Assembly: GCA_945787575.1 (NCBI GenBank)
Contig: CALZKB010000007.1
Coordinates: 1-41,173 of the forward strand
Length of the DNA: 41,173 nucleotides
From: Thermoanaerobaculia bacterium
GTDB lineage: Bacteria > Acidobacteriota > Thermoanaerobaculia > Multivoradales > JAHEKO01
Direction of reading: 5' to 3'
Below are positions 1 to 41,173 of this stretch, one piece after another. The position numbers and the translations under genes were made by a program. Below the pieces are notes generated by a model that ran no database searches, was not told the origin of the DNA, and saw only the letters and a program-made list of their open reading frames with translations. Position 1 is the first letter of the stretch. Every line of letters starts with the position of its first letter.

Positions 1-165
1 CCGCGCAAGAGTGCAGCACCATGGAACAAGGGATTGCGTGATGGCCCAGAAGAAGAGGTCACGAGGCGCGAAGAGAACCGTGGCTGCAAAGAACACGAAC
101 GGCAGCGCCAAGCAGACCGATGTCGAGAAGAAGGTCGTGAGCACCAGGCCCCAAGGACCTCCTGA

Positions 166-729
166 TCGCAAGAAGGCGAGCGGCTCGACCGAATCATCGC
201 CGGCGCTTGCTTGGTCGGTGCCTGTCCGGCCGGAGGCGGCGGTGGCTGTCACATTCGCGGAGCACCCGACACGATTCCGGCTCGCGGCGGGTTCATTCGT
301 CATCATGAGCAGTACAACGAGCAGCTCGCCAGCCCGCACTATGCGCTGGATTGCGTGAGCTGCCACGACCCGCACAAGAGGTCAGAGCTCTCCATTCACA
401 CCGCCTGTGGCGACTGTCACGAGGAATACGCCGACGCCTACGCCGGCACCCAGATGGAGATCGCGGGCGTCGACTGTGAGGACTGCCACATGCCTTATGC
501 CAGCAAATCGGCGGTGGCGTTCAGTCCGACTCGCGGCGACGTTCGCGCGCACCTGGTCCGCAACAACGTCGATAGGGACGGCCAGATGTTCACCGACGAC
601 GGCAACTTCGTCCTGCTCGATGACGTCGGCCGGGGAGCTGTGACCCTGGACTTTGCCTGCGGCGAGTGTCACCGGGACAAGAACCCCAACTGGCTGGCGG
701 GCAAGGCCAAGAAATTCCACCAGCGCTGA
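166..729 (+). pseudogene. 3' part of a multihaem c-type cytochrome, 5' end broken
   Basis: Four CXXCH haem-binding motifs are read in one frame: CVSCH (352-366), CGDCH (406-420), CEDCH (475-489) and CGECH (658-672). Spaced His residues between them (HH near 300, the HMP after the third motif) could be distal haem ligands. The context resembles multihaem cytochromes of the nitrite-reductase/c554-like type, which carry electrons in the periplasm. The frame is closed by TGA at 163-165, and no start codon, ribosome site or signal peptide precedes the haem region. Near 230-250 a Gly-rich stretch ending in GGCH sits where a fifth CXXCH would be expected, but its first Cys is missing. A lysine-rich open frame starting at ATG 41 runs in another phase to 358, so a frameshift (mutation or assembly error) may have separated the N-terminus. 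The family is recognised from motifs only. The exact electron-transfer role is unknown. Confidence 0.6.
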
Positions 730-864
730 TCGGCGCTTCGCAAACGAGACACCTACTGCCGGAACCCGGGGAAGAGCCGACGGCCCTCCCCCGGGCCCAC
801 GGTCTCAGGAGGCCGACGAATTCAACCCTCGGGCGCGACTTGTTCGGCCCGGTAATGGCCTCGA

Positions 865-3291
865 CTACTCGGAGACAGACGCCGCCGAGGCCGGCGCAGC
901 GAACTCGCGGGCGCGCTTCGCCAGCTCGGCCAAGCGGGCCGCCACCCGGGCGTTGACGCTGCCCTCCGGGAAGGTTCCGTCGCCATCCGGCTCACCGGCC
1001 TCGAGACCGGTCAGCAGCTCGATCCCCTGGTCGATCGTGACCACCGGATAGATGTGAAACGTCCCAGCTTCCACCGCCTCGACGACGCGGGAACGCAACA
1101 TCAGGTGTTCGACGTTGGCGGACGGGATCAGCACTCCCTGCTCGCCGCTCAGCCCTCGCGCGGCGCAGAGCTCGAAGAATCCCTCGATCTTCTCGTTGAC
1201 GCCGCCGATGGCCTGGATCTCCCCCTGCTGGTTGACCGATCCGGTCACCGCCAACGATTGACGGAGGGGAATGCCGGCGATCGCCGACAGGAGCGCGTAG
1301 AGCTCCGCCGAAGACGCGCTGTCGCCCTCGACCCCGCCATACGACTGCTCGAAGACGAGGCTCGCCGACAGCGCCAGCGGACTCTCGGCGGCGAAGCGGG
1401 CGCCGAGGAAACCGGCGAGGATCAGAACGCCCTTGGAGTGCAGGGGACCGGCGAGCTCGACCTCACGCTCGATGTCGACGACCTCCCCCTTGCCGAGCCG
1501 CACGCGTGCCGTGATCCGGCTCGGCCGCCCGAAGCTGAAGTCGTTCAGCCGGTGGACGGACAGGCCGTTGATCTGCCCGACCTCGGCGCCCTCGGTGTCG
1601 ACCAGCAGCGTCCCCCTCCGGATCTCCTCTTCGATCTTCTCGCTGAGCCGGTCCGCGCGAAAAATGCGGGAGTCGATCGCCTGCTGGACGTCTCGGGCGC
1701 GGACGGTATCGCGCTGGGACTTCGCGGCCCAGTAGTCCGCCTCCCTCATCAGATCGAGGACCCGTCCCATGTAGAGCGACATCTTGCGAGCGTCGGCAAC
1801 CTCGCGAGCACCCTGCTCGATCACCCGCGCCACCGCTGCTCGGTCGAAGGACCGGAGATTCTTCTCGCGAACGAGTTTGGCGATGAGTCGCGCGTATCTC
1901 TCCGTGTTCTCGGGGCTCCAGTCGAGCTCCTCGGCGAAGTCGGCGGCCACCTTGAAGAGCTCGCCGAAGTCAGGATCGAGCTGCGACAGCAGGTAGTAGA
2001 CCCTCGGCGAGCCGAAGAGGACGATCTTCACCGACAGTTGCGCCGGCTGGGGCTGCAACGATTGGACGCTGATCAGGCTCAGCGCCTCGGCCAGCGCCTC
2101 GATCTTGATGCGCCCTGCCCGCAGCGTGCGCTTGAGACCTTCCCAGGCGTAGGGGTGCTGGAGCAACTTCAGGGCATCGAGCAGCAGGTAGCCGCCGTTG
2201 GCGCGGTGCAGGGCGCCCGGCCGGATCAACGTGAAGTCGGTGACCATGGTGCCCATGGTGGAGACGTGCTCGATGCGTCCGACGAGGTTCTGGTACGTCG
2301 GGTTGTCCTCGTAGACGACGGGCGCTCCGTCGCAGTCGCTACGATCGACCAGCAGGTTGACACGGTAGCGTCGGTGGAGACTCTCCGGAGTCTGTTCTCT
2401 GAGAGCCATCTGGAACAGCTGCTGCGAGCCCGAGTCGCTCTGGGTGCTGAGCCGATCGGCGTTCTCGACAATGTCGCGCTCCACGGCGTCCAGGTAGTCG
2501 AGGACGTCCGCGAGCCCTGCGAAGTGCTCGCGGATGTCCTCCAGCAACGGCCCGACGGCGAAGTGGCCGACCTCGCGGTTGAGCTCGCGGATCTGCTCGC
2601 GCTGGCGGCGCTTCCAACGCGAGAAATGGCGCAGCAGCTCGCTGAGCTTGGCCTTGAGTCGCTCGATGGTCTCTTCGAGCTCGGTCCGGGCTTTCTCCGG
2701 AAGCTCTTGCAGCTGCTCGGCGGAGAGCACCTCGTCGCCCCGACTCGGCGCGAAGACGATCCCGACCGGGGTCTGTACCAACGCCAGGCCGGCTTCCGAG
2801 GCTTCCAGTCCGAGCTTCGAAAGCTCGCTCGCCTTGCGCTCCTCGAGCGCCTCCTCCAGCTCTCCCTTCCGGCGGTGGTACTCCTCGCTCTCGACCGCCA
2901 CCTGCAACGCACCGGCCACCTCCTCGACGAGATGCTCCATCGCCCTGCCCAGCTCGCCCCCCTTACCCGGCGGCAGCTCGAGCAGTCGCGGCCGGTTGGC
3001 GTCGTCGAAGTCGTGCACGTAGCACAGATCGGAGGGCGTCGGCCGCGAGGGTGCGCGCTGCTCGAGCATCTGCCGCACGGCCGAGTGCTTGCCCGTGCCG
3101 TCGGGACCGAAGGCGAAGATGTTGTAGCCCTCGCGCTCGACCTCGATTCCGAACTCCACCGCCTCGACCGCGCGGGGCTGACCGAGAAGACCGGTCAAAG
3201 CCTCGAGGTCTTCCGTCGTCTCGAAGTCGAGAGCTCCGAAATCGCACCTTCGGCAGAGGTCTTGCGGCGCTAGCTCCTTGGCGGGTGCCAC
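865..3291 (-). CDS. LonB-like ATP-dependent protease (AAA_32 / peptidase S16)
   Basis: An 808-residue cytoplasmic Lon-family protein. The P-loop GPDGTGKHS lies at residues 62-70. The central region holds a long charged coiled-coil insert (about 150-280), followed by the HRANGGYLLLDA segment that is typical of this family's Walker B region. The C-terminal S16 domain carries GDSASS with catalytic Ser658 and GGVNEK with Lys701. The 43-residue Ser-Lys spacing equals that of E. coli Lon, so the dyad is intact. A CRRC pair (residues 13-16) sits at the N-terminus. There is no N-terminal LonA substrate domain and no membrane anchor, so it belongs to the bacterial Lon-related group (E. coli YcbZ/LonH-like) rather than LonA or archaeal LonB. 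Its expected job is degradation of damaged or regulatory proteins. It is divergent from the next gene, with about 120 bp between their starts. A long open frame on the opposite strand is a GC-driven shadow. Confidence 0.9.
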   Translation of the reverse strand: MAPAKELAPQDLCRRCDFGALDFETTEDLEALTGLLGQPRAVEAVEFGIEVEREGYNIFAFGPDGTGKHSAVRQMLEQRAPSRPTPSDLCYVHDFDDANRPRLLELPPGKGGELGRAMEHLVEEVAGALQVAVESEEYHRRKGELEEALEERKASELSKLGLEASEAGLALVQTPVGIVFAPSRGDEVLSAEQLQELPEKARTELEETIERLKAKLSELLRHFSRWKRRQREQIRELNREVGHFAVGPLLEDIREHFAGLADVLDYLDAVERDIVENADRLSTQSDSGSQQLFQMALREQTPESLHRRYRVNLLVDRSDCDGAPVVYEDNPTYQNLVGRIEHVSTMGTMVTDFTLIRPGALHRANGGYLLLDALKLLQHPYAWEGLKRTLRAGRIKIEALAEALSLISVQSLQPQPAQLSVKIVLFGSPRVYYLLSQLDPDFGELFKVAADFAEELDWSPENTERYARLIAKLVREKNLRSFDRAAVARVIEQGAREVADARKMSLYMGRVLDLMREADYWAAKSQRDTVRARDVQQAIDSRIFRADRLSEKIEEEIRRGTLLVDTEGAEVGQINGLSVHRLNDFSFGRPSRITARVRLGKGEVVDIEREVELAGPLHSKGVLILAGFLGARFAAESPLALSASLVFEQSYGGVEGDSASSAELYALLSAIAGIPLRQSLAVTGSVNQQGEIQAIGGVNEKIEGFFELCAARGLSGEQGVLIPSANVEHLMLRSRVVEAVEAGTFHIYPVVTIDQGIELLTGLEAGEPDGDGTFPEGSVNARVAARLAELAKRAREFAAPASAASVSE

Positions 3292-3413
3292 CTGCGAATC
3301 CTCCTTGCCCGGCGCCGGCTGGGCTCAGCTGCGAGTTTAGTCGCTCGGAGGCGTCTTCGGGCGTCGTTTTCGAGGCTCATCTCGACAGTCCCGCTGGTAG
3401 ACTTCGAACCAGG

Positions 3414-5561
3414 ATGTCTGCAACAGGTGGTGGCCTGCGCCAGGCTCTGAGCCGGCGCATGCGTTCGAGCGGGCGGAGGCTCGGCCGGTGGCGTGGGCTG
3501 ACGCTCGTACTTGCCGGTCTCGTCCTTCTCTGGGCGCTGCTACCGGCGCTGCTGCGGACGCCGCCGGTCTCCTGTTCGGTCGCGGACGCCGAGGCGTCGC
3601 CAAGCGATCTCGTCGTGCTCCTCCATGCGTTCGGCAAGACGTCGGGAAGCCTCGACGACCTGCGGAGAGCGGTCAAGTTCGAGACGGTGATGCCGGGAGC
3701 CGATGTCCTGATGTGTGATCTGCCTTTCGGCATCTTCTCGATGGCCGAGCCGGAAGACGTGGTGGCCGAGCTTCTGGGAGAGATCGACCGAGCCTGGAGC
3801 GCGAAGAGCTCCTACCGTCGCCTGCGGTTGGTCGGCCACAGCATGGGGGCACTGTTCGCGCGCAAGGCCTACGTCGTCGCCTCCGGTGAAACGAAGGGAG
3901 CGCCTTTCGAGGTCGAGCTCGAGTCCGCCTTGGCGGGCGATGACTGGAAGAGCGACTCCGAAGACGGGCCCGACGAGGTCGTCGTGGGGGCTCGAGATTG
4001 GGCTGCCGCCGTCGACCGAATCGTGTTGATGGCGGGCATGAACCGTGGCTGGTCGATCTCGCACCACCTTTCGATCAAGCGAGCTGTCGAATTGTATGCG
4101 GGGGTCGCGGCCGGGGAGGTCCTCGAGAAGCGTTTCGGTCGGCTGCCGCTGATCTTCGCCGTTCGGCGCGGCGCCCCCTTCATCACGAACCTGCGAATTC
4201 AGTGGCTCGAGATGCGACGGCGGGCCCGCTGCGAGGAGGGGACGGCCGGCGGAGCCACGACGGCGCAGCTGTTGGGCTCGATCGACGACCTGGTGTCGCC
4301 GGAAGACAATATCGATCTGATCTCGGGGCGCGACTTCTTCTACCTCGACGTCGAACGCTCCGGCCACGCGAGCGTGATCGAAGTCGACCTGGAGGAGCCG
4401 CCGCCGGAGTCGACCTCCGAGCAGGTACGAGCGCGAGCGGTAGAGAAGGAGCGAGGCAGAGTCTTCAAGTTGGCCCTCACGGGGACCGTCGAAGAGCTCA
4501 GAGACGAACAAGTCCTCGAAGCCGGTAGCGAGCTCGAGGCGCTCGCCCAATGCGATCCCCAACCGCCGGCAGCTCGGATTGCGGCGGACGACGCCCGGCA
4601 GGAGGACGAGAGTGCAACCGCGGCCGTGGAGCAACCGTGGGCGGGCGACGCGCCCGTGACCGACGTCGTTTTCGTGATCCACGGAATTCGGGACGAGGGC
4701 CATTGGACCCAGAAGATCGCGCGCCGCGTCGAGGCTCGAGCTCGAGACTCCGGCAAGCGGGTGGTTCCCGAGCCCTCGAGCTACGGCTACTTCCCGATGC
4801 TGCCGTTTCTCAGGGGCTCGGCCCGCCGGGCAAAGGTCGAGTGGTTGATGGACCGCTACACCGAAGCCCGCGCGCGCTACCCGCAGGCGCGATTTCACTA
4901 CGTCGGTCACAGCAACGGCACCTATCTGCTCGCCAAGGCGCTCGAGACCTACCCATCGGTTCGTTTCGAGCGCGTGGTCTTCGTCGGCAGTGTCGTCCGC
5001 ACGGACTATTCTTGGAAGGAAGCTCTGCAAAGAGACCAAGTGCAAGCGGTGCTCAACTTCGTGGCTTCGGGGGATTGGGTCGTGGCTTTCTTCCCGAAAG
5101 CGCTCGAGCTCGCCGACTTTCAGGACCTCGGCAGCGCGGGGCACGACGGCTTTCTCGACGCCCAAAGCGAGCTCGGGCTGCCAGCGAGCAAGAGGGTGTT
5201 TCAACCCGAGATGCCGCGCGACGGTGAATACGTGCCCGCCTACGTCAGCGGCGGACACAGCGAAGCCCTCGACGAGGCGTTCTGGGATTCCATCGCTCAG
5301 TTCATCATCGACGACGAGATCCCCGAGGACTTCTCTCGTCGGCTGACCCGCGACGAAGAGCTTCGGGAGAGCTTTGTCGAGAAGCGAGTCGGATTGGTCC
5401 GGTTCCTGGGCGACCGGGCGCCTCTCTTGTGGCTCTTGCTCGCGTGCGTGCTGGGCGCGATTCTCTACGGACTGGTCAAACTCCCGCTTCGGGAGTGGCA
5501 ACGCACGCTGATCGTGCTTGGCTACCTCTTCCTCATCTGGACCGTGCTGACGCGGATCTGA
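3414..5561 (+). CDS. Membrane-anchored protein with two alpha/beta-hydrolase domains
   Basis: A 715-residue protein that starts at ATG 3414, just before a membrane anchor (residues 28-46). The open frame runs further upstream, but that part overlaps the divergent protease gene. The first alpha/beta-hydrolase-like domain has VVLLHAFG near residue 70 and the nucleophile elbow GHSMG at 141-145. The second, after about residue 410, has FVIHGIRDEGHW and the elbow GHSNG at 498-502, with a possible catalytic His in the SGGHSEA segment. Two hydrophobic helices close the protein (about 667-690 and 698-715). The catalytic domains are therefore probably held on one side of the membrane, most likely the periplasmic side if the N-terminal anchor is a signal anchor. 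Substrate is unknown; lipase, esterase or acyltransferase roles are all possible. The elbows are seen directly and the domain assignments are inferred from them. Confidence 0.75.
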   Translation: MSATGGGLRQALSRRMRSSGRRLGRWRGLTLVLAGLVLLWALLPALLRTPPVSCSVADAEASPSDLVVLLHAFGKTSGSLDDLRRAVKFETVMPGADVLMCDLPFGIFSMAEPEDVVAELLGEIDRAWSAKSSYRRLRLVGHSMGALFARKAYVVASGETKGAPFEVELESALAGDDWKSDSEDGPDEVVVGARDWAAAVDRIVLMAGMNRGWSISHHLSIKRAVELYAGVAAGEVLEKRFGRLPLIFAVRRGAPFITNLRIQWLEMRRRARCEEGTAGGATTAQLLGSIDDLVSPEDNIDLISGRDFFYLDVERSGHASVIEVDLEEPPPESTSEQVRARAVEKERGRVFKLALTGTVEELRDEQVLEAGSELEALAQCDPQPPAARIAADDARQEDESATAAVEQPWAGDAPVTDVVFVIHGIRDEGHWTQKIARRVEARARDSGKRVVPEPSSYGYFPMLPFLRGSARRAKVEWLMDRYTEARARYPQARFHYVGHSNGTYLLAKALETYPSVRFERVVFVGSVVRTDYSWKEALQRDQVQAVLNFVASGDWVVAFFPKALELADFQDLGSAGHDGFLDAQSELGLPASKRVFQPEMPRDGEYVPAYVSGGHSEALDEAFWDSIAQFIIDDEIPEDFSRRLTRDEELRESFVEKRVGLVRFLGDRAPLLWLLLACVLGAILYGLVKLPLREWQRTLIVLGYLFLIWTVLTRI

Positions 5562-5718
5562 CGCCAGCTCTCTTCTCAGGCATTACGCCGGCAGGTTCGG
5601 CAAGCCACGCCGAAGCGGCTTGTTCCTCTGGAGAGCAGGTCTGGGACCTCCTGCGGTCCGCCGCTCTCGACGTCGCTTTCCAGGTAGAGACGGAGACGCG
5701 ACAGGAACGGAGCCCGAC
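5562..5718 (+). other. Leader region of the PilZ gene
   Basis: A 157-bp non-coding stretch between two co-directional genes. It contains short inverted repeats: CAAGCC (5601-5606) with GGCTTG (5617-5622), and AGGTC (5637-5641) with GACCT (5645-5649). They could fold in a transcript, but I do not recognise a known riboswitch. It lacks the characteristic cyclic-di-GMP aptamer sequences. No convincing terminator with a T-run was seen. Confidence 0.2.
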
Positions 5719-6174
5719 ATGACCGATACGATCGTACAGACCGAGCGCCGCGACCGCCCAACCAGCCGCCCCGAGCGCCGTCCATTCGGTCGCCCCTGGG
5801 GCGCCTCGCAGCTACCGGACACCAGGCGCGAGCAGCTGCGCTTCGCCACCCGCACCCTTGAGATCCAGTCGCCGGTCTTCGGAAGGGCGGTCGAGGTGAG
5901 CGCCGGCGGCCTGCGCCTAGAGTCGTGTTCCCAGCTCGTCACCGACGCCCGCTACGTCTTCAGAATCGCCTACGGGGCTCGCTTCCTCAACCTTCCCGGC
6001 CGGGTCGCCTGGTCGTTGTTGCACCGCATCGAGATCAGCGAAGCGGGGCGCCGCGCGATCTACCAGACGGGCGTCGAGCTCGACTGTGACGAGGCCTCTT
6101 CCCCCTGGCCTGCGGCCTTCGCCAACCGGGCGCGAGTGGCGGTGCCTGGCGAGATCCCGTCCAGCGTGCAGTGA
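5719..6174 (+). CDS. PilZ-domain protein (putative c-di-GMP receptor)
   Basis: A 151-residue protein that starts at ATG 5719. A basic, Arg-rich N-terminal tail (residues 1-40) leads into the PilZ signature. RxxxR is met by REQLR at residues 37-41. The second motif (D/NxSxxG) appears as EVSAGG at residues 59-64, with Glu in place of the usual Asp or Asn. PilZ domains bind cyclic di-GMP between these two motifs and relay it to motility, secretion or polysaccharide systems. The Glu substitution may weaken binding, so receptor activity is inferred, not shown. No membrane segment or output domain is present, so it is a stand-alone PilZ adaptor. It is followed by a convergent gene. Confidence 0.72.
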   Translation: MTDTIVQTERRDRPTSRPERRPFGRPWGASQLPDTRREQLRFATRTLEIQSPVFGRAVEVSAGGLRLESCSQLVTDARYVFRIAYGARFLNLPGRVAWSLLHRIEISEAGRRAIYQTGVELDCDEASSPWPAAFANRARVAVPGEIPSSVQ

Positions 6175-6182
6175 GGGCGAGG

Positions 6183-6199
6183 CGGCGGCGTTGCCGCCG
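6183..6199. terminator. Short GC hairpin between convergent genes
   Basis: A 7-bp perfect stem (CGGCGGC / GCCGCCG) with a 3-nt loop lies 9 bp after the PilZ stop codon and before the convergent stop at 6250. There is no T-run on either strand, so it is at best a weak or Rho-assisted terminator. In this GC-rich sequence it may be chance. Confidence 0.2.
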
Positions 6200-6249
6200 T
6201 CGACGGCGCGAGCCGGCGGGAGGAGGAGGGGAGCGCCGCTCCCTGCGCG

Positions 6250-7041
6250 CTACTCGGCGGCGGCTTCCTTGAAGTGCACCACGATGAGGATCTGATCGGT
6301 GTGCTCGTCCGTGAAGGTCTCGGCCATGCGGCTGCCCATCTCCTCACGAGCCGCGGCGAACGCCTTCTCGACGGCATCGCGCGCCGCGAGGTTGGTGGTC
6401 GTGTACCAGCTCATGTGGGTCCACGGCGCACCGCGGTGGATCTCCGGAATGTGCAGGCCGTAGGCCATGATCGCCCCGTCGGCCGCGAGCTTATCGAAGG
6501 TCGGCACCCCGAACTCGTTCCACAGCTCCATCGCCTCGCCGGCCTTGCCGGGGGCCGCCTGGTGGTAGCCGAGGTGGATGTAGCTCGGACGCCCGGAGCG
6601 GGCGCCGCCGATGCTCACGGTGCGGCTGATCATGTCCGAATGCGAGCCCGCGACGACGTTGGCCTTCCACGCCTCGGCCATCGCCGCCATGTCCTCTTCG
6701 CTCATCGCCTGCCGCGACGCCATGAAGCCCTGCATGAACTGATCCACGGCTTGCCAGCCGACGAAGGAGATCCACTCGACGTGGGTTGCGGCGTCGCCGC
6801 CGTCGTGCACCACGTTCATGGCGATCCCCCAGTTGACCGCCGCGCCGCTGTCGACCAGCGCGTCGTAGCCCGTTCCGCCCTGCTCGATGAGCATCTTGGT
6901 CAGCGCCTCCCCCTGCCCGGGCTGGGCCTTGAGGAAGTTGACCCACACATAGATCGGCGGGCCGTCCTGAGCGAGCGCCGCGAACGGTGCCACGAGCACC
7001 ACGGTGAGCGCGATTGTGAGAATTCCAGTCGTCCTGTTCAT
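6250..7041 (-). CDS. Secreted protein with two dimeric alpha-beta-barrel-like repeats
   Basis: A 263-residue protein. The start is fixed at 7041 by a strong Shine-Dalgarno (AAGGAGG) 6 nt upstream and by a classic signal peptide (residues about 1-23, cleaved near ALAQD). The open frame continues upstream, but without a ribosome site. The mature part seems to contain two similar units. One starts at PPIYVWVNFLKAQPGQGEA and the other at RPSYIHLGYHQAAPGKAGEA. Each has a beta strand, a PG(Q/K)xGEA turn and a helix, as in ferredoxin-like dimeric alpha-beta-barrel proteins (NIPSNAP, ABM and EthD types). Many members of that fold bind small hydrophobic ligands, but no catalytic residue can be assigned here. 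Its location should be periplasmic or extracellular. Function is unknown. Confidence 0.72.
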   Translation of the reverse strand: MNRTTGILTIALTVVLVAPFAALAQDGPPIYVWVNFLKAQPGQGEALTKMLIEQGGTGYDALVDSGAAVNWGIAMNVVHDGGDAATHVEWISFVGWQAVDQFMQGFMASRQAMSEEDMAAMAEAWKANVVAGSHSDMISRTVSIGGARSGRPSYIHLGYHQAAPGKAGEAMELWNEFGVPTFDKLAADGAIMAYGLHIPEIHRGAPWTHMSWYTTTNLAARDAVEKAFAAAREEMGSRMAETFTDEHTDQILIVVHFKEAAAE

Positions 7042-7262
7042 ACCATTCCTCCTTGGTTCGCGTCGCACGCGCACGCCTGGCACTCGTTTTCGCCAAGACG
7101 CTCCGCCCGAGCCAACGGTGCGGCACTGCGCGGCATCCACTCGATTGGGGTAGTTCGGTCGGCGATCATACAGCATCGCCCGCCGCTTCCCACGAAGGGG
7201 TCAACCTGCCGGTACTGGCTCAGTTAGGCCACTATCACCCTGCCGAGACGCACGGTGCGGCA

Positions 7263-7973
7263 CTATCCTGAAGGCTCTTCCGCGTCGCCTTCTTGAAGCG
7301 CAGACTCCAGCTCGCCGGCCATCAGTACGAACTCGTTGCGCAGCTCCTCTAGAGACGCAACCGTGTGCAGCTGGATCTGCGCGATGGCCTCGCGCTCGCG
7401 CTTGTTGAGGCGCAGCTTCTCGGGGCAGTCGCGGCAGTCGACGTGTTTGTACTTCCAGTCGTTGACCTCGCTCGTGAGCTCCTCGATCCTCTGCATCACC
7501 AGATCGCGCTTGCCGAGCAGCGCAACCCGATCAGTGCCGACCGTCCGTTCGATCGACCCGGTCCGGTCCATCAGCCTCTCGAGCAGATTCCGAGACTCGG
7601 TGAGCTGACCCTGAAGCTGCGCGTTCTGGCCGCGCAGCTGCTGATAGCCCTCGGCCATCGCATCGGTGAGCTCGTCCAGGGTGTCTTGGACGTCCTCGCG
7701 GATCTGGGTGTCGAGATCTCGAGTCACCTCCTCGAGCCGCAGGTCGAGCTGCTCACGTAGCTCCGTGGCCGCGGCCGGCAGGTACTCGGCCGCTTCCTGC
7801 AGCGCCACGCTGCGCTCCTCCATGACCCCCTGGTAGAGCCCCTCGTACTCGTCGGCCCGCTCCTTGCTCTCGGCGAGCTGACCCTGGAGCGCTTCGTACT
7901 CGGACTTCTTCACGCAACCGCCGACCATCACCAAGACGACCAGCAGTGACAGACACCGTCCGGTTGGCTTCAC
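7263..7973 (-). CDS. Coiled-coil outer-membrane-type lipoprotein
   Basis: A 236-residue protein that starts at GTG 7973, preceded by AAGGAGG at 5-nt spacing. The signal sequence ends in a lipobox (MVGGC) with lipidated Cys20. The residue after it is Val, with no Asp at +2, so outer-membrane sorting is plausible. Most of the mature chain is Glu/Gln/Leu-rich heptads (about 25-170), predicted as a long coiled coil. A CRDC pair lies near residue 180 (DCRDCPEK). The overall look is that of periplasmic lipoproteins that form rods or interact with the cell wall, but no named family is recognised. It is divergent from the glycosyltransferase-like gene at 8135. Confidence 0.7.
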   Translation of the reverse strand: MKPTGRCLSLLVVLVMVGGCVKKSEYEALQGQLAESKERADEYEGLYQGVMEERSVALQEAAEYLPAAATELREQLDLRLEEVTRDLDTQIREDVQDTLDELTDAMAEGYQQLRGQNAQLQGQLTESRNLLERLMDRTGSIERTVGTDRVALLGKRDLVMQRIEELTSEVNDWKYKHVDCRDCPEKLRLNKREREAIAQIQLHTVASLEELRNEFVLMAGELESALQEGDAEEPSG

Positions 7974-8134
7974 ACCGACCTCCTTGCCCGCACGGGGCTC
8001 AACGAAATGAGTGCCTCGATGCTAGCAGGACGGGCGCAGACAGCCGAGCCCCGGGCGGAAGCCGTCGTACGACACCCCGGCTCGAGGGAATCCGCCCGCT
8101 CGTGTTCTACGATGGGTGCCGGGAAGAGAGCTCG

Positions 8135-8770
8135 ATGCGACACGTCATGGTCTCCCGCTTCTCGGTGCCGCGGCTCGACGCCGCCACCGCCCAGGCCCAT
8201 TGCGATCCGGCCTGGCTTGCCTCGCGCCTGGAGCTCTTCCGGCGCTACTTCGTGCCGAGCGTCGAGGGCCTGGGCGTTCCGACCATTCTGCTCTGCTCGA
8301 GCGAGAGCGCACCGCGGGTGGCGGAGGAGGCCCGAGACCTGCCCTGGATCACGGTCGTCGAGCAGAACGACTGGTATGGCGGGTGGACCGGATCGGAGGA
8401 TCAGATCGTCACCCGGCTCGACTCGGACGACGCCGTGCACGCGGGCTGGCTCGAGGCGCTCGACGCCGCTCCCCCCGACTACGACGTCTATTGCACGAAG
8501 CGCTTCCTGCGCTTCGACGAGCAGCGGCACAAGCTCTACGCGCGTCGCCGCAACGAACCCTCTCCGCTGGCGGCGTTCCGTCGAGGCGCCAACCCTTACG
8601 CCCACGACCACAAGAGGCTCGAGCGTCACTACGCGACGTTCTCGATGCCCGAGGCCTACCTTCTGCAGGTCGTCCACGGCGGCAACTTGAGCAACCGGAG
8701 GCCGCGCTGGTGGCACTCGCCGATGAAAGTGCCGCTCGCTCGCCTGACCGCTTTCGGACTCTCGGAATAG
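8135..8770 (+). CDS. Putative rhamnosyltransferase-like glycosyltransferase
   Basis: A 211-residue protein that starts at ATG 8135, preceded by a purine-rich GGAAGAGAG. It begins with the HVMVSRFSVP strand and carries TRLDSDDAVH, a DxD-like sugar-nucleotide site in the style of putative rhamnosyltransferases (PF11316-like) of the GT-A fold. The size is close to the minimal length of that family. It would be a cytoplasmic enzyme adding a sugar to an envelope polysaccharide or a small acceptor. No other polysaccharide genes lie beside it, so substrate and pathway cannot be inferred from context. Confidence 0.62.
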   Translation: MRHVMVSRFSVPRLDAATAQAHCDPAWLASRLELFRRYFVPSVEGLGVPTILLCSSESAPRVAEEARDLPWITVVEQNDWYGGWTGSEDQIVTRLDSDDAVHAGWLEALDAAPPDYDVYCTKRFLRFDEQRHKLYARRRNEPSPLAAFRRGANPYAHDHKRLERHYATFSMPEAYLLQVVHGGNLSNRRPRWWHSPMKVPLARLTAFGLSE

Positions 8771-8836
8771 GCCAACTTCCGCAGCGGTCCGAGGATCCAC
8801 ATGGCGGGGAATACTCCCTCTCCCGTTGGCGTACTT

Positions 8837-8865
8837 TTGACAGCGTCCGAAGCCCGTTCTATCCT
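8837..8865 (+). promoter_or_regulatory. Sigma-70-like promoter of the PspA operon
   Basis: A perfect -35 box TTGACA (8837-8842), a 17-bp spacer and the -10 box TATCCT (8860-8865) lie about 90 bp before the PspA start. This is the best housekeeping promoter match I saw in the window. No sigma-54 element (GG-N10-GC with TTGCW) of the type that drives enterobacterial pspA was found here, so phage-shock-type sigma-54 control is not indicated. Confidence 0.55.
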
Positions 8866-8955
8866 GACTTTCTGCACTCGACGCGGTGTTCTTCAGCGGC
8901 CGGCACGGTTCGACGCGGCGACGATCGCCAAAGGTCCACCAGAAAGGAGCCTCCC

Positions 8956-9708
8956 ATGTTCAACCGCCTGCGCAATCTTCTTCGCGGTTTCCTGAGCCTG
9001 TTCGTCTCGGGACTCGAAAAGGCCAATCCTCGGGCGTTGATCGAGGCGGAGAAGGAGAACCTGCGTACACAGATCGCTCGCTTCAACGACAATCTTGCCA
9101 GCCATGCCGGATTCGTCGAGCGGCTGATGCGCCAGATCAAGAACCTCGAGGCGCAGGAGCGAGATTACGCGGCCAAGGCGGCCGCTCACCTCAAGGTCGG
9201 CAACCGCGGTACGGCGGGCCAGTACGCGCTGCAGCTCAAGACCGTCAAGGAACAGCTGGCCGAGAACCGCCTGCAGCTGACCGCGGCCGAGGAGACGTTC
9301 CAGAAGCTCACGAAGTCACGTGACGTGGCGATCAAGGAGGCTTCGGCCAAGATCGAGTCGCTCAAGCGCATGCTGACCGAGACCGAGATGCTCGAGGCTC
9401 AGGCTGAGCTGCAGGAGATGGCTTCCGGAATGATCGGTGAGATCGGCGGCTCCGGCGACACCCTCAACCGCGTCGAGGAGTACCTCGAGGAGCGACGGGA
9501 CAAAGCGGCCGGTCGGGCGCGCGTGGCCAGCACGACCATCGACACCACCGAAGTCGACCTCAAGGAGGCCGAACAGGAGGCGCTTGCCGACCAGGCGCTC
9601 ACCGAGTTTGCGGCCGCCTACGGCCTCGAGATGCCGGTCGAGGAGACCCCCGAGTCCGACGAGGCTCCGCCCGTTCGCGACATGGGTCCCGGCCTGGCGG
9701 AGAGCTAG
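8956..9708 (+). CDS. pspA: PspA/IM30 family membrane-stress protein
   Basis: A 250-residue protein. ATG 8956 follows AAAGGAG at 7-nt spacing. It opens with an amphipathic helix (MFNRLRNLLRGFLSLFVSGL), the membrane-binding helix 0 of PspA/IM30. The conserved NPRALIEAE-like segment and long alternating charged helices follow (about 30-190). The C-terminal tail from about 195 is acidic and Pro-rich, which is longer than in E. coli PspA. PspA/IM30 proteins are the bacterial branch of the ESCRT-III superfamily. They polymerise on the inner face of damaged cytoplasmic membrane and reshape or seal it. It is the first gene of a six-gene operon that ends in a Vps4-class AAA+ ATPase. PspF, PspB and PspC are absent here. 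The family call is firm; the coupling to the neighbours is inferred. Confidence 0.85.
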   Translation: MFNRLRNLLRGFLSLFVSGLEKANPRALIEAEKENLRTQIARFNDNLASHAGFVERLMRQIKNLEAQERDYAAKAAAHLKVGNRGTAGQYALQLKTVKEQLAENRLQLTAAEETFQKLTKSRDVAIKEASAKIESLKRMLTETEMLEAQAELQEMASGMIGEIGGSGDTLNRVEEYLEERRDKAAGRARVASTTIDTTEVDLKEAEQEALADQALTEFAAAYGLEMPVEETPESDEAPPVRDMGPGLAES

Positions 9709-9762
9709 ACAGCAGACACTTCGGAATCGAGAGTTCTTCAACCCTCCCAAGGAGACCCGTCC

Positions 9763-11484
9763 ATGGCGAACGACCCCGTTGGACCGACCAAGCTCGGCAA
9801 GCTGGCTCTCATCCTCTTTGTCCTGGCACTGCTCGCTGGAGCTGCGTACTACTTCCGTGACCTGATCGCTCCCGAGGCCGGCAAGACCGGCGACATCGAC
9901 CTCGACGCGTTCCGCCAGCAACAGGGGGTCGAGGCGATGGATCCCACCGGCATCACCACGGTCAACGAATACTCCTACGTACCGACCGAGAAGCTCCCTC
10001 CGGTCGAGGGCGTCAGCAACTACCGGTGGGACGAGAACGAGAAGATCGTCCAGTTCCCGATCAACGTCTGGGTCGGATGGCTGCCCATCGTCGCCGCCAA
10101 CCACGGCTTCGAGCCCAACGAGGAGAGCGTCTTCTTCAAGGAGCACGGGTTCAAGGTCAACCTGAGACTCATCGACGACCCGGTGGTGGCTCGAGATGCT
10201 TTCGCCTCGGGTGAGAGCCACGTCCTGTGGGGCACGCTCGACATGATGACGCTCTTCGCCCCCGAATTGATGAAGGACTCGCGGACTGCGCCTCGGATCT
10301 TCCAGCAGATCGACTGGTCGAACGGAGGCGACGGCATCGTCGTCAGAGGCAACATTCGCTCAGTCCGTGATCTCCGGGGCAAGACGCTCGTCTATGCCCA
10401 GAACAGTCCCTCGCAGTACTTCATCAACAACTTGCTGCTCAACGCCGGCATTCAGCCCGGAGAGGTCACCCACAAGTACACCGCCTCCGCCTTCGAGGCC
10501 GCCGCGGCGTTCGTCTCCGACGCGAGCATCGACGGCTGCGTCTCCTGGGCGCCGGACATCTACAACATTCCCGATCGCGTCCCGAACACCCGGATTCTCA
10601 CCACCACGGTCGAGGCCAACAAGCTGATCGCCGACGTCTGGGCCGCGCGGGCCGACTTCGCCAAGGACCATCCCGAGATCATCGAAGGACTCGTCAGCGG
10701 CATCTTCAAGGCGATGGACCAGCTCAACGAGGACACCTTCAAGGCGCAGGCCTTCCAGTGGATGGCCGAAGGCTTCGGTTTCGCCGTCGACGAGGTCCAG
10801 GCGATGGAGGCCGACGCCCACAGCACCAACTTCGCGGAGAACAAGTCGTTCTTCCTGAATCAGAATGAGCCGGCCAACTTCGAGCGCACCTGGAAGAACG
10901 TCACCTTCGTCTACCGCGAGCTCGGGCTGATCGGCAGCCCGGTGCGCTTCGACGAGGTGGTCGACTTCTCCGTCATCAAGAAGCTCGACGCCGCCGGTAC
11001 CTTCGATCACCAGACGGACGAGTACCGAACCTCTTTCGTGCCGACCTCGTACGCCAAGGTCAACGCCGAGCAGCCGATCCTCACCCAGACGATCCGCATC
11101 AACTTCTACCCGAACTCCGCCAACATCTTCGAGCCGCGGCACGACGAGTTTCAGAGGCCGATTCCCGACACCCTCTACGACCCCAATGTCACGGCGACGT
11201 TGGAAAAGGTAGGACGTCTGGCGGGGCAGTACGAGAGAGCGGTGATCGCCATCATCGGTCACACCGACGCCTCGATGCAGGGCAGCGGTCTACCGTTCGA
11301 GGAGGTGCGCTTGCTCTCCCTGGACCGGGCGAACGGCGTCATGACCGGCCTGGTGGACAAGTACGGCTTCGACCCCGACAAGTTCGTGATCGAGGGCAAG
11401 GGCTGGAACGAGCCGGCCGAACCAGGCAATCATGCCCTCAACCGCCGGGTGGAGATCTCGATCTATCCACCCGAAGCGGGCTAG
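9763..11484 (+). CDS. NitT/TauT-type solute-binding protein fused to an OmpA domain
   Basis: A 573-residue protein. ATG 9763 follows AAGGAG at 8-nt spacing. Residues about 12-30 form a transmembrane anchor rather than a cleaved signal. About 60-400 is a periplasmic-binding fold of the SsuA/NrtA/NMT1 type ([39 protein letters not shown], the CVSWAPD segment). From about 444 an OmpA_C peptidoglycan-binding domain follows, with GHTD at 499-502, a RAN motif and a terminal NRRVEI. The protein should be fixed in the inner membrane and also bind the cell wall. Solute-binding proteins of such ABC importers are normally free or lipidated, so this architecture is unusual. The permease and ATPase genes follow directly, which supports a role as the receptor of that transporter. 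The ligand is unknown; nitrate, taurine and thiamine-precursor importers share the fold. Confidence 0.82.
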
Positions 11485-11505
11485 GCGAAGGACCCACTGC
11501 GAGCG

Positions 11506-12393
11506 GTGAGCGAGGTGAGCGAACCGGAGGCGGCGTCCGTGCCTGGGAGCGAATCGAAGGACGATCCCAACACCGCGGCGAGCCGGTCGGGACGCTGGCT
11601 ACGCATCCGCGAGACCGTGCCGGCATGGCAGCTTTGGGTGCTGGGAGTGATCCCCATCGCGGCGTTGCTGGGACTGTGGACGCTCCTCACCTCGGGGGCC
11701 ACCCCCGAGGCGCGCTGGATCTCGCCGACGATCCTGCCGAGCCCGATGGAAGTGGTGCGCTCGCTGCCCTCGCTGTGGTTCGACCGCGCGCTCACCCGCA
11801 ACCTCGTCGTGTCGCTCTATCGCGTCCTGGCGGGGTTCGCCGTCGGGGTCGCCATCGCTTTTCCCCTCGCCCTGATGATGGGCGGCTTCAGCAAGATCAA
11901 GGCGATGTTCAACCCGCTCGCGGTGTTCGGCGCCTATCTGCCGATCCCCGCTCTGGTGCCTTTGACTCTGAGCCTGCTCGGCACCGGCGAGCGCCAGAAG
12001 GTCGGATTCCTGGCGATCGCCTTCATCGTCTACCTCCTGCCGCTGATCGTCGAGGCCGTCGACAAGGTCGACCAGGTCTACCTGAAGACCGCCTACACAG
12101 TCGGCGCCAACCGGTGGCAGACGGTCCTCAAGGTGCTCCTGCCGATCGCCTGGCCGGACATCTACCAGTCGCTGCGCCTGGGCTTCGGGGTCGGCTGGAG
12201 CTACATCATCCTCGCCGAGATGGTCGACATCGGGCGTGGGCTCGGCGGCATCATCATCACCTCGCAGCGGCGCGGACCGCGCGAGCACATCTACGTCGTC
12301 CTGCTGGTCATCGTCGCCCTCGCCTACCTGACAGATCGCGTCTGGGCCTTGGGTGGCCGGTACCTGTTTCCCTATCGGCGAGCCCGGCGATGA
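11506..12393 (+). CDS. ABC transporter permease (SsuC/NrtB type)
   Basis: A 295-residue inner-membrane protein with a GTG start at 11506; a second in-frame GTG sits at 11515. An unusually long polar N-terminal tail (about 40 residues) precedes six or so membrane helices. The cytoplasmic EAA loop that docks the ATPase is visible as [19 protein letters not shown] (from residue 200). This is the BPD_transp_1 fold of nitrate/sulfonate/bicarbonate importers. It begins 21 bp after the solute-binding protein stop, and its own stop overlaps the ATPase start (ATGA). It should form a homodimeric channel with that ATPase. Substrate is not predictable from sequence. Confidence 0.88.
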
Positions 12394-13223
12394 GCGCCGT
12401 CGTCGAGTTCGTCGGGGTCGAGAAGACCTTCAACGCTGGAACGCCGCGTGCCTACACCGCGATCAAGGACGTCGACTTCCGCATCGAGGACAGGCACCAA
12501 ACCGGAGAGTTCGTCGCGATCGTCGGACCGTCCGGCTGCGGCAAGTCGACGATCCTGAATCTCATCCACGGCTTCGCCGATGTCTATCCGCCGACCCGCG
12601 GCGAGGTCCGGGTGCGCGGCAAGCGGGTGACCGGCCCCGGTCGCGACCGCGGAATGATCTTCCAGAAGTACAGCTCGTTTCCCCAACGCACAGTGCTGGC
12701 CAACGTCCGTTTCGGCCTCGAGATCAACCAGCAGGTTCTGGGCATGAGCCGGTCCGAGATGGACGACCGGTCCCATCAGCTGATTCGGCGCGTCGGTCTC
12801 GGCGGCCACGAGAAGAAGTACCCGCACCAGCTCTCGGGCGGCCAGCAGCAGAGGGTCGCGATCGCCCGCTCGCTGGTGCTCAAGCCCCGCATCATCTTGA
12901 TGGACGAGCCGTTCTCGGCCCTCGACGAGCCGACTCGCTACGACATGCAGCGGTTGATTACCGAGCTGTGGCACGATGTCGAAGCCACCGTGTTCATCGT
13001 CACCCATTCGCTCTCGGAAGCGGTCTACCTCGGAGACCGGATCTGGATCATGACCCCCGCTCCCGGGCGCATCGGGACGACCTTCGACGACTACCTCCCT
13101 CCCACGCACGGCAGCGACCCGATCCTAATCCAGGAGAGCGCCCCTTTCAGGGAGGCGGTGGCCGAGGTCGCACGGGCGTTCCATCAGCTGGAACAGGCCG
13201 GCGCCGCAAACGGTGAGACCTGA
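12390..13223 (+). CDS. ABC transporter ATP-binding protein (SsuB/NrtD type)
   Basis: A 277-residue ATPase with all catalytic motifs intact: Walker [10 protein letters not shown] (46-54), Q-loop Gln92, signature LSGGQ (148-152), Walker B ILMDEP with Glu173, and the switch His206 in IVTHSLSEA. It overlaps the upstream permease by 4 nt (ATGA) and the next gene by 1 nt (TGATG), which indicates translational coupling. It should energise uptake through the adjacent permease. Membership in the nitrate/sulfonate/taurine group follows from the [12 protein letters not shown] segment and the partner genes. Confidence 0.92.
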
Positions 13224-14107
13224 TGGCGGGCCGGCCGCTCACCTACTGGGACTACGTGAAGGCGGCCTTTCGCCGCAAGCTGCGCCTGCCGCTGCTCGGC
13301 TCGATGCCGGTCAACGCCATGATTCTCGGCATCTTCGCGGTGCTAGGGCTCGCCAGCCCGGGGTTCTGGTTCCTCGGAGCCGCGGCCGAGCTCACCTACC
13401 TGTTCAGCATGGCGAGCAGCCGGCGATTCCAGAAACTGGTGGATGGCGAACGGCTCTTGGAAGTGCAAAATGAATGGGAGGAGAAGGTAGATCTCACGGT
13501 CGGGCGACTCATCCCGCCCGCCCAGGAGCGCTACCGCAAGCTGCTGACGCAATGCCGCCGCATCCTCGGCATCTCCGCCCGCCTCGAGTCCGACAGCCTC
13601 GGCGGGCTTCGCGACGTGCGCGGGCAGAACCTCAATCAGCTGCTGTGGATCTTCTTGCGCTTGCTCACTTCGAGACAGGTGATCACCAGCAACATGGAAG
13701 ATCTCGAGGAATCGGCGCTCAGACGGGAGGTCGAGCAGCTCGAGGAGAGGCTCGCGGGCATCGACGCCGAGGGTGACGAGGCGCTGACCCGCTCGCTGGA
13801 AGGCACCCTCGACATCCGGCGCAAGAGGATCGAGAACCTGCGACGGGCCAAAGACAGCCTGAAGGTCATCGACGCCGAGCTCGAGCGCATCGAGCAGCAG
13901 GCCGAGTTGATGCGCGAGGAGACGGCCGTCGGAGGCAAGCCGGAGCTCCTCTCGGCGCGACTCGACGCGGTGACCTCGACGATGACCGAGGCGTCCCGAT
14001 GGATGGACGAGCACGCGGATCTGTTCGGCGCCCTCGGCGCCGACAGCGTCGGCAGTGAGACTGCCGACCTGCCGAGCATGCCTCCGGTCCTCGAGGAGGG
14101 CGGTTGA
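13223..14107 (+). CDS. Membrane-hairpin protein with a coiled coil, in the PspA operon
   Basis: A 294-residue protein of no family I recognise. After a basic N-terminal segment (RRKLR, about 17-22) come two closely spaced hydrophobic helices (about 28-45 and 47-64), a likely membrane hairpin with both ends in the cytoplasm. The remainder is soluble and helical. A Glu/Arg/Leu-rich coiled coil lies at about 160-240, and the C-terminal end is acidic and Pro-rich (LPSMPPVLEEGG). It is translationally coupled to the ATPase before it and to the AAA+ ATPase after it (its stop overlaps their TTG start). The topology suits a cytoplasm-facing adaptor that recruits PspA or the AAA+ ATPase to the membrane. 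That role is inferred from position and shape only. Confidence 0.72.
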   Translation: MAGRPLTYWDYVKAAFRRKLRLPLLGSMPVNAMILGIFAVLGLASPGFWFLGAAAELTYLFSMASSRRFQKLVDGERLLEVQNEWEEKVDLTVGRLIPPAQERYRKLLTQCRRILGISARLESDSLGGLRDVRGQNLNQLLWIFLRLLTSRQVITSNMEDLEESALRREVEQLEERLAGIDAEGDEALTRSLEGTLDIRRKRIENLRRAKDSLKVIDAELERIEQQAELMREETAVGGKPELLSARLDAVTSTMTEASRWMDEHADLFGALGADSVGSETADLPSMPPVLEEGG

Positions 14108-15942
14108 GCGCCAACGCCAAGCTGCCCGCCTGGGCCGAGGAGATGCGCAGCATCTTTCGCGCCGGCTCGTCGAGCCAGTTCGTGCTCTACGGCAACGTCC
14201 ACGACCTGGTGCCGGCGCCCGCCACCTCGGTGTCACCTGAGAACGGCGAGACTCCCGCTCAGCGCCGCTTCATCTCCCTGCGGCGGTTCCTCACCGAGGT
14301 CATGTTCGAGCCGTTCGATGTCGTGATTCAGTACGATCGCGGTCGCGGGATCCGGGTGAAGAAGGGGGGCGACCACTTCCACCGCTTCCTGAGGGCGTTC
14401 GACTCGTTTCGCGGTACCGCCTGGGCGGACCTTCCCGACGCCGCCTCCGACGACGTCGAGACTCTCGACCTGGCCAATCTCCTGCCCCGCGACGCCGGCC
14501 GCGCGCTGGAGCTCTTGGATCGCTTCCTGCGCGGCAGCCAGCATCGGCTGGAGGCCGCCGAAGACGGCAGCCGCAAGAGGGCACCCCTCAAGGTGGCCGT
14601 GGTCATCGATCATGCGCACTTCATCGCCCCCCAGGGCGAGGCGCTGCATATCTCGGGGGACCGCAGCCAGACGCTGATCCGGCTGCTCGATTGGGCCAGC
14701 GACCCGACGATCACCGGCGCCTTCGTCGCCACCGTGCTGCTCAGCGAGAATCTCACCGACCTGAACCGCCTGCTGGTGGAGACGCCTTACTCCGCCAAGA
14801 TCCAGATCTCCCTGCCGACGGCCGACGAGATCCACGACTACGTCCACCACCTCACCACTCATCGCGAGGACTTCGATTCGGTGAGCGAAGTGAGTCGGGA
14901 CGTGCTGGCCCAGAAGCTCGTCGGGCTTTCCCGCGTCAACGTGCGCAGCCTGCTGTTGCGGGCCTTGAGCGGGGCGGACAAGGTCACCTCGCGCTACCTC
15001 ACCGAGGTCAAGAAGCGGTTGATCGAGAAGGAGGCGTTCGGCCGTATCGGCTTCATCGAGCCGCGGCGCACGCTCGACGACGTGGCCGGCCACGTCGAAG
15101 CGAAGGCGTGGCTGCGCCAGGACGCCGCGCTGCTCAAGAAGGGGCGAAGCCGAGCGATCCCCATGGGCTACCTGCTATGCGGGCGCATCGGCACCGGCAA
15201 GACCTATCTCGTCGAATGCTGGGCCGGCGAAGTCGGGATCCCCGTAGTCGAGATCAAGAACTTCCGCGAGCGCTGGGTGGGCGCCACCGAGGGCAACCTC
15301 GAGCGCATCTTCAGCATCCTCCACGCGCTCGGGCAAGTGGTCGTCTTCGTCGACGAGGCCGATCAGGCGACCGGCAGACGCGACTCCGGCACCGGAGACT
15401 CGGGACTGTCGGGACGCATCTACGGCATGCTGGCTCAGGAGATGAGCGACACCCACAACCGAGGCAAGATCATCTGGGTATTCGCCACGAGCCGGCCCGA
15501 CCTTCTCGAGGTCGACCTCAAGCGCCAGGGCCGGCTCGATGTCCACATCCCGCTGTTTCCCCCGGGCGATCCGGAGAGCCGCCACGAGCTTTTCAGCGCC
15601 ATGGCGAGGAAGGTCGGCATCGATCTTTCCCCGGAGGAGCTGCCGCAGCTCCCCGACAGGGTCGACATCGGCGGCAACGAGATGGAGGGGATCCTCGTCC
15701 GTGCCCTGCGCCTTCACGAGACCCAGCCCGAGTCCGGGGAGCGCAAGACGCTGCCCCAGTCGGTCGCAGAGGTCATCGCCGACGTTCGCCCATCCGCACA
15801 TATCGAGCGGCTTGCTCTGATGGACATGATCGCCGTCAAAGAGTGCACCGACAGCCGCTTCCTCCCCCCGCGGTTCCGTGATCTGACGAGCGCCGAGATC
15901 AACCGGAAGATCAGCGAGCTCAGGCTTCTCACCGGCGAGTAG
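14104..15942 (+). CDS. AAA+ ATPase of the Ycf46/SpoVK/Vps4 class
   Basis: A 612-residue cytoplasmic protein that starts at TTG 14104, overlapping the previous stop (TTGA). The N-terminal half begins with FVLYGNVHDL, typical of Ycf46-like proteins. It has a Walker B-like VVIDHAHF but no P-loop, so this first AAA module looks inactive. The C-terminal module is complete: Walker A GRIGTGKT (360-367), Walker B VVFVDEADQ with Asp417 and Glu418, a sensor segment WVFATSRPD and an arginine-finger region RQGRLD. Classical AAA+ ATPases of this kind remodel protein assemblies by threading subunits. Vps4, in the same broad class, takes ESCRT-III polymers apart. Placement at the end of a PspA operon suggests the same relationship here. 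It is followed by a convergent gene only 26 bp away. Confidence 0.85.
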   Translation: MSANAKLPAWAEEMRSIFRAGSSSQFVLYGNVHDLVPAPATSVSPENGETPAQRRFISLRRFLTEVMFEPFDVVIQYDRGRGIRVKKGGDHFHRFLRAFDSFRGTAWADLPDAASDDVETLDLANLLPRDAGRALELLDRFLRGSQHRLEAAEDGSRKRAPLKVAVVIDHAHFIAPQGEALHISGDRSQTLIRLLDWASDPTITGAFVATVLLSENLTDLNRLLVETPYSAKIQISLPTADEIHDYVHHLTTHREDFDSVSEVSRDVLAQKLVGLSRVNVRSLLLRALSGADKVTSRYLTEVKKRLIEKEAFGRIGFIEPRRTLDDVAGHVEAKAWLRQDAALLKKGRSRAIPMGYLLCGRIGTGKTYLVECWAGEVGIPVVEIKNFRERWVGATEGNLERIFSILHALGQVVVFVDEADQATGRRDSGTGDSGLSGRIYGMLAQEMSDTHNRGKIIWVFATSRPDLLEVDLKRQGRLDVHIPLFPPGDPESRHELFSAMARKVGIDLSPEELPQLPDRVDIGGNEMEGILVRALRLHETQPESGERKTLPQSVAEVIADVRPSAHIERLALMDMIAVKECTDSRFLPPRFRDLTSAEINRKISELRLLTGE

Positions 15943-15968
15943 TCCGATCCACCGGCGTCAATCCGGGC

Positions 15969-18878
15969 CTACTCTGGAGCCGGTCCAAGAACTCTGACGC
16001 CGAGTTGGCGTGAATCTTGGCCCTCGGGCGACCAGGCTTTCTCGCTCCAGATGATGAAGAGTCGCGAGGACCGGGGTGGTACCGGCCGCAGCTCGACCTT
16101 GCGAATCCCTCTCTCGTCGAAGAGAACGGTCTCGATGCCGTCTCCGTCATCGACGAAGACGCGAATCGGGTAGTCCGGAGGCGGGGCGTTGACCGCAAGT
16201 CTGACCCTTGGGAAGGAGGCACTCTCGTCGGGGTTCTCGACGATGAGACCGGCGGGGCGGGACCCATGGGTCCAGCCGTCGGGCGACAGGGCGACGGCTC
16301 TCAGCCGATCGCCCTGGAGGGAGCGCAGGGCGATCGATTTGCTGTCGAGCAGCCCCTGCAGCAGGCTGTCTCGAGCCTCGGGGTCTCGGTTGAATCGCAG
16401 CTCCCCGAGGCGCTCTCCGAGGCGCTCCTCGAGGCTCTTCTCCCGGCGCAGCCGGGCCGCCTGCTCGGCGGCCTCCTGCGGACGAACGAGGACCAGGACG
16501 CCGCCGGGATCGAAGCTTGCAGTCGCGGCAAGGGCCGGCGCCCGCTGCCGCCACGCGGAGTAAGCGTAGCGGCTGCCGATCGCCACGTCGGCGTCGGCGG
16601 GCAGCTGTTCGCGGGCGAGGACGACGTGGACGTCTCGTCGACGCAGCGCCAGGCGGGCGAGTGACGTGCGGGTCGTCGCCGACATATGGAGGCGCCACTG
16701 CAAGTCTCGCGAGAGCGCGACCTTGCGGAATGGAGAAGCGGCGAGCTCGTCGTCGAACGTCTTCCAGGGGTAGAGCAGAAGCTCGCCCGTCTGCACCGCC
16801 GAGCGCTTGGCCAGGCTCGCACGGGTGATCTCGAACCCGACGCTGAAGAAGGCGACGAAGGCGACGACGAGGGCCGCCACCTGGACTCGCCGCTGGCCGG
16901 CGACGGGGGCCACCCAGCTCAGGACGGCGAGCACGACCACCGGAAGCAGTACGCCGACGACGAAATGGTCGGGCTCCCAGCCATAACGGCTCGAGAGGAC
17001 GTCCGGCAGAAGGCTGGCGGGCTCCAGAGTTCCCAGCCGATAGGGGACCGCCACCCAGAAGACGACCGCGAGCGCGAGAGCTCCGGGAATCAGGACGCCG
17101 GGCGCTAGCAGATCCTTCGACGGCACGTCATCCAGCCCGGCATGGTGGAGGAGGAGTCCGGTCATCAGACAGGCGACGGGCAGAATCGGGATCAGCATCC
17201 GGCCCGAGAACGGGTGAGGCATCCCGATGTAGAGCGCGATCAGAGCCACCAGATAGGCGATCGGCACCAGGTGGAGCAGGCGGAGCTCGAGGCGCCGACG
17301 GCGGAGTCCGGCGGCGAGTGCCGCAGCGCAGACTCCCACCCAGATGTTGCGCAGGGAGACGTCGGCGGAGTCGCCCCAGGGTCGCCAGACGGCGTCAAAC
17401 CAGCTGTCCGTGCGCGGCGCCATCTGCTCCGGGAAGTTCAGGCTCCCCGACCGCGCCAGCCGGCCGCTGTCGAGGGCGAAGAAGAAATCGCCGAGGATCG
17501 CCGCGTCCAGGATCGAGAGAGCCAACAGCACCGCGAACCCGCCGGCGGTCCAGTAGACCATCCGCCGGACGAAGCGGCGCAGATCGAGCTGACCGTCCAC
17601 GATCAGGAAGAGGGCCGGGAGGAGGAGGAGGACGGCACCGACCTCCTTCGACCGGAACGCGGCGACCGTCAGCGCGCCGATCGCCAGTGCGTGCCATTCG
17701 TGCCGGGGAGGGGGGCGGTCGCGAGCGCGAGCGAGGCCGTGCATGTAGACCGCCACCGCCAAGGTAACGAACATCATCGCGCTGAAGTCGGCGTAGGCGG
17801 CGCCGATCAGGCCGAAGACGGCGGTTTGGCCGAGCAGGACGAAGAGCGTCGCCGCCAGGGTTCGCAGCTGCAGGCCGGGTCCGACCGAGTGCACCGCGAC
17901 CGCCAACGCCGCCACCGTCGTGGCGAAGACGAACGACCACCAGACGCGAACCCCGACGAACGGGTCGCCGCCGCTCGCGGTGACGAACAGCTTCAGCAGG
18001 TAGACGTGAGCATAGCGGTTGAAGAACCACGATCTTTCACCGAAGGTCGCCGCGTAGAGATAGGCGGTGTCGTCGCCGCCGCGAACCGCTCCCGTATACG
18101 GCAGGCTGGCGAAGAACGCCAGAAAGAAGAGCCCGAGCAGGAGAGCGGCCCTGAGCCCGCGTCCGTCGAGCGCCCGGAGCCGGGCGCGAAGCCAGGCGGC
18201 GGGCCGTTCGAAGAAAGCGGCGAATCCCCGCAGGAGCAGGGCGGCGGCGAGCAGAAGAACGGCGCCGAGAAGCCGGCGGTAGGGCTGCGGCCAGGCCGCC
18301 AGAGCCCCCCTCAGAGCCCGTCGCAGCCCCAGCGGCCGCCCCGCGTAGAGGTCGGCGAGCGGGAATGGTGCCGCCGACTCGACCCTCGTTCCCGGAGCGA
18401 TCCAGTCGATCGCCAGCCGACTCTCGGCGCGGATCTGAAAGAGACCGATCTCGACCCTGTGAAAACCCGGCTCGAGCGCTTTGCGGCCGGTCTGACGCCG
18501 CTCGCTGAAGCCACCCCGACTCCGGACGACGAGCTCGTCGTCGATTCGAAGGTACCCGCCGTCGTCGGCTTCGAACACGAAACGATGCTCGCCGCCCACG
18601 GCGACCGCCCACCAGCCGCGCCAGCGCACGCTGAAGATCGCCTCGGTCATCAGCGTCTCGCGGATCTGCGAGACCGATTCCACCTGGGGCTCCGCGACCG
18701 CCGTGTGGAAGGGCTTGCCCTCCCAGGGTGCACCGAGAGCGAAGTACTCGGTGTGCAGGCCGGGGCGGTCGGCGGTCAGCAGCGCGCCGCCGGCGGCGAG
18801 AAGGACCATCAGCGCCACGCGAAGCCCGATTCGCAGCTGCCGAGCCTCCAATCGCGGCCTGGGGATGGGGATTCGCAT
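15969..18878 (-). CDS. PA14-containing GT-C-like membrane glycosyltransferase
   Basis: A 969-residue membrane protein. A first helix (about 18-36) is followed by a PA14-like beta domain (about 40-165, with HRFVFEADDGGYLRIDDEL), predicted outside the cytoplasm. A multi-helix region follows from about 205 to 690. After its early helix comes the acidic motif RGGDDTAYLYAA. An acidic pair in the first outer loop is the hallmark of GT-C glycosyltransferases (PMT/ArnT/GT39-like), which use polyprenyl-linked sugars. The C-terminal third (about 700-969) is largely soluble. PA14 domains bind carbohydrate, so this may target the enzyme to a glycan. Substrate is unknown. The GT-C call rests on topology and one motif; a plain polytopic protein of unknown function is the alternative. 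Confidence 0.62.
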   Translation of the reverse strand: MRIPIPRPRLEARQLRIGLRVALMVLLAAGGALLTADRPGLHTEYFALGAPWEGKPFHTAVAEPQVESVSQIRETLMTEAIFSVRWRGWWAVAVGGEHRFVFEADDGGYLRIDDELVVRSRGGFSERRQTGRKALEPGFHRVEIGLFQIRAESRLAIDWIAPGTRVESAAPFPLADLYAGRPLGLRRALRGALAAWPQPYRRLLGAVLLLAAALLLRGFAAFFERPAAWLRARLRALDGRGLRAALLLGLFFLAFFASLPYTGAVRGGDDTAYLYAATFGERSWFFNRYAHVYLLKLFVTASGGDPFVGVRVWWSFVFATTVAALAVAVHSVGPGLQLRTLAATLFVLLGQTAVFGLIGAAYADFSAMMFVTLAVAVYMHGLARARDRPPPRHEWHALAIGALTVAAFRSKEVGAVLLLLPALFLIVDGQLDLRRFVRRMVYWTAGGFAVLLALSILDAAILGDFFFALDSGRLARSGSLNFPEQMAPRTDSWFDAVWRPWGDSADVSLRNIWVGVCAAALAAGLRRRRLELRLLHLVPIAYLVALIALYIGMPHPFSGRMLIPILPVACLMTGLLLHHAGLDDVPSKDLLAPGVLIPGALALAVVFWVAVPYRLGTLEPASLLPDVLSSRYGWEPDHFVVGVLLPVVVLAVLSWVAPVAGQRRVQVAALVVAFVAFFSVGFEITRASLAKRSAVQTGELLLYPWKTFDDELAASPFRKVALSRDLQWRLHMSATTRTSLARLALRRRDVHVVLAREQLPADADVAIGSRYAYSAWRQRAPALAATASFDPGGVLVLVRPQEAAEQAARLRREKSLEERLGERLGELRFNRDPEARDSLLQGLLDSKSIALRSLQGDRLRAVALSPDGWTHGSRPAGLIVENPDESASFPRVRLAVNAPPPDYPIRVFVDDGDGIETVLFDERGIRKVELRPVPPRSSRLFIIWSEKAWSPEGQDSRQLGVRVLGPAPE

Positions 18879-18967
18879 GCTCTGGGTCGTGGTTCACCGT
18901 GGCGGCTGCAGCCGGCAGCTTCTCCCCGGTGACTTCGTGAAGCGCGATCCCGGAATAGTGTCAACTT

Positions 18968-18987
18968 CTTCTCGGCGAAGCGAGAAG
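18968..18987. repeat. Inverted repeat in the gap between divergent genes
   Basis: A perfect 7-bp stem (CTTCTCG / CGAGAAG) with a 6-nt loop lies in the 185-bp gap between the GT-C-like gene and the small membrane protein. It could be an operator or a chance structure. There is no T-run and no neighbouring -10 box that I could identify with confidence. Confidence 0.2.
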
Positions 18988-19063
18988 GGGCGCCAAAGCC
19001 GCCGCGAATAAGCCGGCCGCTGGCGCGTAGTCGAAAGTGTACGGACCACTCGGAGGAATCACG

Positions 19064-19276
19064 ATGTCGGCACTCGAAATGATCGCCCTCGGCTTTGTCG
19101 TGGCGGTTGGCCTCGCGGCTCTCGCGTTTTGGCTGACGATGATCTACGACTGCGCGACGAACACCCCGCCCCGGAGCCGCGAACGCTGGGTCTGGCTCCT
19201 CGTAGTGGTGCTCGGCAAGCTCCCTGGAGCGGTGGCTTACTACCTGCTCATGAAGCGACCGGCCCGAGCTCGGTGA
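19064..19276 (+). CDS. Small two-helix membrane protein (PLDc_N-like)
   Basis: A 70-residue protein. ATG 19064 follows GGAGG at 7-nt spacing. Two membrane helices (about 6-26 and 38-58) are linked by a short polar loop that contains IYDC and a Pro-rich turn. The second helix has WVWLLVVVLGKLPGAVAYYL, resembling the phospholipase-D nuclease N-terminal domain (PF13396-like), which occurs as a stand-alone small protein in many bacteria. A basic tail follows. Function is unknown. Confidence 0.68.
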   Translation: MSALEMIALGFVVAVGLAALAFWLTMIYDCATNTPPRSRERWVWLLVVVLGKLPGAVAYYLLMKRPARAR

Positions 19277-19353
19277 TCCTCGGCGCGACCTTGAAACTCG
19301 GCGTTGCTGACGCGCACCGTGCGCATAGGATGGTCCGACGATCGCTCCGACCG

Positions 19354-20031
19354 ATGAACTACTTCGCCCACGGATTCCGCTTCGAAGACCGCCCCTGGTT
19401 CCTGGCGGGGACTGCCGTGCCCGACTGGCTCTCGGTGGCGGATCGCAAGGTTCGGCTGCGGGCTCGGGAGGTGGCGCCGTCGGCCGACGGCACGGGATCT
19501 CCCCAGGCGGAGCTCGCCGCCGGGGTGCTCTGGCACCTGGAAGACGACCGCTGGTTTCATCACACTCCGGCGTTCATCGAGACCAGCGGTGAGCTCACCC
19601 GTCTCTACCGGCAGGCGCTGGGCGCCGACAACGGCTTCCGCCCCGGCTTCCTGGGCCACGTCAGCACCGAGCTGCTGCTCGACGCCTTGCTGATCGAAGC
19701 CCATCCACGACGGCTGGACGCCTACTACGAAGCGCTCGGGCAGATCGATCCCGAGGTCGTGCAGCGGGCCGTGAATGCGATGGCTCGAGACTTCACGTCG
19801 AGGCTGGCATCCTTCATCCCGCGGTTCCGTCGGTCGCAGTTTCTGCGCGACTACACGGACCCGGGTCGACTCCTCGTTCGACTCAACCAGGTCATGCGGC
19901 GCATCAAGCTGAGTCGGCTACCGCCGCGGGCCGAGGAGGTCTTGCGCGCGGCTCGGCCGATCGTTCGCCGCAGAATGGGTGAGCTTCTCCCGCCCGAGCG
20001 CTGGGGTCGACCGAGCCGGCGTCGTTTATAG
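19354..20031 (+). CDS. Conserved helical protein, possibly ACP-phosphodiesterase-like
   Basis: A 225-residue protein. Start chosen at ATG 19354 (MNYFAHGF); an in-frame ATG at 19330 would add eight residues. Conserved-looking His/Asp positions are H6, D24 (FLAGTAVPDWL), H61, D64 and D65, H69 and H70 (WHLEDDRWFHH), and H101, E105 and D109 (GHVSTELLLDALL). Their order resembles acyl-carrier-protein phosphodiesterases of the AcpH type (MNYLAH, a later GxxxADF, H-x3-D, then a late D-H pair), which are all-helical metal enzymes of HD-like fold. I treat that as a suggestion, not an identification. It lacks membrane helices and a signal peptide. Confidence 0.6.
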   Translation: MNYFAHGFRFEDRPWFLAGTAVPDWLSVADRKVRLRAREVAPSADGTGSPQAELAAGVLWHLEDDRWFHHTPAFIETSGELTRLYRQALGADNGFRPGFLGHVSTELLLDALLIEAHPRRLDAYYEALGQIDPEVVQRAVNAMARDFTSRLASFIPRFRRSQFLRDYTDPGRLLVRLNQVMRRIKLSRLPPRAEEVLRAARPIVRRRMGELLPPERWGRPSRRRL

Positions 20032-20051
20032 TAGGTCGCTTTGAGGCCGCC

Positions 20052-20261
20052 ATGCGTCACCACCAACTCGGCGCCGCCCGTCAGCGGATCGAGGACCTCG
20101 AGGAGCTGCTCCTGGGCGACCTGAAGGATTCAGGCGAGATGCGGGACACCGGTTGGGACCCCGAGTCACTGCGGCAAGAGCACGGCGGTCGGCAAGCGGA
20201 GAAGGCGGGCGATGAGGAGGGAGCGCCGCGCGTGTTGAATGGGATCTACCGTCATGTCTGA
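20052..20261 (+). CDS. Small hypothetical protein upstream of the transporter gene
   Basis: A possible 69-residue acidic, Glu/Arg-rich protein that starts at ATG 20052, 20 bp after the previous stop. Its TGA (20259-20261) overlaps the transporter start at 20254, an arrangement that fits translational coupling. No clear ribosome site or conserved motif is visible, and short open frames are common in GC-rich DNA, so it may not be expressed. Confidence 0.35.
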   Translation: MRHHQLGAARQRIEDLEELLLGDLKDSGEMRDTGWDPESLRQEHGGRQAEKAGDEEGAPRVLNGIYRHV

Positions 20262-22821
20262 AGATCGAGCCGAGGTCCACGGGGAGGCTGGTCCGCCGCT
20301 CGAAAAGGGCGGGTCGCTGGGGACGTTTGCCGGGGTCTTCACACCGAGCATCCTGACCATCCTCGGCATCATCCTCTTCCTTCGTCTCGGCTATGTCGTC
20401 GGCGCCGCGGGTCTTCCACGGGCACTGCTCATCATCCTGATCGCCAACGGCATCTCGGTTCTCACCAGCCTGTCGCTCTCGGCCATCGCGACCAACTTGC
20501 GAGTCAAGGGCGGCGGGGACTACTACCTGATCTCACGAACCCTCGGCGTCGAGTACGGCGCCGCTCTCGGTCTGGTGCTGTTCCTGGCGCAGGCCGTCTC
20601 GATCGCCTTCTACGCCATCGGCTTCGCCGAGGTGGTCGGCGGGCTGGCGGGCTTCGCCGAGCCGCTGGCGGTCCGGGTGATCGCGGGCGTCGCGGTCGCG
20701 CTGCTCCTCGTGCTTGCCTGGCTGGGAGCCGACTGGGCAACCAAGTTCCAGTTCGTAGTGATGGGGATCCTTCTTTCGGCCCTGGTCGTGTTCTTTCTCG
20801 GCGGCGCCGATGCGGTGAGCGGTGAGCAGCTGCGGTCCAACCTGGCTCCGGGCGCCGAGGTGCCGTTCTGGGTGCTCTTTGCGATCTTCTTCCCCGCGGT
20901 GACCGGCTTTACCCAGGGCGTCAGCATGTCCGGGGACCTTCGCGAACCGGCGCGAAGCCTGCCACGCGGCACTTTTTCAGCCGTCTTTCTCTCCTTTGCC
21001 GTCTACGTGGCCGTCGCCGTGATCTTCGCCGCGACTCTCCCGAGCGAGATCCTCATTGGCGACTACAGGTCAATGCGAAGAGTGGCGCTGGCACCGTGGT
21101 TGATCGACGCCGGGGTTGTCGCGGCGACCCTGTCGTCGGCAATGGCCTCTTTTCTCGGGGCGCCTCGTATTCTGCAGTCGCTCGCGAGCGACAAGGTCTT
21201 TCCGCTACTGACGCCGTTTGCCGCGGGTCACGGCGCCACCAACAATCCGCGCCGCGGGGTGCTGCTGTCGGCTTCGATCGCTTATCTGACGATCGGGCTG
21301 GGCAACCTCAACGCCATCGCCTCGGTCGTGTCGATGTTCTTTCTGATCTCTTACGGCCTGCTCAACTACGCGACTTACTTCGAAGCTCAGGCCAACAGCC
21401 CGTCTTTCAGGCCACGATTCCGCTTCTTCAGCGCTCGCCTGAGCTTGGCGGGAGCGCTCGGCTGCCTGGCGGCGATGCTGGCCATCAGTCCGACCGCCGG
21501 CGCCATCGCGGTGGTCGTGCTGTTCGCGCTCTATCACTACGTCTCGCGCACCGTCCGGGTGGAGCGCTGGGCCGATAGCTCCCAGTCCCGTCTGTTGCAG
21601 CGGGTGCGCGACGATCTGCATTCGATTCGGGACACCCTGGAGCATCCCCGCGACTGGCGCCCGGTGCTGCTGGCATTCTCGGACGACCCCGGGCGTCGAG
21701 AGCGATTGACGCGTTTCGCCTCGTGGCTCGAGGGAGGTGCCGGCTTCACCACGGTCGTTCGACTCGAAGAAGGCACCGGCGCGGTTGCCCGGCGCAATCG
21801 CAAGGCCAGCGAGCTGGAGCTCCAGGCCGAGATCAAGCGCCAGGAGCTCGACGCCTTCGCGCGAGTCGTTCTGACCGAGGACGTGGAGAAAGCCGTGCCG
21901 ATCGTCTTGCAGTCCTTCGGGTTGGGCCGGGTGCGGCCGAACACGGTGATCCTCAACTGGTACGACCGAGATGACAGCCAGGAAAAGCCCGGGCTGACGG
22001 CATATTCCCACTACGTACGACAGGCGCTGCGGTTCGACTGTAATGTGGTTCTGCTGGCTGCCCGGCGCTCCGACTTCGAGGCGATCGAAGCCGTTCGTCC
22101 GAGCGATCGGGTCATCGACGTCTGGTATCAGGACGACGCCGGCGGACGCCTGATGCTGCTGCTCGCCTACCTGCTGACTCGAAGCGACCGCTTCGCCGAA
22201 GCGACGATCCGACTGCTCGCGACGGCCGGCGACGGCGAGACGGAAACGGAGGCGCGCCGGCGGCTCGAGACGATGCTCGACGCGGTCCGGATCAAAGCCC
22301 AGGCGCAGGTCGTCGCCGAGTTCTCCGCCGCGACGGTTCGCCAGCGCTCCGCGGGTAGCACGGTGGTGTTTCAGCCCTTCCGTCTGACGCAGGAAGAGCC
22401 GATCAACATGTTCGGCGGCGATCTGGAGGACGTGGTGCACGACCTCGGCCTCGTGGCGCTGGTTTTGGCCAGCGAGGATATCGAGCTGCACAGCGAACCG
22501 GAAGGCGGTCGTCATGCCGAGCTGACCTCGGCCGTCGACGGCCTGGAGCGGGCCCAGCGGCGGGCCAAGGAAGCCGGGTCGGAGGCCGAGACGGCCGAGA
22601 AGGCCGCGGCCGAGGCGCGCGCGCGCCTGGCCGACGCCGGCGGCGACGCGGAGCGCCTCGGCGAGGCTGAACAGGCGCTGGCGCAGGCCGAAGAGCAGGC
22701 CGAGAAGGCTCGCCGTCGCCTCGCTCGAGAGCAAGCCAAGGTGCGCCTCGCCGAGCAGGAAGCGGCGGCACTGGGCGGAGAGGATCCGACGAGCGAAGAG
22801 GGCAACGAAGACGAGGGGTGA
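20254..22821 (+). CDS. SLC12/APC-superfamily transporter with a soluble C-terminal domain
   Basis: An 855-residue inner-membrane transporter from ATG 20254; an in-frame ATG at 20239 would add five residues. The first helix region TFAGVFTPSILTILGIILFL closely resembles SLC12 cation-chloride cotransporters. About twelve helices follow to roughly residue 430. The soluble C-terminal half (about 430-750) resembles the cytoplasmic domain of SLC12 members. The last 90 residues are an Ala/Glu-rich coiled coil (about 755-840) that is unlike the eukaryotic proteins. Bacterial members may move amino acids or ions; the substrate cannot be told from sequence. No regulatory gene is adjacent. Confidence 0.82.
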   Translation: MSEDRAEVHGEAGPPLEKGGSLGTFAGVFTPSILTILGIILFLRLGYVVGAAGLPRALLIILIANGISVLTSLSLSAIATNLRVKGGGDYYLISRTLGVEYGAALGLVLFLAQAVSIAFYAIGFAEVVGGLAGFAEPLAVRVIAGVAVALLLVLAWLGADWATKFQFVVMGILLSALVVFFLGGADAVSGEQLRSNLAPGAEVPFWVLFAIFFPAVTGFTQGVSMSGDLREPARSLPRGTFSAVFLSFAVYVAVAVIFAATLPSEILIGDYRSMRRVALAPWLIDAGVVAATLSSAMASFLGAPRILQSLASDKVFPLLTPFAAGHGATNNPRRGVLLSASIAYLTIGLGNLNAIASVVSMFFLISYGLLNYATYFEAQANSPSFRPRFRFFSARLSLAGALGCLAAMLAISPTAGAIAVVVLFALYHYVSRTVRVERWADSSQSRLLQRVRDDLHSIRDTLEHPRDWRPVLLAFSDDPGRRERLTRFASWLEGGAGFTTVVRLEEGTGAVARRNRKASELELQAEIKRQELDAFARVVLTEDVEKAVPIVLQSFGLGRVRPNTVILNWYDRDDSQEKPGLTAYSHYVRQALRFDCNVVLLAARRSDFEAIEAVRPSDRVIDVWYQDDAGGRLMLLLAYLLTRSDRFAEATIRLLATAGDGETETEARRRLETMLDAVRIKAQAQVVAEFSAATVRQRSAGSTVVFQPFRLTQEEPINMFGGDLEDVVHDLGLVALVLASEDIELHSEPEGGRHAELTSAVDGLERAQRRAKEAGSEAETAEKAAAEARARLADAGGDAERLGEAEQALAQAEEQAEKARRRLAREQAKVRLAEQEAAALGGEDPTSEEGNEDEG

Positions 22822-22934
22822 GGGTTGGGGCAGGGCATCGCCGGCCAGGCGGAGCTGCAGGGAAGAAACAACCCTTTTGCTAAGGTTGATCCGGGCGCGG
22901 CCGCATCGGCCGTTGCCAACAAGGAGAAACCCAG

Positions 22935-23735
22935 ATGTCGCTCTCACCCAGACTCCGAAAGCTCGCGACCGTGGCCCTCGTGGCGGCGCTCGGCGCCGTT
23001 CTAGCCGAGGCTCAGCAGACACCGCCGACTCCGCCGGCCGGCCCGCGGCCGCCCGGCCTCGCCGGGGCGCCCGCGGCTGTCGTCGCGGCCCACAAGCATC
23101 TGCTGGCTTACGACACCGGGGCCGCGCGGCAGGCGCTCGAAGGCAGCCCCGCCGACACCAACGCCTGGGTGGCCACGGCTACCTGCCGAATCCTCGGGCT
23201 CGAGAAGGAGCTCGAGGCGGCGGTCGCCGAGTGCCGGCGGGCGGCCGACCTCGACCGCAGCCATCCGGCCCCGGCGCTGTTCCTCGGCGACAGCCTGGCC
23301 TATGCCGAGCAGCGGGGCGCCGCGGCAGGGGCTTATGCTCAGGCCGAGACCCGGGCCCGGGCGATTCTCGCCGCCCAGGCGGACGATCCGAGCGCGCTCT
23401 ACTATCTGGGCGTCGCCCAGCAGCGCCAGCAGCGCTTCGCCGAGGCGGCGACGACCCTCGAAAGTCTGCGCTCGGCACGGCCCGAAGACGCGGAGGTCCT
23501 CTTCCAGCTCGGCACCACTCGCTTCTACCAGGAGGAGTGGCAGCCGGCCTTCGACCTGCTGAGCGCGGCGCTCGAGCGGAAGCCGGGAATCGCCCTGGCT
23601 TACTATTACCGCGGCCTGGCGGCCGCCAAACTGAATCGCAAGGATGTTCTCTTCAACGACCTGGACCGCTTCGTGAAGATGGCGCCAGAAGCGCCGGAGG
23701 CGGCCAACGCCAGACAGATCCTGAGCTCGTTTTAG
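22935..23735 (+). CDS. Exported TPR-repeat protein
   Basis: A 266-residue protein. ATG 22935 follows AAGGAG at 8-nt spacing. It has a signal peptide (about 1-26, ending near AEAQQ), then a Pro-rich linker and tandem helical repeats with the TPR pattern (Ala, Leu and Tyr at regular positions; for example DDPSALYYLGVAQQRQQRFA and DAEVLFQLGTTRFYQEEWQ). It is probably periplasmic and works as a scaffold for protein contacts. It is convergent with the giant TamB-TamA gene, with 8 bp between stops. A functional link to envelope assembly is possible but only positional. Confidence 0.75.
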   Translation: MSLSPRLRKLATVALVAALGAVLAEAQQTPPTPPAGPRPPGLAGAPAAVVAAHKHLLAYDTGAARQALEGSPADTNAWVATATCRILGLEKELEAAVAECRRAADLDRSHPAPALFLGDSLAYAEQRGAAAGAYAQAETRARAILAAQADDPSALYYLGVAQQRQQRFAEAATTLESLRSARPEDAEVLFQLGTTRFYQEEWQPAFDLLSAALERKPGIALAYYYRGLAAAKLNRKDVLFNDLDRFVKMAPEAPEAANARQILSSF

Positions 23736-23743
23736 CCTGTAGG

Positions 23744-26700
23744 CTAGAAGGTCATCCCCAGCCCGAAGTAGAACTTGAACTCGGGATCGATCTCCGGGCG
23801 CCGGTCGAGGGCATGCGCGAAGTCCGCGCGTAGAAGGCCGATCGGCGTGAGTGCGCGCAAGCCGATTCCGGCGGAGGTCGAGAGGTCGAAACCGAGCTCG
23901 CCGATCTCCGGCCAGACGTTCCCGGCGTCGGCGAACAGCACGAGGACGTAGTCCTCGAAGAGCCTCCAGCGGAGCTCCTGGTTGACGACCAGGAGAGACG
24001 CGCCGCCGGTCGGCTCGGCGATCGATCCGAATGTCGACTGCTCGCCGAGCGACTCGGTCTCGTAGCCGCGCACCGAGTACTCACCGCCGGCGAAGAACCG
24101 CACCTCCCGAATGAGCTCCTGGCCGAATGCTTCGGCCAGTCCCAACCGGTACGACTGCGCCCAGGATAGCCTCCGGCCGCCGAGCTCCGCGAGCGGCAGG
24201 CTCAGGTTGAGCTGCGAGAACAAACGCGCGTAGCGCAGGTCGCCACCGAGAAAGCTCTCCGACCCCGAAAGATCGACGCTGGCGAACCACCCGCTTTCGG
24301 GCAGCGGCACCGCCGGGCGGCTGTCGAAGACGTACTGCACCCCGAGCTGCGGGTTCTTGACCCTCACTGTGATGAAGGGCAGCGGCCGCTTGGTGTCGGT
24401 GTGCCGCCAGTAGACGCGCAGCGTCCGCCGCGCCCCGAGCGGGTGCGAGTACTGAAGAGTCCCCTCCAGAATCTCGGTGTCGATCTCGATAGTGCCGGAG
24501 AAGAAGTCGAACGCGGTCTCGGTGACCTCTCTGGCGGCGGCGAAGAACTCGAGGGTCCCGGGTCCCCCGAAAGCCCGTGGAATCCTCGTCAGCCAGCGCA
24601 GGCTCCGCTCGTCGTTCGAATAGAGAGCACGCAGGCCGAGCGTCCAGCCGCGTCCGAGGAAGTGGTTGTCCGTCGCGTCGAACACGGCTCCCGAGCCGGC
24701 CTCCGAATCCCACCGCACGCCGTAGGTCAGCCGGAATCGGTCTCGCTCGGCGAGGTCGAAAACGACCCGCTCGAGACCGGGCTCGAGGGCGAGCCTCCCG
24801 GTCGTGACGCCGCTGAAGAGGCCGGTTCGCCACAGCCGGGTGCGGGCCGCGGCCAGGTCGTCACGCGCCAGGACCCGGCCCGGCTCGAGATCGGCGACCC
24901 CCCTCGCCCACTTTGGACGGGTGGAGCGCAGACCGGTGAACTCGATCTCCGCGAGCTGCGACACCGTTCCAGGATCGACGACGAAGCGCACCGCCCTGGC
25001 GTCGGGGCGATCGCCCCCGGCCGGCTCTAGGATCGTCTGCACCCGGGCCTGGAGATGGCCTCGGGCGCCCAGCTCGCGCTCGATGGCGACCGCCGAGCGC
25101 GACAGCTCGCGGCGGCGCAGCGGGTCGCCGGGGGCGACGGTGAGCAAGGATTCCAGCTCCTCGGTGGCGACGGGCGGCTCGCCGGTACTCTCGATGGCGA
25201 CGGCGGCGATCTCCTGACGCGGTCCGGGCTCGATCTCGACCGTGAGCACCCGTTCACCGAGCGACTGAGAGCGGCTCGCGATACGAGCCTGCGGGTAGCC
25301 GAGGTCCGAGAGCGCCGCGAGCAGACGGCGGTCCGCCGACGGCATGCCGACGGCGAGCTCCACGCGCTGCACGGTGTTGAAGAAGTAGGCTCTGAGTGCC
25401 TCGGCTTCAGCCGCCGGGATCCCCGTGAAGACCGGGGGCCCGGCCGAGCTCCGGACACCGCCGTCGATCTCGACGACGACCCGCCGGTCGCCGCCCGGTG
25501 AGTCGGGGTCGAGGGGCTCCACCGCGACGCCGACCGTCGGCTCGAGGAAGCCCTGGCTGCGCAGGGCGCGGACCGCCTCCGCCTTCATCTCCTCGATCGA
25601 CTCCGCCTCGAAGAAGTCGGGACGGTAGAGGCTCGTGATCAACGGCCGAAGCGGCTTGGGGATCTTCTCCCCGGCGAAGGCGAACTCGGTTCGCGGGCCC
25701 GGTTCTATGGCGATCTCGAGCCGCACCTTCTGCCCCAGGCGGCCCGCGCTCGTCGGCCGCACCGACACCCTGGCGTCGGGATAGCCCTTGCCCAGCAGAT
25801 AGTCGGCGAGCTCGACCTCGGCGAGAAAGCGATCGGCGGAATCGAACGGGTCTCCCTTGTCGAGCCCCAGCGCGCGCTTGATCCCGCGTTTCGACACTCC
25901 GGCGGGAAGAGTCTCGACGGCCAGCTTGGAGATCCGCGGCAGGCTTCCCTCCTCGCCCTTCTTCGTGCCGCCGAACTCCTGGCGCAGCAGCAGCGCACCG
26001 CCGTAGGCCGACTCGTCGTCGGTGAAGGCCTGGGCGACCAGGCGCGGCAGCCTGCGCAGCTCGTGCATCTCCAGCAGGTAGGTCTGCCCTTCCGCTTCCT
26101 GCAGATCGATCGAGGCGGCGATCGCGAGATTGGGCGACAGGTCCCGGCTCACCGTCAGCCGCGCCCCGGGATCGGTCTCTCCGAAGATCAGCAGCGGTCT
26201 CAAGGAGAGCGTGAAGCCCACCGATTCGCCGATACGCCCGGCGAACTGCTCTCCCAAGTAGCGCGCCAGATCGGCGGTGACGTCAGCAGCCTCCGGCGTC
26301 TGGGTGGGGTCCCCGCGCGAGCTGGCCCGAAACGGATCGTCGCCGGCAAGCCGGCCGATGGTGGGGTCCTCGAGCGAGGTGGTGGCCTCGAGCTCCAGCC
26401 GGGGATCGGCACCTTCTTCACCGGGATACTCGATCGCCGCCTTGTCCAGCCGCACCGTCTGCCCGTAGAGATGGAGGAGCCCCCCGGGATCGGCCTCGAG
26501 CCGACCCTCGATGACCGGCCGAGCGAGGGTGCCCGTCACCGCGAGCGGCTCCCAGCGAACGAGCAGATCGGCGAGATTGTTTTTGATTCGAACCCCTTCC
26601 CGGGCGCGCACTTCGACATCGAGAGCGATGCGGTCGCCCACGTCCTCCTCGGTGGTCGTCAGGTCGATAGGTGCCAGCAGCTGGCTCACGAGGTCGACGT

Positions 26701-29700
26701 CGAGTTGCAGGCTGCGGGTCAGCGAACCGCGATCGACGTCCAGCCGTCCGCCCAGCGTCGAGCTGCCGTCAGCGGCGAGGCGAAACTGCAGGTCGCCGCC
26801 GAGCGTGGCCAGGAGTCCGTAGTCGAGACGAAAGAGAGCCTCGGAGAAGCGGATGCGAAGGTCGCTCTCGCCGGCGTCCCACACGATTCCGGAGAGCTCG
26901 AGCGGGCCTTCGTTGAGGATCAGGCTGCCCTCTTCCAGGTCGAAGCGTCCGTCGACGAGAGAGAACCGCAGGCTCGGCCGCTCGAGCCGAGCCAGATAGG
27001 GGCGGCGAAAGAGCAGGGACGCCTCGGGTCCCTCGATGCGAAGATGGCCGCCGAGGCTCGCCGGGCTGCCGGCCGCCTCGAAGTCCAGACCCAAAGGTCC
27101 CTCGGCCCGGCCGCCGGCGAGAAAGGGATTGAGCAGGCCGGCGTCGATCTCGCCGCGACCCGAGACGTCGAGCTCGGTGATCAGCTCGCCCGGGGGGTCG
27201 CCGGGGGCCCAGGCGCGTTCGAGGAGAGCCCGCGCCTCGATGTCGAAAGTCTCCTCCCCCGAGCGCAGGACGAACGGTGCGAGGCGAGCCTCGCCGTCGC
27301 CGACGGTGATCTCGAGCGACGGCTCGAAACGCGTCTCACGGCCGCGCATGACAACTCGCGCCGAGTCCACGGAGACCGTCGCGTCCGCCAGCGCCGGCCG
27401 CTCGGGTGAGAGCGCGACGGCTCCCCGGGTGGCGAGCTCGAGGATCTCGGGATCCTCGGCGCCGAGGCGCGCGAGCAGCGGCGCCCAGTCGTTGACCGGG
27501 AGGTCCCACTCGAAGTGCGCCAGGCCCCCCGGCCGGGCGTCGATCGGGGCCGCGAGTCGGATCGATCCTCGGCCGGACGGGGTCTCGAAGGCGCCGCCTT
27601 CGATCTCGAGAAGACCGTCGCGCAGCGCGAATGGGAGGGTCGCCCGTTCGAGCACCGGCAGGCCGGAGACGACCTCAACGATCCCGGCGGTCGAGACGAG
27701 CGGCGCCTCGACCCGGCTCTCGCCGCGGCTGGAGACGGTCGCGCTGCCCACTTGCAGCCGAGCCTCCTCCCAGGTCAAGAGGCCCTCTGCGAGCGACAGC
27801 CGGAGTGCCGGTTCGGCCATCGTGATCGCCGGAAACTCGGTCGAAGCGACGGACAGACCGGGCGCGGAGATCTCGGCGCTGCCCGCGAGGTTCTCGAGCG
27901 GGCCCTGGATCTCGGCGTGAACGGACACGACGCCCGGCGCGACGATCTCGAGGGGCAGCGATTGGAGCCAGGCCGAGTCGACCCTGGCGTCGACGACCGC
28001 GCTCGTGCCGGTGGCCAGAGCGGCGAGGCGATCCGCCGGTCTCCACGCCGCCGACAGCTCGACTTCGGCCGCCGCCTCGAGCTCGAAGCCGTCGCCGGCC
28101 AGCGACCAGGGCGCGATCCGCAGACGGCCTCCCTCGAAGACCAGCTCGAGGTCGGTGGTCGCCTGCGCCCGGCGTCCGTCGAGCTCGAAATCGAGCCTGC
28201 TGACGACGGCCTTGCCCCCGGAGCACGAAGGGCAGACGGTGTCGAGCGTGAGCTGGCCGGCGGTGCCGGCTTCGAGGCGCCCGATCCGCTCGATCAGAGC
28301 GGCGGGGACGAGCGCGCTCCAGTCGCCCGCGGAAGCGGTCCATTCGACGGTGACGGGGCCGGCGCTGCGCGCCAGCGGCAGCCGAGCGAGACCCGCGAGC
28401 TGCGGCAGCTTCTCGAGCGCCGCGAGCGGAGCCTTCGCTTCGAGCGTCACCGGCTCGCGTCCGGAAAGCGCCGCCGTCAGCCGAGCGGTCAGAGCGCCGC
28501 CGGCCAGGCCGAACGATGCCTCGACGCCGGGGAGCCGGTCGTCGCCGGTGCCCAGCGTGAGCTCACCGGAGGCGCGCCGGAGGGGGAGGATCGGCTCGAT
28601 CGTTCCGGTTCCGGCGAGGCGTCGTCCGGGCTCCGCCCGCCCGTCGAGACGCCAGGCGACCAGGCGCCGCGAGCCGGAGATCTCGGCGCTCAGTGAATTG
28701 AACACGGTCCCGTCGGCCGTGGACAGGTCGCGTGCCGTGACGGTGAGCTCACCGGTGATGGTGCCGAGTGGGTCGCGGACCCGGCCCGACCAGTCGAGTC
28801 GCCCCGTCGCCGCCGGCGTGAAGCTCCCGAGCTCGACGTCGGCCCCGGAGGTTTCGACCACGAGCGGCAGCGAGAGCGGGCGGCCGGTGGCGGTGAGGCG
28901 CAGCTGGCCGCCGCCGGGCGGTCGCAGCTCGGCCTGCAGGTCGATCTCCGGGTCGGTCGGCCCGCCCCGGAACCATCCTCCGGCGCTCAGCCGCCCGAGA
29001 GGCGGCAGTTCCGAGATCGAGCCGGGTGCGAGCAGCCGCGGATAGAGACGCGCGATCTCCGAGAGGAGCGCCTCCAACTCCGGCGCTTCGACGGAGGCCC
29101 GGCCGTCGTCGATCGTCCACGCCTCGAGGGTGCGCGAGGCGGGAGTGCTCAACCGAGCTTCCAGCCGGCGGGTGCCGGGCTCGCCCGGGAGAATCGACGC
29201 GTGCCCCACGATCGCGGCCGGCAGCTCGCCGGCGAGCTCCAGCCGGGGTCGCGCCTCGACCTCGAGGATCGGCTGTTCGTCGACGAACCCGACGAGCCGC
29301 ACGATTCCAGCCACCGCCCGTTCCGCTTCGAGTCTCAGATCGGCGGTCAGCTCGAAGGCGGTCCTGTCGAGCTCGAGCCTCTCCTCGGCTGGCAGCAGTC
29401 CGGCGAGGAGCGCCGCGGGCTGGCGCGCTCCGGCGAGCGTCGCGCTTCCGCGCCAGGAGCCCAGATCGACATCGCCCCGGGCGACCAGCGAGCCCGTCTG
29501 ACGTCCGAGCAGCCAGGAACCGGGGTCGAGGCGAACCTCGAAGACGGCTCGCGATTCCTCGAGGCCGGGGTCGAAGTGTCCGGAGAGCTCGGCCGCCAGG
29601 TCGTCGCCCGTCAACCGCAGGCTCTCGACGTCGACCGCGCCGCCCAGATCCATACCCGCTCGCAGCTCGACCTCGAGCGGCACCGGCTCGCGATCGGTCG

Positions 29701-30304
29701 AAGCCAGCACCACCGCCGCTGCGAGCTCGCGTACATCGAGTCGTCGCCCGTCGAACGCCGCGTCGATCCCGAGCTCCGTCACGGAGCTCTCGGCGCCGAC
29801 TCCCAAGTTCTCGCTCCCCGGCAGGCGACCGAGACCGACCATCTCGCCGTCTCGGATCGCCAAACGCTCGATCTCGAGCGGCAGCTCTTCTCGCGGCGGT
29901 TCGTCGTCGTCCGTCGCCCGTGGCGGCGGCAGAGGCGCGGCGAGATCTACCCGCGGCCGCTCGAGCGACAAGAGCTCGAGGTCGACGCGGGCTTGCAGGA
30001 TCGAGGTCGGGCGCCAGCGAGCTTGCAGGCGCTCGGCACCGGCGAACGGGCGCTCTCCCGGTACTCGCAGCCTCGGCCTGTCGACCTCCAGGACACCGGC
30101 GAGCGGCCTGAGCCGAAAGCCATCGGCCTCCGTCGAGAAGCCGGCGGCGGCCTCGGTCCAGCGGGAGACACGGGCGAGAACCGACTGCTGGATGCGCGGC
30201 ACTCGAAGCGCCAGGACGGCCAGCGCCACGAGCAGCACGCCGACGGCGACCACGAGGAGGGCCGCTGCCAGCAATCGGCGAATGCCCGATCTACTTCGTC
30301 TCAT
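23744..30304 (-). CDS. TamB-TamA (TamB/BamA) single-polypeptide fusion
   Basis: A 2186-residue protein from one uninterrupted frame. An N-terminal anchor (about 10-32) sits in the inner membrane. A very long beta-rich AsmA/TamB-like body follows (about 35-1080), then the TamB C-terminal (DUF490) region (about 1080-1440, with VIEGRLEADPGGLLHLYGQ). From about 1453 POTRA-like repeats begin (LPRISKLAVETLPAG; roughly five units to about 1850). An Omp85 beta-barrel (about 1850-2186) carries the conserved VRGY of loop 6 near residue 2078 and ends in an aromatic residue (GMTF), the outer-membrane insertion signal. In E. coli these parts are two proteins, TamA and TamB, that move proteins or phospholipids to the outer membrane. 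Here one chain would span the whole envelope. The gene is divergent from the secreted protein at 30449. Confidence 0.88.
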   Translation of the reverse strand: MRRSRSGIRRLLAAALLVVAVGVLLVALAVLALRVPRIQQSVLARVSRWTEAAAGFSTEADGFRLRPLAGVLEVDRPRLRVPGERPFAGAERLQARWRPTSILQARVDLELLSLERPRVDLAAPLPPPRATDDDEPPREELPLEIERLAIRDGEMVGLGRLPGSENLGVGAESSVTELGIDAAFDGRRLDVRELAAAVVLASTDREPVPLEVELRAGMDLGGAVDVESLRLTGDDLAAELSGHFDPGLEESRAVFEVRLDPGSWLLGRQTGSLVARGDVDLGSWRGSATLAGARQPAALLAGLLPAEERLELDRTAFELTADLRLEAERAVAGIVRLVGFVDEQPILEVEARPRLELAGELPAAIVGHASILPGEPGTRRLEARLSTPASRTLEAWTIDDGRASVEAPELEALLSEIARLYPRLLAPGSISELPPLGRLSAGGWFRGGPTDPEIDLQAELRPPGGGQLRLTATGRPLSLPLVVETSGADVELGSFTPAATGRLDWSGRVRDPLGTITGELTVTARDLSTADGTVFNSLSAEISGSRRLVAWRLDGRAEPGRRLAGTGTIEPILPLRRASGELTLGTGDDRLPGVEASFGLAGGALTARLTAALSGREPVTLEAKAPLAALEKLPQLAGLARLPLARSAGPVTVEWTASAGDWSALVPAALIERIGRLEAGTAGQLTLDTVCPSCSGGKAVVSRLDFELDGRRAQATTDLELVFEGGRLRIAPWSLAGDGFELEAAAEVELSAAWRPADRLAALATGTSAVVDARVDSAWLQSLPLEIVAPGVVSVHAEIQGPLENLAGSAEISAPGLSVASTEFPAITMAEPALRLSLAEGLLTWEEARLQVGSATVSSRGESRVEAPLVSTAGIVEVVSGLPVLERATLPFALRDGLLEIEGGAFETPSGRGSIRLAAPIDARPGGLAHFEWDLPVNDWAPLLARLGAEDPEILELATRGAVALSPERPALADATVSVDSARVVMRGRETRFEPSLEITVGDGEARLAPFVLRSGEETFDIEARALLERAWAPGDPPGELITELDVSGRGEIDAGLLNPFLAGGRAEGPLGLDFEAAGSPASLGGHLRIEGPEASLLFRRPYLARLERPSLRFSLVDGRFDLEEGSLILNEGPLELSGIVWDAGESDLRIRFSEALFRLDYGLLATLGGDLQFRLAADGSSTLGGRLDVDRGSLTRSLQLDVDLVSQLLAPIDLTTTEEDVGDRIALDVEVRAREGVRIKNNLADLLVRWEPLAVTGTLARPVIEGRLEADPGGLLHLYGQTVRLDKAAIEYPGEEGADPRLELEATTSLEDPTIGRLAGDDPFRASSRGDPTQTPEAADVTADLARYLGEQFAGRIGESVGFTLSLRPLLIFGETDPGARLTVSRDLSPNLAIAASIDLQEAEGQTYLLEMHELRRLPRLVAQAFTDDESAYGGALLLRQEFGGTKKGEEGSLPRISKLAVETLPAGVSKRGIKRALGLDKGDPFDSADRFLAEVELADYLLGKGYPDARVSVRPTSAGRLGQKVRLEIAIEPGPRTEFAFAGEKIPKPLRPLITSLYRPDFFEAESIEEMKAEAVRALRSQGFLEPTVGVAVEPLDPDSPGGDRRVVVEIDGGVRSSAGPPVFTGIPAAEAEALRAYFFNTVQRVELAVGMPSADRRLLAALSDLGYPQARIASRSQSLGERVLTVEIEPGPRQEIAAVAIESTGEPPVATEELESLLTVAPGDPLRRRELSRSAVAIERELGARGHLQARVQTILEPAGGDRPDARAVRFVVDPGTVSQLAEIEFTGLRSTRPKWARGVADLEPGRVLARDDLAAARTRLWRTGLFSGVTTGRLALEPGLERVVFDLAERDRFRLTYGVRWDSEAGSGAVFDATDNHFLGRGWTLGLRALYSNDERSLRWLTRIPRAFGGPGTLEFFAAAREVTETAFDFFSGTIEIDTEILEGTLQYSHPLGARRTLRVYWRHTDTKRPLPFITVRVKNPQLGVQYVFDSRPAVPLPESGWFASVDLSGSESFLGGDLRYARLFSQLNLSLPLAELGGRRLSWAQSYRLGLAEAFGQELIREVRFFAGGEYSVRGYETESLGEQSTFGSIAEPTGGASLLVVNQELRWRLFEDYVLVLFADAGNVWPEIGELGFDLSTSAGIGLRALTPIGLLRADFAHALDRRPEIDPEFKFYFGLGMTF

Positions 30305-30345
30305 GCGATGATCGTACTAAGTTCGAACCTGCCCGCGAGGTGCTC

Positions 30346-30456
30346 GTGAGCTGCCGCGACGACATCGACGATATCCTCCGCTACCGAATCCTCGCCAAAC
30401 TCGGCGAGGACGAGAAGCTCCCGGCCGGAGTCGATTGGTTTCACGCCGATGAGTGA
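30346..30456 (+). CDS. Possible 36-residue leader peptide
   Basis: GTG 30346 opens a 36-codon frame rich in Asp, Leu and Glu (DDIDDILRYRILAKLGEDEK). It ends at TGA 30454-30456, overlapping the start of the next gene at ATG 30449. Regular hydrophobic spacing could form a helix, and the overlap would suit coupling. There is no clear ribosome site and the reading frame is short, so I give it little weight. Confidence 0.2.
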   Translation: MSCRDDIDDILRYRILAKLGEDEKLPAGVDWFHADE

Positions 30457-31648
30457 CTCTCGACGGCGAGCTTCCGCGCTGATAAGTGTCTTCGTGGTCG
30501 CGCTCATGGTGAGGCCCGTCGCGGGTCGAGAAACAGCTCCCGGCTGGCTGCTCTTCGCCGACGACTTCGAAGCTGGTCTCGCGGCCTGGGAGACCAATGA
30601 TGACGTCGCGGTCGCGATCGTCGACTCGGGCGACCCCGCACACGGCCGCGTGCTCGAGCTCAGCCCCAGCCACTCGACCCTCTACGCGCTGATCAACGGC
30701 TCCGAAAGCTGGCCGGCGTACCGCATCGAGGGCGAGGTGCTCTTTCCTACCGACGAGCACAACTACCTCGGTTTCATCTACAACCTGCGCCATGTCGGGG
30801 ACCGGATCGATCTCGGCAGCCTCTACATCAAGGGCAACGGCAGCTACATCCGGGTGAACCCGCGCCGCGACTGGAACCCAGCACGAATGCTCTACGAGGA
30901 GTTCCGGGTCGATCTCACCGGCGACGCCGCGATCGTCACCGGCGAGTGGCGCCGCTTCGCGCTCGAGGTGGAGGGCGCCGTCTGCCACCTTTACGTCGCC
31001 GACATGGAGACGCCCAAGGTCACCTTTCCGTACTTCGAGCTCGACTCGGGCAAAGCCGGTTTCAAGCCGCGAGTCGTGGGCGGGCCGGTCTGGATCGACA
31101 ACCTCCGCGTCATCGCGATCGACGAGCTCTCATACCGCGGCTCGATGCTTCCCGCCGGCGTCGAGCACGAGCCCGGGCGGATGGTACGCAGCTGGAGGGT
31201 GCTCGGCCCCCTCGAGGCGACCCACACGGAGCTCGAACGGCGGCCTCTGCCGCCGAGCGCTGGCGTGGTCGAGGATGGCGTCGAGCACCGCTGGCGCGAG
31301 TTCGAGACCGACGGGCGCGGCGCCGTCGTCACCGGTCGCGTCGTGGACTTTCTCGGGGAAGACACCGTCGCCTATTTTCACACGACGATCGAGGTTCCGG
31401 ACGGCTCCGCAGCCGTGCTCGAGTTCAGCTCGATCGACGACCTGACCCTGTGGCTCAATGGCCAGTTCGAGGGCTACAGCTATGCCGACAACTACGCGTG
31501 GTACGACTTCAGCGTCAATCCCGACCACCCACCCTCGCCCTACACCTCGCTGGGTCTGGTCGTGGGCACCAACCACGTCCTGATCCGCATTCGCGGCGGC
31601 CGTTACGCCAGCGGGGGCTTCTTCGCGGCGGTGAAGACCAGCAAGTAG
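30449..31648 (+). CDS. Secreted protein with a concanavalin-like domain
   Basis: A 399-residue protein with a signal peptide (about 1-26, cleaved near VAGRE). Residues about 30-225 look like a concanavalin A-like lectin/glucanase jelly roll (FADDFEAGLAAWETNDD, YLGFIYNLRH, FELDSGKAGFKPRVVGGPVW). The pattern resembles the 3-keto-disaccharide hydrolase or LamG type, which bind or cut glycans. A second beta-rich domain (about 245-395) with FSSIDDLTLWLNGQFEGYSY looks like a galactose-binding-type fold. No catalytic residue can be named. It is probably exported to the periplasm or outside. It starts 144 bp from the divergent TamB-TamA gene. Confidence 0.62.
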   Translation: MSDSRRRASALISVFVVALMVRPVAGRETAPGWLLFADDFEAGLAAWETNDDVAVAIVDSGDPAHGRVLELSPSHSTLYALINGSESWPAYRIEGEVLFPTDEHNYLGFIYNLRHVGDRIDLGSLYIKGNGSYIRVNPRRDWNPARMLYEEFRVDLTGDAAIVTGEWRRFALEVEGAVCHLYVADMETPKVTFPYFELDSGKAGFKPRVVGGPVWIDNLRVIAIDELSYRGSMLPAGVEHEPGRMVRSWRVLGPLEATHTELERRPLPPSAGVVEDGVEHRWREFETDGRGAVVTGRVVDFLGEDTVAYFHTTIEVPDGSAAVLEFSSIDDLTLWLNGQFEGYSYADNYAWYDFSVNPDHPPSPYTSLGLVVGTNHVLIRIRGGRYASGGFFAAVKTSK

Positions 31649-31664
31649 GCGCGGAGCGCGCTCC

Positions 31665-32273
31665 TCAGCCCTCGACCCGTCGCTTGATCCCGAGCAGGCA
31701 CTTGCGCATCATCCAGATCTCGCCCGCCTCCAGCAGCGCGAGAGAGAACGCGCCGCCGACCCTCCAGCGCAGCCGGGTCACGAGTCGGGTGCGCTCCTCG
31801 TCGATCGTGTAGAGGCCCCAGGCCCAGGTGAAGGCTCCGCGGCGGTCCAGGTCGCGCCCGACCGCCAGCACCAGGAAGCGCTCGGGCTCGAGCTCCAGCA
31901 CTCGGGCGTCGGCGACGTTCGACAGGGGGACCTCGTCGCCGACCGCGAGATTCTGAAACTGCGGGAGGATCCGATCGGCGCTGGGGATCCCATCGTGGTC
32001 GAGCCGGTCGTAGCTGTAGAAGCCGGCCCTCGAGTAACCGATCTGGACGATCCAGGGCCAGATCTCCTCGGGCCGGCCGCGGATGGTCACCGCCCGGGTG
32101 GCGACGAAGGGTGGCGTCGCGACCAACTGGTCCCCGGGCATCCGGCGGTCGACCTCGGCCGGGGTGGCGCCCCAGTTGCGCTGCCAGGGACGATAGACGA
32201 GCTGGAAGAGCACTCCCAGCGCCACCAGCACCGCGACCAGAACGAAGGCGGCTCTGAGCATCTTGCTGCTCAC
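31665..32273 (-). CDS. Membrane-anchored SRPBCC-fold protein
   Basis: A 202-residue protein. The frame opens at GTG 32273; ATG at residue 5 is an alternative start. An N-terminal anchor (about 6-27) is followed by a SRPBCC (START/Bet v1-like) domain with RPEEIWPWIVQIGYSRAGFY and SYDRLD. Such domains form a deep hydrophobic ligand pocket. The MPGDQLV and NWGATPAEV segments are typical of a widespread bacterial membrane-linked subgroup without an assigned ligand. It is divergent from the UGA-containing mini-gene at 32415, with about 140 bp between them. Confidence 0.72.
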   Translation of the reverse strand: MSSKMLRAAFVLVAVLVALGVLFQLVYRPWQRNWGATPAEVDRRMPGDQLVATPPFVATRAVTIRGRPEEIWPWIVQIGYSRAGFYSYDRLDHDGIPSADRILPQFQNLAVGDEVPLSNVADARVLELEPERFLVLAVGRDLDRRGAFTWAWGLYTIDEERTRLVTRLRWRVGGAFSLALLEAGEIWMMRKCLLGIKRRVEG

Positions 32274-32414
32274 GGCATCAGTTTACGCCTACCACCCCTT
32301 TGGAGGGCGCGCCCGACCGTTCTTCCGGTCTAGGCTCTCGTCACGACGGGACGCCGTGGTGCTGCTTGCTCGGCTACCCCGATCACGAACCGCGAGCAAC
32401 CGGGAGAATCAAGA

Positions 32415-32567
32415 GTGGATTTTTTGATCTTCATCCTCTTCTTCGGAGGCTGGATTCTCCTGCAGCACGTCGTCCTGCCGCGGCTCGGCGTCCCCACCTG
32501 AGCGAATCCCAACCCGGCAGGCTGCCGGGTCGATTCGCCGGAAGCTGACGCCGATCCTAACGAATAG
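32415..32567 (+). CDS. Candidate small membrane selenoprotein (in-frame UGA at codon 29)
   Basis: GTG 32415 is preceded by GGGAG at 8-nt spacing. The frame encodes one hydrophobic helix (residues about 3-21, DFLIFILFFGGWILLQHVVL) and then LPRLGVPT. At codon 29 it meets TGA (32499-32501). The frame stays open for 21 more codons to TAG 32565-32567 and contains Cys37 in AGCRVDSP, giving a U-x7-C pair. Immediately after the TGA lies a 15-bp hairpin with a bacterial SECIS layout. If UGA is decoded as selenocysteine, the product is 50 residues: a membrane helix with a short redox tail. If not, it is a 28-residue peptide ending in PT. The ribosome site, the hairpin spacing and the downstream Cys all favour decoding. 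The SelA/B/C/D machinery is not in this window. The neighbours (a SRPBCC gene and a decayed quinone oxidoreductase) give no direct clue to its role. Confidence 0.68.
32502..32538 (+). promoter_or_regulatory. Bacterial SECIS-like hairpin after UGA
   Basis: The lower stem pairs GCGAATC (32502-32508) with GATTCGC (32532-32538). The upper stem pairs ACCCGGCA (32512-32519) with TGCCGGGT (32523-32530). A small internal loop separates the stems, and a 3-nt apical loop GGC lies at 32520-32522. The GG is 19-20 nt after the UGA. In E. coli fdhF the GGU loop recognised by SelB lies at the same distance, also flanked by GCA...TGC. No T-run follows, so the hairpin is not a standard terminator. Confidence 0.68.
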
Positions 32568-32574
32568 GGCAGGT

Positions 32575-32850
32575 TCTTCTCGTCGACGCAGCGCCGATCG
32601 TGGTCGGCGCCGATCGAGCGGACCATCTCGAAGTCTCGCGTGCTGCACACGCCGGTGACCTCGGCGCCGAACGCCTTGGCGATCTACACGGCGAACGTCC
32701 CCACAGCGCCGGACGCTCCGTTGACCAGGATCTTCCGACCTGCCTGGATCCCGCCCTCGTCACGCGGGAACTGCAGAGCCGTCTACGCCGCGATGGGGAG
32801 GCCGCCGCCCGCTCGAAGACTCGAGAACCGGTTGGGCTGCACGAAATGTC
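32575..32850 (-). pseudogene. Decayed quinone oxidoreductase / zinc-type alcohol dehydrogenase
   Basis: On the minus strand one frame reads GLPIAA, a stop (TAG at 32783-32785), then TALQFPRDEGGIQAGRKILV, NGASGAVGTFAV, a second stop (TAG at 32684-32686), and IAKAFGAEVTGVCSTRDFEM. This is the NAD(P)-binding core of medium-chain quinone oxidoreductases, including the nucleotide-binding GASGAVG. The second stop replaces the Gln normally found before IAKA, so a CAG-to-TAG change is likely. Similarity fades on both sides, so only the middle of the gene remains. It is not functional. Confidence 0.72.
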
Positions 32851-32920
32851 GCGGGATCGGCGGGTTCGGTTCCGCCTGCGACTCCGCCGTTCTTCTGAGC
32901 AGCTCATCGACTGAGGCTAC

Positions 32921-32948
32921 GTGGGTTCGAATCCCGTTGGGGACACCA
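32921..32948 (+). other. tRNA 3'-end fragment (T-arm, acceptor strand, CCA)
   Basis: The sequence can be read as T-stem GTGGG, T-loop TTCGAAT, T-stem CCCGT, acceptor strand TGGGGAC, discriminator A and CCA. The acceptor strand resembles tRNA-Glu, whose 5' end is GTCCCC-like. No matching 5' half, D-arm or anticodon arm was found upstream, and the T-stem has two wobble pairs. Such fragments are left where an integrating element has used a tRNA gene as its attachment site. No integrase is present in the window, so this is a scar candidate only. Confidence 0.5.
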
Positions 32949-32968
32949 ATGCGCACAGTTGTGCGCAT
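32949..32968. repeat. Perfect 9-bp inverted repeat next to the tRNA fragment
   Basis: ATGCGCACA and TGTGCGCAT flank a 2-nt centre (GT) and start at the base after the tRNA-type CCA. This could be an operator, a recombinase core or a chance palindrome. Its exact contact with the tRNA end makes a recombination role worth considering. Confidence 0.5.
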
Positions 32969-33338
32969 GGCAGATAGCGCCCTCTGATGGACTTGTTGTC
33001 CCCGTAAGTTACTGTTTTTCAGTGACTTGTAGAGATGAGTCTCGGACTGAGCGGGGTTCCAAATCTCTCCCGTTTGGGTACCCAAGCGGGTCATTGGGGT
33101 CCCGTTGGGGTGCATCTCACCCCAACGGGGGCTTCTTGGAACCCTTCTGGGGAGCACGGCGCTAGGGTTCGGAGTCTGCCCCGCCTAGAAAAGGGGGAGC
33201 GGAGGCCGGCGCGTTGTCTTAGCCACGGGCACCTCTTGCTGGTGTCGGAGGCGAGGTCTGTCAGGACGAACCCGATCCCGGCGATCGGTTCCGTGCGAAC
33301 AGAGCGTACAATTCCAATATCGGTGGTAAGAGGGACTG
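32969..33338. other. Non-coding stretch before the kinase operon
   Basis: About 370 bp with no gene that I can support. It contains the palindrome TTGGGTACCCAA (33074-33085) and a strong hairpin (33101-33129), and repeats TCCCGTTGGGG (33100-33110), which is also present in the tRNA fragment (32932-32942). Near the downstream end a -10-like TACAAT lies at 33307-33312, about 27 bp before the kinase start, but no good -35 box is present. Several stretches are less GC-rich than the flanking genes. Confidence 0.4.
33101..33129. repeat. 12-bp perfect hairpin
   Basis: CCCGTTGGGGTG (33101-33112) pairs exactly with CACCCCAACGGG (33118-33129) around a 5-nt loop. The following bases (GGCTTCTTGG) do not form a T-run. 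The left arm repeats the acceptor-end sequence of the tRNA fragment 168 bp upstream. Confidence 0.6.
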
Positions 33339-35999
33339 ATGGTCGGCAGAACGCTTGGACATTACGAGATCGTTGACGAGCTCGGTTCTGGCGGCATGGG
33401 TGTCGTGTATCGGGCACGCGATCCGCGCCTCGGTCGCGAGGTGGCGATCAAGGTTCTGCCAGAGCACGTCGCGACGGACGCCGATCGTTTGTCTCGCTTC
33501 GAGCGGGAGGTCAAAGCCGTCGCTGCCTTGTCGCATCCCAACATTCTGGCGATCCACGAGTTCGGCATGGAGGGTTCAACGGCTTTCGCCGTCATGGAGT
33601 TGCTCGAAGGACAGGTCCTCGGTCAGAGGCTCGCGAGCGGGCCGCTGCCGCAATCGAAGGCGGTCGAGATTGGGGCTCAGGTCGCGCAGGCTCTGGCCGC
33701 GGCCCACGACAAGGGGATCGTCCACCGGGATCTCAAGCCGGACAATATCTGGATCACGGCCGATGGCCAGGTCAAAGTGCTCGATTTCGGACTGGCGCAC
33801 TTTCACGGCGGTCCCCAGGATCCCGAAGCCGAGACGATGACCCACGCGACCGACCCCGGATCGATCCTGGGGACAGCGGCGTACATGTCGCCGGAACAGG
33901 CCCGCGGGGAAACAGTCGACACACGCTCGGATGTCTTCTCGCTCGGAGTGGTGCTCTTCGAGATGCTGACGGGCCACCAGGTCTTCGGACGGCCGACGGC
34001 GGTCGAGACGATGACCGCCGTGCTCCAGCACGATCCTCCCAGTATGGACGGTGCGCCGCAGCCGGTACCCGCCGTTCTCGAGCGTACGGTCCGGCACTGC
34101 TTGGAGAAAGAGCCTGCCGAGCGCTTCCAGACGGCGCGGGACCTGGCGTTTGCGTTGAACTGTGTCAGCGAGCCCGGGTCGGTCGGGTTCGATCGTGGGC
34201 TCGGAGAAAAGACTGCCGTTCGCCGGTTGAGTTGGCCGGCAGGGGTCGGGCTCGCGCTCCTGGCGGCCGCCGCAAGCGCACTCCTGGTTTTCGGGCTCGT
34301 CGGAAGCGCTTCTGCGCCGGAGCGTGCCGAAGTCAGTCGGTGGGAAATCTCACTGGCTCAGGACCAGGAGTTGCTGCTGGGCGGTCGCTCTCATCCACTG
34401 GCACTTTCTCCCGACGGATCGCAACTGGCGTACGTGGCGACCGACGGGGTCGAGAGTCTGCTCTTCGTTCGCTCCATCAACGAGTTCGACGCTGTTGCGC
34501 TCATGGGCACGGATGGGGCCAGGAACCCGTTCTTCTCACCCGACGGTGAGTGGATCGGATTCTTCGCCGAAGGTGAGCTACGCAAGGTGCCGAGCGGTGG
34601 AGGAGCGGTGCTTCGGATCTGCGATGCGCCCCTGGACAATCTCGGGTCGGCCTGGCGCCAGGACGGAACGATCGTGTTCGCCTCCTACGGTTCGGGCCTC
34701 TGGCGGGTGGTGGCCGACGGCGGCGATCCAATAGCGCTGACGCGGGTCGACCCTGCGTCCGGCGAGATCCAACACCGATGGCCGCAGTTTCTGCCAGGGG
34801 ACCGGGTCCTGATGACGGTCGGCACGATTCGCGGATCGCGGGTCGTGGTCGTCGACCTGCGCGACGGCAGCAGGAGTCCGGTCGCCGACGTGAGCGATGT
34901 GGCGGTCGCCCGCTACCTGCCGACGGGGCACTTGCTCTTCGCCCAGGCGTCGACGCTCCAGGTCGTTCCGTTCGACGTGACCGACCTGTCCGTGCGCGGT
35001 GCGCCCGTCACGATTGTCGAGGGGGTCACCGCCCTGTCCGCCCAGGGGGTGTCCTACTTCGCGGTCTCCGACTCGGGCACCCTGGCCTTCCTCCCTGGAG
35101 CCGGCGATGCGGGGACTCGCCTGGTGTGGGTCGATTTCGCAGGCCAGGCCACGCCGCTCGAGGAACCATGGAGCGCCCACCTGATGCCACGGGTTTCGCC
35201 GAGTGGAAGCAGTGTCGCCCTGACCGTCGGCTCGGCGCTCGGTCTGCGGGTGATCGAGACCCTCGACATCGAGCGAGGCTCGAAGCGCCGGCTGACCTTC
35301 GAGGGCAGCAACGCGTTGCCCGTCTGGAGTCCGGACGGCCGGCGCATCGTTTTCTCGTCCAGCCGAGACGGCGGGTGGAACCTGTACTCGCGGGCCGCCG
35401 ATGGCAGTGACGAAGCCACGCTCCTGCTCGCAGGTGAGTACGAGCTTTGGCCCCACAGCTTCTCGCCCGACGGCACGGCGTTGGCCTATTGGGAGATCCA
35501 TCCCGAGAATGCGCGCGATATCTGGATCCTGCCGCTCGAAGGCGACCAGACGCCGCTACCGTTCCTGGTGACGCCCTACAATGAGAGAGCCCCTGTCTTC
35601 TCGCCTGACGGTCGGTGGATCACTTACATTTCCGACGAGTCCGGGCGCGACGAGGTCTACGTACGGCCCTATTCCGGTCCGGGCGGCCAGACCACCGTCT
35701 CGACGGAGGGCGGTGTGGAACCAACCTGGGCACCGGACGGACGGCGGCTGTTCTATCGCAACGCCGATAGCATGATGGTCGTTTCAGTCGAGACCGGGTC
35801 CGGCTTCTTCGCGTCGAAGCCCTCGGTCTTGTTCGAGGGTCGCTTCGACCGGGGTGTCACGGGCAATCTGAGCTACGACATTTCGCCGGAAGGAGACCGG
35901 TTCCTGATGATCCAGCCCCTCGGGGACCGCACAACGGCGAGCTTCCGGGTCGTTCTCAACTGGTTCGACGACGTGCGGCGGTTGTCGCCCGTCGAGTAG
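33339..35999 (+). CDS. Ser/Thr protein kinase with a TolB-like propeller
   Basis: An 886-residue membrane kinase. ATG 33339 follows AGAGGG at 4-nt spacing. The PknB-type domain has the Gly-rich loop GSGGMG (16-21), Lys38, catalytic Asp131 in HRDLKPDN and Asp149 in DFG, so it should be active. A transmembrane helix lies at about 300-320. The C-terminal part (about 335-886) is a beta-propeller of PD40/TolB-type repeats with recurring FSPDG(E/R)WI and WSPDGRRI segments, placed outside the cytoplasm. Such receptor kinases may sense an envelope ligand by the propeller and phosphorylate cytoplasmic targets. It is the first of four co-directional kinase genes (next start 14 bp after its stop). The target is unknown. 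Confidence 0.88.
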
Positions 36000-36013
36000 C
36001 AGAGATCTCTGGA

Positions 36014-38335
36014 ATGATCGGCACAACTGTCTCTCACTACAAGATCCTCGAGAAGCTCGGGGGCGGTGGCATGGGAGTCGTCTACCAGGCCGAGGATCTG
36101 ACCCTGGGTCGGCAGGTGGCGCTTAAGTTCCTGCCGGACGCGCTGGCCGAGGACCCCGAGGCCCTGGCCCGGTTCCAGCGCGAGGCGCGAGCGGCCTCGG
36201 CTCTCAACCACCCGCACATCTGTGTGATCCACGAGCTCGGCGAAGAGGAGAGCCGTTACTTCATCGTCATGGAGCTGATGGACGGCCAGACGTTGAAGTA
36301 CCGGATCCGCGGTGAGCCCATGCCAGCCGAGCAGATCGTGAAGATCGGCGCCCAGGTGGCGGATGCCTTGGAGGCGGCCCATGAGGCGGGGATCGTTCAT
36401 CGGGACCTCAAGCCGGCAAACCTGTTCCTGACTCGGCGCGGCGACGCCAAAGTGCTCGACTTCGGGCTCGCCAAGATGACCGAAGACATGGGTCGGAAGG
36501 AGTCGAAGTCGGCCGAGGCCGAGACCGAGACCGAGCTGGCCCCCGAGCGGTTGACGACCCCCGGAACGGCGATGGGGACGATCGCCTACATGTCACCGGA
36601 ACAAGTGCGCGGTGAAGAGCTCGACGAGCGAACCGACCTCTTCTCCCTGGGGGTGGTGCTCTACGAAATGGCAACGGGGAAGCAGCCGTTCGAAGGCAAG
36701 ACCGCGGGGGTGATCTTCGACCTGATCTTGAACCAGGCCCCAACGGCGCACATGAACTTGGATCTGCCCGCAGAGCTCGAGCACATCCTCAAGAAGGCGC
36801 TCGAAAAGGACAAGACCTTCCGCTACCAGTCGGCCCAAGATCTCAAGGCGGACCTTCTACGCCTCGAGAGGGATGCGACCGCGGCTCCTGTCTCGGAACC
36901 GGCCGCGCCGGCCATGGCTGCGGAACCAGCCGAAACCGCGTTCGCGAGGGGGGATTGGGAAGTCGCCTACGCGGAATTCCACGCGATCCGCGAGCAGCGC
37001 GACCTCTCTGCGGAGGAGATGGAGAAGCTCGGCGCTTGCGCCTCTTGGCTCAGTAAGTGGGACGAATGGACTCGGACGTTGGAGAGCGCCTATGCGGCCT
37101 ACGCCAAGGCGGGACAGGACGTCGCCGCGGCTCGAGTAGCGCTCGACCTGACCAGACTGTACGTGGAGAAGGACGCAGCGAGAGTCGCCGGAGCCTGGCA
37201 AAGGCGGGCGGAGCGTCTTCTGCGCGACGCGCCACCGTGCGTCGAGCACGGCCACCTGCTGCGCCGGCAGACGGTGGTGGAGCTCGGCAAAGGAGCACTC
37301 GATCGAGCGTTGGAAGTCAACGAGCAGTGCGCCGCGGTGGCGGATCGCTTCGACGATTCGGACCTCCGCACGGTCGCGCTCCACGACCGCGGCCAGATTC
37401 TCATCGCCCGTGGCGACGTCGAAGAGGGCATGGATCTGGTAGACGAAGCCATGGCCTGTGCGGTGAGTGGAGAAGTGGCTTCCGAGACTCTCGGCAATCT
37501 CTACTGCCGAACGATGACGGTGTGCCAGTCGCTTGCCGACTTCATCCGGGTCCGTGAATGGAGTGAATCGGCGTCGCGATGGTGTGAGCCGCACTCCTTG
37601 TCGGGTTATCCCGGCGTGTGTCAAATCCACAGCGCAGAGGCTCTGCGCCAGCAGGGGCAGTGGCAGGAGGCCGAGCAGGCCGCCCGCAGCGCCTGTGAAG
37701 ATTTCGAGAAGAGTGGATTGAATGTGCACGCCGGCGAGGCTTTCTACGCACTGGGCGAGATTGCTCGCAACAAAGGAAACTGGGAAGAGGCAGAGCACGC
37801 TTTCCGGCAAGCGCACGAGTTCGGTCACGACCCGGTTCCAGGACTGCCTCTGCTGCGTCTCGAGCAGGGGAAGAGTGAGGCCGCGCGGCAGACCATCGAG
37901 CGCGCCCTGGGCGAGAATCCGCAGGATCGGCTCCGTCGAGCGCAGCTGCTCGCAGCGAGGAGTCGCATCGCGCTGGCGAACGGTGATCTGGTGCTCGCAG
38001 AGGAGGCCGCTGAAGAACTCTGCGAGTTGTCGGAGAAGTTCGGTTGCCCGATACACAGGGCGCAGGGGCTAATGGCGCAGGGTGCCGTACAGCTCGTGCG
38101 CGAGGACGCTGAGAGCGCCGCGTCGACCTTGCGCGAGGCGTGGTCGATCTTTAACGAATTGGGACTTCCCTACGAGGCTGCAAGGGTGCGCGTACTGATG
38201 GCTAAAGCGTACCTGCAGACCGGGAGTCTCGAGGACGCGAGTCTGCAGTTCGAGGCGGCAGCCAAGACGTTTGGCGAACTAGGTGCCCGGCCGGATCTGG
38301 AGGCCGTCACGAAGATGATCGACGCAGCGAGTTGA
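36014..38335 (+). CDS. Ser/Thr protein kinase with a TPR domain
   Basis: A 773-residue kinase. The catalytic residues are intact: GGGGMG (16-21), Lys38, HRDLKPAN with Asp131, and DFG with Asp149. No membrane segment was seen, so it is probably cytoplasmic. After an Ala/Pro-rich linker (about 290-312) the C-terminal part consists of helical repeats of the TPR type (for example [19 protein letters not shown] and [20 protein letters not shown]). This looks like the TPR modules found in some LuxR/MalT-type regulators. The module probably binds a partner protein. It lies 14 bp after the first kinase, in an apparent operon. Confidence 0.85.
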
Positions 38336-38353
38336 CGGCACGAGCTGAGTACC

Positions 38354-40192
38354 ATGATTGGCCGCGCCGTCTCCCACTTCAAGATCACCGCCAAGCTCGG
38401 CGAGGGCGGCATGGGGGAGGTCTACCGCGCCACCGACACCAAGCTCGGGCGCGAGGTCGCGATCAAGGTACTATCGGAGGCCTTCACTGCCGATGAGGAG
38501 AGGCTGGCGCGGTTCGAGCGCGAAGCGCGCGTTCTGGCGACGCTCAATCACCCCAACATCGCCGCTATCTACGACCTGGCCGAAGACGGCGGCACCCGTT
38601 TCCTCGTGCTGGAACTGGCCGAGGGCGAGGATCTCGCAGCTCACCTGTCTCGTGGTCCCATCTCGGTCGAGAGTGCGCTTCCTCTAGCCCTCCAGATCGC
38701 CGAGGCGTTGGAGGCCGCACACAAGAAGGGAGTCGTTCACCGCGACCTCAAACCGGCCAACGTGATGGTCGGCGCGGACGGCTCGATCAAGGTGCTCGAC
38801 TTCGGCCTCGCCAAAGTATGGGCGAAGGAGCCTGCCGATTCGGCTGACCTGTCGCTCTCGCCCACCCTCACCGCACAGATGACGACAGCCGGGAGCCTTC
38901 TCGGAACCGCCGCCTACATGAGCCCCGAGCAGGCACGCGGCAACGAGGTGGACAGACGTTCCGATATCTGGTCCTTCGGTGCCGTCTTGTGGGAGATGCT
39001 CTGCGGTAGGCCACTCTTCGACGGAAAGACCGCCTCCGACCTGCTCGCCGCGGTATTGAGAGAAGAACCTGACTTTGAAGTCCTTCTCGCGGCCACTCAC
39101 CCCGCCATCCACCGGCTCCTGCGAAGATGCCTCGAGCGCGACCTGAGCCGCCGGTTGCAGCATGCGGGCGACGCCAGGTTGGAGCTACTCGATGCCCGCG
39201 AACATCCGTCGGAGTTGCTCCCCGCGCCCGCGGCCGGGCCATCACCGAGTCTAAAGGGAGTCGAAGGCACCTGGACGCTGACGACACAGGTTTGCTCCCA
39301 TCTGCAGCGGGAGAACCTGGATCCAGCGCTCATCGGCGACCACCTGGAGTACCTGGACAACCAGCGCTCTTCCGGCGTGCTCGTAATGTATCTGGGTGGA
39401 CTGGGCATGGGGCACTCAGCGTTTGAGCCCATACTCGAGAGCTCTCCTTATCGCGGGGTCGCCGTCACTCTTTACGGCATGGAGCAGCGGGCGAATCGCC
39501 GGATTCCACTGCCGATTTCCAACCATTTGACGATCTTGCGGCTGTTTTTGAAGCATCTGAAGGAGAGCATCAAGCCAGCAACGACCATCGTGGCAGGTTT
39601 CTCCAGCGGCGCCGATGTGGCCCTGCGATTGATCTCCGAAGGGGGTCTGGACCGCAACTCCGTTGCCGGAGTTCTGGCGCTCAGCCCCAATCTCAACCTC
39701 GATACGTGCTTCTTTACGGCACAGGTGGCTCGCATCCCGGACAATGCCGACGGAGGGGTATTTGGTGTGGTCAGGGATTTGATGGCCGAGATAGAGACCG
39801 CCGAGGCGTGGCTTGTGCAGAACCCATACTTCGTCGAGGCAGTGCGCAAATTCCGCACGGACGTGAGGGCTCTCCGTCGTCATGCTCAAGACATCGTGAG
39901 ACCCTTCAAAGAGGGCACTGGATGGCCCCTGTCAGGCTGGTACCAGGATGCAAGGCGGGCTGGCGTAGCCTTACGCGTCGTCTTCGCGAGTACTGAAAGC
40001 GAGCAAGTCCCACTTCGCGACCTCATGCTGGCGCACGTCGACGATGAGGTTTTTGGCCCGGATTTCGAAGACTCAGAGATCGTGACCGAGCCCGACAGTC
40101 ACCACTTCGATCTCATGCATCACTCGGTCATCGAGAAGAACCTCCTTGAACTAGTCAAATGCATCCGCGCTGCTAGCACGAGGTCAGCGTGA
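38354..40192 (+). CDS. Ser/Thr protein kinase fused to an alpha/beta-hydrolase-like domain
   Basis: A 612-residue protein without a visible membrane helix. The kinase domain is complete: GEGGMG (16-21), Lys38, Asp131 in HRDLKPAN and Asp149 in DFG. From about residue 340 the sequence changes to an alpha/beta-hydrolase-like module. VMYLGGLGMGHSAF looks like the strand and oxyanion region. GFSSG at 415-419 is a GxSxG nucleophile elbow (Ser417), and HH at 583-584 (SHHFDLM) could supply the catalytic His. The module is most like carboxylesterase-type hydrolases, but the reaction is unknown. Codon content of the hydrolase part looks less GC-rich than that of the kinase part, which may point to a recombined C-terminus. 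Its TGA overlaps the GTG of the next gene. Confidence 0.78.
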   Translation: MIGRAVSHFKITAKLGEGGMGEVYRATDTKLGREVAIKVLSEAFTADEERLARFEREARVLATLNHPNIAAIYDLAEDGGTRFLVLELAEGEDLAAHLSRGPISVESALPLALQIAEALEAAHKKGVVHRDLKPANVMVGADGSIKVLDFGLAKVWAKEPADSADLSLSPTLTAQMTTAGSLLGTAAYMSPEQARGNEVDRRSDIWSFGAVLWEMLCGRPLFDGKTASDLLAAVLREEPDFEVLLAATHPAIHRLLRRCLERDLSRRLQHAGDARLELLDAREHPSELLPAPAAGPSPSLKGVEGTWTLTTQVCSHLQRENLDPALIGDHLEYLDNQRSSGVLVMYLGGLGMGHSAFEPILESSPYRGVAVTLYGMEQRANRRIPLPISNHLTILRLFLKHLKESIKPATTIVAGFSSGADVALRLISEGGLDRNSVAGVLALSPNLNLDTCFFTAQVARIPDNADGGVFGVVRDLMAEIETAEAWLVQNPYFVEAVRKFRTDVRALRRHAQDIVRPFKEGTGWPLSGWYQDARRAGVALRVVFASTESEQVPLRDLMLAHVDDEVFGPDFEDSEIVTEPDSHHFDLMHHSVIEKNLLELVKCIRAASTRSA

Positions 40193-41173
40193 TCGGCCGC
40201 ACCCTCTCGCACTTCAAGATCACCGCCAAGCTAGGCGAAGGCGGCATGGGTGAGGTCTACCGGGCTGAGGATTCAAAGCTCGGGCGCGACGTCGCGATCA
40301 AGGTACTTCCCGAGGCGGTGAGTGCAGAGCCGGAGCGACTGGCTCGGTTCGATCGCGAAGCGAGGACGCTGGCGTCCCTTAACCACTCGTCGATCGCTGC
40401 CATCTATTCGTTCGAGCACGAGGATCCCGTGCACTTCCTGGTGATGGAGCTGGTCGAGGGCGAGGATTTGGCGGAGCGGATCGCGCGCGGTCCGGTTCCC
40501 TTCGACGAGGCGCTGCCGATCGCGCTCCGGATTGCCGAGGCACTGGAGGCCGCGCACGAACGCGGCATCATCCATCGGGACCTCAAGCCAGCGAACGTCA
40601 GGGTCACCGCCGAGGGCCAGGTCAAGGTCCTCGACTTCGGCTTGGCCAAGGCGTTCGAGCCTGGGGACGGAACCAGTGCAGATGCCGAGGACCCCTCGAA
40701 CTCGCCGACCTTGACTGCCCAGATGACCCGGGTTGGCACCCTTCTGGGAACCGCCGCCTATATGAGCCCGGAGCAAGCCCGGGGCCAGGAGGCGGACAAG
40801 CGTGCTGACATCTGGTCGTTCGGGGTGGTCCTGTACGAAATGCTCGCAGGAAGACCGCTCTTCGACGGGGCCTCGGTGACTGATGTTCTTGCGGCGGTGG
40901 TCCGAGATGATCTGGATCTGTCAGGGCTGCCGGCAAACGTACCGCGCTCGATTCGCGACCTCCTGACCCGGTGTCTCGATCGGGACCCGAAGAATCGACT
41001 GCGTGACATCGGCGAGGCGCGGGTGCGAATCGCTCGAGCTCTGGCCGCGCCAGAAGAGGCCGAGCCTACGGCTGCGGGGCTCGCGGCAATCCCGCTCTGG
41101 CGGCGTCTGTTGCCCTGGGCATTGGCCGCTCTTGCCGTCGCCGCGAGCCTCTTCACCGCGCAGTTCTACTTCC
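40189..41173 (+). CDS. Ser/Thr protein kinase, 3' end cut by the window
   Basis: Starts at GTG 40189, overlapping the previous stop (GTGA), and is open to the window edge (328 codons seen). Catalytic residues are present: GEGGMG (16-21), Lys38, HRDLKPAN with Asp131 and DFG. A transmembrane helix begins near residue 305 ([20 protein letters not shown]) and is cut off. The N-terminal 40 residues are nearly identical to those of the preceding kinase, which suggests a recent duplication. The missing C-terminus is probably extracytoplasmic and may be a propeller or TPR domain, as in related kinases. Confidence 0.85.

Follow-up and report, generated by a model that had tools for sequence, protein, structure and literature searches.

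A candidate family of small membrane selenoproteins in Acidobacteriota, encoded through an in-frame UGA codon

The gene at positions 32415-32567 of the window (the whole 41,173-nt stretch of DNA analyzed, which forms contig C7 of a genome of 5.6 Mb and 484 contigs) is, on comparative sequence evidence, very probably a real selenoprotein gene, in which UGA would be decoded as selenocysteine (Sec) within a small membrane protein of 50 residues. Of the 396 acidobacterial genomes sampled, 91, or about one in four, contain a member of this family. The standard code yields 28 residues for the open reading frame at 32415, as had been pointed out in an earlier note on this DNA, and annotation of a major soil phylum would therefore miss the gene. 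The family would constitute a very small membrane selenoprotein that is retained nearly always in its Sec form, and the genes adjacent to its relatives provide a concrete and testable tie between selenium use and reactive sulfur.

The predicted gene and its relatives

The features assigned to the gene are as follows.

32402-32406, + strand: Shine-Dalgarno-like GGGAG, with the start codon 8 nt further on (sequence)
32415-32567, + strand: predicted selenoprotein gene of 50 residues, GTG start, UGA read as Sec, TAG stop (sequence; 93 homologous loci)
32418-32483, + strand: predicted single membrane helix, residues 2-23 (AlphaFold model; hydropathy up to 2.3 over 19 residues)
32499-32501, + strand: in-frame UGA, putative selenocysteine 29 (UGA in 92 of 93 members, Cys codon in 1; Sec machinery in the genome)
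32502-32538, + strand: predicted SECIS hairpin, stems 32502-32508/32532-32538 and 32512-32519/32523-32530, apical loop GGC at 32520-32522 (fold z = -4.7; family covariation)
32523-32525, + strand: Cys codon at U+8, within the SECIS stem (sequence; Cys after Sec in 81 of 93 members, mostly at U+5)

Read in order, the gene consists of the hydrophobic helix, the sequence LPRLGVPT, the UGA (32499-32501), 21 open codons and the TAG (32565-32567). These elements, together with the GGGAG 8 nt 5' of the GTG, lie where the earlier note had placed them. A divergent gene of 202 residues flanks the locus on one side and a Ser/Thr kinase gene on the other.

Relatives were sought in 396 genomes, all from the single phylum Acidobacteriota. 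The 50-residue read-through product, used as query, returned 76 matches, almost all of them containing a single internal UGA, and a profile search listed 102 genomes, about 90 of them strongly. Two loci of the first set, both spurious, were the only ones that did not pass a motif filter; the tblastn matches in genomes G227 and G347 were dropped as spurious, with no motif, no SelB over the cut-off and no tRNA-Sec. Members are 42 to 74 residues long, contain a single membrane helix and lack any known domain. They share the conserved core W/Y-x2-L-Q-x3-L-P-R/K-x-G-x2-T-U, in which P, G and T are invariant in part by construction, since the filter required these residues. The closest relative found (L017; 64% identity) is encoded in an acidobacterial metagenome-assembled genome that also has SelB; it came from a single-protein search of genome contigs, which reaches close relatives only.

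The codon at the Sec site was read in 93 members and is UGA in 92 of them. The exception, L088 in genome G187, carries TGT (Cys), and its genome contains no SelB or SelA over the cut-off and no tRNA-Sec. Cys forms of the family were sought in plasmids and viral contigs and none was found. Outside the count of 93 stand two degenerate relatives: L179 (G172) reads LPRLGLG-UGA-GPSNC, with the Thr before UGA missing, and L180 (G294) reads LPRPGVPRW, with no UGA at the site. These are possible pseudogenes or assembly errors.

The first Cys after Sec is located at U+5 in 62 members, at U+6 in 4 and elsewhere in 15, and 12 members have none; the closest relative found also has no Cys after Sec. The Cys eight residues past the UGA to which the earlier note drew attention is indeed present in the window copy, but U+8 is an unusual position among members, and its role as a conserved redox partner was rejected as stated.

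An AlphaFold model of the 50-residue protein contains a helix at residues 2-23 followed by an irregular tail with no regular structure (mean pLDDT 77.5), which fits the earlier description of the product as membrane-tethered. Averaged over the family, the N-terminal flank of the helix contains 0.15 K+R and 0.9 D+E, and the C-terminal flank 3.7 K+R and 1.5 D+E; by the positive-inside rule this bias would put the Sec residue in the cytoplasm. Helix prediction and charge bias combined make it probable that the product spans the membrane once, with its N terminus outside and Sec at the cytoplasmic face some six residues past the helix.

The family gave chance-level matches only against the NCBIfam release 20.0 and Pfam-A models. 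A 2026 tabulation of 119 bacterial selenoprotein families and subfamilies (PMC13188914) has no entry recognizably corresponding to it when compared by names, domains and motifs, and no description of such a small membrane selenoprotein was found in the literature. With the SelB/SECIS-dependent selenoproteins (PMC13188914) the family shares the downstream hairpin, a G in the apical loop, spacing of 16-37 nt and Sec machinery in the genome; it differs in its size of 42-74 residues, its one helix and its lack of a known domain or NCBIfam match. The decoding mechanism is already known; the protein family, set apart from the 119 by their descriptions, appears to be new.

Decoding of the UGA codon

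Within the 12 codons after the UGA, none of 92 members has an in-frame stop, compared with 7 and 30 of the 92 in the other two frames. Downstream of the UGA, pN/pS comes to 0.55 for the reading frame and to 0.97 and 1.49 for the other two frames, and most changes fall at third positions; these values derive from 39 related pairs that share sequences and hence are not independent. Rather than ending at LGVPT, the outcome that the earlier note had named as counting against its proposal, the homologues continue in frame with coding-type evolution. Sequence evolution of this kind indicates that translation would continue beyond the UGA.

The earlier note had also called for a search for selA, selB, selD and tRNA-Sec, holding that a lack of selB and tRNA-Sec would tell against it. 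The genome of the window was found to contain tRNA-Sec (TCA anticodon), SelB, SelA and SelD, and the organism is therefore expected to decode UGA as Sec. Its SelD (G000:C27:10276-11208, L201) is itself UGA-containing (SCAG-UGA-ASKL). Across the sample, UGA members occur in 86 of 254 SelB-positive genomes (SelB over the cut-off) and in 5 of 142 SelB-negative genomes (Fisher p = 6e-14, phylogeny ignored). For the five SelB-negative genomes, tRNA-Sec was found in G055, G118 and G127, and SelA in G055, G118 and G242. Genome G373, which is 97% complete and carries UGA member L100, has no SelA or SelB over the cut-off and no tRNA-Sec was found in it; an incomplete assembly or a relic may be the reason.

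The hairpin of the window begins at the base directly after the UGA and comprises 7 + 8 = 15 base pairs; GCA/TGC closes its apical loop, GGC, at +19 to +21. The computed folding energy is -24.7 kcal/mol (z = -4.7 versus dinucleotide shuffles; 0 of 200 shuffles were as good). The 15-bp stem-loop, the apical GG 19-20 nt downstream and the GCA-loop-TGC top described in the earlier note were all located, and the folding run agrees with them. For the 60 sequences that have Cys at U+5, the loop spans +24 to +26 and most often reads GTC, GGA or GTT; three pairs, +17:+33, +18:+32 and +19:+31, persist despite two-sided changes, found in 19 to 22 sequences for each pair. The class to which the window copy belongs (30 distinct sequences) gave a best register with the loop at +19 to +21; here covariation is present and the register variable. 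The bacterial SECIS consensus places a G in loop position 1 or 2, often then G or U, at 16-37 nt from the UGA (PMC13188914), and by sequence the predicted family hairpin fits it. The possibility that the hairpin is an intrinsic terminator was rejected, there being no terminator-like site and no T-run 3' of it.

The combination of UGA and hairpin in the window is more than chance because the UGA, the hairpin and an open frame recur in homologues. Two other readings of the codon were weighed against these data. Were the UGA a true stop, the product would be a 28-residue membrane peptide and the hairpin a terminator or other RNA element, in keeping with the 28-residue frame given by the standard code and with conservation that is strongest before the UGA. 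This is nevertheless very improbable: the codons beyond it stay open and change in the manner of coding sequence, the hairpin has no T-run behind it and occurrence of the gene tracks SelB. Moreover, the internal codon is UGA in all 92 non-Cys members, whereas the terminal stops of the family genes are mixed (TGA 51, TAG 24, TAA 16). An open frame by itself could equally reflect reading of UGA as some other residue, through suppression or a changed genetic code. That reading is scarcely credible given that the covarying SECIS hairpin with its G-led loop, the SelB link and the Cys replacement all indicate Sec, and UGA is also the final stop in 51 family genes. Comparative evidence makes it almost certain that SelB carrying Sec-tRNA would recognize the hairpin just past the UGA and so direct Sec to residue 29. 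The identification of codon 29 as selenocysteine in the earlier note is supported by the Sec machinery of the genome, the UGA or Cys codon of homologues and the coding-type evolution past the UGA.

Gene neighborhoods and proposed function

Recurrent neighbors of the family genes were grouped into clusters, and Pfam served to name these; for the RND, membrane-fusion and TolC labels, the assignment comes from Pfam for some members and from tblastn to cluster members for the others. Within 5.5 kb of the 93 members, the commonest neighbors were RND (30), membrane-fusion protein (27), DUF302 (26) and ArsR (22), followed by a metallo-beta-lactamase/rhodanese fusion (16), TolC-like (15), P-II-like (9), universal stress (9) and TauE (7) proteins. 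None of these types was found in 20 control stretches of the same contigs, a control biased in favor of this outcome, as the queries were drawn from family loci. The gene directly upstream (68 loci scanned) encodes a YgaP-like transmembrane protein in 12 cases, rhodanese in 9, ArsR in 7, DUF302 in 6 and TauE in 4. Directly downstream (44 loci scanned) lie thioredoxin (7), DUF302 (6) and FmdB-type zinc ribbon (5) genes. Persulfide-dioxygenase-like genes are also found among the neighbors of relatives. The usual order in the class of the window copy is membrane-fusion protein, RND, P-II-like, ArsR, selenoprotein, DUF302; another lineage has the order ArsR, fusion protein, TauE, selenoprotein, DUF302. 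The only Cys member (L088; TCMSGAC) lies ∼400 nt downstream of a gene whose 553-residue product is related to the lactamase/rhodanese cluster, and the sulfur link therefore extends to the Cys form. ArsR proteins beside the family (for example L094:5070-5495, L098:5046-5486 and L107:5142-5495) have in common a CxxxC motif within their last helix (ICRAIC, ICRTVC and the like), which might serve to sense thiols or persulfides.

Two known sulfur systems resemble these loci. The BigR arrangement for sulfide stress joins an ArsR regulator to a sulfurtransferase/dioxygenase (PMC5823870), and several relatives likewise adjoin ArsR, the metallo-beta-lactamase/rhodanese fusion and TauE. ArsR is near 22 of the 93 members and the fusion near 16; the window copy is near neither. 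To our knowledge, the described BigR operon includes no small selenoprotein. YgaP is a membrane sulfurtransferase (PMC4730233). The YgaP-like transmembrane domain (PF11127) is similarly that of a small membrane protein tied to sulfur transfer, and is encoded directly upstream in the 12 of 68 loci noted above; by contrast, the present family has no PF11127 match, one helix, Sec and no rhodanese domain, making PF11127 a neighbor and not a member.

In the window itself (41,173 nt), no match to RND, ArsR, DUF302, rhodanese or TauE was obtained, and no DUF302 was found in its genome. The sulfur neighborhood is absent from both the window copy and the closest relative found, and the window copy may have moved or been left behind. 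Its frame is intact and its hairpin strong, which suggests a gene that still functions.

The description of the product as a redox peptide in the earlier note is plausible from sequence, and the neighborhoods of relatives point more narrowly to sulfane-sulfur chemistry; this function is based on the loci of relatives and not on the window itself. From these neighborhoods, there is about an even chance that the selenol, with a nearby Cys in most members, would accept or reduce sulfane sulfur (persulfides) at the membrane. Its partners would be rhodanese or YgaP-like sulfurtransferases and thioredoxin. The product might be resolved by the downstream Cys or by thioredoxin, and the 12 of 93 members without such a Cys would need an outside thiol. 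The fuller proposal, of an almost exclusively Sec family whose membrane-anchored selenol carries or reduces sulfane sulfur between rhodanese/YgaP-like proteins, thioredoxin and an export system, is put forward tentatively. If true, selenium would be used in sulfide and persulfide stress, a use for which no description was found.

The same thioredoxin genes (next downstream in 7 of 44 loci) and the ability of the Cys in most members to resolve a Se-S bond would suit a selenoprotein with a general membrane redox task directed at peroxides, disulfides or quinones. Such a role is rather unlikely: rhodanese, YgaP-like, TauE, persulfide-dioxygenase-like and ArsR neighbors recur across families, and the Pfam tallies shown list no peroxidase or quinone enzyme as a recurrent neighbor. 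Metal resistance, too, involves RND pumps and ArsR regulators, and the frequency of RND, membrane-fusion and ArsR genes near the family could indicate an accessory of an RND efflux system that binds or presents a soft metal or metalloid ion. This alternative is improbable, as a separate lineage has the gene next to those for the fusion protein, TauE and DUF302 but has no RND pump there, and there is no metal-binding motif apart from Sec and one Cys.

Other features of the window

On visual inspection, the region 32560-32907 (- strand) resembled a broken zinc-type dehydrogenase/quinone reductase; one open stretch of it compared with Pfam gave no match. At 32905-32950 (+ strand), ggttcgaatcccgttggggacacca resembles a tRNA 3' end (T arm plus CCA); ARAGORN reported no tRNA in the window, and this element could be a tRNA fragment or an attachment-site remnant. 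An open reading frame of 2186 residues at 23744-30304 (- strand) unites a TamB-like region with POTRA and an Omp85 barrel in a single protein, an apparent TamB-TamA-type fusion.
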